Positions 1-64,000 of a stretch of DNA of 64,000 bases are shown here, one piece after another. Source of the DNA: Akkermansia muciniphila (lineage in GTDB: Bacteria > Verrucomicrobiota > Verrucomicrobiia > Verrucomicrobiales > Verrucomicrobiaceae). The DNA lies in assembly GCA_945863205.1 (NCBI GenBank), contig CAMAZK010000002.1, forward strand, positions 1 through 64,000, read 5' to 3'. Position numbers and translations under genes: made by a program. The notes under the pieces were generated by a model that saw only the letters and a program-made list of their open reading frames with translations, did not search any database and had not been told where the DNA came from. How positions within the stretch are numbered: position 1 is the stretch's first letter; each line of letters opens with the position of its first letter.

Positions 1-447
1 AGCGGTCAAAGAGATGCCATCCAGGCAGATCGAGCCCTTCGGAATGACCAAACCGCGTTGTTCCGCCGGAATCTCGACCTCCAGCCGATGATCCTGCCCA
101 CGCTCGCTCCAGTCCAGCACCTTCACCGTCGCATCCACGTGTCCCTGCACGAAATGACCGCCAAACCGCGCCCCCATGGCCATCGCACGCTCCAGATTGA
201 CCCGTGAGCCGGTCTTCAGATCACCCAGACTCGTCACCTTCAGCGTTTGCATCAGCAGATCAAAGCAAGCTGTCTGCGCCGCTGCATCCTTTGACGTCAC
301 CGTCAGGCAGCAGCCGTTCACCGCCACGCTTTCGCCATCGGCGAGTTCGGCAGCCGTTGCACCGACCTTCAATGTCAGCCGCGCACTCTCTCCGCGTGGT
401 TCGAGGGAAATGACGCTGCCGGTGGTTTCTACGAGGCCTGTGAACAT
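1..447 (-). CDS. ribE: Riboflavin synthase alpha chain, N-terminal part (runs off window start)
   Basis: Reverse-strand reading gives MFTGLVETTGSVISLEPRGESARLTLKV...VNGCCLTVTS...GHFVQGHVD, typical of riboflavin synthase; absent from the ORF track because it has no stop in the window. Confidence 0.9.
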   Translation of the reverse strand, partial: MFTGLVETTGSVISLEPRGESARLTLKVGATAAELADGESVAVNGCCLTVTSKDAAAQTACFDLLMQTLKVTSLGDLKTGSRVNLERAMAMGARFGGHFVQGHVDATVKVLDWSERGQDHRLEVEIPAEQRGLVIPKGSICLDGISLTA

Positions 448-496
448 GCGACGATCTACTGCGGTGAAGTGATCCTGTCGATTTGATGTTCTCAAA

Positions 497-1324
497 TCAC
501 CCAAGAAGCGCCGACGCATTCCCCCAATGAATCGACGCCGTCTGCGCGGGGTCGAGAGCGGACTCCTGCACCTTCAAGCGGGCGGACTCCCAGTAGAACA
601 CGGGGGCGAATGAGCCGAAGACGAGTCGCTCCAAAGGCCAGATTTTGAGCAGATTCTCGACGCCGCCGACGCCTTCGATCATGGCGAAGTCGAGTGTCGT
701 GTTCGGGCATTCCTGCAGGTGGAGCAGCACCATGGAGGCATTGGCATTGAGGATCATCACCCTCGCGTCCGGCATTTCCTTCATCAGGTCGGGCAGGGGC
801 TTCAGATCGACAGGCGGCACGCGCACCTGCGGGTTCTGCGTGCGTTCGTCCTCCATCTGCGTCACGACCTGGACCAGCAGGTGGTGTTTCGTCGCCAAAG
901 CCAGCAGCTCACGAAAAGCGGACGCTTCGAGCGTGTGGCCGTGGTAGTTCGGATGCAGGCGGATGACGCGCATGCCGTGATCTTCGGCGCAGCGCTTCAC
1001 GTCGTCCTGCCAGGCGGGCAGCGTGAGGTTCACCGCTCCGCAGGGCCGGAAGATGGCGTCCGACTTGCAGCGTTCCGCCGTCAGCCGGTTCACATCGGTC
1101 ACATCGCGACGCAACAACCCCTCGAAAGCCCCCACCCAGGCCTCGGTGACGCCGCGCTGCCGCAGATTTTCAGCAAAGGCGGCGGAATCCTCCCCATCAA
1201 GCCGGCGGAACGGGTGGGAACCGAGATAGACGTGGCAATCCGTCAGTCGCGCCGACTCTGCCGCGCCCAGCGAGGATGCGGCTAGCGTGACGGAGGTGCG
1301 TAGCAGAAACTTCCGGCGGTTCAT
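497..1324 (-). CDS. Amidohydrolase-family protein with Tat/signal-like N-terminus
   Basis: MNRRKFLLRTSVTLAASSLGAAE start, TIM-barrel amidohydrolase-like sequence (IRLHPNYHG); start set inside the longer ORF. Confidence 0.7.
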   Translation of the reverse strand: MNRRKFLLRTSVTLAASSLGAAESARLTDCHVYLGSHPFRRLDGEDSAAFAENLRQRGVTEAWVGAFEGLLRRDVTDVNRLTAERCKSDAIFRPCGAVNLTLPAWQDDVKRCAEDHGMRVIRLHPNYHGHTLEASAFRELLALATKHHLLVQVVTQMEDERTQNPQVRVPPVDLKPLPDLMKEMPDARVMILNANASMVLLHLQECPNTTLDFAMIEGVGGVENLLKIWPLERLVFGSFAPVFYWESARLKVQESALDPAQTASIHWGNASALLG

Positions 1325-1343
1325 GGGAGAGACGGGTGAAAAG

Positions 1344-2129
1344 TTAAGCCTTGATGCCCTTTGCCTGGAGAATGGGCAGCAGCAGGCCGCGCAGGTTGTC
1401 ACAGAAGATTTTCTGTTTGTCGGCATCGCTGATCTTGGCGCCGTGGACCTTCGCCAACTGGCTTGCAAAGCTGCGCCCGCCGCCGTCGCTGCCGTAAATG
1501 ACGCGCGAGGCGCCCAGTTCACGCACCGCCATCTCGGTAAAGCCGGCGGTGGGGTCTGAGCCCGCCAGATCGGCGTAGAGATTGGCTTGGGCACGAATCG
1601 CGCGGATGCCGGGTTCCCAGCTGCCGCCGGTGTGCCCGCAAATGATGGGCACGTTGGGAAACCTCCGCGCCAGCGCCACGAGATCGTCGGGACTCGATTC
1701 GCCGGGATAGTTGCCGTTCGTCTTGAACCAGGTGTGCTGGAAGATCACGGCCTTCAGCTCCGCCGCCCGCCGGATGATGGCGTCGATGGCCGGTACGCTG
1801 CATTTTTCCGCCACCCAAAGTTTCACGCCGACCATCGGTCCGTCGGCCACGCAGCGCTCGAGTTCAGCCAGGCTCTCCTCCGGATATTTCGCGCTGAGAT
1901 AGACGAATCCGAAAGCGCGGTCCGGGTATTTGGCGATCGCCCGCAGCACTTCGCTGTTTTGCCGGACCAGGTCGGCGGGAGCCGGATCCTGCGCCCACTT
2001 CATGCCCATGTAAACGCACAGACGCTCGACCCCCATGCGATCCGCAAAGACCAGCAGCGCCTCCAAGCGCTCCTCCGGCGTGAGGCCGGAGACTCCTGAA
2101 AGATGGCAGTGTAGGTCCCAGATGCGCAT
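1344..2129 (-). CDS. Amidohydrolase-family metal-dependent hydrolase
   Basis: MRIWDLHCHLSG metal-binding start, CGHTGGSWEPG and YGSDGG motifs. Confidence 0.8.
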   Translation of the reverse strand: MRIWDLHCHLSGVSGLTPEERLEALLVFADRMGVERLCVYMGMKWAQDPAPADLVRQNSEVLRAIAKYPDRAFGFVYLSAKYPEESLAELERCVADGPMVGVKLWVAEKCSVPAIDAIIRRAAELKAVIFQHTWFKTNGNYPGESSPDDLVALARRFPNVPIICGHTGGSWEPGIRAIRAQANLYADLAGSDPTAGFTEMAVRELGASRVIYGSDGGGRSFASQLAKVHGAKISDADKQKIFCDNLRGLLLPILQAKGIKA

Positions 2130-2205
2130 GACAAAAACAGTGAAGCGGCCACGCCCGCCTGTCACAAGGTTTTCTTTTGCAGCAGATCCGGCGTCCCAGG
2201 CCCGT

Positions 2206-4905
2206 ATGGCTTCTGCCGTGCCCCGCCGCCTCATCCAGCTTGGTGCCCTTCTGCTCTCCACGAGTCTCCTCGCGGCGGAGCATTGGGCCTTTCAGCCGCT
2301 GAAGCCGGGCGCAGAGCAGAGCATCGACGCCTACATTCAAAAGAAGCTTGTCGAAAACGGCCTGAAGCCCTCACCGCGTGCAGATGCGCGCACCTTGATC
2401 CGCCGCGCTTCGTTTGATCTCACCGGCCTGCCGCCGTCGGACGTGTGCGACACGTCCGACCTGTCTGACTCGGACTTCGCAGCGCTCGTGGACAAGCTTC
2501 TCTCAAGTCCCCACTACGGAGAGCACTGGGCCCGCCACTGGCTGGACGTGGCCCGATACTCGGACACAAAGGGCTACGTCTATGCCCGCGAGGAGAAGAA
2601 CTGGGTGCATGCCACGCCGTATCGTGACTGGGTCGTGGGGGCGCTCAACGACGACATGCCCTACGACCGCTTCCTGCTCCTGCAGATCGCCGCGGACCAG
2701 GTCGTTCCCCCAAAGTCGCCCGATCTCGCGGCGATGGGCTTTCTCACGCTCGGGCGGCGCTTTCTTGGCGTGACCCATGACATCATCGACGATCGCATTG
2801 ATGTCGTCACTCGTGGCACGCTCGGGCTCACCGTCGCCTGTGCCCGTTGTCACGATCACAAGTTCGATCCCATCCCCACACGCAACTACTACGCGCTCTA
2901 TGGCGTCTTCCAAAGCAGCGCGGAGGCGCTCGTGCCCTGCGCGGACCGTGAAAACGCCGAACTCGCGGCGCTGGTGAAAAAGAATCACGACTTGATGACC
3001 AAGCGCCGCGAAGAGCAGATGGCACGCACGCGTGCACGGGCAGCCGACTACCTCTCCGCACAAAACGAGCTCGAAAAATACCCGGAGGAAGTCTTCGGCC
3101 AGCTCCTCGACGAGAAGGATCTCAACCCGTTCATCGTGCATCGCTGGAAAGCCTGGCTGGAAAAGCATCCGAACGTCGAAATCACCGACGAAGTGCTCAA
3201 GGGCGCTGATTCTCCCGCTTTTGTGCCTGACGAGCACATCGCGAACAACGAGATGTACTTCCCAAATGGCATCACCACCGAGCTGTGGAAGTCGCAGGCC
3301 GAGGTGGACCGCTTCCTCATCAAAACCAGCACCGCACCGGCTCATGCGACCATCCTGATGGATCGCGCATCGCCGAGCACGCCGCGTGTCTTCACGCGTG
3401 GAAATCCGCTCACCAAAGGAGACGAGGTTCCGCGTCAGTTCCTGAGCCTTTTCGGCGATCAACAGCCCTTTAAGAAAGGCAGCGGTCGCCTGGAGCTCGC
3501 GCAGGCCATCATCGACCCGCGCAATCCGCTCACCGCCCGCGTGATGGTGAACCGCATCTGGCAGCATCACTTCGGACGCGGCCTCGTCAGCACGCCGAGC
3601 GACTTTGGCAAGCAGGGCAGCCCGCCGAGTCATCCCGAACTGCTCGACTGGCTGGCCGCCGAGTTCATCCGCAGCGGCTGGAGCATCAAGCACATGCACC
3701 GGCTCATCATGCTGTCGGACACTTACCAGCAGCGGAGTGATGGAGTGGTGGAGAAATGGAGGAATGCACAGCACTCCAATACTCCGACACTCCAATACTC
3801 CGCCTCAAATCAGCTCGATCCCGACAACAAGTTCCTCGCCCGCTTCACCCCGCACCGCCTCAGCTTCGAGGAAGCACGCGACGCGTGGCTGGCCGCCGCA
3901 GGTCGGCTGAATCTGCGCGTCGGTGGTCGTCCCGAAGGATTGTTCGCAGCCAGCAACACCCGCCGCACGCTCTACGCGCTCGTGGACCGGCAAAACGTAC
4001 CAACGGTCATGACCACCTTCGACTTCGCCAATCCCGATCTCTCCATCCCCCAACGCAACGAAACCACCGTGCCGCAGCAGGCGCTCTTCGGCATGAATCA
4101 CCCCTTCGTCGTCCAACAGGCCAAAGCGCTCGTAAAGTGGTCCGCTCAGTCCCCTGAGCGGCGCTCCACTAACACAGACCGGGTTGAGGTCATCTATCAA
4201 AAGCTCTTCCAGCGCAATCCCACGCCGGACGAAATGTCCTCCGCGCTCACATTCGTCCAAAGCGACATCACGCCACCAGCCTTCGTCGAATCCGATCATG
4301 CGAAGGCCTGGCAGTACGGCTACGGCGAATGGGACGAGGCCACAGGTCGCGTGAAGACATTCACGCTCCTGCCGCATTTCACCGGCCACGCCTGGCAGGG
4401 AGCCGAAGACTGGCCGAACAAGGAACTCGGCTGGGCGCAACTCACCGCCGAGGGCGGCCATCCGGGCAACAACCGCCAGCACGCCGTCGTGCGCCGCTGG
4501 ATCGCTCCGGCAGACGGCAGGTACGACCTGCACTCCACCTTGACCCACGAACCGAAGGTCGGCGATGGCATCCGCGCCTTCGTCAGCCACTCCCGCCTCG
4601 GCAAACTTCTCGGCGTCAAGCTCCAGGCTTCCAAAGCTGACCTCAGCCTCGCCGCCATTCCGTTTCGAGTCGGCGAAACACTCGATTTCATCGTCGATAT
4701 CGACCTCGGTCTGAACAGCGACCAGTTCCTGTGGTCTCCGCAGCTCAGCACCGCTCAAACCATCGCCGGTTCCGGCGGAGACACACCCGCCGAGAGCTGG
4801 GATACAAAACAAGACTTCACCTCCGCACCGAAAACCACCCTCTCCTCCTGGGAGCAGCTCGCTCAGGTGCTGATGCTGTCGAACGAGTTCATGTTTGTGG
4901 ATTGA
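2206..4905 (+). CDS. Secreted DUF1549/DUF1553 domain protein
   Basis: Signal peptide MASAVPRRLIQLGALLLSTSLLAAE; HWARHWLDVARYSDTKGY, CARCHDHKFDPI, RVMVNRIWQHHFGRGLV motifs. Confidence 0.9.
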   Translation: MASAVPRRLIQLGALLLSTSLLAAEHWAFQPLKPGAEQSIDAYIQKKLVENGLKPSPRADARTLIRRASFDLTGLPPSDVCDTSDLSDSDFAALVDKLLSSPHYGEHWARHWLDVARYSDTKGYVYAREEKNWVHATPYRDWVVGALNDDMPYDRFLLLQIAADQVVPPKSPDLAAMGFLTLGRRFLGVTHDIIDDRIDVVTRGTLGLTVACARCHDHKFDPIPTRNYYALYGVFQSSAEALVPCADRENAELAALVKKNHDLMTKRREEQMARTRARAADYLSAQNELEKYPEEVFGQLLDEKDLNPFIVHRWKAWLEKHPNVEITDEVLKGADSPAFVPDEHIANNEMYFPNGITTELWKSQAEVDRFLIKTSTAPAHATILMDRASPSTPRVFTRGNPLTKGDEVPRQFLSLFGDQQPFKKGSGRLELAQAIIDPRNPLTARVMVNRIWQHHFGRGLVSTPSDFGKQGSPPSHPELLDWLAAEFIRSGWSIKHMHRLIMLSDTYQQRSDGVVEKWRNAQHSNTPTLQYSASNQLDPDNKFLARFTPHRLSFEEARDAWLAAAGRLNLRVGGRPEGLFAASNTRRTLYALVDRQNVPTVMTTFDFANPDLSIPQRNETTVPQQALFGMNHPFVVQQAKALVKWSAQSPERRSTNTDRVEVIYQKLFQRNPTPDEMSSALTFVQSDITPPAFVESDHAKAWQYGYGEWDEATGRVKTFTLLPHFTGHAWQGAEDWPNKELGWAQLTAEGGHPGNNRQHAVVRRWIAPADGRYDLHSTLTHEPKVGDGIRAFVSHSRLGKLLGVKLQASKADLSLAAIPFRVGETLDFIVDIDLGLNSDQFLWSPQLSTAQTIAGSGGDTPAESWDTKQDFTSAPKTTLSSWEQLAQVLMLSNEFMFVD

Positions 4906-5229
4906 GCGTCGTGGGGTGAGGGAATCATGTTCTGCGGCCTTTGCACACCGTCCGGCTGACGACAGCGGGACCGCTCCGAAGGTTGCCCACCGCACTCCGC
5001 GCAGCAGGTTGTGTCGCCGGAATGATGTATTCGCTGGCAAAGCCGGGCCAAAGCAATCCTGACCTGTAGCTCGTCTAAGATCTCTTCATCAAGTTCACCT
5101 GCGAATCTGCCAGACGCGGTTTGGCGAGCTGAAGCTCTTGTTTGCCGGGCAGGCTGATGTCCCTGCCGCGAACAATCCTGCGCATGCTCGTCCGAATCCG
5201 GTGTTCGCAGCTTCCGCCATTCTTGAGGC

Positions 5230-6363
5230 TCACGGCATCTTCACTGCATCGATGTCGCGAAGCTTTACCTTCAGCAGTTCGACACTTTGTTTGCCACCTG
5301 CAAAGGCGATGAACAAGCTGTCGCCGTGTTCGATGACGTGCGGATAATCAATGTGACGACCGCCGACGAGGTAGAGCATCTTGGTGAAGACGAGGCCGTC
5401 TTCGCTGATCGAAAGCGTGAGTGGATCGCGCTTCTTCGGGTTCGGATTCGAGACGAGAACGTAGCGGCCATCGCGGAGGCGGAGGCCACTGATTTTAGAG
5501 GTGGCGTCGGGGAAATTGGTCTTCTGCGGCGTGCTCCAGGTGCGGCCATCGTCTTTGGAGAAGGCGCGGTAGAGGAAGCCGCTGCGGCGGTTGTCGCGGA
5601 AGACGGCAGCAAGCGTCTGATCCGGCAAAATCCACCAATCGGGCTCCTCGGCTTTCAGCTCGGAGGCGCTGCCGAGCACCGGAAAAGACTGCCAATAACC
5701 GAGCGACTTCACGCCGCCGACGAGGAAGTGAACGCCGCTCGTTTTGTAGTCGTGCTGGCGACGCGACATCATCCAGTCGCCAGTGCGCAGCTTCATCGGT
5801 GGGAAGTTGTTGATCGAATCATCAAAGACGAGGCCTGCATCGCGCCACTCGCCGGAGGCTTTGTCGAAGCGGAAGGCACGCAGTTCGAGGCTGGGGCCGA
5901 AAAAGCCCGCCGCCTCGTCCAATGAGGCCAGCGCGAGCAGTTCGCCTTCGTGCTGCCAAAAGCCGCGTGAGATCCAGCGCATGCCTTTGTCCGTGCGAGT
6001 GCCGTAATGTGGCGAATCGGGACCCGAGTTCGGCGGAATCGGCGTGAGAAACTTCGGCGTGCTCCATTTCAAACCATCGGCACTCGTCGCGAACTTCACC
6101 CGCTGCCCCACACGATCTTCCACGCCCGGTCCATCGCTCCACATGGCCCAAAACTGGCCGTCGTGATGTGCGAGGTAGTTGTGCTGGTTCACGCCCTTCA
6201 CGGAGCGGACATTGTTGATCACGACATGCTCGCTTGGCACCTTCGGGAGCGCGGCGAAGTCGATCTGATGCGTGTTTTCTGGCACCCAAGGGCCGGCGAG
6301 CATGATGGGCGAGTCTGCCGCGAGGGCGGATGCGGTGAGAGATGCCAAGAGGATCGATTTCAT
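5230..6363 (-). CDS. Exo-alpha-sialidase/BNR-like secreted protein
   Basis: Signal peptide MKSILLASLTASALAADS; repeated SxDGxxW Asp-box-like motifs. Confidence 0.65.
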   Translation of the reverse strand: MKSILLASLTASALAADSPIMLAGPWVPENTHQIDFAALPKVPSEHVVINNVRSVKGVNQHNYLAHHDGQFWAMWSDGPGVEDRVGQRVKFATSADGLKWSTPKFLTPIPPNSGPDSPHYGTRTDKGMRWISRGFWQHEGELLALASLDEAAGFFGPSLELRAFRFDKASGEWRDAGLVFDDSINNFPPMKLRTGDWMMSRRQHDYKTSGVHFLVGGVKSLGYWQSFPVLGSASELKAEEPDWWILPDQTLAAVFRDNRRSGFLYRAFSKDDGRTWSTPQKTNFPDATSKISGLRLRDGRYVLVSNPNPKKRDPLTLSISEDGLVFTKMLYLVGGRHIDYPHVIEHGDSLFIAFAGGKQSVELLKVKLRDIDAVKMP

Positions 6364-6367
6364 AATG

Positions 6368-6425
6368 GTAGATTCGATTGGCAATCGAATCATCTGGGTG
6401 GTTCGGATTCGAGTGCCACTCGAGT
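6368..6425. repeat. REP-like element, two hairpins (GTAG-ATTCGATTGGCAATCGAAT and TTCGAGTGCCACTCGAG)
   Basis: Direct reading: GTAG foot plus palindrome, second palindrome with compensatory base changes. Confidence 0.8.
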
Positions 6426-6430
6426 CTGCG

Positions 6431-7792
6431 TCACTGCGGCCACTGGCCATCGACGATGGGTTTTGTCGTGAGCTTGGCGGGATCGACAACGACGTGTTTC
6501 ACCTTCTGGCGTTTCCAAGTGTAGGTGATGTGGACGAGGCCATCCTTGGTCTGGATGATGGCGGGATAGCTGTATTCGCCAGGATCGCTTTCGAGCACGA
6601 GCGCGGCGTTCCATGTCTGCGCGTCTTTGCTGGTGGCGAGGTTCAGCGGGGTGCGTTTGCCGCCCCATTTGCCGGGTGTGCCGGCGATGTGATTGTAAAT
6701 GATGAGATGCGTGCCATCGGCGAGTGTCACCGCATCGGTGCCGCTGTTGTTGTTCGGCAGGGTGCCGAGTTTCATCTCGCTCCAGGTCTTGCCGCCGTCG
6801 GTGCTGCAGATTTCAAACACGCGATCCTGTCGTGAACGGCCAAGGGCGAGGAGCTTGTCCCCACCGAGGGAGAGGATGCTCGGCTGGATGGCTTGGATGG
6901 TTTTGCCATCATGAGTCGGCGGTGTGCGCTCCCAGGTTTTGCCAAAGTCACGAGTGCGCTCGAAATGGACGCTCCAGGTTTCTTTTTCGCCTTTTTGCGC
7001 GGCGGGTGTCTCCTCGCTCGTCGGGCAGAGGATGCTGCCATCGGCAAGTTGCACGGGTTTGTTTTTCACCGGGCCGAGAATGCCTGCGGGGAGGCGACGC
7101 GGCTGTTCCCAGGTTTTTCCGCCGTCCATGGAGGTGGTCAGCATGCCCCACCAAGTTTGTGGTGAGGGGCCGGCTTTGCAAAAGAGCATCAAAGGGCCGT
7201 CCTTCGGCTGGAACAGCACGGGATTCCAGGTCGGATGACGCACCGCTTTGCCATCGGTGAGCGTGTGCTGGATGCCATTCGCCACTTCGATGCTCTCAGT
7301 CCACTTGCCATCGACAGAACGCGAGACCCAGATGCCGACATCCGGGTTCTTTTCATGCGTGCCACCAAACCACGCGGCCACAAGGCCGGTGGGCGTCTCA
7401 GCGATGGTCGTTGCGTGGATCTGCGGGTAAGGGCCGGTGTCGTAGATGTATTCGGTGGTGAGGATGGCGGGATCGGCGGCAATCGATTGCCAGGAGGTGA
7501 GTTCGTAGCTGCCATCGAGCTTGCGCCAGACGACGGCATCGGCCTTTCGACCATCAGAAGTGGTCAGCTTGAGCTTGTAGTTGATCCCTGCGACGACTTG
7601 CTGCTCAGCGGCGTTGACGCTTTGCAGCGTGAGTTTGGCCTCGTGGGCTTTGACGGCAAATTGCGCTGCCTTGAGCACTTCGGCATCGGTGTTTCCCGCC
7701 TGGCTGAATCCGCCTGGGAGCGGCGGCTGCTGGCCATGCGAGGCGGGAACGATGGCGAGTATGAGGAACGTGAAGAGAAGGGTTGGCTTCAT
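6431..7792 (-). CDS. Cystatin-like domain fused to BNR/sialidase-like domain, secreted
   Basis: N-terminus GGF...NTDAEVLKAAQFAVKAHE...EQQVVAGINYKLKLTTSDG matches the cystatin G...QxVxG pattern; C-terminal Asp-box-like repeats. Confidence 0.75.
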   Translation of the reverse strand: MKPTLLFTFLILAIVPASHGQQPPLPGGFSQAGNTDAEVLKAAQFAVKAHEAKLTLQSVNAAEQQVVAGINYKLKLTTSDGRKADAVVWRKLDGSYELTSWQSIAADPAILTTEYIYDTGPYPQIHATTIAETPTGLVAAWFGGTHEKNPDVGIWVSRSVDGKWTESIEVANGIQHTLTDGKAVRHPTWNPVLFQPKDGPLMLFCKAGPSPQTWWGMLTTSMDGGKTWEQPRRLPAGILGPVKNKPVQLADGSILCPTSEETPAAQKGEKETWSVHFERTRDFGKTWERTPPTHDGKTIQAIQPSILSLGGDKLLALGRSRQDRVFEICSTDGGKTWSEMKLGTLPNNNSGTDAVTLADGTHLIIYNHIAGTPGKWGGKRTPLNLATSKDAQTWNAALVLESDPGEYSYPAIIQTKDGLVHITYTWKRQKVKHVVVDPAKLTTKPIVDGQWPQ

Positions 7793-7801
7793 GAGGATGG
7801 A

Positions 7802-7883
7802 GTAGCTTCGATTGGCAATCGAAGTGGTTTGGGTGGGGGCGTGAAGAAGGAGCCGTATGGCTTCGATTGCCAATCGAAGCTAC
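7802..7883. repeat. Inverted pair of GTAG-CTTCGATTGGCAATCGAAG hairpins (BIME-like)
   Basis: gtagcttcgattggcaatcgaag at 7802-7824 and its reverse complement at 7861-7883. Confidence 0.9.
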
Positions 7884-8785
7884 AAGAGGCCGAGGGCGGC
7901 GAGTCTTTCGCGAATGATCTCTCTTTCTGCATCGCGGAAACGATGGAAGGGCTCGGCCATGTGGTCTTCGCAGATGCCGAGGAGGCTGAGAGCGCACTTG
8001 AGGCCTTTGATGATGGCGCTCTTGTGCTTGCCGACGGTGTAGATGGCTCCGGCGAGCTGCATGACCTGCGCGTGAAGCTCCCGGGTGCGCTTCAAATCCT
8101 GTGCGGCGGCGGCTTGATACATCTCGACGTAGAGCTTGGGATGCAGATTGGCACCGCCATTGATGCCGCCGTGGCCGCCGAGCAGCACGGCCTCGGCGGT
8201 GAGCTCTTCCGGGCCTACAAGCACGCTCCAATCCTGGCGCTGCTTGGCGACTTCGATCAAGCGGTGGAAGTAGATCATGTCGCACGAGCTGTCTTTGACG
8301 CCGCAGACGCCCGGCATGTCCAAAGCTCGTCGTACGAGGTCGATCTCGAAGCTGACCTTCGTCAAACCGGGCATGTTGTAGAGAAACAACGGCAGCGGCA
8401 TCTCAGCGACGAGGTCCTGCACATACTCGAGCATCTCCGGCGGCGCGGCGGGGAAGTAATACGGCGGCGCGAGCACCACATGCGTCGCGCCGGTGTCGGC
8501 GGAGTACTTCGCGAGGTTCACGCTTTCGGTGAAGGAGGTGTCCGTGATGCCGACCAGCACGGGCACGCGGCCCTTTGCGAGCTGGCAGGTCTTTTCGATC
8601 AATTCACGCCGCAGGCGGTAACTGAGGCTGGGGCCTTCGCCGGTGGTGCCGAGAATGAAGAGGCCGGAAACGCCGCCGCTGATGAGATGCTCGACGAGCC
8701 GCTCCAAACCGGCGATGTCGAGAGTGTCGCGATCACGCAAAGGTGTGACGAGAGGCGGGATGATGCCGGAGAGCGGTTGGGACAT
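7880..8785 (-). CDS. DapA/N-acetylneuraminate lyase family protein
   Basis: SGIIPPLVTPLRDRDTLD, GTTGEGPSLS, YNMPGLTK, GVKDSS Schiff-base region. Confidence 0.9.
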   Translation of the reverse strand: MSQPLSGIIPPLVTPLRDRDTLDIAGLERLVEHLISGGVSGLFILGTTGEGPSLSYRLRRELIEKTCQLAKGRVPVLVGITDTSFTESVNLAKYSADTGATHVVLAPPYYFPAAPPEMLEYVQDLVAEMPLPLFLYNMPGLTKVSFEIDLVRRALDMPGVCGVKDSSCDMIYFHRLIEVAKQRQDWSVLVGPEELTAEAVLLGGHGGINGGANLHPKLYVEMYQAAAAQDLKRTRELHAQVMQLAGAIYTVGKHKSAIIKGLKCALSLLGICEDHMAEPFHRFRDAEREIIRERLAALGLL

Positions 8786-8919
8786 GCGTTGGAAGGGACG
8801 GCAGGGCCGGGAAGATGGCAAGGAGGCGGTGCTGCGCATGTTTGGCGCTGAAATGACGATTCTTGACTCGCAATGGCAAGAATCGGCCGGATTGCGCCTT
8901 TGTGGGAGCCTCCTGTTTC

Positions 8920-9780
8920 ATGCCCGCCACCGACCAAGCCGACTATTTTTCGACACAAGTCGAGCGAACACGCCGCTTCTTTCTGCCGGAATGGGAGGAA
9001 CGGCAGCGCGACACCGCAGTGCTCTGCCTGGTGGGAGGCGGCTGCGAGTGGTGCGCAGCGGATTTCGTGGTGGACCGTGAAGATTTCCCCTTTTTTGCCT
9101 TTGAATTCGTATCGCGAGGGTGCGGGGTGGTGACGCTGGCGAGCCGGCGGCACGAGGTCGAGGCGGGGCATGCGTTTTTTTATGATTCCGGCGTGCCGCA
9201 TGTGATCCGCAACTCGGCGGAGCAGCCGATGGTGAAGTACTTTTTCAACTTCACCGGCAAGCGCGGCCAGCAGTTGATGAGCGATCTTGACCTGGCTCCC
9301 GGCGGTGTCGTGCGGGTGATGGATGCTTCACGCGTGGTGGCGCTGCTGGAGGAGGTGATCGACCACGCGCTGCGGGGTGGCCGTTTCGGGCTGCGGGCGG
9401 CCTGCGCGGCGTTGGAGCATGCGCTGGTGCTCTGTGCGGACAGCCGCCAGCCAGCTACGACGAAGTATGATCCCGCCTTCGCGACCTACTTGCGCTGTCG
9501 CGGGCATCTGCTGCGGAACTACCCGGTGCTGAACAGCATCGAGCAAGCGGCGAAGGCCTGCCACGTCTCGGCGGCCTACTTTACACGCCTGTTCCAGCGC
9601 TACGACACCGAGACGCCGCTGGGCTGCCTGACCCGGCTGAAGCTCTCCCAGGCGGCGATCAAGCTGCGCCAGCCGGATGCGCTGGTGAAAAACGTGGCCG
9701 CCGAGCTCGGCTACAAGTCGGCCGCGCATTTTTCCCGCGCCTTCAAGGCCTGGAGCGGGAGATCGCCGCGCGGTGGGTGA
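8920..9780 (+). CDS. AraC-family transcriptional regulator
   Basis: C-terminal HTH: SIEQAAKACHVSAAYFTRLFQRYDTETPLGCLTRLKLSQA...AAELGYKSAAHFSRAFKAWSGRSPR. Confidence 0.9.
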   Translation: MPATDQADYFSTQVERTRRFFLPEWEERQRDTAVLCLVGGGCEWCAADFVVDREDFPFFAFEFVSRGCGVVTLASRRHEVEAGHAFFYDSGVPHVIRNSAEQPMVKYFFNFTGKRGQQLMSDLDLAPGGVVRVMDASRVVALLEEVIDHALRGGRFGLRAACAALEHALVLCADSRQPATTKYDPAFATYLRCRGHLLRNYPVLNSIEQAAKACHVSAAYFTRLFQRYDTETPLGCLTRLKLSQAAIKLRQPDALVKNVAAELGYKSAAHFSRAFKAWSGRSPRGG

Positions 9781-9901
9781 TTCGGTGTGAGCGACGGCTG
9801 GTCGCCGCTCCATGGGCGTGGCGGAGTGCGGTTGAAATGTCCGCACTCAAGTTGAAATGCACGTGGTCCATTCCATACTCCGCGACCCCTCTCCCCGCTG
9901 C

Positions 9902-11566
9902 ATGCTTTCCATTCTCAAAATTCGCAACCTGGCTCTCGTCGAAGATGTGACCTGGGAACTGGCCGCAGGGCTGGTGGGCGTGACCGGGGAGACGGGAGCG
10001 GGAAAGTCGATCATCGTGGGGGCTTTGAAGCTGATCCTGGGTGAGCGGGCGGACCGCAGCCTCATCCGCAACGGGCAGGACGCCTGCACGGTGGAGGCCA
10101 GCTTTCACTTGAAGGACACGCGGGAAATTGACGCCGTGCTGGAGGAAGCTGGACTGGAGCCCTGCCAGGACGGGGAACTGCTGATCAAACGCACCATCAG
10201 CACCGGCGGTGCGAACAAGCAGTTCGTGAACTGCTCTCCGGTGACGATTCAGGTGCTGAAGAGCCTCGGCGAGTTTTTGGTCGATCTGCACGGGCCGCAC
10301 GATCATCAGTCCCTGAATTCCCGGGAGCGGCAGCTCGACATGCTGGACAAATTTGCCGGCATCGAGGACATGCGGACGAAGTATGAGGCCTCCTGGCGGG
10401 AATGGCGCACGGCGGTCACGGATCTCGATGAACTGGAAAATTCCGAACGCATCGGCACCCAGCAGCTCGACATGCTGAAGTTCCAGGCGGATGAGATTCG
10501 CTCTGCGGCGCTGAAGGATGGCGAGGAGGAGGAGATCGAGGCCCGGCACCGCATCGCGGCGAACGGCGCACGGCTGGCCGAGCTTTGCGGGGCGATCACC
10601 GGACGGCTTAGCGAGGGCGAAGGCAGCGTGATCGACGGCTTGCGCGAGATCGGCCGCAGCATCCAGGAGCTGGAGAAGATCGATCCGTCCACGGCGAACC
10701 TGTTTGAGGGCTTCAAATCGGCGCGGATTGAACTGACAGAGCTGGAGAGCAGCGTGGCTGACTACGCTGAAGATCTGGAGATCGATCCGGCGGAACTGGC
10801 CCAGCTTGAAAACCGCATTCACACGATCCAGACGCTGAAGCGGAAGTATGGACGCACGATCGGCGAGATTCTGGAGTTTCTGGCCGAAACGGAGCGGAAA
10901 CTCAGCCGGATCGAGAACCGCGGCGATGAGATCGAAAAACTACAGAAGCTGGCGAAGGAGCGCGAGGCGGAGGTTTTGAAGACCGGCCGGCAGATTTCAA
11001 AGAAGCGGGCAGATGCGGCGCCAAAGCTGGCGCAGGAAGTCGCCGCGCACCTGACGGATCTGGGCTTCAAACGCAGCGTTTTCGAGGCTCAGTTAACGAC
11101 TTCGCAAGAACCGGCGAAAAGCGGTCTGGAAGAGGTGGATTTCCACTTTGCGCCGAATCCGGGAGAGCCCTCCAAGCCGCTGCGGCTTACGGCATCGAGC
11201 GGCGAAATGTCGCGCGTGCTTCTGGCGGTGAAAAGTGCCCTGGCGAAGCAGGATGCCGTGCCGCTGCTGGTGTTCGACGAGATCGATGCCAACGTGGGCG
11301 GCAACATCGCCGAGGCGGTGGGGCGCAAGATGGCTGCGCTGGGGGCGACGCACCAGGTGATCGCCATCACGCATTTCCCGCAGGTGGCGTCGCTGGCGCA
11401 GAGTCACTTTGTGGTGACCAAAGAGATCGAAGGGAACATGACTCGCTCTCAGATCGCCGAAGTGGCGGAGGATGAGCGGGTGGAGGAGCTGGCGCGAATG
11501 CTCGGCGGCAGTGCCGCGAGCGCTAGGGAGCATGCGAAGAGCCTGCTCAAAGGCGCCGGCAGATGA
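9902..11566 (+). CDS. recN: DNA repair protein RecN
   Basis: MLSILKIRNLALVEDVTWELAAGLVGVTGETGAGKSII, LVFDEIDANVGG, VIAITHFPQVAS. Confidence 0.95.
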   Translation: MLSILKIRNLALVEDVTWELAAGLVGVTGETGAGKSIIVGALKLILGERADRSLIRNGQDACTVEASFHLKDTREIDAVLEEAGLEPCQDGELLIKRTISTGGANKQFVNCSPVTIQVLKSLGEFLVDLHGPHDHQSLNSRERQLDMLDKFAGIEDMRTKYEASWREWRTAVTDLDELENSERIGTQQLDMLKFQADEIRSAALKDGEEEEIEARHRIAANGARLAELCGAITGRLSEGEGSVIDGLREIGRSIQELEKIDPSTANLFEGFKSARIELTELESSVADYAEDLEIDPAELAQLENRIHTIQTLKRKYGRTIGEILEFLAETERKLSRIENRGDEIEKLQKLAKEREAEVLKTGRQISKKRADAAPKLAQEVAAHLTDLGFKRSVFEAQLTTSQEPAKSGLEEVDFHFAPNPGEPSKPLRLTASSGEMSRVLLAVKSALAKQDAVPLLVFDEIDANVGGNIAEAVGRKMAALGATHQVIAITHFPQVASLAQSHFVVTKEIEGNMTRSQIAEVAEDERVEELARMLGGSAASAREHAKSLLKGAGR

Positions 11567-11573
11567 TGAAGAG

Positions 11574-11921
11574 TCACGCCATTTGGACGGACATGCGTGG
11601 GGGGCGGCCTTTGACGCGTTTCAGGGTGGCGCTCAGCGCGAGGCCGGCCAGTTGAGTCTGCGGGCTCCAGTTCTTGGGTGTCTTTTGCTTGCTGGTCCAG
11701 GGCATGCCGTCCTTGATCCAGCCCTGGCGGTACTCGTCGTAGCCGATGCCATGATCGTCGTCGGTGACGCCGAATTGGAAACCGCAGCAGGCGCAGATTT
11801 CCATCGAGGCACCGCCGGTGCGGTTGCGCGGTGGTTCTTCCAGCTGGGCATACCCGCAGACGGGACAGGTTGAAGTGCTTTCTTTCATGGTGGTGGTCTT
11901 TTTCGGCGTCTTGCGGCTCAT
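11574..11921 (-). CDS. Small zinc-ribbon-like protein
   Basis: CPVCGY...CACCGFQFG cysteine motifs. Confidence 0.6.
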   Translation of the reverse strand: MSRKTPKKTTTMKESTSTCPVCGYAQLEEPPRNRTGGASMEICACCGFQFGVTDDDHGIGYDEYRQGWIKDGMPWTSKQKTPKNWSPQTQLAGLALSATLKRVKGRPPRMSVQMA

Positions 11922-11922
11922 T

Positions 11923-12657
11923 TTAGCGGGAGGAAAAGCGGATGTCTGAGGGCTTGGCGGGGCGGCCCGGCTGGCGCTGCCAGTAGGTGGGGCTTTCCGG
12001 CTTGAAGAAGGTCTTTGTGCGGCCTTCGCGGTTGTAGGCAGCGAAGGCTCGCGTCTTCGGGTCAAAGATACGCAGGGTGCCGTCGGTCGGGTCGATCTTC
12101 ATTGGCAGACTTTCGGCGCGGGCGCGCTGGAGGAGGCGCCAGGCCTGCGCTGCGTAGTCGTCGGGCGATTTGCTGGCGAAGTCGCGACCATGGCGGTCGA
12201 AATGATCCTGCAGGGTGGAAATGTTTCCCCAGGTCTGGCGGGTGGGAGGTGCCGGGGACTCCAGGGCGGTCTTCTGTTCCGGCAGCAGGGCGTCCAGCAC
12301 CCGGCGGACCATCGAGGGCTGGTTTTCCGCTGCGGCGGGTGCACCGGTGGTGAAGGTGCCGGTGGCGAGCTTCTGGCGGGCGCTGCCGACGCTGTAGTGA
12401 TAAGTCGTTCCGGTCACGAGACCACTGAGGATGACCTGATGCTCGGCGGTGACCGGACCGTCCGCTCTCTGCGTCAACTGGGCGGCGTTGAGGCCGTATT
12501 GCAGCCGCGTGCCGCAGGCGACATCCGTCTTCCAGCTGATGGTGGCGGAATCCTTTGCGGCGACGACCTGAGGCTCTCCGAGCAACTCCACGGCATGAGC
12601 CCACGCACCGGAAATGACGATGAGGGCGCCGAGGAGGAGTGATACGAGTCCTTTCAT
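11923..12657 (-). CDS. Secreted protein with fibronectin III/purple-phosphatase-like N-domain
   Basis: MKGLVSLLLGALIVISGAWA signal; ATISWKTDVACGTRLQYGLN...VILSGLVTGTTYHYSV. Confidence 0.6.
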   Translation of the reverse strand: MKGLVSLLLGALIVISGAWAHAVELLGEPQVVAAKDSATISWKTDVACGTRLQYGLNAAQLTQRADGPVTAEHQVILSGLVTGTTYHYSVGSARQKLATGTFTTGAPAAAENQPSMVRRVLDALLPEQKTALESPAPPTRQTWGNISTLQDHFDRHGRDFASKSPDDYAAQAWRLLQRARAESLPMKIDPTDGTLRIFDPKTRAFAAYNREGRTKTFFKPESPTYWQRQPGRPAKPSDIRFSSR

Positions 12658-12707
12658 GAATCTAAGGCGTGGTGGGGGGTGCTGAGACAGCCCTAGAGGG
12701 CATGCGT

Positions 12708-13712
12708 TCAATCTGCATATCTTCCACCCTTCGGGCCGCACATCCAATTCCAGGCGCTTTCGATGTGTTCCCGCGGATCGAGGTGTTCTGCCTTCCAGCC
12801 GATGACCTCGGCGGCGAGCGCAGGGTCGGCGACGAGTTCGGCAGGATCTCCGGCGCGGCGCTCGCCATAGGTCACGGGAATCGTTTTCCCGGTCACCGAC
12901 TCCGCCGTGGAGATGATCTCTTTGACGCTGAAACCTTTCCCGGTGCCAAGATTCACCGCGATCGTATCGCTGCCGTCGCGCAGATACTTGAGCGCCAAGG
13001 CGTGGGCCGAGGCGAGATCGCAGACGTGGATGTAGTCGCGGAGGCAGGTGCCGTCGGGCGTGGGGTAGTCGGTGCCAAAGACGGTGATGCTCTCCCGCTG
13101 ACCGGCGGCGGCCTGGAGCACGAGCGGGATGAGGTGCGTCTCCGGATTGTGATCCTCGCCGATCTCGCCGCCTGGGTGGCAGCCGCTGGCGTTGAAATAG
13201 CGGAGGAAAACGGACTTCAGGCCCCATGCGCGGTCGCAGTCACGCAGGACGCGCTCGAGCATCCACTTGCTGGCACCGTAGGGATTCACCGGGGATTGCG
13301 GATGCGTTTCGTCGATCGGCATGCGCACAGGATCACCGTAGGTGGCGCAGGTGGAGGAGAAGATGAAGCGCTTGCAGCCATGGCGCTGCATCGCTTCGAG
13401 AAGCGTCAGGGGGGCGGCGAGGTTGTTGCGGTAGTATTTCAGCGGGTCGGTCACGGACTCCCCGACATAGGCGAAGGCGGCGAAGTGCAGCACGGCTTCC
13501 GGTTTGTGCTCCGCGAAAAGGCGATCCATCAGGACGGCGTCGCTCATGTCGCCCTCAATGAAGGTCACGCGATCCATCGGCAGCGCTCCGCGATGGCCGA
13601 AGACGAGATTGTCGAGCACCACGATCTTTTCGTGCTGGTCGAGGAGATGGCGAACGGTGTGGGAGCCGATGTAGCCGGCGCCGCCGGTGACGAGGAGAGG
13701 TTGTTGAGGCAT
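12708..13712 (-). CDS. galE: UDP-glucose 4-epimerase
   Basis: LLVTGGAGYIGSHTVRHLLDQ, YGASKWMLERVLRD, NLGTGKGFSVKEII. Confidence 0.93.
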   Translation of the reverse strand: MPQQPLLVTGGAGYIGSHTVRHLLDQHEKIVVLDNLVFGHRGALPMDRVTFIEGDMSDAVLMDRLFAEHKPEAVLHFAAFAYVGESVTDPLKYYRNNLAAPLTLLEAMQRHGCKRFIFSSTCATYGDPVRMPIDETHPQSPVNPYGASKWMLERVLRDCDRAWGLKSVFLRYFNASGCHPGGEIGEDHNPETHLIPLVLQAAAGQRESITVFGTDYPTPDGTCLRDYIHVCDLASAHALALKYLRDGSDTIAVNLGTGKGFSVKEIISTAESVTGKTIPVTYGERRAGDPAELVADPALAAEVIGWKAEHLDPREHIESAWNWMCGPKGGRYAD

Positions 13713-13795
13713 CGGGGGAAATTACAGCAAGCGTGAGCGAGGACGCCAATTGAAGTTTGTTTCAATTCACTCCGTTGCTGTGCAACTGGAGGTGT

Positions 13796-13816
13796 CCTTG
13801 TTCCGCAGGAACAAGG

Positions 13817-13820
<4 letters not shown>
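13796..13820 (-). repeat. GTAG-foot hairpin GTAG-CCTTGTTCC-TGC-GGAACAAGG
   Basis: Palindrome read directly; its GTAG contains the TAG stop of the adjacent gene. Confidence 0.85.
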
Positions 13821-16618
<2,798 letters not shown>

Positions 16619-16689
16619 GCTGAGAAAACGGGATAGGACTTGGAATCTGACGGGTTGATTTGGGGCGGCAAGGAGGTGCCCTTGATCGC

Positions 16690-16917
16690 ATGAATTCACT
16701 CATCAGCCGCCTCACCACAAATCCGCAGCAATGCGGTGGGCGCCCCTGTATTCGTGGGATGCGCATTCGTGTCACGGATGTGCTGGATCTCATCGGCAAC
16801 GGTCTGAGCCATGCAGAAATACTGGATGAGATGCCCGACCTTGAAACCGACGACATTAAAGCAGCGCTGGCGTATGCACGGCAGCGAGTGGACCACCCAG
16901 TGCTGGCTGCGGCATGA
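16690..16917 (+). CDS. DUF433 antitoxin-like protein
   Basis: CGGRPCIRGMRIRVTDVLDLIGNGLSHAEILDEMPDLETDDIKAALAYA. Confidence 0.9.
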   Translation: MNSLISRLTTNPQQCGGRPCIRGMRIRVTDVLDLIGNGLSHAEILDEMPDLETDDIKAALAYARQRVDHPVLAAA

Positions 16918-17255
16918 ACCTTTGGCTTGATGCGCAGCTCTCGCCGCGTCTCGCGCGTTGGATCAACGAGCATTTTCAGGGAGTGACTGCGACTGCTTTG
17001 CGAGATATCGGCTTGAGGGACGCGGATGACTTGGTGATTTTTGAGCGAGCCTGTGCCGCAAATGTCGTCGTGATGAAGAAAGACAGGGACTTCGTTGATT
17101 TGCAGAACCGGCTGGGAAGTCCACCGAAGATCATTTGGCTGACGTGTGGCAATACGTCCGAATCAGCGCTGCAAGCCATCTTGACGCAGCATTTAGACAC
17201 AGCACTCGGCTTTCTGGCGGGGACGGACGATCTAGTCGAAATTTCCGGCCCATGA
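16914..17255 (+). CDS. DUF5615 PIN-like toxin
   Basis: MNLWLDAQLSPRLARWINE...DIGLRDADDLVIFERA...VVVMKKDRDF; overlaps upstream DUF433 gene. Confidence 0.9.
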   Translation: MNLWLDAQLSPRLARWINEHFQGVTATALRDIGLRDADDLVIFERACAANVVVMKKDRDFVDLQNRLGSPPKIIWLTCGNTSESALQAILTQHLDTALGFLAGTDDLVEISGP

Positions 17256-17261
17256 GCGTGT

Positions 17262-18029
17262 TTAGCCCCAGATCAACCACACGGCAGCGAAGGCGGTGAG
17301 CCAGAAGAGGACGTTTTCGAAAATCTTCTGCGGCAGGTGTTTGAGGATCCACCAGCCGATGACCACGCCTAGCACGACGGCGGGCATGAGCGTGAGGTTG
17401 GTCATCAATGACTTCGAATTGATGATGCCGAGGTTGGTGCTGAAGGGCAGCTTGAAGAGGTTGATGAAAAGGAAGAAGCGGCTGAAGACGCCAAGGTATT
17501 CCTTTTTCTCCAGATGCTGGGCGAGGAGATAGACGGTCATTACCGGTCCGGCGGCATTGGCGAGCATGGTGACCACGCCGGCGAGAAAACCCATCGCCCA
17601 CGTGAAGCCGTGATGCTCGGTGAGGGCGATGAAGTCCTGCCGGCGCTTGTTGAGCACCCAGTTGAAGATGAGCAGCGCGATGATGATCCAGCCGATGACG
17701 ATGCGTGCCATGGCGTTGTCGAATTTGCCGAGCAGCAGCCAGCCGACGATCACGCCCGCGATGGCCGGCGGCACCATGGGCACGATGCGCCGCCAGCTTC
17801 CGCCCTTGCGGTTGACGATGTAGCCCATGACGTCCGCCGCGATGAGCATGGGCAGGATGACGCCGACGGATTCCTTCGCGCCAAAGATCCTTGCCATCAG
17901 AACCACGTTGAGAGTCGAGGTGCCGGACAGGCCCGCCTTGGACATCCCGATGCACATCGCCCCCAGAGTCGCCAGCACGAGAAGCCACCCGTCAGCGGGC
18001 AGGAGGGTGTGTTCGGTGAGCCAAGTCAT
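17262..18029 (-). CDS. TauE/SafE-family (sulfite exporter-like) membrane protein
   Basis: Multiple hydrophobic helices, GMSKAGLSGTSTLNVVLMA; start placed after the repeat-derived upstream extension. Confidence 0.85.
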   Translation of the reverse strand: MTWLTEHTLLPADGWLLVLATLGAMCIGMSKAGLSGTSTLNVVLMARIFGAKESVGVILPMLIAADVMGYIVNRKGGSWRRIVPMVPPAIAGVIVGWLLLGKFDNAMARIVIGWIIIALLIFNWVLNKRRQDFIALTEHHGFTWAMGFLAGVVTMLANAAGPVMTVYLLAQHLEKKEYLGVFSRFFLFINLFKLPFSTNLGIINSKSLMTNLTLMPAVVLGVVIGWWILKHLPQKIFENVLFWLTAFAAVWLIWG

Positions 18030-18046
18030 TCGGCGGGAGCGGGAAT

Positions 18047-18130
18047 AATGGAGTGTTGGAGTAGTGGAGTATTGATCTGGAATCAATCCAACACTCCATC
18101 AATCCATTACTCCACGGTTCCACAGCTCCA
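18047..18130. repeat. TGGAGT/ACTCCA imperfect palindromic repeat element
   Basis: atggagtgttggagtagtggagtattgatctggaatcaatccaacactccatcaatccattactccac. Confidence 0.85.
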
Positions 18131-18154
18131 CCTCTCCCGTTCGCGGCTTCGCGT

Positions 18155-19309
18155 TCACAGTGCCATCAGCGGGGCTGGGACGAGGAAGGCGTGTTGCTCG
18201 AGGAGGCTGAGGACGCCGTTTGAAGCGAGGAAGGGGACGAAGTAATTCGCCAGCATATAGGCCAGCGCGACGGGCAGGATGCCGAGGCGGGCCGTCCAGC
18301 GTGCAAACCAGTGACGCGGCTGCTCGTGACGCAGCGCCCGGCCGAGTGCCCAGCCGGTGAGGATGCGGGCGGGAAAGATGAAGATGACGAAGAGCAGGCT
18401 CGGCGCCCAGGCGAGTTCACGCGGTGTGAGTTCGATCTTGAGCAGGTAAAGCGGGATGGCGAAGAGAAGCGTCACGAGCAGAGCGAACCAGAAGGCGAGC
18501 GGCGCACGCACGAACTGATGACGCACCTCCCGCCAGTCGAACAGCGCTCCAAAGCGGCCACTTTGAGCGAAGTTCGCCTGGAGGAAGGGCAGATGGATGG
18601 CCACGAGGAAGAGCAGGATGCCGCCGATGAGCGAGACGACGACCGAGCCACCGACCGGCAGTCGCGAGGCGGCCATGAGGATTCCAACGGGCACGATGAG
18701 CCAAATGAGAGCACCGACGAAGCCGCGCAGGCCGAGCCAGAAGTAAAAAGGCAGGCGCAAGCCCGCGATGTAGTCGGTGATCGTATGCTGAAGGCCGTTG
18801 ATCTTGCCCGGCGCACGCAGCCAGCGCAGGAGTCGCAGCGGCTGCGGCCAGAGAAAATGCCAGAGTCCTCCGCCGCGAACGCTCGCCCACAGGATGTGCA
18901 GCAGGGTGATGAGGGTGACGAGAATCAGCGCGATATACCAAACATGAGCGATGCCGCTGCCGGGTGCGATGAGTTCCGCGTCTTTCCAGAAGGTCGAAAC
19001 GATGCGGGCCGGCCAGACGACGATCCACACGCCGGCGGCGATGCTGCCGAAGACGGAAGCCTTGCGCACGCCGATGAAGCCGTCGCGCAGGCGCCCGGTG
19101 CGGGCGACGGTGCCGCTCACGTGCAGCAGATAGCCCAGGCTCAGGAAATTGAGCACCGGAATGACGGAACACGCGGCGACGAGTGCGATCAGCGCTGCGA
19201 ATCCGAAGAGCCAGTCGAGCGCCGAGGAGATCCGTCCCGCCCACGACCGCCCCGGCGCTTCGGCGACCGCCGCAGGCAGGGGAGGTGGCTCGAGGGTGGC
19301 TTCCGACAT
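18155..19309 (-). CDS. Multi-pass membrane protein, unknown function
   Basis: Long ORF with several hydrophobic segments (LDWLFGFAALIALVAACSVIPVLNFLSLGYLL). Confidence 0.75.
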   Translation of the reverse strand: MSEATLEPPPLPAAVAEAPGRSWAGRISSALDWLFGFAALIALVAACSVIPVLNFLSLGYLLHVSGTVARTGRLRDGFIGVRKASVFGSIAAGVWIVVWPARIVSTFWKDAELIAPGSGIAHVWYIALILVTLITLLHILWASVRGGGLWHFLWPQPLRLLRWLRAPGKINGLQHTITDYIAGLRLPFYFWLGLRGFVGALIWLIVPVGILMAASRLPVGGSVVVSLIGGILLFLVAIHLPFLQANFAQSGRFGALFDWREVRHQFVRAPLAFWFALLVTLLFAIPLYLLKIELTPRELAWAPSLLFVIFIFPARILTGWALGRALRHEQPRHWFARWTARLGILPVALAYMLANYFVPFLASNGVLSLLEQHAFLVPAPLMAL

Positions 19310-19413
19310 GCGAGCGCTATGAAAGCCTGCCGCATTGACATTGTTGCAGGAAATATGGGAGAAACGGATGCGCATGGAGCGTGTTCATCAGCGCTTCAAC
19401 GCCGCCGCATCCC

Positions 19414-21060
19414 ATGAATCCACCGTCCACCTCCTCGAACTGGTTCGCGTGGCTGCGCAATGTCGTGATTCTCGGCGCATTGGGTGCGGTCGCCTTCTGG
19501 AGCGTTGGCGATTGGTTTGTGCCGCCGGTGCCCAAAGCGGATCTGGGCGTGGCGGACGCGAAAATAAAGGACATTCAGCGAGTCGCGCAGGCGGTGGATG
19601 CGGACTTTGAGAAGGAATGGACGCAGCACGGACTGCAGCCGGTCGCCAGGGCGGACGATCTGACCATCGCACGGCGGCTGTCGCTGGCCCTGACGGGCAG
19701 CATCCCCTCGCTGCAGGAGATTCGAACCCTGGAGTCAACGAGCCGTGCCGATACGCCGCAGTGGTGGCTCTCGCAGTTGTTGGCGGACCGCCGCAGCAGC
19801 GACTATCTGGCGGAGCGTCTTGCGCGTGTCTATGTGGGCATCGAAAACGGAAATCTTGTGCTGTTCCGCCGCCGCAGGCTCGTGGAATGGCTGGGCGATG
19901 CGCTGCATCAGAACCGGCCCTATGATCAAATCGTTCGTGAACTGATCGACTGCGAGGGCGTGTGGACCACGAACCCGGCGGTGAACTTCATCACCGCGAC
20001 GCACGAGGACAAAAAGGGGCCGGACGAGGCCAAGCTCGCGGCGAAGGTGAGCCGCGCGTTCCTCGGCGTGCGAATTGACTGCGTGCAGTGCCACGACGGC
20101 AAGCTGGGCAGCCCGTGGAAGCAGACGGATTTCCATCAGCTCGCCGCGTACTTTGGTCAGATGAAGTTCAACATCAACGGTCTGCGCGACAACCCGAAGC
20201 AGGCCTACAAGGTGCGTTACCTCGGAGAACTGGAGGAGGTCAAAGTGCCGGCGAAGGTGCCCTGGAAGCCGGAACTGCTGCCCTCGAAAGGCAAGCCGCG
20301 TGAACAGCTCGCTGCCTGGGTCACGGCCAAGGAGAACAAGGCCTTCGCACGCGCCATTGTGAACCGCATGTGGGCGATGCTCTTCAATCGCCCGCTGGTC
20401 TTGCCGGTGGACGAGGTGCCGCTCGAAGGACCGTTTCCGCCGGGCATGGAAGTGCTGGCCGATGATTTCATGGCGAACGGCTGCGATTTGCAGCGCCTCA
20501 TGCGCGTGATCGTGGCCACGCGTGTGTTTCAGCAGTCGAGCCGTTCGGTCGATCCGGGTCATCCGGCCACGCAGGCGGCGGAGGATCACTGGGCGGTGTT
20601 TCCCGTCACGCGTCTGCGACCTGAGCAGATGGCGGGCAGCGTCATTCAGGCTTCTTCGCTGACCACGATCGATGCGGAAACGCACGTCGTTTTCCGCCTC
20701 AAACGCGCCGCCGACGTGAGCAACTTCGTGAAACGCTACGGCGACTCCGGCGAGGACACCTTTGATGATGGCGCTGGCACCATCCCGCAGCGCCTGCTGC
20801 TGATGAACGGCAGCATGATCAATAACAACATCAGCAACAATCCGATCATCAATGCGAGCACACGCATCGGCCTCCTGGCGCCGAATGCAGCGGCAGCCGT
20901 CGAAGCCGCCTACCTCTCCATTTTCACGCGACGCCCCACGGATGAGGAGGCCGCGCTCTTCCAAGGGCAGGTCGCATCTTCGAAACGATCCAAAAGCAAT
21001 GCGATGGCGGACATCTACTGGACGCTCATGAACGCCACCGAGTTTTCCTGGAACCACTAG
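19414..21060 (+). CDS. Secreted/anchored DUF1549/DUF1553 protein
   Basis: ITATHEDKKGPDEAKLAAKVSRAFLGVRIDCVQCHDGK; IVNRMWAMLFNRPLV. Confidence 0.88.
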   Translation: MNPPSTSSNWFAWLRNVVILGALGAVAFWSVGDWFVPPVPKADLGVADAKIKDIQRVAQAVDADFEKEWTQHGLQPVARADDLTIARRLSLALTGSIPSLQEIRTLESTSRADTPQWWLSQLLADRRSSDYLAERLARVYVGIENGNLVLFRRRRLVEWLGDALHQNRPYDQIVRELIDCEGVWTTNPAVNFITATHEDKKGPDEAKLAAKVSRAFLGVRIDCVQCHDGKLGSPWKQTDFHQLAAYFGQMKFNINGLRDNPKQAYKVRYLGELEEVKVPAKVPWKPELLPSKGKPREQLAAWVTAKENKAFARAIVNRMWAMLFNRPLVLPVDEVPLEGPFPPGMEVLADDFMANGCDLQRLMRVIVATRVFQQSSRSVDPGHPATQAAEDHWAVFPVTRLRPEQMAGSVIQASSLTTIDAETHVVFRLKRAADVSNFVKRYGDSGEDTFDDGAGTIPQRLLLMNGSMINNNISNNPIINASTRIGLLAPNAAAAVEAAYLSIFTRRPTDEEAALFQGQVASSKRSKSNAMADIYWTLMNATEFSWNH

Positions 21061-21196
21061 CCCGCAGGGCGGGAATGACGAAACCAGAATGCAGAATGAC
21101 GAATGAATGCCCCAAGCTCCAATCGCCACCTGAATTCCTGTTCGTCATTCGTGCTTCGGATTTGATTCGTCATTCGCCATTCTGATTTCGTCATTT
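21061..21196. repeat. GAATGACGAATG/CATTCGTCATTC repeat element
   Basis: Multiple direct and inverted AATGACGAA units; starts with palindrome cccgcagggcggg; second copy at 33010. Confidence 0.85.
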
Positions 21197-21197
21197 T

Positions 21198-22487
21198 ATG
21201 AACACTTCCTCCTGCCAAAGCCGCTCGCATATCACGCGACGCTCGGTTCTTCGTGGCGCTGGCACCGCCGGCATTTCCTGGCTCACGCCGCTGGCGGACA
21301 TTCTCGCCGTGGAGGGTGAAAAGGCACCGAAAGGCAAGCCGGCGCGCTCGGTGATTCTGCTCTGGCTCGGCGGCGCCGCGAGCCAGCTCGACACCTTTGA
21401 TCCTCATCCGACCACCAAGGTCGGCGGCGGTGTCAAAACAATCCCCACCGCGATCAAGGGCGTGGAATTTGCCGCAGGACTCGAACAAACCGCCAGCCTG
21501 ATGCAGGACGTGTCGCTGATCCGTTCGATGGTGAGCAGGGAGGGCGATCACGAGCGGGCGTTTTACAACATCAAGACCGGCTGCCGCCCCGATCCCACGC
21601 TCATTCATCCGAGCATCGGCGCCATCGCCTGCCACGAGCTGCTGGAGGCGAAGATCGAGATCCCCACGCATGTCTCCATTCTGCCGAACCAATGGCCGGC
21701 CCGTGGCGGCTTCTTCGGCCCGCAATTCGACGCGTTTCAGGTCTATGATCCGAAGGGCAGCATTCCGGACGTGCGGGCTCGCGTGGATGACAAACGTATC
21801 GAGCGCCGGATGGAGGGCCTGAGTGTCGTCGAGCGTGCCTTCGCCGCCGGACGTGTGCCCGACTTGGACAAGAACAAGACGCTGCATCAGCTCTCGATGC
21901 AGAAGGCCCGCCGGATGATGACCTCGGAACAGCTCAATGCCTTCGACGTCAGCAAGGCCGCCGCCGCAGAGCGTGATGCGTATGGCGAAACGCCCTTCGG
22001 TCGCGGCTGCCTCGCAGCGGTTCGTTTGATTCAAACCGGCGTGCGCTGTGTCGAGGTGACGCTCAGCGGCTGGGACACGCACGCGAACAACTTGGAAGGC
22101 CAGGCCGCTCAGGTGAAGATCCTCGATGCGGCCTATGCCTCCTTGATTGGCGATTTGAAGAAGCTCGGCCTGCTCGAAAGCACCGTCGTCATCTGCGGCG
22201 GTGAATTCGGTCGCACGCCGAAGATCAACGCTCTCGAGGGCCGCGATCACTGGCCGCACGCTTTCAGCATGTTGGTGGCCGGCGGCGGATTCGCCGGCGG
22301 TCGTGTCATCGGCGCCACCGATCCGCAGGGCGAGAAGAAAGAGCCGGAGAACCCGGTCTTCGTCGAAGATCTCCACGCCACCGTGCAGGACCTGCTGGGT
22401 ATCGATTACGAGAAGGAGATTATGACGCCCGTCGGCCGACCAATGGCGCTGAGCAAGGGGGAGCCGGTGAAGGCATTGAGGGCGTAG
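21198..22487 (+). CDS. DUF1501 domain protein
   Basis: RRSVLRGAGTAGISWLTPLADIL, LLWLGGAASQLDTFDPHP, GGEFGRTPKIN..GRDHWPHAFSMLVAGGGFAGG. Confidence 0.93.
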   Translation: MNTSSCQSRSHITRRSVLRGAGTAGISWLTPLADILAVEGEKAPKGKPARSVILLWLGGAASQLDTFDPHPTTKVGGGVKTIPTAIKGVEFAAGLEQTASLMQDVSLIRSMVSREGDHERAFYNIKTGCRPDPTLIHPSIGAIACHELLEAKIEIPTHVSILPNQWPARGGFFGPQFDAFQVYDPKGSIPDVRARVDDKRIERRMEGLSVVERAFAAGRVPDLDKNKTLHQLSMQKARRMMTSEQLNAFDVSKAAAAERDAYGETPFGRGCLAAVRLIQTGVRCVEVTLSGWDTHANNLEGQAAQVKILDAAYASLIGDLKKLGLLESTVVICGGEFGRTPKINALEGRDHWPHAFSMLVAGGGFAGGRVIGATDPQGEKKEPENPVFVEDLHATVQDLLGIDYEKEIMTPVGRPMALSKGEPVKALRA

Positions 22488-22640
22488 GCAAACTCCGGCG
22501 GCTCGGTGGCGCGACCGTGATTTTACGCGGGCGAAGCGACCGCCGTCGAGTGAACATTTCGTGCCGACTCCAGATCGAGATTGCCGGTTCATGGCAGGTG
22601 TGTTACCGGGCGGCATTCGCGTGAACTTCTTGCTGCTTAC

Positions 22641-24620
22641 ATGTCTAACCTGAGTTTTCCCTTAGAGCGGCGCAACGAGTCCTCCCCGCAGTCTGCGGAG
22701 ACGCAGCGATTGACCGATCTGAAGACAGAACTCGCAGAGGCGGAGCGGCGGATCTCCGAGCACATGGCAGTGTTGAAGCGACTCGAGCCGGAGTTTGAGG
22801 CCTGTCGAGCGAAGCTGCAGGAGCTGGATTCCACGCTCGGTCGTGAACTCGAAGAAGCCGGGCGATGTGCCGCGGAGGCGAGCGTTGGCGGAGAGTCTGC
22901 GGCGGGGGACGATTTGGCAGCTCCCGCGCAGGGAGGCTGGCTGCCTTCCATGACTGCCTGCCTCAGCTCTCCGGCGCAGAATGAACCCGGGCGTTTCGAG
23001 GAGCCCTGCGGCACCGAGCAGCGCCTGAGGGCGGTTTTGAAGATGCCGGCGGTTGTCGCAGCACCGGAGGCGATGGCGGCGGCTACCGTTCCCGGCGTCT
23101 TGCCGGAGCTTCGCAATTCCGATGATGAGTCCAGGCCTTCAAATCATGGAAAATCGGAACGATCGACGAAGCCTTACCAGCAGGGTTCCCCCACAGTGGC
23201 CATTTTGCACATGCTGCTTGGCGGACTCATCGTGGCGATAAGTTCGTTGATCGGGTCCTATCTCGCAGGACCGACGCTGAGCCCTTCAGCCGTGCGCGAG
23301 GTGCAGGAACTGCTGGCAGTTGCCCGGTCGTCGGCGCCCGTCGTTTCCCGGGCTGCTGACGCGCCTGCGAAGGCTGACGAGCCTCCACCTCCCGTTGCGA
23401 AGGCTCCGCCACCGCCGGTGGTGCCGCCGAAGCCTGCGGCCAAGGTTGAGAAAGCTCCATCTCGAGACGACCGCCGCCTCGATTCCTTCGCCGAGAGGCT
23501 GCCGTCCTTGCCTTTCATGCTCAGGTATCGGCGGGCGGAAGTCTTCGAGCCGGAAAAAGTCGTCGTGGCGGCTGCCCCGAGCCCGCCGGAGCCCGCCAAA
23601 GCGATCACGCCCGCACCTGCACCCGTGAGGCCGGAGACTCGCGAGCCGAAGCCGACCATCGTGGCTGCGGTGATCAAAAAGGATTCCACGGAGCCTGCGC
23701 CCCGCCCCAAGAAACGACCGGCAGCAAAGCCGAAGAAACCGATCGAATCCGAAATGGTCCGGCTGGAGGGGACCATGACGATTGTTGGCGACACGCTGGA
23801 CGGATCGAGTGATGCCCTGCCGCATCGCGTGAAGCTGAGCCCCTTCTGGATCGCCCGTCATGAAGTGACCATGGATCTGTGGGAGCGGATCGCGAAGTGG
23901 GGGCGGGAGCATGGCTACGACTCCCTGCCCGTCGGCATGGGCAAGGAAGGAGACCATCCCGTGTATGCGATTTCGTGGTCGGCGGCTGTTCAATGGTGCA
24001 ATGCCCGAAGTGAGATGGAAGGCGCCACGCCCTGCTACTACACGGACACCGAACGGAAGGTCGTTTATCGCGGTGGAGAGGCCTTTCTGATCAATGCCTG
24101 TGTGAAGTGGGAAGCCAACGGCTACCGCCTGCCCACGGAGGCGGAGTGGGAGGTGGCTGCGCGGGGAAATCTGAAGGCCCGGCGCTTTCCTCATGGAGAC
24201 GAGATCACCCACAAGGACGCCAACTACGCCGGTCGGCCGTCCGTTCCCTATGACAAATGCGGCCGCGAGGGGCCGCCGCCGCCGTTTCTCGGCAGTATGC
24301 CGCACACGGCTCCGGTGGGCAGCCTTCGGGCAAATGCCTTCGGCCTCTATGACATGGCCGGAAACGTCTGTGAATGGTGCTGGGACCTTTACGACAAGCA
24401 CTATGGGCTCCCGGTGCTCGAAGCGGCGGCGTCCGGCGGCCGGGAGGCCCCGCTTCGGCTCGTCCCCGATCCCAAGGGGCCTAATGCCGGGGAGACGCGT
24501 GTCGTCCGTGGCGGCAGTTGGCGGCATGACGCGCGTGAGGCGCGCTGCGCCAGTCGTTTCGACCTTCCCGGCGCCGCACCCGCGCCCCACGTGGGTTTTC
24601 GCGTGGTGCGCCGCTCCTAG
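22641..24620 (+). CDS. Formylglycine-generating-enzyme (SUMF1)-like domain protein with coiled coil, TM segment and Pro-rich linker
   Basis: C-terminal HEVTMDLWERIAKW...YRLPTEAEWEVAARG...NAFGLYDMAGNVCEWCWD...VVRGGSWRHDAREARCASRF. Confidence 0.9.
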   Translation: MSNLSFPLERRNESSPQSAETQRLTDLKTELAEAERRISEHMAVLKRLEPEFEACRAKLQELDSTLGRELEEAGRCAAEASVGGESAAGDDLAAPAQGGWLPSMTACLSSPAQNEPGRFEEPCGTEQRLRAVLKMPAVVAAPEAMAAATVPGVLPELRNSDDESRPSNHGKSERSTKPYQQGSPTVAILHMLLGGLIVAISSLIGSYLAGPTLSPSAVREVQELLAVARSSAPVVSRAADAPAKADEPPPPVAKAPPPPVVPPKPAAKVEKAPSRDDRRLDSFAERLPSLPFMLRYRRAEVFEPEKVVVAAAPSPPEPAKAITPAPAPVRPETREPKPTIVAAVIKKDSTEPAPRPKKRPAAKPKKPIESEMVRLEGTMTIVGDTLDGSSDALPHRVKLSPFWIARHEVTMDLWERIAKWGREHGYDSLPVGMGKEGDHPVYAISWSAAVQWCNARSEMEGATPCYYTDTERKVVYRGGEAFLINACVKWEANGYRLPTEAEWEVAARGNLKARRFPHGDEITHKDANYAGRPSVPYDKCGREGPPPPFLGSMPHTAPVGSLRANAFGLYDMAGNVCEWCWDLYDKHYGLPVLEAAASGGREAPLRLVPDPKGPNAGETRVVRGGSWRHDAREARCASRFDLPGAAPAPHVGFRVVRRS

Positions 24621-24631
24621 CGCGTGGCCGG

Positions 24632-25378
24632 TCAGCGCCCGGCGCTTTCAAACGGGCTGCCTTCGATGATCTGCCGTTCCTGCTCCTCTTTGCTCGCATC
24701 CGGGTCGGGATTGAGCGTGATGATGTAGGCCACCACGTCACGCAGCATCTGATCGTCCTCGATGAAGTAGTTCGTGGTCTGCACCATCTTTGCGCCGTTC
24801 TCGTCGCCATGGACGGCGCCCCGGCGGCGGGATTTGAATTTCTTGAGCTGGTCGGCGAGGTACCATGCCTGCCTGCCGATGAGCGGCGGACTCCCGAAGG
24901 CCATCTCCCCGCTGGCATTGTAGCGGTGGCATTCCATGCAGCGCTCCTGGAAAAGGCGCATCCCCTCACGGGCGTTCGCATCGGCTATTTCGCGGTCCTT
25001 GCCCCTCGGGACGGCAAGCTGGAGGGCGGCGACGTGCTCCACGACGGCCTTGATCTGTTCCGGCTGCAGCACCTTGGCGATGGAAGCCATCATGAAGGCC
25101 TGCGGATCGGCGGGATCATGGCCGCGGCGGCCTTCGCGGAAGTTTTTGAGCTGCGTGTTCACGTACCATGTCGGCATGCTCGCGATGGAGGGCGTCTTGA
25201 GCTCCGCTTTGCCTTCGCCGGCGGTGCCATGGCACTGTGCGCAGACGGTTTGAAAGATGGTCTTGCCGTCCTTGGCCGTCGTGGAGGCGACGGCGGGCGC
25301 CGCCGGATCGGCCGCATGCAGGATCAATTGCATGCCGCCAAGAAGCAGGAGTGCGGGGAGTCTGCGGATGAAGTTCAT
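24632..25378 (-). CDS. Di-heme cytochrome c (two CxxCH)
   Basis: VCAQCHGTAGEGKAELKTPSIA and CMECHRYNASGEMAFGSPPL. Confidence 0.9.
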   Translation of the reverse strand: MNFIRRLPALLLLGGMQLILHAADPAAPAVASTTAKDGKTIFQTVCAQCHGTAGEGKAELKTPSIASMPTWYVNTQLKNFREGRRGHDPADPQAFMMASIAKVLQPEQIKAVVEHVAALQLAVPRGKDREIADANAREGMRLFQERCMECHRYNASGEMAFGSPPLIGRQAWYLADQLKKFKSRRRGAVHGDENGAKMVQTTNYFIEDDQMLRDVVAYIITLNPDPDASKEEQERQIIEGSPFESAGR

Positions 25379-25523
25379 GCTCGTGAAACGCGGTATGTTG
25401 CACGCCATTTACAACAATGCCGCGCTGCGGAGGCTGCGGCGGCCACTTTGCCAAAATCCGCGCACCGCAGCGCAAAACCGGCGCGGGCTTGCGCTTCGTC
25501 CGTGCCTGTGCGTTTCTCCCCGC

Positions 25524-26672
25524 ATGTCCGTCATGCCGAAAAACGTCGTCGAACTCGCCCAGGCTCTCGTGCGCATTCCATCGGTGAATCCGGACGGCGA
25601 TCCCGGAACCGACGGCATCGGCGAGGAAAAGTGCGCGCACTTTGTGGCCGCATTTTTAGAGCATTCGGGCGCCGAGGCCTTTCTGGACGAAGTGGAGCCC
25701 GGCCGGCCGAACGTCATCGGCCATTTTCCCACGCATCTCGCCGCCGATGGCAAACCCAAGCCGCGCATCCTCTTTGCGCCGCACACGGACACGGTGAGCG
25801 TCGGCGGCATGACCATCGATCCCTTCGGCGGAGAAGTGCGGGACGGGAAAGTCTGGGGAAGGGGAGCATCGGACACGAAAGGGCCGATGGCCGCGTTCCT
25901 TTGGGCGCTGCATGAGATGCGTGATGAAATCCCCGCTCTGCCGGTGGAGGTGCACTTTGCCGGTTTCATGTCTGAGGAGAGCGCCCAGCTCGGCTCGCAG
26001 CATTTTGCAAAGCATCACGGCCGCTACGATCTCGCGATCATCGGGGAGCCGACGAGTCTGAAGACCGTCTTTCGCCACAAAGGCTGCCTGTGGGCGGATG
26101 TACACACCACGGGCGTCGCGGTGCATGGTGCCACGCCGGAGTTGGGTGTGAACGCGATCGTGAAAATGGCGAAGATTGTCGAAGCGCTCGACAGCGAGTT
26201 TCGCGGCATCCTCGCGGAAACCAGTGGCGCGGACGAATGGCTCGGCACCAGCACGATCAACCTCGGAATGATCCAGGGCGGCACCCGCAGCAACATCGTC
26301 GCCGACTCCTGCAAACTGCGTGTGGACATCCGCACGACACCCGGACTGCAGCGGTCCGGTGGTGCGATGGCTCTGCTGACCGACTTCGTGAAGCGCGTTG
26401 ACGAAACCGCGAGTGTCACGGTCGCCAGTGAGGCTTTTCACCTCGACACCGATCCCGGGAATCCCTTCGTGCAAAAACTCATCGCCGCAGGTGGTGAACT
26501 GACCGGCGCGCCGTGGTTTTGCGACGCCGCTTTCCTCGCCGCAGCCGGCACGCCCGCGATCGCCATCGGTCCTGGCTCGATCGCTCAGGCGCACACCAAG
26601 GACGAATTCATCGCGGTGCGTGATCTGGAGGGCGGCGTGGACTTCTTTGAGCGCTTTCTGAAAAGCCTTTAG
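25524..26672 (+). CDS. M20-family metallopeptidase (succinyl-DAP desuccinylase/ArgE-like)
   Basis: LVRIPSVNPDGDPG, ILFAPHTDTVSVGGMT, GRGASDTKGPMAAFLWAL, GPGSIAQAHTKDEFIAV. Confidence 0.9.
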   Translation: MSVMPKNVVELAQALVRIPSVNPDGDPGTDGIGEEKCAHFVAAFLEHSGAEAFLDEVEPGRPNVIGHFPTHLAADGKPKPRILFAPHTDTVSVGGMTIDPFGGEVRDGKVWGRGASDTKGPMAAFLWALHEMRDEIPALPVEVHFAGFMSEESAQLGSQHFAKHHGRYDLAIIGEPTSLKTVFRHKGCLWADVHTTGVAVHGATPELGVNAIVKMAKIVEALDSEFRGILAETSGADEWLGTSTINLGMIQGGTRSNIVADSCKLRVDIRTTPGLQRSGGAMALLTDFVKRVDETASVTVASEAFHLDTDPGNPFVQKLIAAGGELTGAPWFCDAAFLAAAGTPAIAIGPGSIAQAHTKDEFIAVRDLEGGVDFFERFLKSL

Positions 26673-26676
26673 TATC

Positions 26677-27123
26677 ATGTCGCGCCCAATCCCTCCGCCT
26701 TGGAAGAGTACAGCTTCCGATCTGTTTCCAGAACTCAGGGAAAGATTCACTGACGCTGACACGCCTTATTTGCTGTGGTTTGAGCTCCTGGCAGCGTTCG
26801 AAGCCGCCTATGATGAGGTTCCGCCTGATGAATCAATGATAGCTCGCATCTACCAATTTTGTGATTGGTGTATCGAAGCCCCTGGTGGCGAAACTGCTGC
26901 CGATGATTTGTGCACCTGCGCCATCGTGTCCTTTCTCGAACATGTGCCAGAACATCCTGCCGCACGCGAAGACATGCCACGTTGGTTGAGCTATGAGGAG
27001 GTCGCAGAATCAGAGACCTTCTTTGCTTATCATCTTGGACATGCTGGCTTTGAGGAACTCAAACGTCACATGCGCAAGAACCAACATCGATTCATCGGAC
27101 GCAAAAAGCGCATCACGGAATGA
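26677..27123 (+). CDS. Hypothetical protein, acidic, possibly immunity-like
   Basis: Intact 148-aa ORF after the peptidase; no family named with certainty. Confidence 0.55.
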   Translation: MSRPIPPPWKSTASDLFPELRERFTDADTPYLLWFELLAAFEAAYDEVPPDESMIARIYQFCDWCIEAPGGETAADDLCTCAIVSFLEHVPEHPAAREDMPRWLSYEEVAESETFFAYHLGHAGFEELKRHMRKNQHRFIGRKKRITE

Positions 27124-30100
27124 CCACGCGGTAGAAGCGCCGTTTTTTGTTCACGGCATTGAGATCCGTCCAGGTCGTGGTGGGTCCGGTGGCGGTGACG
27201 ATCACGGCCCGCCACTCGATCAGGTCGTCGCTGTATTCCACCCGGTAGTCGTTGCCGCTGACAGAGGGAAATTCCAGCGTCGTGCCCGAGGTGCGGCTGA
27301 GCACGGTGCGCGGCAGGCTGCTGGGGTCGTCGTCGCTGGTGCCGAACCATTCTTCGAGGTCCGAGTGAACACCATCGCCGTCGTTGTCGTGGTGAATGGC
27401 GAACTGGTCCACGAAGCCGGAGTCGAGGCCGGAGGCGGTGAAGTCGTCCTTGATGTAGGCCCATTTGAGCGTGTGCGTGCCGGCGGGCACGAGGAAGCCC
27501 TTGCGCGTCCAGCCCACCTCGCCGCTGATGGCGTCCTGCTCCGTGTCGTCGATGTAAAAGCGCAGGAAGTCGTAGTCCTTCTCGGAGGAGACGCCCCAGT
27601 AAAACGTGACCTTGCAGGGGCCGGTGACGGCGGTGGTCATCAGGCTTTCCTGCAGATTGTCGATGGGGCCGCTGCGGGCGGCGTCTTCGCCGTCGCTGGT
27701 GTAGAGCTGCTGCGGCGTCCAGGAGAGGTCGCCGGAGGTCGTGACGGTCTGCGCCGGGGCGTCAATGGAATCCGCCAGTCCCTGGGCGACGGAGGCGACG
27801 TCGATGATCACCGTGTCGGTGGTGGTGCCGGTGCTGTTGGTGGCGTGAATGGTCACTGGATAGCTGCCGATCGTGGCGACGCTGCCGTAAATGAGGCCGC
27901 TGGCCGGGTGCAGGGTCAGTCCTGGGGGCAGATCCTCCGCGGTGTAACTCGAAGGCGCATGGGCGGCCTCGAGCTGGTGGCGGAAGTACACGCCTTGATA
28001 GGCCTGGATCGTCTCCGTGGTGATCGTGGGCGCGGTCGTGGTCGGCGTGATGACGATCTGGTCGATCCAGCCCTTGTCCTGCCCTTTCACCTCGGCCTGA
28101 TCCTTTGTGTAGTAGATGTCAATGTTGTGCGGGCCGTCGCCGATGTCGGTGGTGGAAGCGGTCCAGTCCGTCTCTCCGGTGATGTAGTCGCGAACGTAGC
28201 CATCCACGGTCAGCACGAGGTAGTCGAAGTTCTTCTCCGAGGACACTTTCCACTGAAATTCGAGCCTGGCGGGGCCTTCCACGGTGAACTCGATGCCTGA
28301 ATACTCTTCATGCGCCACGGCGGCGGTTTCGATCGCGTCCACGCCGTCATGAGTCACGGCGGTCTGGCTGAAAGGATCGCCGAAGCCGAAGGGGATGATT
28401 TTTGTCGAGGTGGGCTGCTCCACCGCCGCTGAGAGCTGGGGCTCGGCCGCGAGGATCAGGTAGTAGGCGAAGTCTTCCGTGGTGCCGGTGGCGTTGGTGG
28501 CGCTCTGATAGCCCTGGAAAAGGCCTTTCTCCGTCGGCGTGCCGGAGATGAGGCCCGTGGTCGTGTTCACAGAGAGTCCCGCCGGCAGGTTTCCGGGAAA
28601 ATAGGTGCCTGCGCCGTAGCTGGTGGGAAAATTGGACGCGGTGATCTGGTGCTCCACCGGCCAGCCTTCACGGCCCACGATGATCCAGTTCGAAGTGATG
28701 GCGGGCGGGGGAAGCAGCGGGTTCGTGGTGGTGCCGTGAAAGGTGAGCGTGACGTCGTCCAGCGTGCCGACATCGTCGATCCGGCGGTCGATGACCTCCA
28801 GCTTCCAGTCGCCCTCCGACCGCTCGCCCCAGAAGTGGGTGGTCATGAAGGTCCAGTCGAGGTCGGCGGCGGTGTCATTGAAGCGGGCGCGGGCCAGGCG
28901 CACCTGCACGCCGCTGGGGGAGGTGAGGCGCCATTCCAGATTGCCCGCGTAGGTGTGAGTGGCTTTCACTTTCACGGTCACGTGCTCCAGCCGCAGATTT
29001 TCCGCCGGAGGGACGGTGAAAGTGCGGGAGGTGCCATTTTCATCAGCGTCCGGGATCGGCAGGGCCAGTCCGGTCTGGGTCAGCTCGACTTTTTGCAGCG
29101 GGGCGACGGGTGTCCACGATGCGGCCATGGCGGTGGCGGCCTGCGCGTCCACCAGCCCGGCACCGTAGCGCTCGTGAAAGTGGAAGCCGCCGCCGTTGGT
29201 CTGCCAGCCGTTGAACTCGTCGTTCTGCACCGCCGTGCGCACCAGGATCTCCTGCACGTCGCGATAGGTCAGGTTCGGGTTCGCCTCCAGCATCAGGGCC
29301 ACCACTCCGGCGACGGCTGGCGTGGCGGATGACGTGCCGCCGAAGGTGTTCGTGTAGTCGGTGTCCGTGAAGTCGGGATACTCCACGGTGCCGCCGTCTT
29401 CGTTGTAGCCCCCATCGCCGCTGCGGTCGGTGGTGGAGACGCCCTGGGTGCCGCCGTTGGAGGGGGCGCAGACGAGGATGTTCGCTCCGGGCTCGCTGTA
29501 CCAGGAGGAGCGGCCCTTGTCATTGATGGCGGAAACGGCGATGGCGTAGGGCGAGTTCGCCCAGCCGTCGTAGTTCGAGTCGTCCCCGCTGCCGTTGCCA
29601 TTCCCGGCCGCCCAGAGAAAGACGGTGCCTTTTCCGCCTCGCCCGGTGGTCGCGGCGTCTTCCATGGCCTGGAGGCTCAGGGGCCCCGGACCGCCGGTGC
29701 CGTAAGCATTGTCAAAGGGGCCCCAGCTGTTGCTCTTGATGTGAATGATGTCCTTGTTGAAGGAAAAGGCGCTCGCTTCATCGGCATCCGTCGTCGGTGC
29801 GGAAATGAGCCGCATGCCGACGAGCGTGGCATTCGGCGCGACGCCGGTCACGCCGAGGCCGTTGTTTCCGACCGCGGCCGCCACACCGGCGCAGGCCGTG
29901 CCGTGAAAGTCGTCCACGCCCGGAGTGGGATCGTCATCGTCGTCGTTGAAGTCGAAGTCGTTCAGGAGATCGACGTTCGCGGCCAGATCGGGGTGCGTGG
30001 TTTCCAATCCGTCATCGACGATGCCGATGCGCACGCCCGCGCCTTTGTAGCTGTCCCAGGCCGTCACGACGTTCACATCCGTTCCCGCTTTCCCGTCATT

Positions 30101-30562
30101 CTGGCCGGTGTTGCGCAGATGCCACTGGTAGCCGGCCTTGGAGGCGTCGTAGGCGAAGAGCGGATCGTTCGGAACGAAGCGGCGGAAGAGCTGGTGCGCC
30201 AGCATCGGCTCGGCGGAGCGCACGCCGGGCAGGGTTCGGATTCTCTCGGCGCCGGAGAGGGCGGCGTCGGGACTCCCGGTGAACTCGACCACGACGTACC
30301 TGCCGCGTGTCGTGGTCTTCGCTGCTCCGGCCACGCCACCCAGCACCGCGGCTGACTTTCCCGGTTGCAGCTCGACGAGCACCTGCTTCGTCAGCCAGCG
30401 GCGGGTGGCCTCGTTCTGGGGCGCGTTCTTTTCGTAGAGCACCCATTCGCCCTTCGCCCCCGCCTCGGCGGGCGACCTCACGAAACGCTTCCCGCCGATC
30501 GCGATCTGCCCGTGCAGCAGCGTGCTGCCGGCGAGGAGGCTGAGGAGGACAAGGAAACGCAT
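27113..30562 (-). CDS. S8 subtilisin-like serine protease with P-domain and duplicated C-terminal modules
   Basis: GVRIGIVDDGLETTHPDL, FHGTACAGVAAA, GGTSSATPAVAGVVALMLEANP; P-domain HTYAGNLEWRLTSPSGVQVRL; two VSSEKxxD modules. Confidence 0.92.
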   Translation of the reverse strand: MRFLVLLSLLAGSTLLHGQIAIGGKRFVRSPAEAGAKGEWVLYEKNAPQNEATRRWLTKQVLVELQPGKSAAVLGGVAGAAKTTTRGRYVVVEFTGSPDAALSGAERIRTLPGVRSAEPMLAHQLFRRFVPNDPLFAYDASKAGYQWHLRNTGQNDGKAGTDVNVVTAWDSYKGAGVRIGIVDDGLETTHPDLAANVDLLNDFDFNDDDDDPTPGVDDFHGTACAGVAAAVGNNGLGVTGVAPNATLVGMRLISAPTTDADEASAFSFNKDIIHIKSNSWGPFDNAYGTGGPGPLSLQAMEDAATTGRGGKGTVFLWAAGNGNGSGDDSNYDGWANSPYAIAVSAINDKGRSSWYSEPGANILVCAPSNGGTQGVSTTDRSGDGGYNEDGGTVEYPDFTDTDYTNTFGGTSSATPAVAGVVALMLEANPNLTYRDVQEILVRTAVQNDEFNGWQTNGGGFHFHERYGAGLVDAQAATAMAASWTPVAPLQKVELTQTGLALPIPDADENGTSRTFTVPPAENLRLEHVTVKVKATHTYAGNLEWRLTSPSGVQVRLARARFNDTAADLDWTFMTTHFWGERSEGDWKLEVIDRRIDDVGTLDDVTLTFHGTTTNPLLPPPAITSNWIIVGREGWPVEHQITASNFPTSYGAGTYFPGNLPAGLSVNTTTGLISGTPTEKGLFQGYQSATNATGTTEDFAYYLILAAEPQLSAAVEQPTSTKIIPFGFGDPFSQTAVTHDGVDAIETAAVAHEEYSGIEFTVEGPARLEFQWKVSSEKNFDYLVLTVDGYVRDYITGETDWTASTTDIGDGPHNIDIYYTKDQAEVKGQDKGWIDQIVITPTTTAPTITTETIQAYQGVYFRHQLEAAHAPSSYTAEDLPPGLTLHPASGLIYGSVATIGSYPVTIHATNSTGTTTDTVIIDVASVAQGLADSIDAPAQTVTTSGDLSWTPQQLYTSDGEDAARSGPIDNLQESLMTTAVTGPCKVTFYWGVSSEKDYDFLRFYIDDTEQDAISGEVGWTRKGFLVPAGTHTLKWAYIKDDFTASGLDSGFVDQFAIHHDNDGDGVHSDLEEWFGTSDDDPSSLPRTVLSRTSGTTLEFPSVSGNDYRVEYSDDLIEWRAVIVTATGPTTTWTDLNAVNKKRRFYRVVIP

Positions 30563-30647
30563 CGGGTTCAGGACAAGGCGGCGCCGATGTTGCTCACTTT
30601 ATACGCTTTTGACCAGCCGGAAAATTCCTGTGGCGCAGCCGCCGGGC

Positions 30648-31226
30648 TCAGGGCTCGCCATCCTCGCGGGAAATGCCTGCGTACAGCTCCGGAAAGCGGC
30701 GCTCCAGGGACTTCGGCGTGATGTAGCCGATGAGCTGGGCCTCGTTCCAGTCCGCCAGTCCCCAGAACTCGTGGGGGAAGGCCATGATCACCGCCGTGCA
30801 GGTCGGCATCTTCGGAATGTGCGCACGCGCCAGGATGCGCTCGGCGAATTCGTGCATGCCCGGATTGTGGCCGAACATGATCACGTGCTGCCAGCTCTCC
30901 TCAAAGCTGCGCATGACCTCGAGAATCCGGTCGCTCCCGGCCAGATAGAGCTGCGACTCCAGCAGCAGGCCGTCCACCGGCATCCGCAGCGTGTCCCGCA
31001 TGATCTGCGCCGTGCCGAGCGCCCGCAGAGCCGTGCTGGAGACGAGCCGGTCCGGCAGCGGCAGCAGCGGCGGCGTGTCACTGCCGCCGAAGTAGGTCCT
31101 GTGCATGAAAGTGGCCACGGCGGGCGCAGCACGCAGTCCGCGATCGTTCAGCGGGCGATCATGATCCGCCAGGCCGGGCTGAGCCCAGCTTGATTTGGCG
31201 TGACGCACGATGGTGAGGTACTTCAT
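30648..31226 (-). CDS. SixA-like histidine phosphatase
   Basis: MKYLTIVRHAKSSWAQPGLADHDRPLNDRG. Confidence 0.88.
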   Translation of the reverse strand: MKYLTIVRHAKSSWAQPGLADHDRPLNDRGLRAAPAVATFMHRTYFGGSDTPPLLPLPDRLVSSTALRALGTAQIMRDTLRMPVDGLLLESQLYLAGSDRILEVMRSFEESWQHVIMFGHNPGMHEFAERILARAHIPKMPTCTAVIMAFPHEFWGLADWNEAQLIGYITPKSLERRFPELYAGISREDGEP

Positions 31227-31340
31227 GAGGAAACGGAACAGGCTTTCGCCCGCCCGTGTGATGACATGCCTCGCCTTCCTTTGCAATCAAAGAACAGACC
31301 GGTCGCAGGGGGCGTCCGCTCAGCGAGACAAGCGGGGATC

Positions 31341-31502
31341 GTAGGCCGGGATTGTCCGGCGCTCAGCGCCTCGTCAACGTGATGGCCTCTTTCGCCGGAT
31401 TTCCCGGCCTTTTGGGCGGTGGGACGTTCGTGGAGCCGGGAAGTTTGGCGAAGATTGCGTTGGCTGCGTCGGCGTCCTGTGCGCCAAACACTCCCGGCCT
31501 AC
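31341..31502. repeat. Paired GTAG-GCCGGG REP-like hairpins
   Basis: gtaggccgggattgtccggc at 31341 and inverse ...tcccggcctac ending at 31502. Confidence 0.75.
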
Positions 31503-31536
31503 AAAAAAAACGAGGCGGTCGTTGCCGACCGCCTCG
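31503..31536 (-). terminator. Rho-independent terminator for xylA
   Basis: Minus strand: CGAGGCGGTC-GGCAAC-GACCGCCTCG followed by T8; 10-bp perfect stem. Confidence 0.92.
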
Positions 31537-31598
31537 CTTCTGGATTTGAATTCAAACCTGCCAGCCGGGTTTCCCCACTGCCGGGTGTGATGGGTGAC

Positions 31599-32909
31599 TC
31601 AGATGTATTCGTTCACCAGATTCTCGAGCATTTCCTGACGACCGCTGCCGAGGAGCGGCTCGCCGTTGGCCAGGGCGTGGGCCTCGAGTTCTTCGAAGCC
31701 GACTTCGCCGCTCTCGATTTTCGCGCCGATGCCGGTGTCGAAGGTGGCGTAGCGCTGCTTGATGAATCCGGAAAGACGACCGTCCTCGATCATCGCGTGG
31801 GCGATCTTCAGGCCGCGTGCGAAGGCGTCCATGCCGCCGATGTGGGCGTGGAAGAGATCGACCGGTTCGAAGGATTCACGACGGCACTTGGCGTCGAAGT
31901 TCAGGCCGCCGGTGGTGAAGCCGCCCATGCGGATGACTTCGAGCATGATCTCGGTGGTGAGGTAGATGTTCGTCGGGAACTGGTCGGTGTCCCAACCGAT
32001 GAGCGTGTCGCCGGTGTTCGCATCCACGGAGCCCAGCGCGTTCGCGGCGATGGCGACCTGCATCTCGTGACGCATGGTGTGACCGGCGAGCGTGGCGTGA
32101 TTCGTCTCGAGGTTGAGCTTGAAGTGGTCCATGAGGCCGTATTCGCGCAGGAAGTTCAGGCACGCGGCGGCATCGGAATCGTACTGGTGCGTGGAGGGCT
32201 CACGCGGCTTCGGCTCGATGTAGAACTGGCCTTTGAAGCCGATCTTCTTCTTGTAATCGACGGCCATGTGCAGCAGGCGGGCCAGGTGGTCGAGCTCGCG
32301 CTTCATGTCGGTGTTCCAGAGCGTGGCGTAGCCTTCGCGGCCGCCCCAGAAGGTGTAACCCTCGCCGCCGAGGCGGTGGGTCACGTCCATGGCCTTCTTC
32401 ACCTGCGCGGCGGCATAGGCGAAGACGCCGGCGTTCGGGCTGGTGGCCGCGCCCTGGCAGTAACGCGAGTGTGCAAAGAGGCAGGCGGTGCCCCAGAGGA
32501 GCTTCTTGCCGGTCTGCTGCTGCGCTTTCTCGAGTTCATCGGCAACAGCATCGAAAGCGGCGTTGCTCTCGGCGAGCGTGTCGAGTTCCGGAGCGACGTC
32601 GCGGTCGTGCCAGCAGTAGTAGTCCACGCCGAGCTTGTCCATGAACTCGAAGCAGGCCCACACGCGGCGCTGGGCGTTGGCCACGGAGTTCGTGCCGTCA
32701 TCCCACGGGCGCTGCGCGGTGCCGCCGCCAAAGGGGTCGGAGAGCGAGTTGCGCATCGCGTGCCAGTAGGCGACGCCAAAGCGCAGGTGGTCGCGCATTT
32801 TCTTGCCGCCTACGATTTCGTCGGCGTTGTAGTGCTTGAAGGAGAGCGGATTGCGGCTCGTCGGTCCTTCGAACTGGATTTTCTGAATGTCGGGGAAGGC
32901 TTCGTTCAT
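31599..32909 (-). CDS. xylA: Xylose isomerase
   Basis: [73 protein letters not shown]. Confidence 0.96.
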
Positions 32910-33009
32910 GGTAGGGCGTGCAAGGGAGACGGAAGCCGGGGAAGTGCAAATGCTTCGTCGTTCGGCGGCTGGACATATTTTGGGCCAAATAGGACGGACG
33001 TTGCCTCAA

Positions 33010-33081
33010 AATGACGAAACCAGAAGGAGGAATGACGAATGAAGCCCGAATGCCCCAAAGTCATCTGGCCTTCGTCATTGG
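33010..33081. repeat. Second copy of GAATGACGAATG repeat family
   Basis: aaaatgacgaaaccagaaggaggaatgacgaatgaag...tgccccaaag...cttcgtcatt, near-match to 21074 onward. Confidence 0.85.
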
Positions 33082-34349
33082 AGCGACTTGCGACTCGTCT
33101 CTTCCGCCAGCCACACGGACACCAGGGTGATCACCGCCATCACGATGAGATACACCGCCACCGGCCACGGCTTCCCTCCCGTGTAATCGAGCAAGGCGGT
33201 AGCGATCAGCGGCGCCAGGCCGCCGGCCAGCGGCGAGGCAAGCTGGTAGCCGAGGGAGGCGCCGCTGTATCTCACCCGCGTGCCGAACAGCTCCGAAAAG
33301 AACGCCGCCTGCGGGCCATACATGGCCGCATGGCCGATGAGACCGATGACGACGGCGAGAACGACCAGCCACGTCTCCCGCGTCTCGATCATCCAGAAAA
33401 AGGGAAACGCGAAAAACGCCAGAAACAGCGCCCCGCCGAGATAAACGGGCCGCCTTCCGAGACGGTCCGAGAGCGATCCAAACCACGGAATGAAGATCAA
33501 CTGCACCGCAGAGCCGATGAGCACGGCGTTGAGCAGCAGGGTCTTCGACATGCCGAGCTGCTGCGAGCCGTAGCTCAGCGCCAAGACGGTGAAGATGTAG
33601 AAAAAGGCGTTCTCCGCAAAGCGTGCGCCCATCGCCAGCAGGACGTTGCGAGGATGATCGCGCAACAGGGCGAGGATGGGCACTTTCGGCCCTGCGTCTT
33701 CCGTTTTTGCCTGCGTGAAGACCGGGCTCTCGATGATCTTCAGCCGGATGAACATGCCCACGCCCAACAGCAGCACGCCGAGCAGAAACGGCACGCGCCA
33801 GCCCCAGGAGAGGAAGGCCTCCTCATTCATCGACGAGGCGAGCATGAACACCCCGTTGGCCAGCAACAGCCCCACTGGCACCCCGGCCTGCACCCAGCTC
33901 GCGTAAAAACCGCGCCTTCCTTGTGCGCCATGCTCCACGGCCATCAGCACCGCGCCGCCCCATTCGCCACCGACGCCGAAGCCCTGAACGAAACGCAGCA
34001 GCACCAGCAATGCCGGCGCCCACACGCCGATCTGCGAATACGTCGGCAGCAGGCCGATCAGCACCGTCGCCACGCCCATGAGCATCAGCGTCGTCACCAG
34101 CATCGACTTGCGGCCCAGTTTGTCGCCGAAGTGGCCAAACACGATGCCGCCGACCGGTCGCGCAAAGAAGCCCACCGCATAGGTCGCGAAGGCCGCCATC
34201 GTTCCCGCCAGCGGCTCGAAGTTCGGAAAGAACAGCTTGTTAAAGACCAGCGCCGAGGCCGTGCCGTAGAGGAAAAAGTCATACCACTCGATCGTGGTGC
34301 CGATGAAACTCGCGATGACGACGCGGCGGATGCTGTTGGATTCGGACAT
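33075..34349 (-). CDS. MFS transporter (metabolite:H+ symporter type)
   Basis: RRVVIASFIGTTIEWYDFFLYGTASALVFNKLFFP; FARPVGGIVFGHFGDKLGRKSML. Confidence 0.92.
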   Translation of the reverse strand: MSESNSIRRVVIASFIGTTIEWYDFFLYGTASALVFNKLFFPNFEPLAGTMAAFATYAVGFFARPVGGIVFGHFGDKLGRKSMLVTTLMLMGVATVLIGLLPTYSQIGVWAPALLVLLRFVQGFGVGGEWGGAVLMAVEHGAQGRRGFYASWVQAGVPVGLLLANGVFMLASSMNEEAFLSWGWRVPFLLGVLLLGVGMFIRLKIIESPVFTQAKTEDAGPKVPILALLRDHPRNVLLAMGARFAENAFFYIFTVLALSYGSQQLGMSKTLLLNAVLIGSAVQLIFIPWFGSLSDRLGRRPVYLGGALFLAFFAFPFFWMIETRETWLVVLAVVIGLIGHAAMYGPQAAFFSELFGTRVRYSGASLGYQLASPLAGGLAPLIATALLDYTGGKPWPVAVYLIVMAVITLVSVWLAEETSRKSLQ

Positions 34350-34461
34350 GGTTGATTCCGGGGAGGCTGACGGGTTGGAAAGCTCAAGACAAGACGAAAA
34401 GCCTCCCGCCATTCTCGCGCAGCGCATCCAACTTGCTTGGTCGGTGTTCAAGACCGCGACC

Positions 34462-35559
34462 ATGAAGACATCCACCCGCCCCCTTGCATTCGCCGCGCTG
34501 TTCCTCGGCGCGATTTCTCTCATTGCCCAGGCTACCGCCCCCGGCATCGACTGGGACAGGGCGAAGCAGCTCTACCAGCGCGAGCAGCGTGGCGAAAAGC
34601 TCAACTCCGAGGAGCAGTCTTACCTCGACAAGGCCAAGGAAGCCAGGCGGGGAGGTGGTAACCGCCCCGGAGGTGCGGGCAATCAGCGCAAGGCTCCTGA
34701 ATTTCTCAAGCCGCTCACCGACATGACCGCCGACGACACGTATGAAGGCGAAGACGGCGGCCTCTACGGCAAAGGCAGCAACGAGCCGCCCGAAGCACTC
34801 AGAAAATCCGCCGAAGCCGCGCTCGCGCAGATCAAGACGCTCGATGCCGAAGGCAAACCGTCCGACAGCGGCAGAATCGTGCTCGTTTCCATCAGCATGT
34901 CGAACGCCACGCAGGAGTTCTCCTTCTTCAAAGGCATCGCCGACAAGGACAGCCGCAAATCCGACAAGCTCACTATCGTCGATTGCGCCCAGGGCGGGCA
35001 GGCGATGGCCCAGTGGGTGCCTGAAGACGGCCGTCCCTGGCAGGAGGCGATGAACCGCATCGAGCGCGCCGGCGTCACCCCAGAGCAGGTGCAGGTGGCG
35101 TGGATCAAGCTCGCCAACGTCGGCCCATCCGGCAGCATGAAGGAGCACCTCGACAAGCTCGAAGCCGACACCACCGCGGTGCTGCAGAACGCGAAAAAGC
35201 GCTTCCCCAACCTGCGCATCGCCTACCTCGGCAGCCGCATCTGGGCTGGCAACGCCACCGGCGGCCTCAATCCCGAACCCTATGCTTATGAAGGCGCCTT
35301 CAGCGTGCGCCATCTCATCCAAAAGCAGATGAACGGCGATGAATCCCTCGCCTCCGCCAAGTCACCACTCCTCCTCTGGGGCCCCTACCTCTGGGCCGAA
35401 GGCGAGAAAGGCCGCAAGATCGACGACCTGATCTATGTCAAAGCCGATTTCGCCGGCGACGGCGTGCATCCCAGCACCAGCGGTCGCGAAAAAGTCGCGA
35501 AGCAGTTGCTCGAGTTCTTCGCCACGAGTCCATTGGCGAAGGGTTGGTTTGCAAAGTGA
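34462..35559 (+). CDS. Secreted SGNH/esterase-like protein, tentative
   Basis: Signal peptide MKTSTRPLAFAALFLGAISLIAQA; DGVHPSTSGREKVAKQLLEFF C-terminal block. Confidence 0.6.
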   Translation: MKTSTRPLAFAALFLGAISLIAQATAPGIDWDRAKQLYQREQRGEKLNSEEQSYLDKAKEARRGGGNRPGGAGNQRKAPEFLKPLTDMTADDTYEGEDGGLYGKGSNEPPEALRKSAEAALAQIKTLDAEGKPSDSGRIVLVSISMSNATQEFSFFKGIADKDSRKSDKLTIVDCAQGGQAMAQWVPEDGRPWQEAMNRIERAGVTPEQVQVAWIKLANVGPSGSMKEHLDKLEADTTAVLQNAKKRFPNLRIAYLGSRIWAGNATGGLNPEPYAYEGAFSVRHLIQKQMNGDESLASAKSPLLLWGPYLWAEGEKGRKIDDLIYVKADFAGDGVHPSTSGREKVAKQLLEFFATSPLAKGWFAK

Positions 35560-35599
35560 CGCCCCATACAAGAGCCAGTCGTGCCCTGGGTCGATAACC

Positions 35600-36070
35600 T
35601 CAAGGCACCTCGCCTGCATCCAGAATCACCTTTCGCGCTATATCCGGAGCGACGTGAAAATGATGCGAATCCAGTGCCTGGATGAGCGGCTTCACCTGTC
35701 GAACAAGCCCTTTGCGTTTGGCAGACAAAAGCAACCCGAGAGTGCCGATGACCTTTAAGCCAAGAGATTCGGCGGTCCTGCGGGCCGGACGATCGTCGAG
35801 CACGATGAGGCGGGCGTTTTCCTGCAATGCGAGTGTGATGGCCTCGCTCTCACCTGCGCCGAGGGAAGTCTGAAGGACAGTGGCGGCGAGCGGTTGGCTC
35901 AAAACATGGCGTTTGATGGCCGGAGGCAGCGAGACGCTCATCGTCACTTCGTTGACCACCGCAGGAGGACCTCAGACTTCGCCAAACAACGCTTCGAGCA
36001 GATGCAGATGGCCGATCTGCTCAAGCGCAATGAGCGGGCTGGAGTTGCAGATGACGGGTGCGGAGCTCAC
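35600..36070 (-). pseudogene. DUF3368-type PIN toxin interrupted by in-frame TGA
   Basis: Frame reads (GTG)SSAPVICNSSPLIALEQIGHLHLLEALFGEV-stop-GPPAVVNEVTMSVSLPPA...; stop at 35972-35974. Confidence 0.8.
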
Positions 36071-36327
36071 AGGCTGCCAGCGAGCTTTGATTCTGCTTCC
36101 CATTCATCCTCACTCATCTGCAACGCGGGGATGCCGAGACGCGAGGCATGCTGGACGAAGTCCTGTTTGCTGGTACCCAGCCATTCCGCAGCCTTGCCTC
36201 CAGAGACAACGCCACGGCGATACAACTCCAGCGCCATCAATTCCAACGCGGCAGCAGGCGGCGAACTGCCTTCTGCGCGCAGAAGGGCGGCGAAGTCGTC
36301 GTTTACGGACACAGGGATGGTGATCAT
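36067..36327 (-). CDS. UPF0175-family antitoxin
   Basis: ALELMALELYRRGVVSGGKAAEWLGTSKQDFVQHASRLGIP; stop overlaps toxin GTG start (GTGA). Confidence 0.85.
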   Translation of the reverse strand: MITIPVSVNDDFAALLRAEGSSPPAAALELMALELYRRGVVSGGKAAEWLGTSKQDFVQHASRLGIPALQMSEDEWEAESKLAGSL

Positions 36328-36400
36328 GGAGCCATGATGCCTGATTTGCCGTTGAAAACCAGCGGGGAGTTGAGGCGCATCAGGCACCTTCATCCAGTAG

Positions 36401-37795
36401 CTACTTCTTTCCGGTCAGCCGGTTCCAGAGCGTGCGTGCGCCTGAATTCGGCGGGGCTTCGCGCTGGGGACGCTTGGGCGCGTCGCGACGCGGCTGACCG
36501 GCTTGTCCCTGGCCTTCCTGACGAGCGCTTCCTTGACCGCCTTGCCGTCCTCCGCCTTGTCCGCCACCACCGGAGCGTGAGCCGCCTTGGCCTTGTGGGC
36601 GACGCTGCTGAAACTGGCGGCGCTCGGGACGTTCGTCGGGAACGTAGGGGACGGTCATGTTGTAGTTGAATCCTTCCGCTTTCTTGCGGACGAGGCCGCG
36701 GTTGATGAAGCGCTCCAGCTTGCGCACGTCGGCGATCTCATCCGGGGAGACGAAGCTGATCGCGTCGCCGATGGCTTGCGCGCGGCCGGTGCGGCCGATG
36801 CGGTGCACGTAGTCCTCGACGATGTGCGGGAAGTCGAAGTTCACGACGTGGGAGATGCCGTCCACGTCGATGCCGCGCGCGGCGATGTCCGTGGCGACGA
36901 GGACGCGCACCTTGCCGGATTTGAAATCATCCAGTGCACGCAGGCGCTGATTCTGAGAGCGGTTCGCATGCAGCGTGGCGCAGGTGACACCGCCCTGTTC
37001 GAGCTTTTTGGCGATCTTGTCCGCGCCGTGCTTCGTGCGGCTGAAAACGAGCACCATCTGCAGTTTTTCATCTTCGAGCAGGTGGGCGAGCAGGGCCATC
37101 TTGAGATGCTTCGCCACTTCATAGACGAGCTGGGTCACGGTCTCCGCCGGATTGGCGCGTTTGCCGATCTGCACGATCTTCGGCGAGTGCTGGAACTCGT
37201 GAGTGAGGCTTTCGATCTCCTTGGAGAGCGTGGCGGAAAACATCAGCGTCTGCCGCTTCTTCGGCAGTTGGTTGAGAATGCGGCGGATGTCCGGCAAGAA
37301 GCCCATGTCGAGCATGCGGTCGGCCTCATCGAGCACAAGGTATTCGAGCTGGGAGAAATCGGCGCAGCGCTGGCCCATGAGGTCGAGCAGACGCCCGGGA
37401 CAGGCGATGACGATGTCGCTGCCGGCACGCAGCGCGTCCTTCTGCGGCTTCTCGCCGACGCCGCCATACACTTTGGCAATCTTCAGCGGCAGATGCCGCG
37501 CGTAGGCGAGCACGTTCTCCTCGATCTGTGCCACGAGTTCGCGCGTCGGTGCCAGCACGAGCACGCGGGTGCGGCGGCGCTGGCCCTGCGGGATCGGATG
37601 AGAGGTCAAGCGTGTCAGGATCGGCAGGGTGAAGGCGGCGGTCTTTCCCGTGCCGGTTTGGGCGATGCCGATCACGTCTCCGCCTGCGATCACCACCGGA
37701 ATGGCCGCCGCCTGGATGGGCGTGGGCTCGGTGTAACCGGCTTCTTGAATGGCTTGGAGGATGTTGGGATCGAGCCCGAGGGGTTGGAAAGACAT
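36401..37795 (-). CDS. DEAD-box RNA helicase (RhlE-like)
   Basis: AQTGTGKTAAFTLPIL, VLDEADRMLDMGF, MFSATLSKE, HRIGRTGRAQAIGDAISF; RGG-like tail. Confidence 0.95.
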   Translation of the reverse strand: MSFQPLGLDPNILQAIQEAGYTEPTPIQAAAIPVVIAGGDVIGIAQTGTGKTAAFTLPILTRLTSHPIPQGQRRRTRVLVLAPTRELVAQIEENVLAYARHLPLKIAKVYGGVGEKPQKDALRAGSDIVIACPGRLLDLMGQRCADFSQLEYLVLDEADRMLDMGFLPDIRRILNQLPKKRQTLMFSATLSKEIESLTHEFQHSPKIVQIGKRANPAETVTQLVYEVAKHLKMALLAHLLEDEKLQMVLVFSRTKHGADKIAKKLEQGGVTCATLHANRSQNQRLRALDDFKSGKVRVLVATDIAARGIDVDGISHVVNFDFPHIVEDYVHRIGRTGRAQAIGDAISFVSPDEIADVRKLERFINRGLVRKKAEGFNYNMTVPYVPDERPERRQFQQRRPQGQGGSRSGGGGQGGGRQGGQGSARQEGQGQAGQPRRDAPKRPQREAPPNSGARTLWNRLTGKK

Positions 37796-37954
37796 TGGCC
37801 TCCCTTAAGCGCTCCCCAGCTCGGAAGCGAGGTGTTTCCACCGGATCATCGCTGGCGGCGGCTGATCCGCCTCCGCTGCCGGGCCACGTTCGCGTCATTC
37901 GCCCAAAAAAGCGGTTGATGCGTATCGCAAACCGGAGCAAACGGCAGTCACCAG

Positions 37955-39892
37955 ATGGCTAGGCTATTTTTCGCGATCGATGATGGAGAGCAGGAGGTGC
38001 CGTTAACGGATCACCTCACCCTCGGACGTGCGGAAGGAAATGACGTGGTGGTGGATGACGAGCGCATGAGCCGCCACCATTCGGAGGTGCTTTGTCACGC
38101 GGACGGCCGGGTGGAGGTCCGTGATCTCGGCTCCCGCACCGGCACGTTGGTGAACGGGGAGGCCGTGCAGTCCCGCATGCTTCGTGATGGTGACAGGATC
38201 GTCTTCGGGCCGTTGCATGCCCGGTTCGAGATGGACACGCCCGCTGCCCCGGAGCCTGCGGAAAAAACGGACGCGGAGCCATCTGCGGAGAAACAGCGTG
38301 TTTCTGAGGAAATCGAGACCCTACGCCGCGAACTGGCGGACTGGCGGAGCCGTGCCGAACAGGAGCGCGGCGAGCATGAGGCGCGGCTGCGCACGTTGCG
38401 CACAGCGGAGGAGCGCCTGGCGCCGATCCAGGCCGCTGCTACGCATGCTGAGAGCACGCACCGCGAATGGCTGGCCGCCATCGAGGTACTTTCCACCGAA
38501 CATCAGGAGAAATCCGTCCTCCTCACGAAGGCGGGCGAGGAACTGAAGGCCAAGCAGGCAGCGCTGAAGCAGGTGGAGGCCGATACGGAAGCCGCGCGTC
38601 GGGAACTGGCAGGCTTTTCCGAGCAGCAGGAGACCCTCCGCGTGAAAGCGGCGAAGTCGGAGCAGGAGCTGAGCGAGGCTGCCGCAGCCCTCGAGCGTCT
38701 GCGGCTGGAAACCTCCGAGTGGGAGACAAAAGCGGGCGAGCAGCGCCGCCTCAGCGGGGAGCTGGAGGGCCGCATCGCGCAGTCGCAGTCCCTCGCGGAT
38801 GAAAAGGCCGCGCAAGTTTCAACGGTGGAAGCGAAGGTGAAGGAGCTTCACAATGAGCAGTCACGGCTCGAACCCGAAATTGCCCGTCTGAAGACGGAAA
38901 TGGCGGATTGGAGCGGCCGGATCACCGATACCCGACAGCAGCACGAAGAAGCACAAAAGCAGCTTCAGGAGGCGGGTGCCGATTTGGAGCGGGTTCAAGC
39001 CCAAGTCGCCGAGCACGAAGTGCGTGCTCGCGAAGCGGCAGCTTTGGCGGAAGCCCATGATGCCAGGGGCAAAGCCGGCGAAGAGGTGCTGGCCCAACTG
39101 CAGCAGCAGCAAACGGTCGCCGAGGCGGCCCTGAGCGAGGTGAGAGGAAAATTGACGACGGAGGAGGCCGCGCTGGCGGCGCTCCTGCAGCGCTTTACGG
39201 AAACGGACGAGAGCCTCCAGCAGGCGAAGGTGCAACTGGCGGAGTCCGAGGTGCGGCTGGAGCAGCTCAGCGCCGCGATGCCGCAGGCAGCCCAGGCGCG
39301 TGAGGTGCTCGCCAGCCTGGAATCGATGCGGGTGACGGCGGAACAGCACCTGTCCGGGACGCGCTCGACTTTGAAGGAAGTGGAAGGTCAGTTGGCGGAA
39401 AAAGAGGCCGCCGTGCGCGGACTGGCCGCGGAAGAGGAGCAGGCGCGTGCGCGTTTGGACGAACTGACCGGGCGCGAGTCCGCGCTGAAGGCGGAGGTCG
39501 CCACGCTTTCCGCCTCCGTCCGCGAGCAGCAGGCCACGCTCGACCAGATCCGCACGCTGGGGGCGCGGCAGGAGGAGACCGCCCGCGCCATCGAGGCCGC
39601 ACGCCAGGAACTGGCCGGTCTCCGGGCGCAGATCACGCCGCTGCGGACCTGGAAGGACGCCATGGATCTGCTTTATGCGCGTTTTGCAGAGCTGCCGCAG
39701 GCCTCGCCGGAAGCGCAGGAGGTCTGGCGGGAGATCGAGTCCGGAAAGGCGAAACTGCGGCAGTACATCGTCGCCACCCAGATGCGGGTGCCGCGCATCG
39801 TGCACATCGAATTTTCGAAGGAAGGGCTGAAACCCCGGCTGCCGATGAAGTCCGAGCGCATGCGGGGCAAAGCGGACGGGAAAAAGGCCTGA
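37955..39892 (+). CDS. FHA-domain protein with long coiled coil
   Basis: LTLGRAEGNDVVVDDERMSRHHSEVLCHADGRVEVRDLGSRTGTLVNG; ~500 aa heptad-rich. Confidence 0.9.
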   Translation: MARLFFAIDDGEQEVPLTDHLTLGRAEGNDVVVDDERMSRHHSEVLCHADGRVEVRDLGSRTGTLVNGEAVQSRMLRDGDRIVFGPLHARFEMDTPAAPEPAEKTDAEPSAEKQRVSEEIETLRRELADWRSRAEQERGEHEARLRTLRTAEERLAPIQAAATHAESTHREWLAAIEVLSTEHQEKSVLLTKAGEELKAKQAALKQVEADTEAARRELAGFSEQQETLRVKAAKSEQELSEAAAALERLRLETSEWETKAGEQRRLSGELEGRIAQSQSLADEKAAQVSTVEAKVKELHNEQSRLEPEIARLKTEMADWSGRITDTRQQHEEAQKQLQEAGADLERVQAQVAEHEVRAREAAALAEAHDARGKAGEEVLAQLQQQQTVAEAALSEVRGKLTTEEAALAALLQRFTETDESLQQAKVQLAESEVRLEQLSAAMPQAAQAREVLASLESMRVTAEQHLSGTRSTLKEVEGQLAEKEAAVRGLAAEEEQARARLDELTGRESALKAEVATLSASVREQQATLDQIRTLGARQEETARAIEAARQELAGLRAQITPLRTWKDAMDLLYARFAELPQASPEAQEVWREIESGKAKLRQYIVATQMRVPRIVHIEFSKEGLKPRLPMKSERMRGKADGKKA

Positions 39893-39910
39893 GCCCCCGG
39901 CTACCGCCGC

Positions 39911-41626
39911 GTGAAGGACCTTGTCATGCCGCGTCTTCCTGCGGAGAGTGCGGGCATCATGAAGATCGACGCCCTTTCCCGACTCGAACGCCATGCGAAG
40001 CGCATCGCCGAGATCGCCACCGTGCTGGGAAAATACGGGCTGGCGGATCTTTTCGGCGGATTCGACTACGGATGGCTCAATGGCATGCTGCAGAGTTCGG
40101 ACGGTCAGGCTCTGACCGGCACGGTCACCACGGCGGCGCGCACCCGCATGGCACTCACGGAGCTGGGCACGACCTTCATCAAGCTGGGGCAGATGCTCAG
40201 CACGCGCTCCGACCTCCTCGGCCCCGAGCTCACGGACGAGCTCGCGTCCTTGCAGTGCAATATCCCGCCGGACGCTGCGGAGATCGCCCGGGCGACGATC
40301 GAGCGGCAGCTCGGGCGCCCCGTGGATGAGCTTTTCGCCGAGTTTGACGACACGCCGCTCGCTGCGGCATCCATCGCCCAAGTCCATGCCGCAGTGCTGC
40401 CGAACGGACGCAGCGTCGTGGTGAAGGTGCGCCGCGCCGGCGTGGCGGTGCAGGCGGCTACGGATCTGGAGATCGTCCAGGCGCTGGCGGAGCTGCTGGA
40501 GAAGCACTCGCCAGCCTTCCGGGCCTACCAGCCGGTCGCGCTCGTGCGCCAGTTCCGCCGCACGCTGCTGCGGGAAATGGACTTCACCTATGAGCACCGG
40601 AATCTGGAGGAATTCGGTCGCAACTTTGCCGACGAGCCCACGGTGTGCATCCCGGAGGTTTTCAGGGACTTCTGCTCCCATGAGGTGGTCACGATGGAGC
40701 GCCTCGAAGGCATTCGCGGCACCGACATCGATGAACTGCGGCAGTCGGGCGAGGATCTGGGCGAGTTCGCACGACGCGGTGCGAACATGTACCTCGAGAT
40801 GGTCTTCCGCGACGGCTTCTACCATGCCGACCCGCATCCCGGCAATCTGCTACTGCTTCCTGGCAACATCGTCGGTGTGATCGACTGCGGCATGGTGGGC
40901 CGCATCGACGAAGACCTGCGCGACGAGGTGGAGGCGCTGCTCATGGGCATCGTGGAGAACGATTCGTCCCTGGTCGCGGAACAGGTCCTACGCCTCGGCG
41001 CGGTGCCGACCTCCTGCTCGCGTGAAAAGCTGCGCGCGGACCTGCAGGACTTCATGGCGGATTTCACCGGCCACCCGCTGAAGGAGATCCACGTCGGCGC
41101 GGCTTTGGGGAACCTGGTGGAGATCATCCGGCGCCATCACATCGTGCTGCCACCGGCGCTGGCGCTGCTTTTGAAGACGATCATCGTGCTGGAGGGCACC
41201 TCCCGCCGCCTGAGCCCGGACGTGAGCCTCACGGAGCTGATGCAGCCCTACTGCTCGCGCCTGCTGCTGCGCCGCTTCTCGCCGGGCCGGGTCGCCAAAC
41301 GCGCCCGCCGCGCCTACCGCTCGTGGGACCGGCTGTTCACCGCCCTGCCGCGTGATTTGGCCGATCTTCTGGCGCGTTTCCGGGACGGCACGCTCACGGT
41401 GCATCTCGACCACCGGCACCTCGACCCGATCGTGAACCGCCTCGTGCTCGGCATCCTGACCGCCGCCGTGTTTCTCGGCTCCAGTGATCTGTGGAGCCGC
41501 AAGGCGCCGCCGCTGCTCTTCGACGTCTCCGTATTTGGGGCCATCGGCTACGCGCTGTCCCTCTTCCTCGGCTGGCGTCTGCTGCGGGCCATTCGGAAAT
41601 CCGGGAACATTCAGTCGAAGGATTGA
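39911..41626 (+). CDS. ABC1/UbiB-family kinase-like protein
   Basis: LGTTFIKLGQMLSTRSDLLGPELTDELASLQ, AAASIAQVHAAVLPNGRSVVVKVRR, FHADPHPGN-like YHADPHPGNLLLL. Confidence 0.93.
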   Translation: MKDLVMPRLPAESAGIMKIDALSRLERHAKRIAEIATVLGKYGLADLFGGFDYGWLNGMLQSSDGQALTGTVTTAARTRMALTELGTTFIKLGQMLSTRSDLLGPELTDELASLQCNIPPDAAEIARATIERQLGRPVDELFAEFDDTPLAAASIAQVHAAVLPNGRSVVVKVRRAGVAVQAATDLEIVQALAELLEKHSPAFRAYQPVALVRQFRRTLLREMDFTYEHRNLEEFGRNFADEPTVCIPEVFRDFCSHEVVTMERLEGIRGTDIDELRQSGEDLGEFARRGANMYLEMVFRDGFYHADPHPGNLLLLPGNIVGVIDCGMVGRIDEDLRDEVEALLMGIVENDSSLVAEQVLRLGAVPTSCSREKLRADLQDFMADFTGHPLKEIHVGAALGNLVEIIRRHHIVLPPALALLLKTIIVLEGTSRRLSPDVSLTELMQPYCSRLLLRRFSPGRVAKRARRAYRSWDRLFTALPRDLADLLARFRDGTLTVHLDHRHLDPIVNRLVLGILTAAVFLGSSDLWSRKAPPLLFDVSVFGAIGYALSLFLGWRLLRAIRKSGNIQSKD

Positions 41627-41677
41627 GATTGCCGTGCGGGCCGGTTTCTCGCAAACTCGGGAGAAATCATCCCCGCC

Positions 41678-42112
41678 ATGCAACCGCCGCCCATCCCCAG
41701 CAAAGACGCGGAGCACCTCCGCATCCTGTCCATCTGCCACTATGTCGTGGCGGGTCTGTCCTTTCTCGGCATCGGATTCCTGGTCTTCCATTACCTCTTC
41801 ATGAAGACGGTTTTCGGAAACGCGAAAATGTGGGACAAGGTGAAGGATGCGCCGCCTTTTTCGCCGGACGAATTCTTCGGGCTCATGCAGTGGGTCTATG
41901 TCGCCGGAGGGGTGTTGATGATCACCGGTTCGATCCTTTCACTGATGTCGGGCCGTTTTATCGCCCGGCGGAAGGCCCGAACCTTTTCCATCGTCGTCGC
42001 CGGCCTGATGTGCATGCAGATCCCCTTTGGCGCCGTGCTGGGCGTTTTCACCATCATCGTGCTGACGCGTGACTCCGTGATGCGGCTCTATGGCGCGACC
42101 GACCCGGCTTGA
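41678..42112 (+). CDS. Small membrane protein
   Basis: 144-aa ORF with hydrophobic segments. Confidence 0.7.
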   Translation: MQPPPIPSKDAEHLRILSICHYVVAGLSFLGIGFLVFHYLFMKTVFGNAKMWDKVKDAPPFSPDEFFGLMQWVYVAGGVLMITGSILSLMSGRFIARRKARTFSIVVAGLMCMQIPFGAVLGVFTIIVLTRDSVMRLYGATDPA

Positions 42113-42199
42113 AATGCGCGATTCTTGACTGCTTGACCTCTTGACCCTTTCGCCCACCACGGCGAGAAAAGCCCTCCGTCTCCCACCCCTCCCTTCCCC

Positions 42200-43702
42200 A
42201 TGTATTTCCTCGGCATCGACAGCGGCACTCAGAGCACGAAAGCCATCGTGCTCGATCTCGACACAGGTAAAATCCTCGCCAGCGGGCATTCGAGCTACGA
42301 TTTGATCGACGGCCTGCCGCCGGGCCATCTGGAGCAGAATCCGCAGGACTGGCTCGACGCGGTGGACGCCTCCGTGCAGCAGTGCCTCGAACAAATCGGC
42401 GCTGACAAGGCCAAGATCGCCGGCATCGGCGTCAGCGGCCAGCAGCACGGCCTCGTGGCGCTCGGAGCGGACGACAAACCGGTGCGTCCGGCCAAGCTGT
42501 GGTGCGATACGTCAACGCAGCCGCAGTGCGCGGAGATCGCACATCATTTCGGCGGACAGCCGGGCGTGATCGCGCTCGCCGGGAATGCCATGCTGCCGGG
42601 CTACACGATCCCCAAGCTACTGTGGATGAAGCAGAACGAGCCGGAAAACTTCGCAAAGACGAAGACCATCCTGCTGCCGCACGATTACATCAACTTCTGG
42701 CTCAGTGGCGTGAAGCGCATGGAATACGGCGACGCCTCCGGCATGGGCATCCTCAACGTGAACACACGCGAGTGGTGCCACGAGATCTGCGATTACATCG
42801 ATCCCTCCGTGCGCGGCATGCTGCCGCCGCTGGGGTCGTCCAAAGCCGTGCATGGCACGATCCGCAAGGACCTGGCCGTGAAGTGGGGACTGAATTTCGA
42901 CGTCATCATCAGCGCCGGCGGCGGTGACAACATGATGGGCGCGATCGGCACCGGAAACATCAAGCCGGGTGTCGTCACCGCCAGCTTTGGCACCAGCGGC
43001 ACGCTCTACGGCGTGGCCGGATCACCGGTGGTGGATGGCCAGGGCGAGGTGGCCGCCTTTTGCGACAGCACGGACCAGTGGCTGCCGCTGGTCTGCACGA
43101 TGAACGTCACCGTCGTCACCGAGCAGGTGCGCGAGATGTTCCGTTGGGACCTGAAGCAGCTCGAAGCCGCCGTGAAGACCGCCAAGCCGGGCGCGGATGG
43201 CGTGATGTTTCTGCCCTACCTCAATGGCGAGCGCACCCCGAACCTGCCGGAAGGCACCGGCGTGATCCACGGCCTGCGCCCCACGAACATGACACCGGCG
43301 AACATGGCCCGCGCCGCCGTGGAAGGCGCCACGCTGGGGCTGGCCTACGGCTTGAAGCGTTTCCGTGATCTCGGCATGAACCCGACCGAAATCCGCCTCA
43401 CCGGCGGCGGCAGCAAGAGCGCCGTCTGGCGTCAGATCGCCGCCGACTGCTTCAATGCCGAAGTCGTCACACTCAACACCAGCGAGGGCGCCGCGCTCGG
43501 CGGTGCGATCCAGGCCGCCTACGCCCAGGCGAATCAGGGCGGCGCTGAAAAGGTCAGCTATGAAGACCTCTGCGCCAAACTCGTCACCCTCGACGAATCC
43601 ACCCGCTGCAAGCCGGACGCCGCGAACGCAGCGATCTATGCCGCCCAGCTCGAAAAGCAGATGGAACTCACCGGCCGCCTCAACCAGACCGCCTGGCTCT
43701 GA
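42200..43702 (+). CDS. xylB: Xylulokinase
   Basis: MYFLGIDSGTQSTKAIVLD, GIGVSGQQHGLV, LTGGGSKSAVWRQIAADCF. Confidence 0.95.
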   Translation: MYFLGIDSGTQSTKAIVLDLDTGKILASGHSSYDLIDGLPPGHLEQNPQDWLDAVDASVQQCLEQIGADKAKIAGIGVSGQQHGLVALGADDKPVRPAKLWCDTSTQPQCAEIAHHFGGQPGVIALAGNAMLPGYTIPKLLWMKQNEPENFAKTKTILLPHDYINFWLSGVKRMEYGDASGMGILNVNTREWCHEICDYIDPSVRGMLPPLGSSKAVHGTIRKDLAVKWGLNFDVIISAGGGDNMMGAIGTGNIKPGVVTASFGTSGTLYGVAGSPVVDGQGEVAAFCDSTDQWLPLVCTMNVTVVTEQVREMFRWDLKQLEAAVKTAKPGADGVMFLPYLNGERTPNLPEGTGVIHGLRPTNMTPANMARAAVEGATLGLAYGLKRFRDLGMNPTEIRLTGGGSKSAVWRQIAADCFNAEVVTLNTSEGAALGGAIQAAYAQANQGGAEKVSYEDLCAKLVTLDESTRCKPDAANAAIYAAQLEKQMELTGRLNQTAWL

Positions 43703-43735
43703 AGCTCCCATCTTGACCTTTCTGACCCTTCCCGC

Positions 43736-44086
43736 ATGAAACCCACCGCCCGCACCGAATCCAACGCCGTCGTCATCGAACTGGAGGGGGATGCCGACCT
43801 GGCGGTCGTGCCCGAGTTCCAAAAGCTCGTGCGTGAACAAATGAAGGCCAACGTGAAGCGCCTCATCATCGACTTCACGAAGGTCACCTTCGTGAACACT
43901 CCCGTGTGGGCCGTGGTGGTCGAGTACTTCCAGCATGCCAGCGGCGCTGGCACGGAGTTTGCCCTGGCGGGTATTCAGGGAAGGGTGGAGGCCTCGTTCA
44001 AGATCGTCCGCCTCGGCGACTTCATCACGCATCTGCCGACTCTCGACGAGGCGCTCCGTGCGCCCGACCTGACGAGCCGGCGCTAG
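43736..44086 (+). CDS. STAS-domain protein (MlaB/anti-sigma-antagonist-like)
   Basis: VVIELEGDADLAVVPEFQKLVREQ...RLIIDFTKVTFVNTPVWAVVVEYFQHA. Confidence 0.8.
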   Translation: MKPTARTESNAVVIELEGDADLAVVPEFQKLVREQMKANVKRLIIDFTKVTFVNTPVWAVVVEYFQHASGAGTEFALAGIQGRVEASFKIVRLGDFITHLPTLDEALRAPDLTSRR

Positions 44087-44110
44087 GCAGGAATTCTCGG
44101 GACCGCCACC

Positions 44111-44854
44111 ATGGAAGCCTTCCGCCAATACCTCGCATTGTGCGGCAGCCTCCTTTTCTGGCTGTTCGTGGCGCCGTTTCGCGGCAAGCCATGGCGCATC
44201 GGTCACACCTTCGCCCAGATCGTCCGCATCGGCGTGCATGCGGTGCCGATGTCCGCCCTCACCGCCCTGACGATCGGCGTGGTGCTGGCCATGCAGTCTG
44301 CGGCGCAGCTCGCGAAGCTGGGGGCGACGGTCTATGTGCCGGGGCTCGTTTCCTCCAGCCTCATTCGTGAGCTGGCGCCGCTGGTCACGGCGGTGATCGT
44401 GATCGGCCGCAGCGGTTCCTCCGTCACCGCAGAGCTCGGCACCATGAAGGTGTCGGAAGAAATCGAGGCGCTCGAAGTCATGGCGATTCCGCCGATGTCC
44501 TACCTCATCATCCCCCGCTTTCTCGCCATGGTGATCATGATGCCGCTGCTGGCCGTGTTCAGCATCTACGTCGGCCTCGCCGGCGGCTGGTTGATCAGCC
44601 ATTACTCGCTTCACATGTCCACGGCGTTCTACGTGACGCATGCACTGCAGTACGTCGAACTGCGGGACGTCGGCATCGGCCTGCTGAAGAGTGGCGTCTT
44701 CGGCGTGCTTATCGTCACCATCGCCTGCAGCATCGGCTTGAACGTCTCCGGCGGCGCTGAAGGCGTGGGGCTGGCCACCACGCGCTCGGTGGTGGTTTCG
44801 CTGCTGAGCGTCTTCGTGGCCAATGCCCTGCTCACCGCGCTGTTTTTCTTCTGA
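44111..44854 (+). CDS. mlaE: MlaE-family lipid ABC transporter permease
   Basis: ELAPLVTAVIVIGRSGSSVTAELGTMKVSEEIEALEVMAIPP. Confidence 0.93.
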   Translation: MEAFRQYLALCGSLLFWLFVAPFRGKPWRIGHTFAQIVRIGVHAVPMSALTALTIGVVLAMQSAAQLAKLGATVYVPGLVSSSLIRELAPLVTAVIVIGRSGSSVTAELGTMKVSEEIEALEVMAIPPMSYLIIPRFLAMVIMMPLLAVFSIYVGLAGGWLISHYSLHMSTAFYVTHALQYVELRDVGIGLLKSGVFGVLIVTIACSIGLNVSGGAEGVGLATTRSVVVSLLSVFVANALLTALFFF

Positions 44855-45693
44855 TGTCCGCCGCCGAACCAGATGCCACGTTGGGCGAGCCGATCATTGA
44901 GGTCGATTCGCTGGTGCGGCATTTTGGGAAGCAGACCGTGCTTAATGGCGTGAGCTTCAAAGTCCACGCCGGTGACACCTTTGTCATCATGGGCGGCAGC
45001 GGCTGCGGCAAGAGCACCCTGCTGCGCCATCTCATCGGCACGGAAAAGCCCACCTCCGGCAGCATCAAGATTTTCGGCCAGGAGATCACCGGCATGAAGG
45101 CGGACGCCCTGCAGAAGCTGCGCGGCCGCTACGGCATGCTCTTTCAATCCGGTGCGCTGCTACAGTCCCTCACCGTCGCCGAAAATGTGGCGCTGCCGCT
45201 GGTCGAACACACGCCGCTCGACGCCGGGCTGATCGACACCGTGGTCAAAATGAAGCTGGAGCAGGTGGGGCTGACCGGTCACGGGCACAAGAAGCCCTCC
45301 GAGATCAGCGGCGGCATGAAAAAACGCGCCGCGCTGGCCCGGGCGCTCGCGCTGGACCCGCCGCTCGTTTTCAGCGATGAACCCACCGCCGGGCTCGACC
45401 CCATCATGACCGCAGTGGTCGATGAACTGACCCAGCGCCTCACGCAGAAGATCGGCGCCACCGTGGTCGTCGTCACGCATGACATGAACAGTGTCTTCCG
45501 CATCGGCACCCGCATCATCATGCTCGGCACCGGCGCCAATCAGGGCAGGATCATCGCCCAGGGCACGCCGGAGGAGATTCGGGCGGATCCGGATCCGGCC
45601 GTGCAGCAGTTCATCAACGGCGATCCCGACGGGGACGGCGTGGATGACACCGGCGAGCTGCTCTACCGCGACATGCTTCTCCGCAAACTATGA
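44854..45693 (+). CDS. mlaF: MlaF-family ATP-binding protein
   Basis: IMGGSGCGKSTLLRHLIG, SGGMKKRAALARALALDPPLVFSDEPTAGLDP. Confidence 0.94.
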   Translation: MSAAEPDATLGEPIIEVDSLVRHFGKQTVLNGVSFKVHAGDTFVIMGGSGCGKSTLLRHLIGTEKPTSGSIKIFGQEITGMKADALQKLRGRYGMLFQSGALLQSLTVAENVALPLVEHTPLDAGLIDTVVKMKLEQVGLTGHGHKKPSEISGGMKKRAALARALALDPPLVFSDEPTAGLDPIMTAVVDELTQRLTQKIGATVVVVTHDMNSVFRIGTRIIMLGTGANQGRIIAQGTPEEIRADPDPAVQQFINGDPDGDGVDDTGELLYRDMLLRKL

Positions 45694-45706
45694 CCTCCCA
45701 CGCATC

Positions 45707-46921
45707 ATGAAAAACAAGCACGACGCCCTCGTGGCCGCTCTCGTCATTCTTTGTTCGGTCGTGCTCCTCGCCGCGCTGCTGTTCGCGATCGCCGGCGATC
45801 CCTGGCGCCAGCCGCATCTGCGATTCTCCGTGGATTTTGAGGACGTCACCGGCATCCGCCGCAACACGAACGTGCTCTATGTCGGCGACCACGTCGGCGT
45901 CGTCCAGGGCATCGAGCACCTCGCCCCGGCGGACCGCCTGGTGCCGGAGCGGTCCGTGCGTGTCCACATCGAGGTCACGGAAAAAGTGCCCATCCCCGCG
46001 AATGTGAAGGTGATCATCAGTGCCGAGTCCATGCTCGGCGAAAAGCACATCGCCGTCGTGCGCTTGGACGACGAGGACGGCCTGCTGGCGGACGGCGCCC
46101 GGCTCACCTCCTCCAGCCTCGGCAGCATGCTGGAGATGATGCTGCCCGGCGGGGATGAGATCCTCGCGAACATCGCGTCCATCACCAAGGACATCAAGAA
46201 AATCACTGACCCCCTCGGCAAAGGAGATGCGGCGGAGAAGATCACGGGCTCTCTCGCAAACCTCGAAGAGTTCACGGCAAAGCTGAACGCCCTCTTTGCC
46301 GGGGACGGCAAGACGCCCGGCATCGGCCAGAAACTCAACCAGGTGGCCGACAGGCTCAACGAAACCGCCGCCGGCATTCAAGAACTCGTTAAAGGTCCGG
46401 AAGGCGCAGCGGGCAAGGGCCTGGCCGGACGTGCCGATGCCATTCTGGCCAATCTCGAAGTCTTCTCCAACGAGCTGAATCAAACGATCGCCGGCGCCGA
46501 TGACAAGCCGGGCCTGCGCGCGCGCATTGAAGAGATCACGACCGATCTTCATCAGTTGCTGGCCGGTGGAGAGGGCGCTGCCAGCCCCGGACTGAACCAG
46601 CAGATCGACACCACGATGCGGAAGATCAACCTGCTGGTGGAGGAGATGAGCGCCCTCGTCATCTGGGGCGAGTACATCACCGGCACGCTCGCGGAAAAGC
46701 CCAGCCGCCTGATCTTCGGCAGCAAGGAGAACGACGTGCCGACGAAGGAGCAGATCATCGAGCACGTGCGCAGCAGCCAGACGCCCTACCCCGTGCGTAT
46801 CAAGGAGCTCGAGTCCGGTGCCAAGCCGCAGCCTCAAAACAACAGCCCGATGCCGCCGGAATCCGCCTCTCCCGAGGACAAGAGAAAAGGCGTCCTGAAC
46901 CTCTTCAAGCGCCGTGAATAG
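45707..46921 (+). CDS. MlaD-family MCE-domain protein
   Basis: N-terminal TM followed by RFSVDFEDVTGIRRNTNVLYVGDHVGVVQGIE MCE motif. Confidence 0.85.
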   Translation: MKNKHDALVAALVILCSVVLLAALLFAIAGDPWRQPHLRFSVDFEDVTGIRRNTNVLYVGDHVGVVQGIEHLAPADRLVPERSVRVHIEVTEKVPIPANVKVIISAESMLGEKHIAVVRLDDEDGLLADGARLTSSSLGSMLEMMLPGGDEILANIASITKDIKKITDPLGKGDAAEKITGSLANLEEFTAKLNALFAGDGKTPGIGQKLNQVADRLNETAAGIQELVKGPEGAAGKGLAGRADAILANLEVFSNELNQTIAGADDKPGLRARIEEITTDLHQLLAGGEGAASPGLNQQIDTTMRKINLLVEEMSALVIWGEYITGTLAEKPSRLIFGSKENDVPTKEQIIEHVRSSQTPYPVRIKELESGAKPQPQNNSPMPPESASPEDKRKGVLNLFKRRE

Positions 46922-48602
46922 CCCGCAGCCCATCGCCTCCCGTCAGAGCGTGCTGATCGACGTGGCCCGGCGTCTGAGCAGCACGCACGACCCGGTCGAG
47001 CTCGTCGATCACATCCTGCAGCGCTCGCGGGAGGTCATGGACTGCGAGGTCTGCTCCATCCTGCTGCCGGACGGGCCGGAGGAGGACCTCGTCATCCGCT
47101 CCACCCTTGATCCGATCAATGCCATGGAGGTGCGCGTGCCGAAGGGCCGGGGCATCGCCGGGGATGTCTTCGCCACAAAAAAGGTCGTGAACATCGAGGA
47201 CGCGCTCAGCGATCCCCGCCACTTCCGCCCGGCCTCCGATCGCTCGGATCTCGTGACCCGCGCCATGGTCACCGTGCCGCTGCTGGACGGCGAACGCTGC
47301 CTCGGCGTCATGCAGGCGATCAATCCCAATCAGGGCGCGGCTTTCGATGCGCAGGACGTGGAGATTTTCGAAACCTTCGCCAGTCTGATCGCGGTGACCC
47401 TGCTGCGCCTTGAGTCGCAGAAGAAGGCCATTCAGGAGGCGGAAAACCGCCAGCAGCTTTCCCTCGCCACCGAGATCCAAAACTCCTTCCTCCCGGCCTC
47501 CGAGGTCCGCATTGGCGACATCGCGGTGGAAAGCTTCTACCAGCCGGCCAGCGAGGTCGGCGGGGACTTCTACTTCTGGCATGAGATCGACGACGGCAAG
47601 ATCCTGCTCGGCGTTGGCGACGTGTGCGGCAAGGGCCTGCCCGCCGCGCTGGACATGGCGCGCGGCACCACGCTCATCGCCTCCACCGCGCATCTTTGCG
47701 TCACCCTGAACCTCGCGGAATGGATGGCCGCCCTGAATCAGCGCCTTTGCGGCGTGATGAAGGCGGGGCGCTTCATCGCCATCAATGCGATGGTGCTTTG
47801 CCCGAAGACGCGCCGCGTGTGGCTCTGCTGCGCCGGGCTGCCGGGTGCGCAGGTGCGGGATGCCGAGGGCTGGAAAGAAGTCCCCGCTCCGGGCAATGCG
47901 CCGCTGGGCATTTCCTGCGCCGCGCGTTACCAGGCCTGCGAGCTGCCCCTGGCCGCCGGCCGCCAGTGGATGCTCTTCACCGATGGCATTCTCGAGGTGC
48001 GGAACAGCGCGGGCGAGTACTTCGAGGATGCCGCCTTCGCCGCAGCGCTGGCAGAAATGGACAGCGGCGATGCCTCCCTGACCCGCCTCGTGGAGCGGTG
48101 GTGTGGCTTTGCGCAGGCTTCCAGCTACCAGGACGACGCCACCGTACTCATGATCACCGATCACGCCGCCCCGCCGCCCTCTGAAATCTCCCTTCAGACC
48201 TGCCGGCCCGACACGCTGCGGCAGATGCGCGACTTCATCGATGCATGGGCGGCCTGGCACGCGCTGCGCGATGACCTGACCGGCCGCCTCGTCCTCGGCT
48301 GCGATGAAGTGATGAGCAACGTCTGCAAGTACGCCTACGGCCCGGACTGCGCGGAGCGGCCCGCCCTCTGCCGCATCGAGTCGGACGCGGACACGATCCG
48401 CATCCTGATCGAGCATCGCGGTGAAGGCATCACGAACGAGGACTTCGAAAAACTCGTCTCGCCACCGTCCATCGGGGAGCGCGTCGGCGGGCTCGGGCTG
48501 CACGTCATTCGCGAGGTGTTCGACCGCGTCGATTTCCGCCGTGAGTCGGACCGCTCGGTCATCGAGTTGGTGAAATCGCTCGCGGTGGCATCGCCCGGTT
48601 GA
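46914..48602 (+). CDS. GAF - PP2C/SpoIIE phosphatase - HATPase_c (RsbW-like) regulator
   Basis: GRGIAGDVFATKKVVNIEDA; FYQPASEVGGDFYFW..ILLGVGDVCGKGLPAALDMA; EVMSNVCKYAYG...GGLGLHVIREVFDRVDF; starts inside mlaD end. Confidence 0.9.
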   Translation: MNSPQPIASRQSVLIDVARRLSSTHDPVELVDHILQRSREVMDCEVCSILLPDGPEEDLVIRSTLDPINAMEVRVPKGRGIAGDVFATKKVVNIEDALSDPRHFRPASDRSDLVTRAMVTVPLLDGERCLGVMQAINPNQGAAFDAQDVEIFETFASLIAVTLLRLESQKKAIQEAENRQQLSLATEIQNSFLPASEVRIGDIAVESFYQPASEVGGDFYFWHEIDDGKILLGVGDVCGKGLPAALDMARGTTLIASTAHLCVTLNLAEWMAALNQRLCGVMKAGRFIAINAMVLCPKTRRVWLCCAGLPGAQVRDAEGWKEVPAPGNAPLGISCAARYQACELPLAAGRQWMLFTDGILEVRNSAGEYFEDAAFAAALAEMDSGDASLTRLVERWCGFAQASSYQDDATVLMITDHAAPPPSEISLQTCRPDTLRQMRDFIDAWAAWHALRDDLTGRLVLGCDEVMSNVCKYAYGPDCAERPALCRIESDADTIRILIEHRGEGITNEDFEKLVSPPSIGERVGGLGLHVIREVFDRVDFRRESDRSVIELVKSLAVASPG

Positions 48603-48636
48603 TGTGGCGGCGGATCGCGCCAAGGATGCCCGCCGC

Positions 48637-49299
48637 ATGGCCAAAATTCGCATCAAGTCCGCTGGAAAAATCATCGCCTGGATGATGCGCGGCATCGCCA
48701 TGACCCTGCGCTTCGAGATCGAAGACAACGCGGCCGTCTTCAACACCACGCGTGGGAACACGATCTGGGCCTTCTGGCACAACAGCATGTTCCTCATCCC
48801 CTGGCTGCATTCCGAGTGGTTCGCGCAGATCCCTGGCACCGTTTTGACCAGTCCCAGCGGCGACGGGCAGATCATCGCGGACATTTGCGCCAGCTTTGAC
48901 ATCGAAGCCTCGCGCGGCTCCAGCTCCAAACCGGAAAAAGGCATGAGCGCCCTCATCGCGCTCGCCGGAAAGGCCCGGGAGGGCTACGACATCGGCATCA
49001 CGCCGGATGGTCCGCGCGGGCCGAAGTATCGCGTGCAGCCCGGCGTCGTGAAGCTGGCCCAGCTCACCGGTGTACCGCTCATCCCGGTGAACATTCACTA
49101 CAGCCGCGCCTTCCGCTTCAAGACCTGGGACGCGTTTCAGATCCCGCTGCCCTTTTCCACCGTCACGATGAAGTTCCATCCGCCGCACGTCATCCCACGG
49201 CGCTTGAGCGAGGAAGAGTTCGAGCAGCGTCGAGCTGAGATCGAGTCCGTCCTGCGCGTTCACACACGGGATCTTGAAAACGCGCCGGCTGACGGCTAG
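48637..49299 (+). CDS. DUF374 lysophospholipid acyltransferase-superfamily protein
   Basis: TIWAFWHNSMFLIPW, TSPSGDGQIIADI, GITPDGPRGPKYRVQPGVVKLAQLTGVPLIPV. Confidence 0.85.
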   Translation: MAKIRIKSAGKIIAWMMRGIAMTLRFEIEDNAAVFNTTRGNTIWAFWHNSMFLIPWLHSEWFAQIPGTVLTSPSGDGQIIADICASFDIEASRGSSSKPEKGMSALIALAGKAREGYDIGITPDGPRGPKYRVQPGVVKLAQLTGVPLIPVNIHYSRAFRFKTWDAFQIPLPFSTVTMKFHPPHVIPRRLSEEEFEQRRAEIESVLRVHTRDLENAPADG

Positions 49300-49308
49300 C
49301 CTCGCGCC

Positions 49309-49839
49309 ATGGAAACGCTCTCCGTCCGTTGCAACCACTGCGGTGCGCCGCTTGAAGTCGGGGCCGACACCCGCTTCGTCACCTGCCAGTTTTGCAGCAG
49401 CACCTTGGAGGTGAAGCGCACGGACAACTCCGTCTTCACCAGGGAAGTCGCCAAGATCGCCGAAAACACCGGGCGCATGGCGGAGAGCCTCGAAGTCATC
49501 CAGCTTCAGAACGAGATCCAGCAGCTCGACCGCGAGTGGGGCATCGCTGAGGCAGGCCGCATGGTGCACGGACGCACCGGCCCGCGCACGCCGGGCAATC
49601 CCGTTTTCGGACTCGCCTTCACCCTCTTCTTTGCCGTGGTGTGTTTCTTGATGGCGTCAGGTTTCGCGTCCTCGGGGGCGGGCATCTTCACCATCGTTCC
49701 CGTCGGCATGGGGGTCTTTGCCTTGATCACAGGCGTCATGGGAATGATCCGGGGAGAAGAGCGCAAGTCCGCAGAGACCGACTACCAGCAGCGCCGCGCG
49801 GAACTCGTTCAGCGGTTGGATGCGCTGAGGAAGGAGTGA
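49309..49839 (+). CDS. Zinc-ribbon membrane protein
   Basis: VRCNHCGAPLEVGADTRFVTCQFCSSTLEV followed by TM segments. Confidence 0.75.
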   Translation: METLSVRCNHCGAPLEVGADTRFVTCQFCSSTLEVKRTDNSVFTREVAKIAENTGRMAESLEVIQLQNEIQQLDREWGIAEAGRMVHGRTGPRTPGNPVFGLAFTLFFAVVCFLMASGFASSGAGIFTIVPVGMGVFALITGVMGMIRGEERKSAETDYQQRRAELVQRLDALRKE

Positions 49840-49871
49840 GTCGGCTCCCGTTTACTCTGCCACCCCGCGCC

Positions 49872-50408
49872 ATGCCTGCCGCCACACCTCAACTCGTTCT
49901 GAACCACGACACTTACGACGTCGTGCTGCAGCGCATCATCCCGGAGGCCACGCGCTCCCTTTGGCTCGTCACCGCCGATTTGAAGGACCTCCACACCAAG
50001 ACCACGGGCAAGAAATTCGTTCCGCTGCTCCAGGTGCTCGCCGCCAAACTCGACGAAGGCGTCGAGGTCCGGCTCGTCCACGCCAAGGAGCCCGGCCCGC
50101 GCTTTCGGAAGGATTTCGACCGCTTCCCGCAGTTCCTGAACAGCGACCGCTTCGAGCGCATCCTCTGCCCGCGCATGCACATGAAGGCCGTCATCGCCGA
50201 CGGCCGCATCGCCTACATCGGCTCCGCAAACCTCACCGGCGCCGGTCTCGGCGCCAAGGGCGATCACCGCCGCAATTTCGAGGCCGGAATCGTCACCGAG
50301 GACCGCGGCACGATCGCCGAACTCATGGAGTTCCTCGATTCCTTCTACCTCGGCGACCACTGCCTCAAGTGCCAGCGCCGCGACGTCTGCCCCGATCCCA
50401 TCGTTTGA
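49872..50408 (+). CDS. Phospholipase D-like domain protein
   Basis: RMHMKAVIADGRIAYIGSANLTGAGLGAKGDHRRNFEAGIV (HxK...N HKD-like). Confidence 0.85.
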   Translation: MPAATPQLVLNHDTYDVVLQRIIPEATRSLWLVTADLKDLHTKTTGKKFVPLLQVLAAKLDEGVEVRLVHAKEPGPRFRKDFDRFPQFLNSDRFERILCPRMHMKAVIADGRIAYIGSANLTGAGLGAKGDHRRNFEAGIVTEDRGTIAELMEFLDSFYLGDHCLKCQRRDVCPDPIV

Positions 50409-50554
50409 AAGCGGTCGCTCCGGGTGGCGGTGCCGGCGCCGGATTGAGGACGTTTGAATGGGACGGGCGTGACATCGGCCAAGCCCGGAGGGCTTCTGTC
50501 GATAGCCCAGGGTTGGAACAACCCCGTGAAGATAATGCTGGCGCGAAGGGCAAG

Positions 50555-50806
50555 TCACCGATCCCCGTGCTGGAGAAGTATCACGCGCGAATCACGAACC
50601 TGCACCTGAAGGACCGCACCGCCGACGGCGGAAACGTCCCCTGGGGCCAGGGCCAGACACCGATCAAGGAAGTGCTGCAGTTGATGAAGAAAGAGAAGTG
50701 GACCTTCCCCGCTGAGATCGAGCTGGAATACAAGGTCCCCGAAGGCTCCAACGCCGTCGCCGAAGTGGCGAAGTGCGTCCAGTATTGCAATGAAGCGCTG
50801 GCGTGA
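50555..50806 (+). pseudogene. C-terminal fragment of sugar phosphate isomerase/epimerase (TIM barrel)
   Basis: KYHARITNLHLKDRTADGGNVPWGQGQTPIKEVLQLMKKEKWTFPAEIELEYKVPEGSNAVAEVAKCVQYCNEAL with no N-terminal domain upstream. Confidence 0.75.
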
Positions 50807-50893
50807 GCGTTGCAAAGCGTATCCGCTAACTTGAATGACATCCTCGCTGCCGTTTCAGATGTGCCACCGATAGTCTGGGATGAGAAGTAAGGT

Positions 50894-50910
50894 GGTCACA
50901 GTTTGTGACC
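50894..50910. repeat. Perfect inverted repeat GGTCACA-GTT-TGTGACC
   Basis: Direct reading; upstream of the methyltransferase gene. Confidence 0.8.
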
Positions 50911-51017
50911 GGCTTCTTGCTTGAATAGCGGTAAATGTGGTGCTCGCGAACCGGTCTTGGCAAATCAGTGCCGCGAGCTACGATCAAATACACTGGAATT
51001 GAGCCGCCTCTTGACTC

Positions 51018-51033
51018 GTAGTTTAACTCCGTG
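51018..51033 (+). promoter_or_regulatory. Putative controller-protein operator GTAGTTTAACTCCGTG upstream of methyltransferase
   Basis: Same 16-nt motif recurs twice at the controller gene start; contains palindrome AGTT-T-AACT. Confidence 0.65.
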
Positions 51034-51046
51034 TAGCTCATCCGCC

Positions 51047-52789
51047 ATGAAGTTCCAAGAAGGCCAGACGTTTCTCTCACTATTTCTCGATCCAGGGAGG
51101 GTCGAATATGCTGCTGGATCGGCTCGCGAGGCAGCTTCGAGCGAAGACTGGCAGCGTGAGACAAAGTTGCTGGGGCAGGTGGCAACGCCATCGGCGGTTG
51201 CTTCATTGATGGCTCGGTGGGTAATGTCGGCCAAGCCAGAACTTGTGCTCGATCCGGCGGCTGGATTGGGGAACTTGCTTCATGCCTGTGCCGACATTCG
51301 AGATAGCGTGAAGCTGGTCGGCGTGGAGCGGGACGAGGCTACGTTTCGCCAAGCAAAACGCACGGCACCACATGGCACAAAACTGATCCTGGCTGACTAC
51401 TTGTTCGCGGAGTCGGGACAGTTCACGGGCATCATTGCCAATCCGCCGTATGTGAAGTCACAGCGGCTCGAATACTCCGATGCCGAATGGCGCTACTTCG
51501 ACGAGCGATTCGGCCTGCCGCTGGATCGGCTGACGAATCTTTATGCGATTTTCCTGCTCAAGATTTGGGAAGACCTGGCTCTCGGTGGTCGAGCGGCAGT
51601 GTTATTGCCTGCTGAGTTCATGAACGCGAACTTTGGCGAGGAAATCAAGGAACGGCTGCTCAAGGAGATGCGCCCTGCTGGTCTGATTGTCTTTGCGCCT
51701 GAACTGAACTTGTTTGCCGATGCACTGACTACGAGCGCGATCATCTTTCTGGAGCGGGGCGGTGCGAAAGATCGTCAGGTAAAAGCGATCAAAGCATCGT
51801 CGCTTGAGTCGGCAGAGCTATTCGTCAGTGACCTCCTCGGAGAGATGGCAAGCTCGCTGACTCAAACCGTTCACGACCTACGCAATTTCGATCCACGCGA
51901 AAAATGGCTGAACTCCTTGCTGGAGAACGAGCCTTCAAAGAACGTTCACCATCTGACCCGAAAGATTGGCGATTACTTCCAGTGTCGGCGAGGTATTGCT
52001 ACAGGAGCCAACGACTTCTTCTGCCTGAGCGAGGCGCTTCTACGAGAGCATCGGCTGACTCGAGAGCACATCGAACCTTGCGTCACGAAGGCAACCGATG
52101 CGGATGGAATCGTCTTCACTCGACGCAAGTTGGACAATTTGGCGAACTCTGACCGGCGCTGTTACTTGCTCAGTCCACGAGTGAATGGCGTTGAGTTGGA
52201 TTCCTATCTTCGCGCGGGTCAAGAGCTTGGAATTCACGAGCGTCACCTGCCGAGCCATCGTCCTGTTTGGTATCAGCCGGAAAATCGTGCTGTGGCGGAT
52301 GTGTGGGTGGCCGTGTTCTCGCGTGAAACGGTGAAATTCATACTGAATACCTCGGGCGCGAAGAACCTCACATGCTTCCACGGTCTGTATGCTCGCGAAG
52401 GCAAAACAAGTCTCGCGCCCTTGCTGGTTCTTTTTCTCAACAGCTCTTGGGGCCGCATCGCTTTCTCAAAGGTGAACCGTTTTTATGGCGACGGCTTGAA
52501 CAAGCTGGAACCAAAGGATGTGGAAGCCATGCCTTGCCCAGCGTTGCCAGCGCAAACAGCGGAGCAAGCGAAGCAGCTCACCGCTCGCCTGATTGAGCTT
52601 GAGTCAGTGCGGGATGACAAACGTCGCCGCATCATGGATAGCATGGTCGCTGAGATGCTGGACTTACCAGTCATCGACGACACCGAACCTAAACAGCGGG
52701 CAGAAGCACCTGACGCGCCGCTTCCGCGTCCAGCGAAAAACCTCCGCCGCACGGCACCACGAAAGCGTCGTGCCGTCCCAGCTCAGTGA
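51047..52789 (+). CDS. Type II N6-adenine DNA methyltransferase (Eco57I/PaeR7I-like)
   Basis: LVLDPAAGLGNLLHAC and IIANPPYVKSQRLEYSD motifs. Confidence 0.92.
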   Translation: MKFQEGQTFLSLFLDPGRVEYAAGSAREAASSEDWQRETKLLGQVATPSAVASLMARWVMSAKPELVLDPAAGLGNLLHACADIRDSVKLVGVERDEATFRQAKRTAPHGTKLILADYLFAESGQFTGIIANPPYVKSQRLEYSDAEWRYFDERFGLPLDRLTNLYAIFLLKIWEDLALGGRAAVLLPAEFMNANFGEEIKERLLKEMRPAGLIVFAPELNLFADALTTSAIIFLERGGAKDRQVKAIKASSLESAELFVSDLLGEMASSLTQTVHDLRNFDPREKWLNSLLENEPSKNVHHLTRKIGDYFQCRRGIATGANDFFCLSEALLREHRLTREHIEPCVTKATDADGIVFTRRKLDNLANSDRRCYLLSPRVNGVELDSYLRAGQELGIHERHLPSHRPVWYQPENRAVADVWVAVFSRETVKFILNTSGAKNLTCFHGLYAREGKTSLAPLLVLFLNSSWGRIAFSKVNRFYGDGLNKLEPKDVEAMPCPALPAQTAEQAKQLTARLIELESVRDDKRRRIMDSMVAEMLDLPVIDDTEPKQRAEAPDAPLPRPAKNLRRTAPRKRRAVPAQ

Positions 52790-53594
52790 CGCGGTGCTCG
52801 GCCTCGAATTGAGGCAACTCCGTGGCACTGCCAATCTTGGTGCCGCTGGTGATTGGGATCATGATCGTGGCCTTCTCCTGACTCTTGGCCGGCGTCTCAA
52901 TGGTGAAACCTGTGCCGCTGGCGATGATGGAGAAGATGTCGAGGAAGTTGATGGCAAAGATCGAATCGAAGAACACTTGGCAGTAGCTCTGGACCACACC
53001 GTAACGCTCCAGCCAGCGATAAACGATGATGAGGTCTTCCACCTTCACGGTGAAGCTCGGCGTCTCACGAGCAGTCTTGTTGCCTGCCTTACGCTGCTGC
53101 TGGCGCACTCGCATGTAGGTCAGAGCCTCGAACTTGCTAGAACGCACTTCGATGGAAGCGAGACCTTGATTCACGAAGGCGTCACTATCGTCGTGGCTCA
53201 GTTCTGAAATGTCGTCTGGCGCGGCAGCATGGCTTGGCAAGATCAGCAAGTCGGGCCGCTTGCCGAAACGTCGTGTTTCTTCGATGCCGGCCAGATACCT
53301 TGCCTTGAACTCAGGATGACCAGCGGCAATTCGGTCCGTATTGCCATACTGCACGACCTTCAAATCGGGGAACGCAGGACGAAGCGCGAGAGACAGACTG
53401 TGCTCCGCCCAATCACCCATCGCGCGATTCGCCAGGAACTCCGAACGCGCATCCGTTGGCACCGTAATCTTCTTCGCGGGCGGCTTGCCTTCGCCGCCGA
53501 ATTCCAGATGCCTTGCTTCGATTCCCTTCCGCTCCAGCGTCGCTATGACTCCGGGCAGGGTGTCTTTCAATTTGGAGAGATAGGCGACGTTCAT
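52689..53594 (-). CDS. Type II restriction endonuclease, AccI-like family tentative
   Basis: PD..E-V-R-S-S-K type catalytic layout (KRPDLLIL...LASIEVRSSKFEALTY); partner of methyltransferase and C protein. Confidence 0.7.
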   Translation of the reverse strand: MNVAYLSKLKDTLPGVIATLERKGIEARHLEFGGEGKPPAKKITVPTDARSEFLANRAMGDWAEHSLSLALRPAFPDLKVVQYGNTDRIAAGHPEFKARYLAGIEETRRFGKRPDLLILPSHAAAPDDISELSHDDSDAFVNQGLASIEVRSSKFEALTYMRVRQQQRKAGNKTARETPSFTVKVEDLIIVYRWLERYGVVQSYCQVFFDSIFAINFLDIFSIIASGTGFTIETPAKSQEKATIMIPITSGTKIGSATELPQFEAEHRVTELGRHDAFVVPCGGGFSLDAEAARQVLLPAV

Positions 53595-53812
53595 CGGGGC
53601 TTCCTCCCGTCAAAGGTGAACAGATCACGAACCTCGACATTCAGCGCATCCGCGAAGCTCTGGAGTCCAGCTACCGACGGCGCGTTAACTCCACGCTCGA
53701 CCAGACTGATGAACTCGACCGAGCAGCTAATCACTTCCGCCAGAGCCTCTTGAGTGAGTCCCTGCTTCTTCCGCAACGTGGCGATTCGCTGTCCGAGCTT
53801 CTTCTGTAACAC
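53591..53812 (-). CDS. Controller (C) protein, XRE-type HTH
   Basis: LGQRIATLRKKQGLTQEALAEVISCSVEFISLVERGVNAPSVAGLQSFADALNVEVRDLF; overlaps REase start. Confidence 0.9.
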   Translation of the reverse strand: MLQKKLGQRIATLRKKQGLTQEALAEVISCSVEFISLVERGVNAPSVAGLQSFADALNVEVRDLFTFDGRKPR

Positions 53813-53861
53813 GGAGTTTAGCTACCACCTGCCATCGGCGATGGCCACGGAGCTAAACTAC
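53810..53861 (-). promoter_or_regulatory. Two putative C-boxes: GTAGCTAAACTCCGTG (53825-53810) and GTAGTTTAGCTCCGTG (53861-53846)
   Basis: Repeated motif; proximal copy ends in the GTG start codon of the controller gene. Confidence 0.65.
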
Positions 53862-53884
53862 GGCTTTGTTCAATTCGGCCCGTC

Positions 53885-54133
53885 TTACTTGTGATACTCC
53901 TGCAGCGCCCTCACCTGCACCTCGCTGCCTTGCAGTGACTTGATCGCCCGCAGCGCCGCATCGGCACCACGCAGCGTGGTCATGATGGGAATGCGATTCT
54001 GCATCGCCGCCGTGCGGATCTCCACCTCATCTTCGCGGGGGTTCTTGCCACTTGGCGTGTTGATCACCAAAGCCATGTCTTTGTTCTTCATCAGGTCGAT
54101 GACGTTGGGGCGCTGGCCGAGGTCGGGTTTCAT
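53885..54133 (-). pseudogene. C-terminal MGS-like fragment of carbamoyl-phosphate synthase large subunit
   Basis: RPNVIDLMKNKDMALVINTPSGKNPREDEVEIRTAAMQNRIPIMTTLRGADAALRAI, ~80 aa only. Confidence 0.85.
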
Positions 54134-54327
54134 TTGGCGCAGGCGGCGCGGATGGATTCAGCGAGCATTTTGCGTGGGTCGATGACCTTTCCTGGGTCGG
54201 CGGCCTGGGTTTGCCGGTAGCGATTGCCCAAGCGTTTTAAATCTCCTCCGCTGTCGGCGAAGAACTTCCGGCGAACTTCACGCAGCCATCCGAGGCCGTC
54301 GTCGTGGGTATTGGACGTGGGTGTCAT
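54130..54327 (-). CDS. Small protein of unknown function, possibly TA-associated
   Basis: 65-aa ORF overlapping upstream PIN fragment by ATGA. Confidence 0.4.
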   Translation of the reverse strand: MTPTSNTHDDGLGWLREVRRKFFADSGGDLKRLGNRYRQTQAADPGKVIDPRKMLAESIRAACAK

Positions 54328-54575
54328 GGCATGGACTCCATTATCTCAAACGGCGTCTGTAGCAATGGCGTTGGAAGGCCCATGGAGCCGTTGACCCGGC
54401 GGATGTGGTCGAGCTTGTTGCGGTTGGCGACGTGCTTGCAGTTCGAGGTGACCAGACGGTCGCAGTGATGGAAGGAGGCGAGCGCCAGATGATGGGGCTT
54501 TGCCCGGTTTCGTTCATTTCGGTCCTTCGGATGGGGCGTGGCTGGCGGAAGCGGGAGGTGGGAGGGCGGGATCAA
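54324..54575 (-). pseudogene. C-terminal half of PIN-domain (VapC-like) toxin
   Basis: KPHHLALASFHHCDRLVTSNCKHVANRNKLDHIRRVNGSMGLPTPLLQTPFEIME; N-terminal PIN half absent. Confidence 0.7.
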
Positions 54576-54638
54576 GGAGTGACGCCATCTTGGCGTCAGG
54601 GGATGGGACGGCGGGGTGCCGTCGCGCCTTGAGGGGAC

Positions 54639-54662
54639 CCACGCCCTTGCGGGCGCAGCTAC
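54639..54662 (-). repeat. GTAG-foot hairpin GTAG-CTGCGCCCGCAAGGGCGTGGG
   Basis: Direct reading of minus strand. Confidence 0.75.
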
Positions 54663-54686
54663 GGGCGGGATGCCTCCGCGGCTCGG

Positions 54687-56087
54687 TCAAACCTTGGCGG
54701 CGACGCGGCGCAGGGGCTGGGCGGCGGGCTGTGGCTTGGGGATTTTCAGTTCGGTCGTGCGGGCACCGCTGGGGGCGGGCCTGGCGGAGGTGAGGTCCAT
54801 GACTTCGAGGGTGCGCTCGGCCTGAATGACGCTGCCGTTCCAGGAGGTGACGACGGGATAGACCTGGGCGGTGTTGGCGAGATAGACTTTGCCGCGAACG
54901 AGCTCTTCCGGCGGGCGGAGCTGCATCTGGCCGAGCTTGTAGATGGGTTCGACGAAGGGGGCGCGGAAGATGAAGGAGGTTTCGATGTCGTCGTCCTGAA
55001 GCTGCGGAAAGAGTTTTTTCAGCGCGGGAATCCAGGCGGTGCGGATGCTTTCGTCGTCCTGGGCGAAGCGCTCGTCGCCGCGATGGAGGTACTTGGTGAG
55101 GTAAACGACGTGGCGGTCTCCGCGGTCGGCGGTGGCGGTGAGGGTGGAGGTTTCCACGACGCCGTCGAAGGGGTGCTGGCTCTCGGGTGTGGCGACCCAG
55201 TAGTGCGGGGTGAGGGGCTTTTTGAGGAAGAGGAGGCAGTTGATGACGCCCTGGTAGTCGGTGGTGGTGTCGAGCGCGGGCATCTGCGCACGCATGGCGG
55301 GGCCGATGAGCTTTTCGAGCTGCGGGGTGGGCAGGGTGGCGACGAGCTGGTCGAACTTTTCGATGCCGGAATCGGTGGTGATGCTGATGCGCTCGTCCTC
55401 GTCGAGGTCGATTGACTGGACGGCGGTCTGCAGGCGGATGGTGGCGCCGCGGGAGCGGAGGACGCGGACGAAGGTGTCGGTGATGTGCTTGTAGCCGCCG
55501 CTGATGTAGCCTTTGCACTCGCCTTTGGATTCGCCCTTTTCGCGGTTGAAGCGGGTCCAGAACCAGAGCGCGGGGACGTCGTGGTAGCGGTCGCCGAATT
55601 TGGCCTCGAGCATGGGCTGCCAGAATTTGGCGAAGGCGCGTGCACCGCTGAGCTTGGTCAGCCACTTCACGGTGGTGACGTTGTCGAGGCCCTTGTCGGA
55701 AACGAGCCGACCGTAGAGGCCGGTGATGCCGACGCGAAGGCGGTCGAGGAAGGGCAGGGGGGAGAACTTCAGCAGGTCAAGCGCACCGTTGAGCGGGAAG
55801 AGGCGGCCCTGGTGGGAGTAGCCGAAGGTGGTGGGCTTCCAATAGACGTCGTCCCGGATGCCGAGCTCCTCCAGCACGCGGAGCAGCGGCCCGTCGCTGG
55901 GCAGCATGCAGTGGTAGTATTTTTCGAAGGTGCGCCCGTCGTGCTCGAAGAAGGTGCCGAGACCGCCGAGCTGGTCGGAGCCTTCGATCAAGGTCACGCA
56001 TTTCCCCTGCGCGGCGAGGCGGAGGGCGCAGGTGAGGCCGGAGATGCCGCCGCCGAGCACGGCGATGGAGTGGGTGACGGGGCGCAT
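54687..56087 (-). CDS. NAD(P)/FAD-dependent oxidoreductase (protoporphyrinogen oxidase-like)
   Basis: HSIAVLGGGISGLTCALRLAAQGKCVTLIEGSDQLGG. Confidence 0.9.
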   Translation of the reverse strand: MRPVTHSIAVLGGGISGLTCALRLAAQGKCVTLIEGSDQLGGLGTFFEHDGRTFEKYYHCMLPSDGPLLRVLEELGIRDDVYWKPTTFGYSHQGRLFPLNGALDLLKFSPLPFLDRLRVGITGLYGRLVSDKGLDNVTTVKWLTKLSGARAFAKFWQPMLEAKFGDRYHDVPALWFWTRFNREKGESKGECKGYISGGYKHITDTFVRVLRSRGATIRLQTAVQSIDLDEDERISITTDSGIEKFDQLVATLPTPQLEKLIGPAMRAQMPALDTTTDYQGVINCLLFLKKPLTPHYWVATPESQHPFDGVVETSTLTATADRGDRHVVYLTKYLHRGDERFAQDDESIRTAWIPALKKLFPQLQDDDIETSFIFRAPFVEPIYKLGQMQLRPPEELVRGKVYLANTAQVYPVVTSWNGSVIQAERTLEVMDLTSARPAPSGARTTELKIPKPQPAAQPLRRVAAKV

Positions 56088-56128
56088 GAATTCAGTTCGC
56101 TGTTCGCAGTTCGCGGTTCGCAGTTTTA

Positions 56129-56938
56129 TCAAGCGCGGAGCTGGGTGCGGAGCTCGTTGAGGGACGGCTCCTGGGTCTGCGGGAGCACGTCCTTGGCCCA
56201 GTAGCGGCCGATGACGTTGAAGTAGCGTTTGATGGTGCGCCAGATGCGCATCTTGCTGACGCCGACTTTGAGGTCGTAGCGCAGGGTGTAGGGGATCTCG
56301 GCGGCGCGGGCACCGACCCAGCGGAGGCTGAGCATGAGCTCCAGCATGCAGGCGAAACTGGACTCCTGCAGGAACTGCGGTCCGGCGTTCTTGATGAGAC
56401 GACCGAGCGTGAGGCTGCGGTAGGCGCGGAAGCCGGTGGAGTAGTCGCGCACGTTCCGGTAGGGCAGGAGGGTCTTCATCATGAGGAAGCAGCCCCAACT
56501 GAGCACCTGGCGGAAGAAAGGGACGCCCTGCACGACGCTGCCGGGCTGGAAACGGGAGGCGATGACCACGTCGGCATCGCCATCACGGATCTTTTTGACC
56601 ATTTCTTCGATGTAAACGGGGTCGTGGGAGTTGTCGGCGTCCATGACGATGACGACATCGCCGACGAGCCAGCCTTCCCGCAGTCCGGTCTGCACGCCTT
56701 CGCCGAGTCCCTTGTTCACGACGTGCTGCACGAGCTTCAGGGGCATCGTCTTGGCGAATTCGCGGGCGATGTCGGCGGTGCGGTCCTTGGAGCCGTCATC
56801 GACGACGATGACGTTGTAGGCGAAGGGCATGCGCGCGAGTTTTTCGCGGATGTTTTCGAGGAGTTTTGGCAGATCCTGCTCCTCATTGTAGGCGGGCAGC
56901 ACGATGGCGACTTCATTGACCTGGGTCGGTGTTTTCAT
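56129..56938 (-). CDS. Glycosyltransferase family 2
   Basis: AIVLPAYNEEQDLPKLLENI, VIVVDDGSKDRTADIA, VIVMDADNSHDP. Confidence 0.92.
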   Translation of the reverse strand: MKTPTQVNEVAIVLPAYNEEQDLPKLLENIREKLARMPFAYNVIVVDDGSKDRTADIAREFAKTMPLKLVQHVVNKGLGEGVQTGLREGWLVGDVVIVMDADNSHDPVYIEEMVKKIRDGDADVVIASRFQPGSVVQGVPFFRQVLSWGCFLMMKTLLPYRNVRDYSTGFRAYRSLTLGRLIKNAGPQFLQESSFACMLELMLSLRWVGARAAEIPYTLRYDLKVGVSKMRIWRTIKRYFNVIGRYWAKDVLPQTQEPSLNELRTQLRA

Positions 56939-56949
56939 GGGATGATGAG

Positions 56950-57906
56950 TTAGGCGTGTTGTGTGGAAAGGGTGGCGCAGGCACCGGGGCAGCGGGTGGC
57001 GGCGGCGGCGTGGTCGCTCATGGTGCCGGTCTGCCAGTGGCGCTGCAGGCTGCGGACGGTGTGTTCGACGAGGGCGATCTTCTTTTCAGCGGCCAGCTTC
57101 ATGCCGGGGAAGAAGCTCATCTGCGGCACGTCGGTGACATCGAGGAAATCCGTGGGATGCAGCAGCAGGGATGGGGCGACGCTGCGCAGGCGGCAGAGGG
57201 TGACGGCGGTGTTCCAGTAAGCCCTGGCGAGGGCTTCCGACTTCTGCGCGAGGAACATGAGGTAGGTCGTGTGCACCGGCAGGCGCAGCAGCGGCATGGT
57301 GGTGACGGGCAGTTCGATGAGCCCGTTCTCCCAAGTGAAGGGGCTCAGGGAACCGAAGGCGTCGCTGAACTTGCCGTAGAGGCCTTTGCGCCGCTCTTTT
57401 TCCTCCGCCGAGAGTGTCGAGTTCAGGAAGAAGAAAAGCCGCGCCACCGGGCCGAGGGCGCTGGGGAAAAGGGAGGCGTCGTAGTCGTAGCCGCGCTCGG
57501 CGAGGACTTCCCGGACGAGGGGAGAGGTGCTGAAGCCGGGGCCGCGGAAGCCGCGTGGCGTCTGACCGGTGACGGCGGTGATCATTTTTTCCGCATCGCC
57601 GATCTCCTGGTGCAAGCGCTCGCGGTCATACAGGTGCAGCCAGGGCTCGTGCATGAAGGAGTGGTTCGCGATCTCGTGCCCGGCGTCGGCGATGCTTTTC
57701 AAGGCGGCGCGGTTGGACTCGATCGTGGCATCCTGGCCGACGACGAAGAAGGTGATGCGCTGGTCGCAGCGGGCGAGCAGGTCGAGGATGCGGGGCACGA
57801 CGAGGTCCAGGTAGCTCGGGAAGGACTCCCAGCCGGGAGCGCCCTGTGTTTTCAGGTAGCTCCAGAGATTGTCGAGGTCGAGCGAGATGCTGGCGGCGGG
57901 CTTCAT
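56950..57906 (-). CDS. Polysaccharide deacetylase
   Basis: ISLDLDNLWSYL, ITFFVVGQDA, AGHEIANHSFMHEPW. Confidence 0.9.
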   Translation of the reverse strand: MKPAASISLDLDNLWSYLKTQGAPGWESFPSYLDLVVPRILDLLARCDQRITFFVVGQDATIESNRAALKSIADAGHEIANHSFMHEPWLHLYDRERLHQEIGDAEKMITAVTGQTPRGFRGPGFSTSPLVREVLAERGYDYDASLFPSALGPVARLFFFLNSTLSAEEKERRKGLYGKFSDAFGSLSPFTWENGLIELPVTTMPLLRLPVHTTYLMFLAQKSEALARAYWNTAVTLCRLRSVAPSLLLHPTDFLDVTDVPQMSFFPGMKLAAEKKIALVEHTVRSLQRHWQTGTMSDHAAAATRCPGACATLSTQHA

Positions 57907-57938
57907 GGCGCGGGTCCGGGCGGGTGGGCGGAGGTGGA

Positions 57939-59114
57939 TCAAGCCGCGAGCGGCAGGGCGCTGACGGCGGCGGTGGCGGACCGGGCGCCGAAGAGGATGT
58001 CGCAGATGCGCTCGGCGGTGCGGCCATCGCCAAAGACATCGCGGGAGCGGCTGGCGCTGGCGTGCCAGACCTCGTCGATGAGGGCGGTGCGCAGCATTTC
58101 GCGGAGGCGCTCGGGGGATTCGCCGACGAGACGCGCCACGCCGCACTCGACGGCTTCCGGGCGTTCGGTGTTCTCCCGCAGGACGATCATGGCCTTCCCC
58201 AGCGCGGTGGCTTCCTCCTGGATGCCGCCGGAGTCGGAGACGGCCATCCAGGCGTGGGAGAGGAGGTGGACGAAGTCGCAGTAACCCATCGGGTCCGTGA
58301 TGCGGATGCGGGGGTGCTGGTCCAGCTCGGCGGCCACGGCGGCGCGGACGTTCGGGTTCGGATGGACCGGGAAGACCATGCAGAGATCGGGCTCGCTCTC
58401 GATGAACTCGCGCAGGGCCCGCAGGTGCTGGCTCATCGTCTCGCCAAAGTTTTCGCGGCGGTGCGTGGTGACGATCACGAGGCGCTTCCCGCTGGCCCAC
58501 TGCTGCATGAGCTCGACGGCTTTGCCCGGACGGGTGGTCTTCAGCGTGTGGCGCAGGGCATCGACGACGGTATTGCCGACGAGGTGGATGGAATCAGCGG
58601 CGACGCCTTCATCGAGCAGCGTGCGGCGGTTGCGCTCCGTGGCGGCGAAGTGATGCGCGGCGATCTGGCCGACCAGGCGGCGGTTCATTTCCTCCGGGAA
58701 GGGGCTGAGCGGATTCCCGGAGCGCAGACCGGCCTCCAGATGGCCCACGGGGATGCCGCGATTGAAAGCGGCGAGGGAGGCCATGACGGCGGAGGCCGTG
58801 TCGCCCTGCACGAGCACGAGGTCGGGCTTTTCCGCCTCCATGACCGGGTCGAGGCGCTCCAGCAGCCGGCTGCCGAGGGCGTTCAGGCTCTGTCCGGCGA
58901 CCATCGCCTGCAGATTGTGCTTGGGGCTGATCTTGAAGAGGTCGAAAAGCGGCAGCAGCAGATCGGTGTGCTGGCCGGTGTTCACGGTGACGAGGTCGAT
59001 GCCCCGATTTTCCAGCGCCTGGATCATCGGCGCGAATTTGATGAGTTCGGGGCGTGTGCCGAAGCAGACGAGGACCTTGGGGCGTTGTGAGTCGGAATTG
59101 GCGACCAATTTCAT
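57939..59114 (-). CDS. wecB: UDP-N-acetylglucosamine 2-epimerase (non-hydrolysing)
   Basis: VLVCFGTRPELIKFAPMIQAL, VNTGQHTDLL, VQGDTASAVMASLAAF, HRRENFGE. Confidence 0.94.
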   Translation of the reverse strand: MKLVANSDSQRPKVLVCFGTRPELIKFAPMIQALENRGIDLVTVNTGQHTDLLLPLFDLFKISPKHNLQAMVAGQSLNALGSRLLERLDPVMEAEKPDLVLVQGDTASAVMASLAAFNRGIPVGHLEAGLRSGNPLSPFPEEMNRRLVGQIAAHHFAATERNRRTLLDEGVAADSIHLVGNTVVDALRHTLKTTRPGKAVELMQQWASGKRLVIVTTHRRENFGETMSQHLRALREFIESEPDLCMVFPVHPNPNVRAAVAAELDQHPRIRITDPMGYCDFVHLLSHAWMAVSDSGGIQEEATALGKAMIVLRENTERPEAVECGVARLVGESPERLREMLRTALIDEVWHASASRSRDVFGDGRTAERICDILFGARSATAAVSALPLAA

Positions 59115-59304
59115 AATTACCACACTAAACCCCGATTTATCATAGGCAAACGGAAATTATGGAAATTATCTCGAATGCGCAGCATTTGTGATCAAACGTC
59201 GCACATTTGAGAGGCTGGCAGCCTTTACTGCTCACACTCGAAGTGGCCTCTCCACCACCCTCCATGCACAGGATGTCCTCTCCCGCGGCTGGCTGGCGTG
59301 TCCT

Positions 59305-60555
59305 TCAGGGATCACACTTGGCGAATCTTGGCGCGAGCACCGCCGCCACGACCAGCCCGATCCATGGCCATGCCACGATGGTGTAGCGCGGCAGGCCGGG
59401 GAGCAGGCTCGTCCCGCCGAGGTAGATGAAGGTCATCAGCGCCAGCAGCAGCGCCTCCGCCGGAATCGCCCGGCGGGACCGCCATCCAACCCCCAGCGTG
59501 ATCAGAATCGCCAGAACCAGCGGGCCGTTCACCGCCACGAGCACCAGCATCACGAGCTCCTCCGCCTGGTAGGAGCGCGGAAAGCCGAAAATGAGCCGCC
59601 CCCAGTTGCACAGCCAGTTTTTGAACACACCCACAGGATTGGCGCGGATGTTTTCCTGGGCCTTCTTCTTCAGGGCCGCCTCGCGCTCCTTCACCGGCAG
59701 GTAGTAGTTGGCCTGGTAGAAGTCGCGGTGACCGTTGGCGATGAGTTCCGGCTTGTTCTGCGCATCCTCTTCGGAGAACCAGTGGCCGTTTTCGCCCTCG
59801 TGCGTGCTGGTGGCCCAGTAGAGCAACTCTCCGGCATTGGTGGACCAGCAGAGCGTGTCTCCCGTCTTGGATTTCGTGTAAACCAGCCAGGGCACGCAAA
59901 GCGCAAAGGCCAGCGCCAGCATGGAGAGACTGCGCAGCAGTTGCCGCCGGGCACTTTTCCAAAGCGGGAGCAGGAGCAGTGCGAAGACGGCGGAGGCCAT
60001 GATCACATTGCCGAAGAACACGCGCGTCATCGTCAGCCACGCCATGGCAAAGGCCGCTGCGAGGATGGCCGCCCAACTCGTTCGCTCCGCCCGCAGCGCC
60101 GCCGTGCAGGCCCAGGCGAAGCCGGCGATGCAGCAGATCGAGAGCGGCTCGGTCATCAGGTAAGGCGCGGTGCGGAGGAGGCTCGGATGCAGCGCCGTCA
60201 CCAGCGCCACGCCCAGCGCCCAGCGCCGACCGGCGTAGGGCAGCACGGCGCGGAAGCTGAACCACGCGGCCAGGGCCATGAAAACCGCGTTGAACATGCG
60301 CAGCCCCAGCAGCGGGGTCTTCAGCATCAGCAGTGCGGCCAGCACCAGCGGATAGCCCGGGCCGTTGATCAGGTCCGGCTTCTCCGGCGTGGTGTAAGTG
60401 CCGCGGGTGAGGTTTTCACCGAACCACAGGTAGCGTCCCTCATCCCAGATCAGATCGGGCCGGTCCGCCAGCAGCGTGACGACCGCGTAGAGCAGCAGCG
60501 AGCCGACGAGAAGCAGAGCATCGAGGTGGGTGAAGGGCGTTTTCGGCGCAGACAT
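59305..60555 (-). CDS. Glycosyltransferase family 39/ArnT-like membrane protein
   Basis: Multi-TM, LADRPDLIWDEGRYLWFGENL near N-terminus. Confidence 0.8.
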   Translation of the reverse strand: MSAPKTPFTHLDALLLVGSLLLYAVVTLLADRPDLIWDEGRYLWFGENLTRGTYTTPEKPDLINGPGYPLVLAALLMLKTPLLGLRMFNAVFMALAAWFSFRAVLPYAGRRWALGVALVTALHPSLLRTAPYLMTEPLSICCIAGFAWACTAALRAERTSWAAILAAAFAMAWLTMTRVFFGNVIMASAVFALLLLPLWKSARRQLLRSLSMLALAFALCVPWLVYTKSKTGDTLCWSTNAGELLYWATSTHEGENGHWFSEEDAQNKPELIANGHRDFYQANYYLPVKEREAALKKKAQENIRANPVGVFKNWLCNWGRLIFGFPRSYQAEELVMLVLVAVNGPLVLAILITLGVGWRSRRAIPAEALLLALMTFIYLGGTSLLPGLPRYTIVAWPWIGLVVAAVLAPRFAKCDP

Positions 60556-60652
60556 CCGGTACCGTCCGCCCCTGCACGGTGTTTTGTCAAAGCCGAACCT
60601 TGCATCCCCCGTCCATGCACCCCAGTGTCGCGCTCCAACTTTTTCGCACACC

Positions 60653-61570
60653 ATGATCAAACTCACAGGCATCGCAGACGAAGCAGGCGCGTCCCTCGAC
60701 GTGCAAATTCAGGCCCACCAGGAACTCCGCTGGGACAGCATCGAATCCCGCGGGGTCGAAATCGACGGTGTGAAGGGCAACCTGCATGAAATCCCCGACG
60801 CCGTCTTCGACAAGGTCGTGGCGCGGCTCGAAGAAAAAGGCATGAAGATCTGCGGCTTCGGCTCGCTCATCGGCAACTGGGCCAAAAAAATCACCGACGA
60901 CTTCAGCGTCACCGAAGCCGAAATCGCCCGCGCCATTCCCCGCATGCAGCGGCTGGGAGCCAAGCTCATCCGCGTCATGAGCTACGCCGTGTGCAAGGAC
61001 GACGGCGGTGCCGATCTCGAAGAGCAGTTCGCCTTGGAGCGCATCCGGCGCATGAACGAAATCAACAAGCGCTTTGCCGATGTCGGGCTCACCGTCGTCC
61101 ACGAAAACTGCATGAACTGGGGCGGCATGAGCCCCACCTACGTGCAGCGCATGGCCGAGGCCGTGCCCGGCATGAAGTGGGTCTTTGACACCGGCAATCC
61201 CGTCTTCATCGACGACCGCGACCGCCCCGGCCACAAGCAGGACGCCTGGGAGATGTACCAGGCCGTGAAGCCCTTCATGGCCCACGTCCACGTCAAAGAC
61301 GGCATCTGGGACAAGGTGAAGAACGACGCCGTTTACACCTATCCCGGCGAAGGCGAAGGCCAGACCGAGCGCATCATGAAGGATCTCGTGGACACTGGCT
61401 ACGAAGGCTACATCAGCATCGAGCCGCATGTCGCCGTCGTCTTTCACGGCGCCGGCGCCGCTGATGATCTTTCCCCCGAGCAGAAGGCCAAGGAGCAGTA
61501 CGACAGCTACGTCAAATACGGTCGGATGCTCGAAGCCATGCTCCAGCGCGTCGGTGCGAAACTGGCGTGA
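60653..61570 (+). CDS. Sugar phosphate isomerase/epimerase
   Basis: IKLTGIADEAGASLDVQIQAHQELRWDSIESR; VHENCMNWGG; HVHVKDGIW; GYISIEPHV. Confidence 0.9.
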   Translation: MIKLTGIADEAGASLDVQIQAHQELRWDSIESRGVEIDGVKGNLHEIPDAVFDKVVARLEEKGMKICGFGSLIGNWAKKITDDFSVTEAEIARAIPRMQRLGAKLIRVMSYAVCKDDGGADLEEQFALERIRRMNEINKRFADVGLTVVHENCMNWGGMSPTYVQRMAEAVPGMKWVFDTGNPVFIDDRDRPGHKQDAWEMYQAVKPFMAHVHVKDGIWDKVKNDAVYTYPGEGEGQTERIMKDLVDTGYEGYISIEPHVAVVFHGAGAADDLSPEQKAKEQYDSYVKYGRMLEAMLQRVGAKLA

Positions 61571-61703
61571 TTTCCGGGGCTGAGGGCGGCGGAGCGGCAC
61601 TGCACGCTCCGCGCTATGGATGGGAAGTCCCCGCGTCATCATCGCGACACGGGCGTTTCTCCATTTTCGCTTCTCACCCGCCGCTCGTCGGCTACATAGC
61701 CCC

Positions 61704-62924
61704 ATGCGCATCCTCCACACTGCAGACTGGCATCTCGGCGCCCGGCTCGTTGAGCGTGACCGCTTGCCGGAGCACGCCGCCTTTCTCGAATGGCTCATCG
61801 AAACGCTCCGCATCGAAAAAATCGACGCGCTGATCGTCAGCGGCGATGTCTTTGATGCGGCGAATCCTCCGCAGGATGCTGTCGCGCTCTACTTCGACTT
61901 CTTGAAGCGCCTCGCCGACCTCAAAACGGTGCAGGCCGTCATCACCGGCGGCAACCACGACTCCGCCTCCCACCTCAACGCGCCGCGTGAGTTGTTGAAA
62001 CGCTTCGACGTGCATGTCTTCGGCCACGCGGGCGAAAACAACGTCGTCGATCTCGGCGGAGCTGTCGTGGCCGCCGTGCCGTTTTTGCGCGAGCGCGACC
62101 TCCGCCAGTCCGCAGCCGGTGAGACGATCACCGCCGTGCACGAGCAGGTCCGCGCCGCCATCCGCGCCCACTACGCCGCGCAGCTCACCGCCTGTCGCGA
62201 CCTCGCGCAGGGCCGCCCCGTCATCGCCATGGGCCATCTCACCGTCCTCGGCGCCACCACCAGCGACAGCGAGCGCGACATCCACATCGGCAACCTCGGC
62301 GCCGTCGGTGCGGACCTTTTTGAAGGCTTCGACTACACCGCCCTCGGCCACCTCCACCGCCCGCAACGTGTCGCCGGCAACGAAACCATCCGCTACAGCG
62401 GCTCGCCCATCGCGCTCAGCTTCTCCGAGGCCGCCGATGCCAAGTCCGTCGTGATCATCGAGGCGGCAAAGACTCACACCGCAGAGGTAGAAACGCCGCA
62501 GAGTTCAGAATCACAAAACTCATCTCTGCGGCGTTCCAATCTCTGCGGTGTAAAACTTCTGCCAATTCCCGTCACCCGCGCCCTCATCCGCGTGAAGGCA
62601 AATCGCGCCACCCTCGCCGCCGATCTCGCCAACGTGCCCGCTGGAGCCTGGGCCGAGGTCACCGTGAAACTCGACGTCCCCGAGCCCGATCTCGACCGCC
62701 AGGTCCGCGAAGCCGTCGCTGGCCGTTTCGAGGTATTAAAAGTCCTCGCCGATCTCCCCGCCACCGCCGCCACCCCCTGGCAACCCACCGGCCCCGCCCT
62801 CCACGACCTCCAGCCCCGCGATGTCTTCCGCGAGCTGCTCCAGGAAAAGCAGATCGCAGGCGAGGAACTCAGCGCCGTGTTTGATGAGCTGCTGGCCTTG
62901 AGGGAGCAGCAGATCACCACTTAA
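61704..62924 (+). CDS. sbcD: Exonuclease SbcD
   Basis: MRILHTADWHLGARL, ALIVSGDVFDAANPP, VITGGNHDSASHLN, GHLHRPQRV. Confidence 0.93.
   Translation: MRILHTADWHLGARLVERDRLPEHAAFLEWLIETLRIEKIDALIVSGDVFDAANPPQDAVALYFDFLKRLADLKTVQAVITGGNHDSASHLNAPRELLKRFDVHVFGHAGENNVVDLGGAVVAAVPFLRERDLRQSAAGETITAVHEQVRAAIRAHYAAQLTACRDLAQGRPVIAMGHLTVLGATTSDSERDIHIGNLGAVGADLFEGFDYTALGHLHRPQRVAGNETIRYSGSPIALSFSEAADAKSVVIIEAAKTHTAEVETPQSSESQNSSLRRSNLCGVKLLPIPVTRALIRVKANRATLAADLANVPAGAWAEVTVKLDVPEPDLDRQVREAVAGRFEVLKVLADLPATAATPWQPTGPALHDLQPRDVFRELLQEKQIAGEELSAVFDELLALREQQITT
62476..62551. repeat. In-frame nested palindromic repeat within sbcD
   Basis: acaccgcagag..aacgccgcagag....ctctgcggcgtt..ctctgcggtgt, both arms perfectly inverted. 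Confidence 0.92.
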
Positions 62925-62939
62925 CTTCGATGTGAGATC

Positions 62940-63461
62940 ATGAACGTTGTCCCCATCGAACTAATCGAGCAGTCCATTGCCATCATCGGCCGAACTGGAG
63001 TCACTGAAAACGAGATTGAATCGGAGGTCCTAGCCTTGGCTCAGGACCAAATGCTCGCACGCAGGCTGATCGACTGTGTTCCTGAGGCTTTTGGAATCGT
63101 CTTGGCGGCACATGTCTCGTCCGAGTTGATTTTGCCCACAGAGTTCTCAGCAAAAACGAATCAAGGCGAATGGGGGTGGTTCAAATTCGAGGTTGAGCCA
63201 GTTTTCGGCACTGCCTTCAAGCTTGCGCAGCAAATGTTCCACCATGGAACCAGAGAGGTGTTTCAAAACATCGCAGTGCGAAGCGCTATGCTCAACACGG
63301 TTAATAACCTTCTCAATGCGGGAGGAAAAATCGAAGGAGCCGTGCTGAGCGGCCCAGTCATGCTGGGAATTCCCGCCGAACTCTATCCCAAGCCAAAGAA
63401 ATCTCTGATCGAACGATTCTTTGCATGGCGCTTGGCTTGCATGCGAAAAACAAAATCTTAA
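62940..63461 (+). CDS. Hypothetical protein between sbcD and sbcC remnants
   Basis: 173-aa ORF, no recognised motif. Confidence 0.5.
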   Translation: MNVVPIELIEQSIAIIGRTGVTENEIESEVLALAQDQMLARRLIDCVPEAFGIVLAAHVSSELILPTEFSAKTNQGEWGWFKFEVEPVFGTAFKLAQQMFHHGTREVFQNIAVRSAMLNTVNNLLNAGGKIEGAVLSGPVMLGIPAELYPKPKKSLIERFFAWRLACMRKTKS

Positions 63462-63471
63462 ACACACTTTC

Positions 63472-63606
63472 ATGCGCCTTCTCGCCGTCCGACTCCAAAA
63501 TCTCAACTCGCTTAGCGGGACACATGAGGTGCGGTTCGATGTGGCGCCGTTGAGCGCGGCGGGGGCGGGGAAATCGACGCTGCTGGATGCGATGACGCCA
63601 ACCTGA
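63472..63606 (+). pseudogene. Truncated sbcC 5' end, copy 1
   Basis: MRLLAVRLQNLNSLSGTHEVRFDVAPLSAAG(AGKSTLLDAM)TPT-stop; part of the Walker A region missing, then stop. Confidence 0.75.
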
Positions 63607-63835
63607 GGCCTCGAGCCGGAGGCTCGAAAGACATCAGCTGGCGGTGCAACCACCGGAAACACGCCGACACCCTTCCATCTGCCGCTGCGCCGTGGGAGGG
63701 GGCGAATACGCAACGGCCATCGAACGCTTCTCGCGCTCCCTCTGGGGCGCGGTGGCTTGGGCGCGGTGGGTGGCCTCGAAACCGGTGGTTGCACCACCGG
63801 CTAACTTCTTGCGAGCCTCCGGCTCGTGGGGCACA
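63604..63835. repeat. Cluster of palindromes between sbcC remnants
   Basis: cctcgagccggaggctcg, ggcggtgcaaccacc, ccggtggttgcaccaccgg, cgagcctccggctcg. Confidence 0.7.
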
Positions 63836-63876
63836 GTTGACGCTGGCCTTGATCGCCACATCAGGCCAGTTCCCCC

Positions 63877-63993
63877 GTGCGCCTCTTCGCCGTCCGACTT
63901 CAGAATCTCAACGGGTTCAGCGGGACACATGAAGTGCGGTTGGATGAGAGAGGGGTGAGCGCGGCGGGGGATAAAAGTAGTGCGGGGCTCTAG
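63877..63993 (+). pseudogene. Truncated sbcC 5' end, copy 2
   Basis: VRLFAVRLQNLNGFSGTHEVRLDERGVSAAGDKSSAGL-stop, close match to copy 1. Confidence 0.75.
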
Positions 63994-63998
63994 CCCGC
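63977..63998 (+). repeat. GTAG-foot hairpin GTAG-T-GCGGGGCTCTAGCCCGC
   Basis: Direct reading; begins exactly where similarity to sbcC copy 1 ends and supplies the stop. Confidence 0.75.
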
Positions 63999-64000
63999 CA

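Follow-up and report, generated by a model that had tools for sequence, protein, structure and literature searches.

How does the gene for a hairpin-cleaving nuclease come to carry a palindromic repeat in its own reading frame, and has the one anything to do with the other? The gene in question, sbcD, lies on the plus strand of the 64,000-nucleotide stretch of Prosthecobacter DNA analyzed here (the window), at positions 61704 to 62924, and is intact, with 406 codons for amino acids. Profile matches identify its product as SbcD (TIGR00619, 208 bits, together with PF00149 and PF12320), and its orthologues support a start at 61704 (MRILHTADWHLG) rather than at 61620. The repeat, a 76-nucleotide element of a family that we call A, occupies positions 62476 to 62551 of the same strand and codes for residues 258 to 283. 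We favor, at a probability of roughly 0.7, a reading in which it is a non-autonomous palindromic element associated with GxxExxY genes that is tolerated as a neutral loop of the protein.

The coordinates, the two perfect pairs of inverted arms and the translation given in the original prediction are all borne out on re-reading the sequence, as is the claim that the frame runs unbroken through the repeat. Specifically, the outer arms (11 bp; ACACCGCAGAG at 62476 to 62486 and CTCTGCGGTGT at 62541 to 62551) enclose the inner arms (12 bp; AACGCCGCAGAG at 62492 to 62503 and CTCTGCGGCGTT at 62524 to 62535), which are separated by a loop of 20 nucleotides at 62504 to 62523. The result is an interrupted palindrome in which 25 of 28 positions pair over 28-nucleotide arms. 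This is the joint best value of the window in a scan for palindromes with 28-bp arms, whereas the best values in five shuffled windows are 19 to 20 pairs, with none above 20. As single-stranded DNA, the element folds with -26.7 kcal/mol (z -9.5), and as RNA with its flanks the z value is -8.7. Comparison of positions 61500 to 64000 with Rfam gives zero matches.

Alignment of 35 sbcD genes, from the Prosthecobacter MAG of the window and 34 others of its clade (outgroup G049 included), reveals empty and filled sites at a single codon, immediately after those for D-T-Q. A plain beta-turn (DTQG-MKIETL and close variants) is present in 16 of the 35 genes, all from the genus, and the site is near-plain or otherwise short in G006, G028 and G049. 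Full family A elements occupy it in seven species (G000, G008, G015, G016, G057, G058 and L077, the last a MAG labelled P. debontii), and an eighth (G005) carries only the right half. Seven other genes (G010, G032, G043, G044, G045, G056 and G059) hold an unrelated palindrome, family B, whose best-kept copies read CATTCTCCTGTCCCCATTCTCCTGTC...GAATGGGGACAGAAGAAT and whose arms stand here in the order opposite to the usual intergenic form, a point against the favored reading. In G040 the site holds a dimer resembling a GTAG REP, the only insert that resembles this class; the dimer (locus L278) is edged by a possible direct repeat, GACACGCAAGACCTC / GGACTCGCAAACTC. All seven family A copies are 76 nucleotides long, share one frame without a stop codon, have a 20-nucleotide center (14 to 23 nucleotides elsewhere) and keep an identical or near-identical outer left arm.

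The original prediction had proposed such an alignment as a check, with conservation of the segment in distant homologues as the opposing outcome; the more remote SbcD homologues that were inspected lack it. Judged from these alignments, the 76-nucleotide segment is an insertion into sbcD. Because some sister species have an empty site and others hold an A, B or REP-like palindrome there, the SbcD loop appears to have been invaded repeatedly by mobile-type DNA. As part of the favored reading, the turn would be a permissive site that has been occupied, lost or exchanged time and again while the gene was never broken.

Evidence from the protein is consistent with such tolerance. Residues D8, H10, D48, N84, H85, H178, H216 and H218 are invariant among 30 SbcD homologues, and the fold of an AlphaFold model (pLDDT 86) agrees with that of E. 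coli SbcD. In the model, residues 258 to 283 connect strands 248-254 and 280-287, and pLDDT falls below 50 at 258 to 275, such that placing the insert on the structure, as had been suggested, locates it at a low-confidence hairpin tip between two strands. The predicted structure indicates that the insert is probably the disordered tip of a beta-hairpin. For the rest of the gene, dN/dS is about 0.2 throughout (0.20 in carriers of A, 0.19 in carriers of B and 0.17 where the site is empty), against 0.64 for the insert. Since the fold is kept and dN/dS differs in this manner outside and inside the insert, SbcD is probably functional despite the insertion, and the insert itself is probably under weak constraint. 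We propose that a mobile-type but non-autonomous family A element inserted in frame in sbcD of a Prosthecobacter ancestor or relative. Given its open frame, it is presumably read through as about 26 residues that would form the disordered tip of the beta-hairpin closing the nuclease domain, with normal purifying selection continuing to act on the active site and the remainder of SbcD.

Family A is not confined to sbcD. Its CCGCAGAG boxes recur across many Prosthecobacter genomes, with copy numbers between a few and dozens and with matches in 16 of 28 genomes searched (Prosthecobacter only) and a maximum of 43 matches per genome. The consensus of 32 copies is ACACCGCAGAG-nnn-GGAACG-CCGCAGAG, 14 to 23 nucleotides, and CTCTGCGG-CGTTCC-nnn-CTCTGCGGTGT; put more briefly, the element reads ACACCGCAGAG-nnn-GGAACGCCGCAGAG, 14 to 23 nucleotides and then the reverse complement. 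Most of the copies sampled are intergenic, a sample that consists of best matches and hence gives no genic fraction. Among copies outside sbcD, 104 of 156 frames are open, compared with 37% in shuffles. The genome of the window itself, in which the lack of another copy would have spoken against a repeat, contains a second full copy at C274:6654-6725 (83%) and a half copy on C41. At one locus in another genome (L187, G013:C168, about 2221-2560), four family A half elements lie in tandem, 105 bp apart.

Other genes carry these palindromes in frame as well, which rules out sbcD as the sole gene affected. An AraC-type regulator in G057 contains family A in the same frame as sbcD, with a near-identical peptide (RTAEAGTPQSSDPENESLRRSILCGG versus HTAEVETPQSSESQNSSLRRSNLCGV). 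This insert is absent from AraC orthologues, because their matches cover residues 2-112 and 150-326 with few bases between them, and residues 113-149 are missing. Family B lies within open reading frames with Pfam domains, namely two DUF1592/1588 proteins (between the domains), an FAD oxidoreductase and a SASA esterase.

The resemblance in principle to Rickettsia palindromic elements (RPEs) that the original prediction had noted is thereby strengthened: family A occurs between genes and in frame in unrelated genes (sbcD, AraC), and relatives lack it in the gene concerned. RPEs are an established class (Ogata et al., 2000, 2002), and the passages on them in two reviews (PMC2229807, PMC10969869) likewise describe palindromic repeats, intergenic and in frame in unrelated genes, that encode a recurrent peptide compatible with function. 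By this analogy, family A appears to work like the RPEs, yet it is probably not one of them. As described there, RPEs measure about 105-150 nucleotides rather than 76 and belong to another phylum; the likeness drawn here is one of the way of working. Family A differs further in its association with a GxxExxY gene and in sharing one site of one gene with other families.

This association suggests how the element might move. Family A halves border fused double GxxExxY genes at two loci (L176 and L177), a full copy adjoins another such fused gene (L158), and family B halves border one in the window's own genome (L326). The GxxExxY proteins scanned match PF13366 (PDDEXK_3), and the place of the gene at L158 is a TIGR04256 match. 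We propose that the family A halves act as inverted ends of cassettes with a GxxExxY (PD-(D/E)XK-like) gene and, because the element halves form such ends, that the 76-mer most likely represents a miniature version of the cassette from which the gene is missing. Depending on the species, the sbcD turn would then be occupied by either of two palindrome families of the GxxExxY type or by one REP-like dimer. Flanking inverted repeats are found at 28 of 46 GxxExxY loci and at 0 of 111 random open reading frames, and the aligned GxxExxY flanks that were inspected mostly contain two or three tandem units of 7-13 nucleotides that vary by locus. At the other 18 of 46 loci no flanking repeats were detected, and some are present at 13 of 27 Y1 transposase genes; therefore, flanking alone is no proof of mobilization. 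From this flanking we infer that the GxxExxY protein or its partners may mobilize family A, although the gene may also be a passenger. Comparison of empty and filled family A sites in sbcD reveals no clear target-site duplication. A literature search for PDDEXK_3 with inverted repeats, in which GxxExxY papers were represented by title and abstract, found none. A far broader proposition, that GxxExxY (PDDEXK_3) proteins mobilize an extensive, hitherto undescribed group of palindromic elements with ends of tandem 7-13-nucleotide units and that the sbcD turn is favored for landing or survival by the action of SbcCD on such hairpins, strikes us as unlikely. Many of the GxxExxY genes at L197-L226, L317-L336 and L347-L348 are flanked by locus-specific inverted repeats of tandem short units, and a palindrome of AATGACGAAT-type units at 21077-21192 of the window is of a design akin to them.

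Family A might instead be a REP element that, as in Opitutus terrae, owes its movement to a RAYT (Y1) transposase. These Prosthecobacter genomes do contain many Y1_Tnp genes, and the G040 insert resembles a GTAG REP dimer, whereas the family A consensus has neither a GTAG nor a CGTC tag and no pair of its boxes lies beside 30 Y1_Tnp loci. We rejected this source for want of any association with Y1_Tnp loci and regard it as very improbable. Intragenic REPs of the GTAG/CGTC type are an established class (Di Nocera et al., 2013; PMC3733652). The passages on them describe in-frame palindromes, in replication genes and often in DNA-repair genes, and high numbers in Opitutus terrae (Verrucomicrobia), as well as two Xanthomonas recB genes hit by different REPs at about the same site, much like the sbcD case; these passages do not name sbcD. 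Families A and B differ in lacking the tags, and none of the Y1 transposase genes examined is flanked by their boxes. An inverted dimer in the window at 7800-7884 (GTAGCTTCGATTGGCAATCGAAG) is GTAG REP-like.

Like the bacterial MITEs ERIC and Correia/NEMIS (PMC2229807), family A is short, non-autonomous, bounded by inverted ends and fused in frame to genes, and its ends recur on an element that carries a gene (L176, L177; for family B, L326). In contrast to those MITEs, its putative autonomous partner is a GxxExxY gene of the PD-(D/E)XK-like kind rather than a known transposase; a clear target duplication was not seen. The best-known in-frame palindromes come from Rickettsia and from REP-rich genomes; new here are untagged, GxxExxY-associated palindromes and three families at one sbcD site. 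For the machinery behind a widespread type of inverted repeat in bacteria, the GxxExxY link supplies a candidate that can be tested.

In a tree of sbcD computed without the insert, empty, A and B states are interleaved, with A/B sister pairs G010/G057, G058/G059, L077/G045 and G016/G043 (support is weak for some). One-clade topologies are rejected for A and for B carriers (AU p 3e-5 and 4e-161, respectively), which excludes a single vertical origin of either. It is possible, if less probable in our estimation, that each family inserted once in an ancestral sbcD and then spread by short-tract recombination between species instead of by repeated transposition. The family A copies in sbcD share a 20-nucleotide center ending in CTCAT, TTCAT or ACAT, unlike most other copies, and family B inserts diverge in step with their host genes (r 0.86, p 0.003), as such a history would predict. 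However, divergence among family A inserts does not follow that of the genes (r -0.10), the AraC copy has the same center length and peptide as the sbcD copies, and no flanking site or 90-nucleotide window divides A from B carriers; a recombination tract around the insert was rejected on this last ground. Given the interleaving, the lack of a separating window and the untracked divergence of A, family A at least seems to have been gained or exchanged more than once, or to have had its arms rewritten in place.

The stem is well maintained. In the seven family A copies, 94.4% of cells are paired, and changes on both sides of a pair number 8, compared with 2.9 in shuffles and 0-3 in slid controls. 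Selection for a hairpin, arm-to-arm template switching or the arrival of different subtypes could each explain this upkeep. The first of these relates to the suggestion that a hairpin is notable in the gene of a hairpin-cleaving enzyme: palindromes might be kept in sbcD since SbcCD cleaves or binds hairpins, with feedback on its own gene or mRNA. The paired changes and the presence of three unrelated families at one codon of a hairpin-nuclease gene are in keeping with this idea, and the recurrence is more striking than the original prediction was aware of. Yet intact SbcD without any insert is present in many relatives, and the same palindrome families are also carried in frame by genes that have nothing to do with hairpins or repair. 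Moreover, a palindrome of less than 80 bp with a 20-nucleotide loop is probably a poor target of SbcCD in vivo. A permissive loop accounts for the recurrence of three families, so self-targeting is unnecessary; nothing found requires a special link to hairpin cutting, which we judge improbable.

Several unrelated families at one codon provide a ready-made set of natural variants (empty, A, half A, B and REP-like) that bears on what determines where coding palindromes survive and on whether SbcCD deals with a hairpin carried by its own gene. Several insert carriers have a long sbcC frame. In the genome of the window, sbcC is split over contigs, with parts on C326 and C239. Downstream of sbcD, the 5′ end of sbcC occurs twice in truncated form, at 63473-63606 and from 63877 to the end of the window (continuing to about contig base 64130), the second copy being interrupted by a GTAG-type REP dimer.
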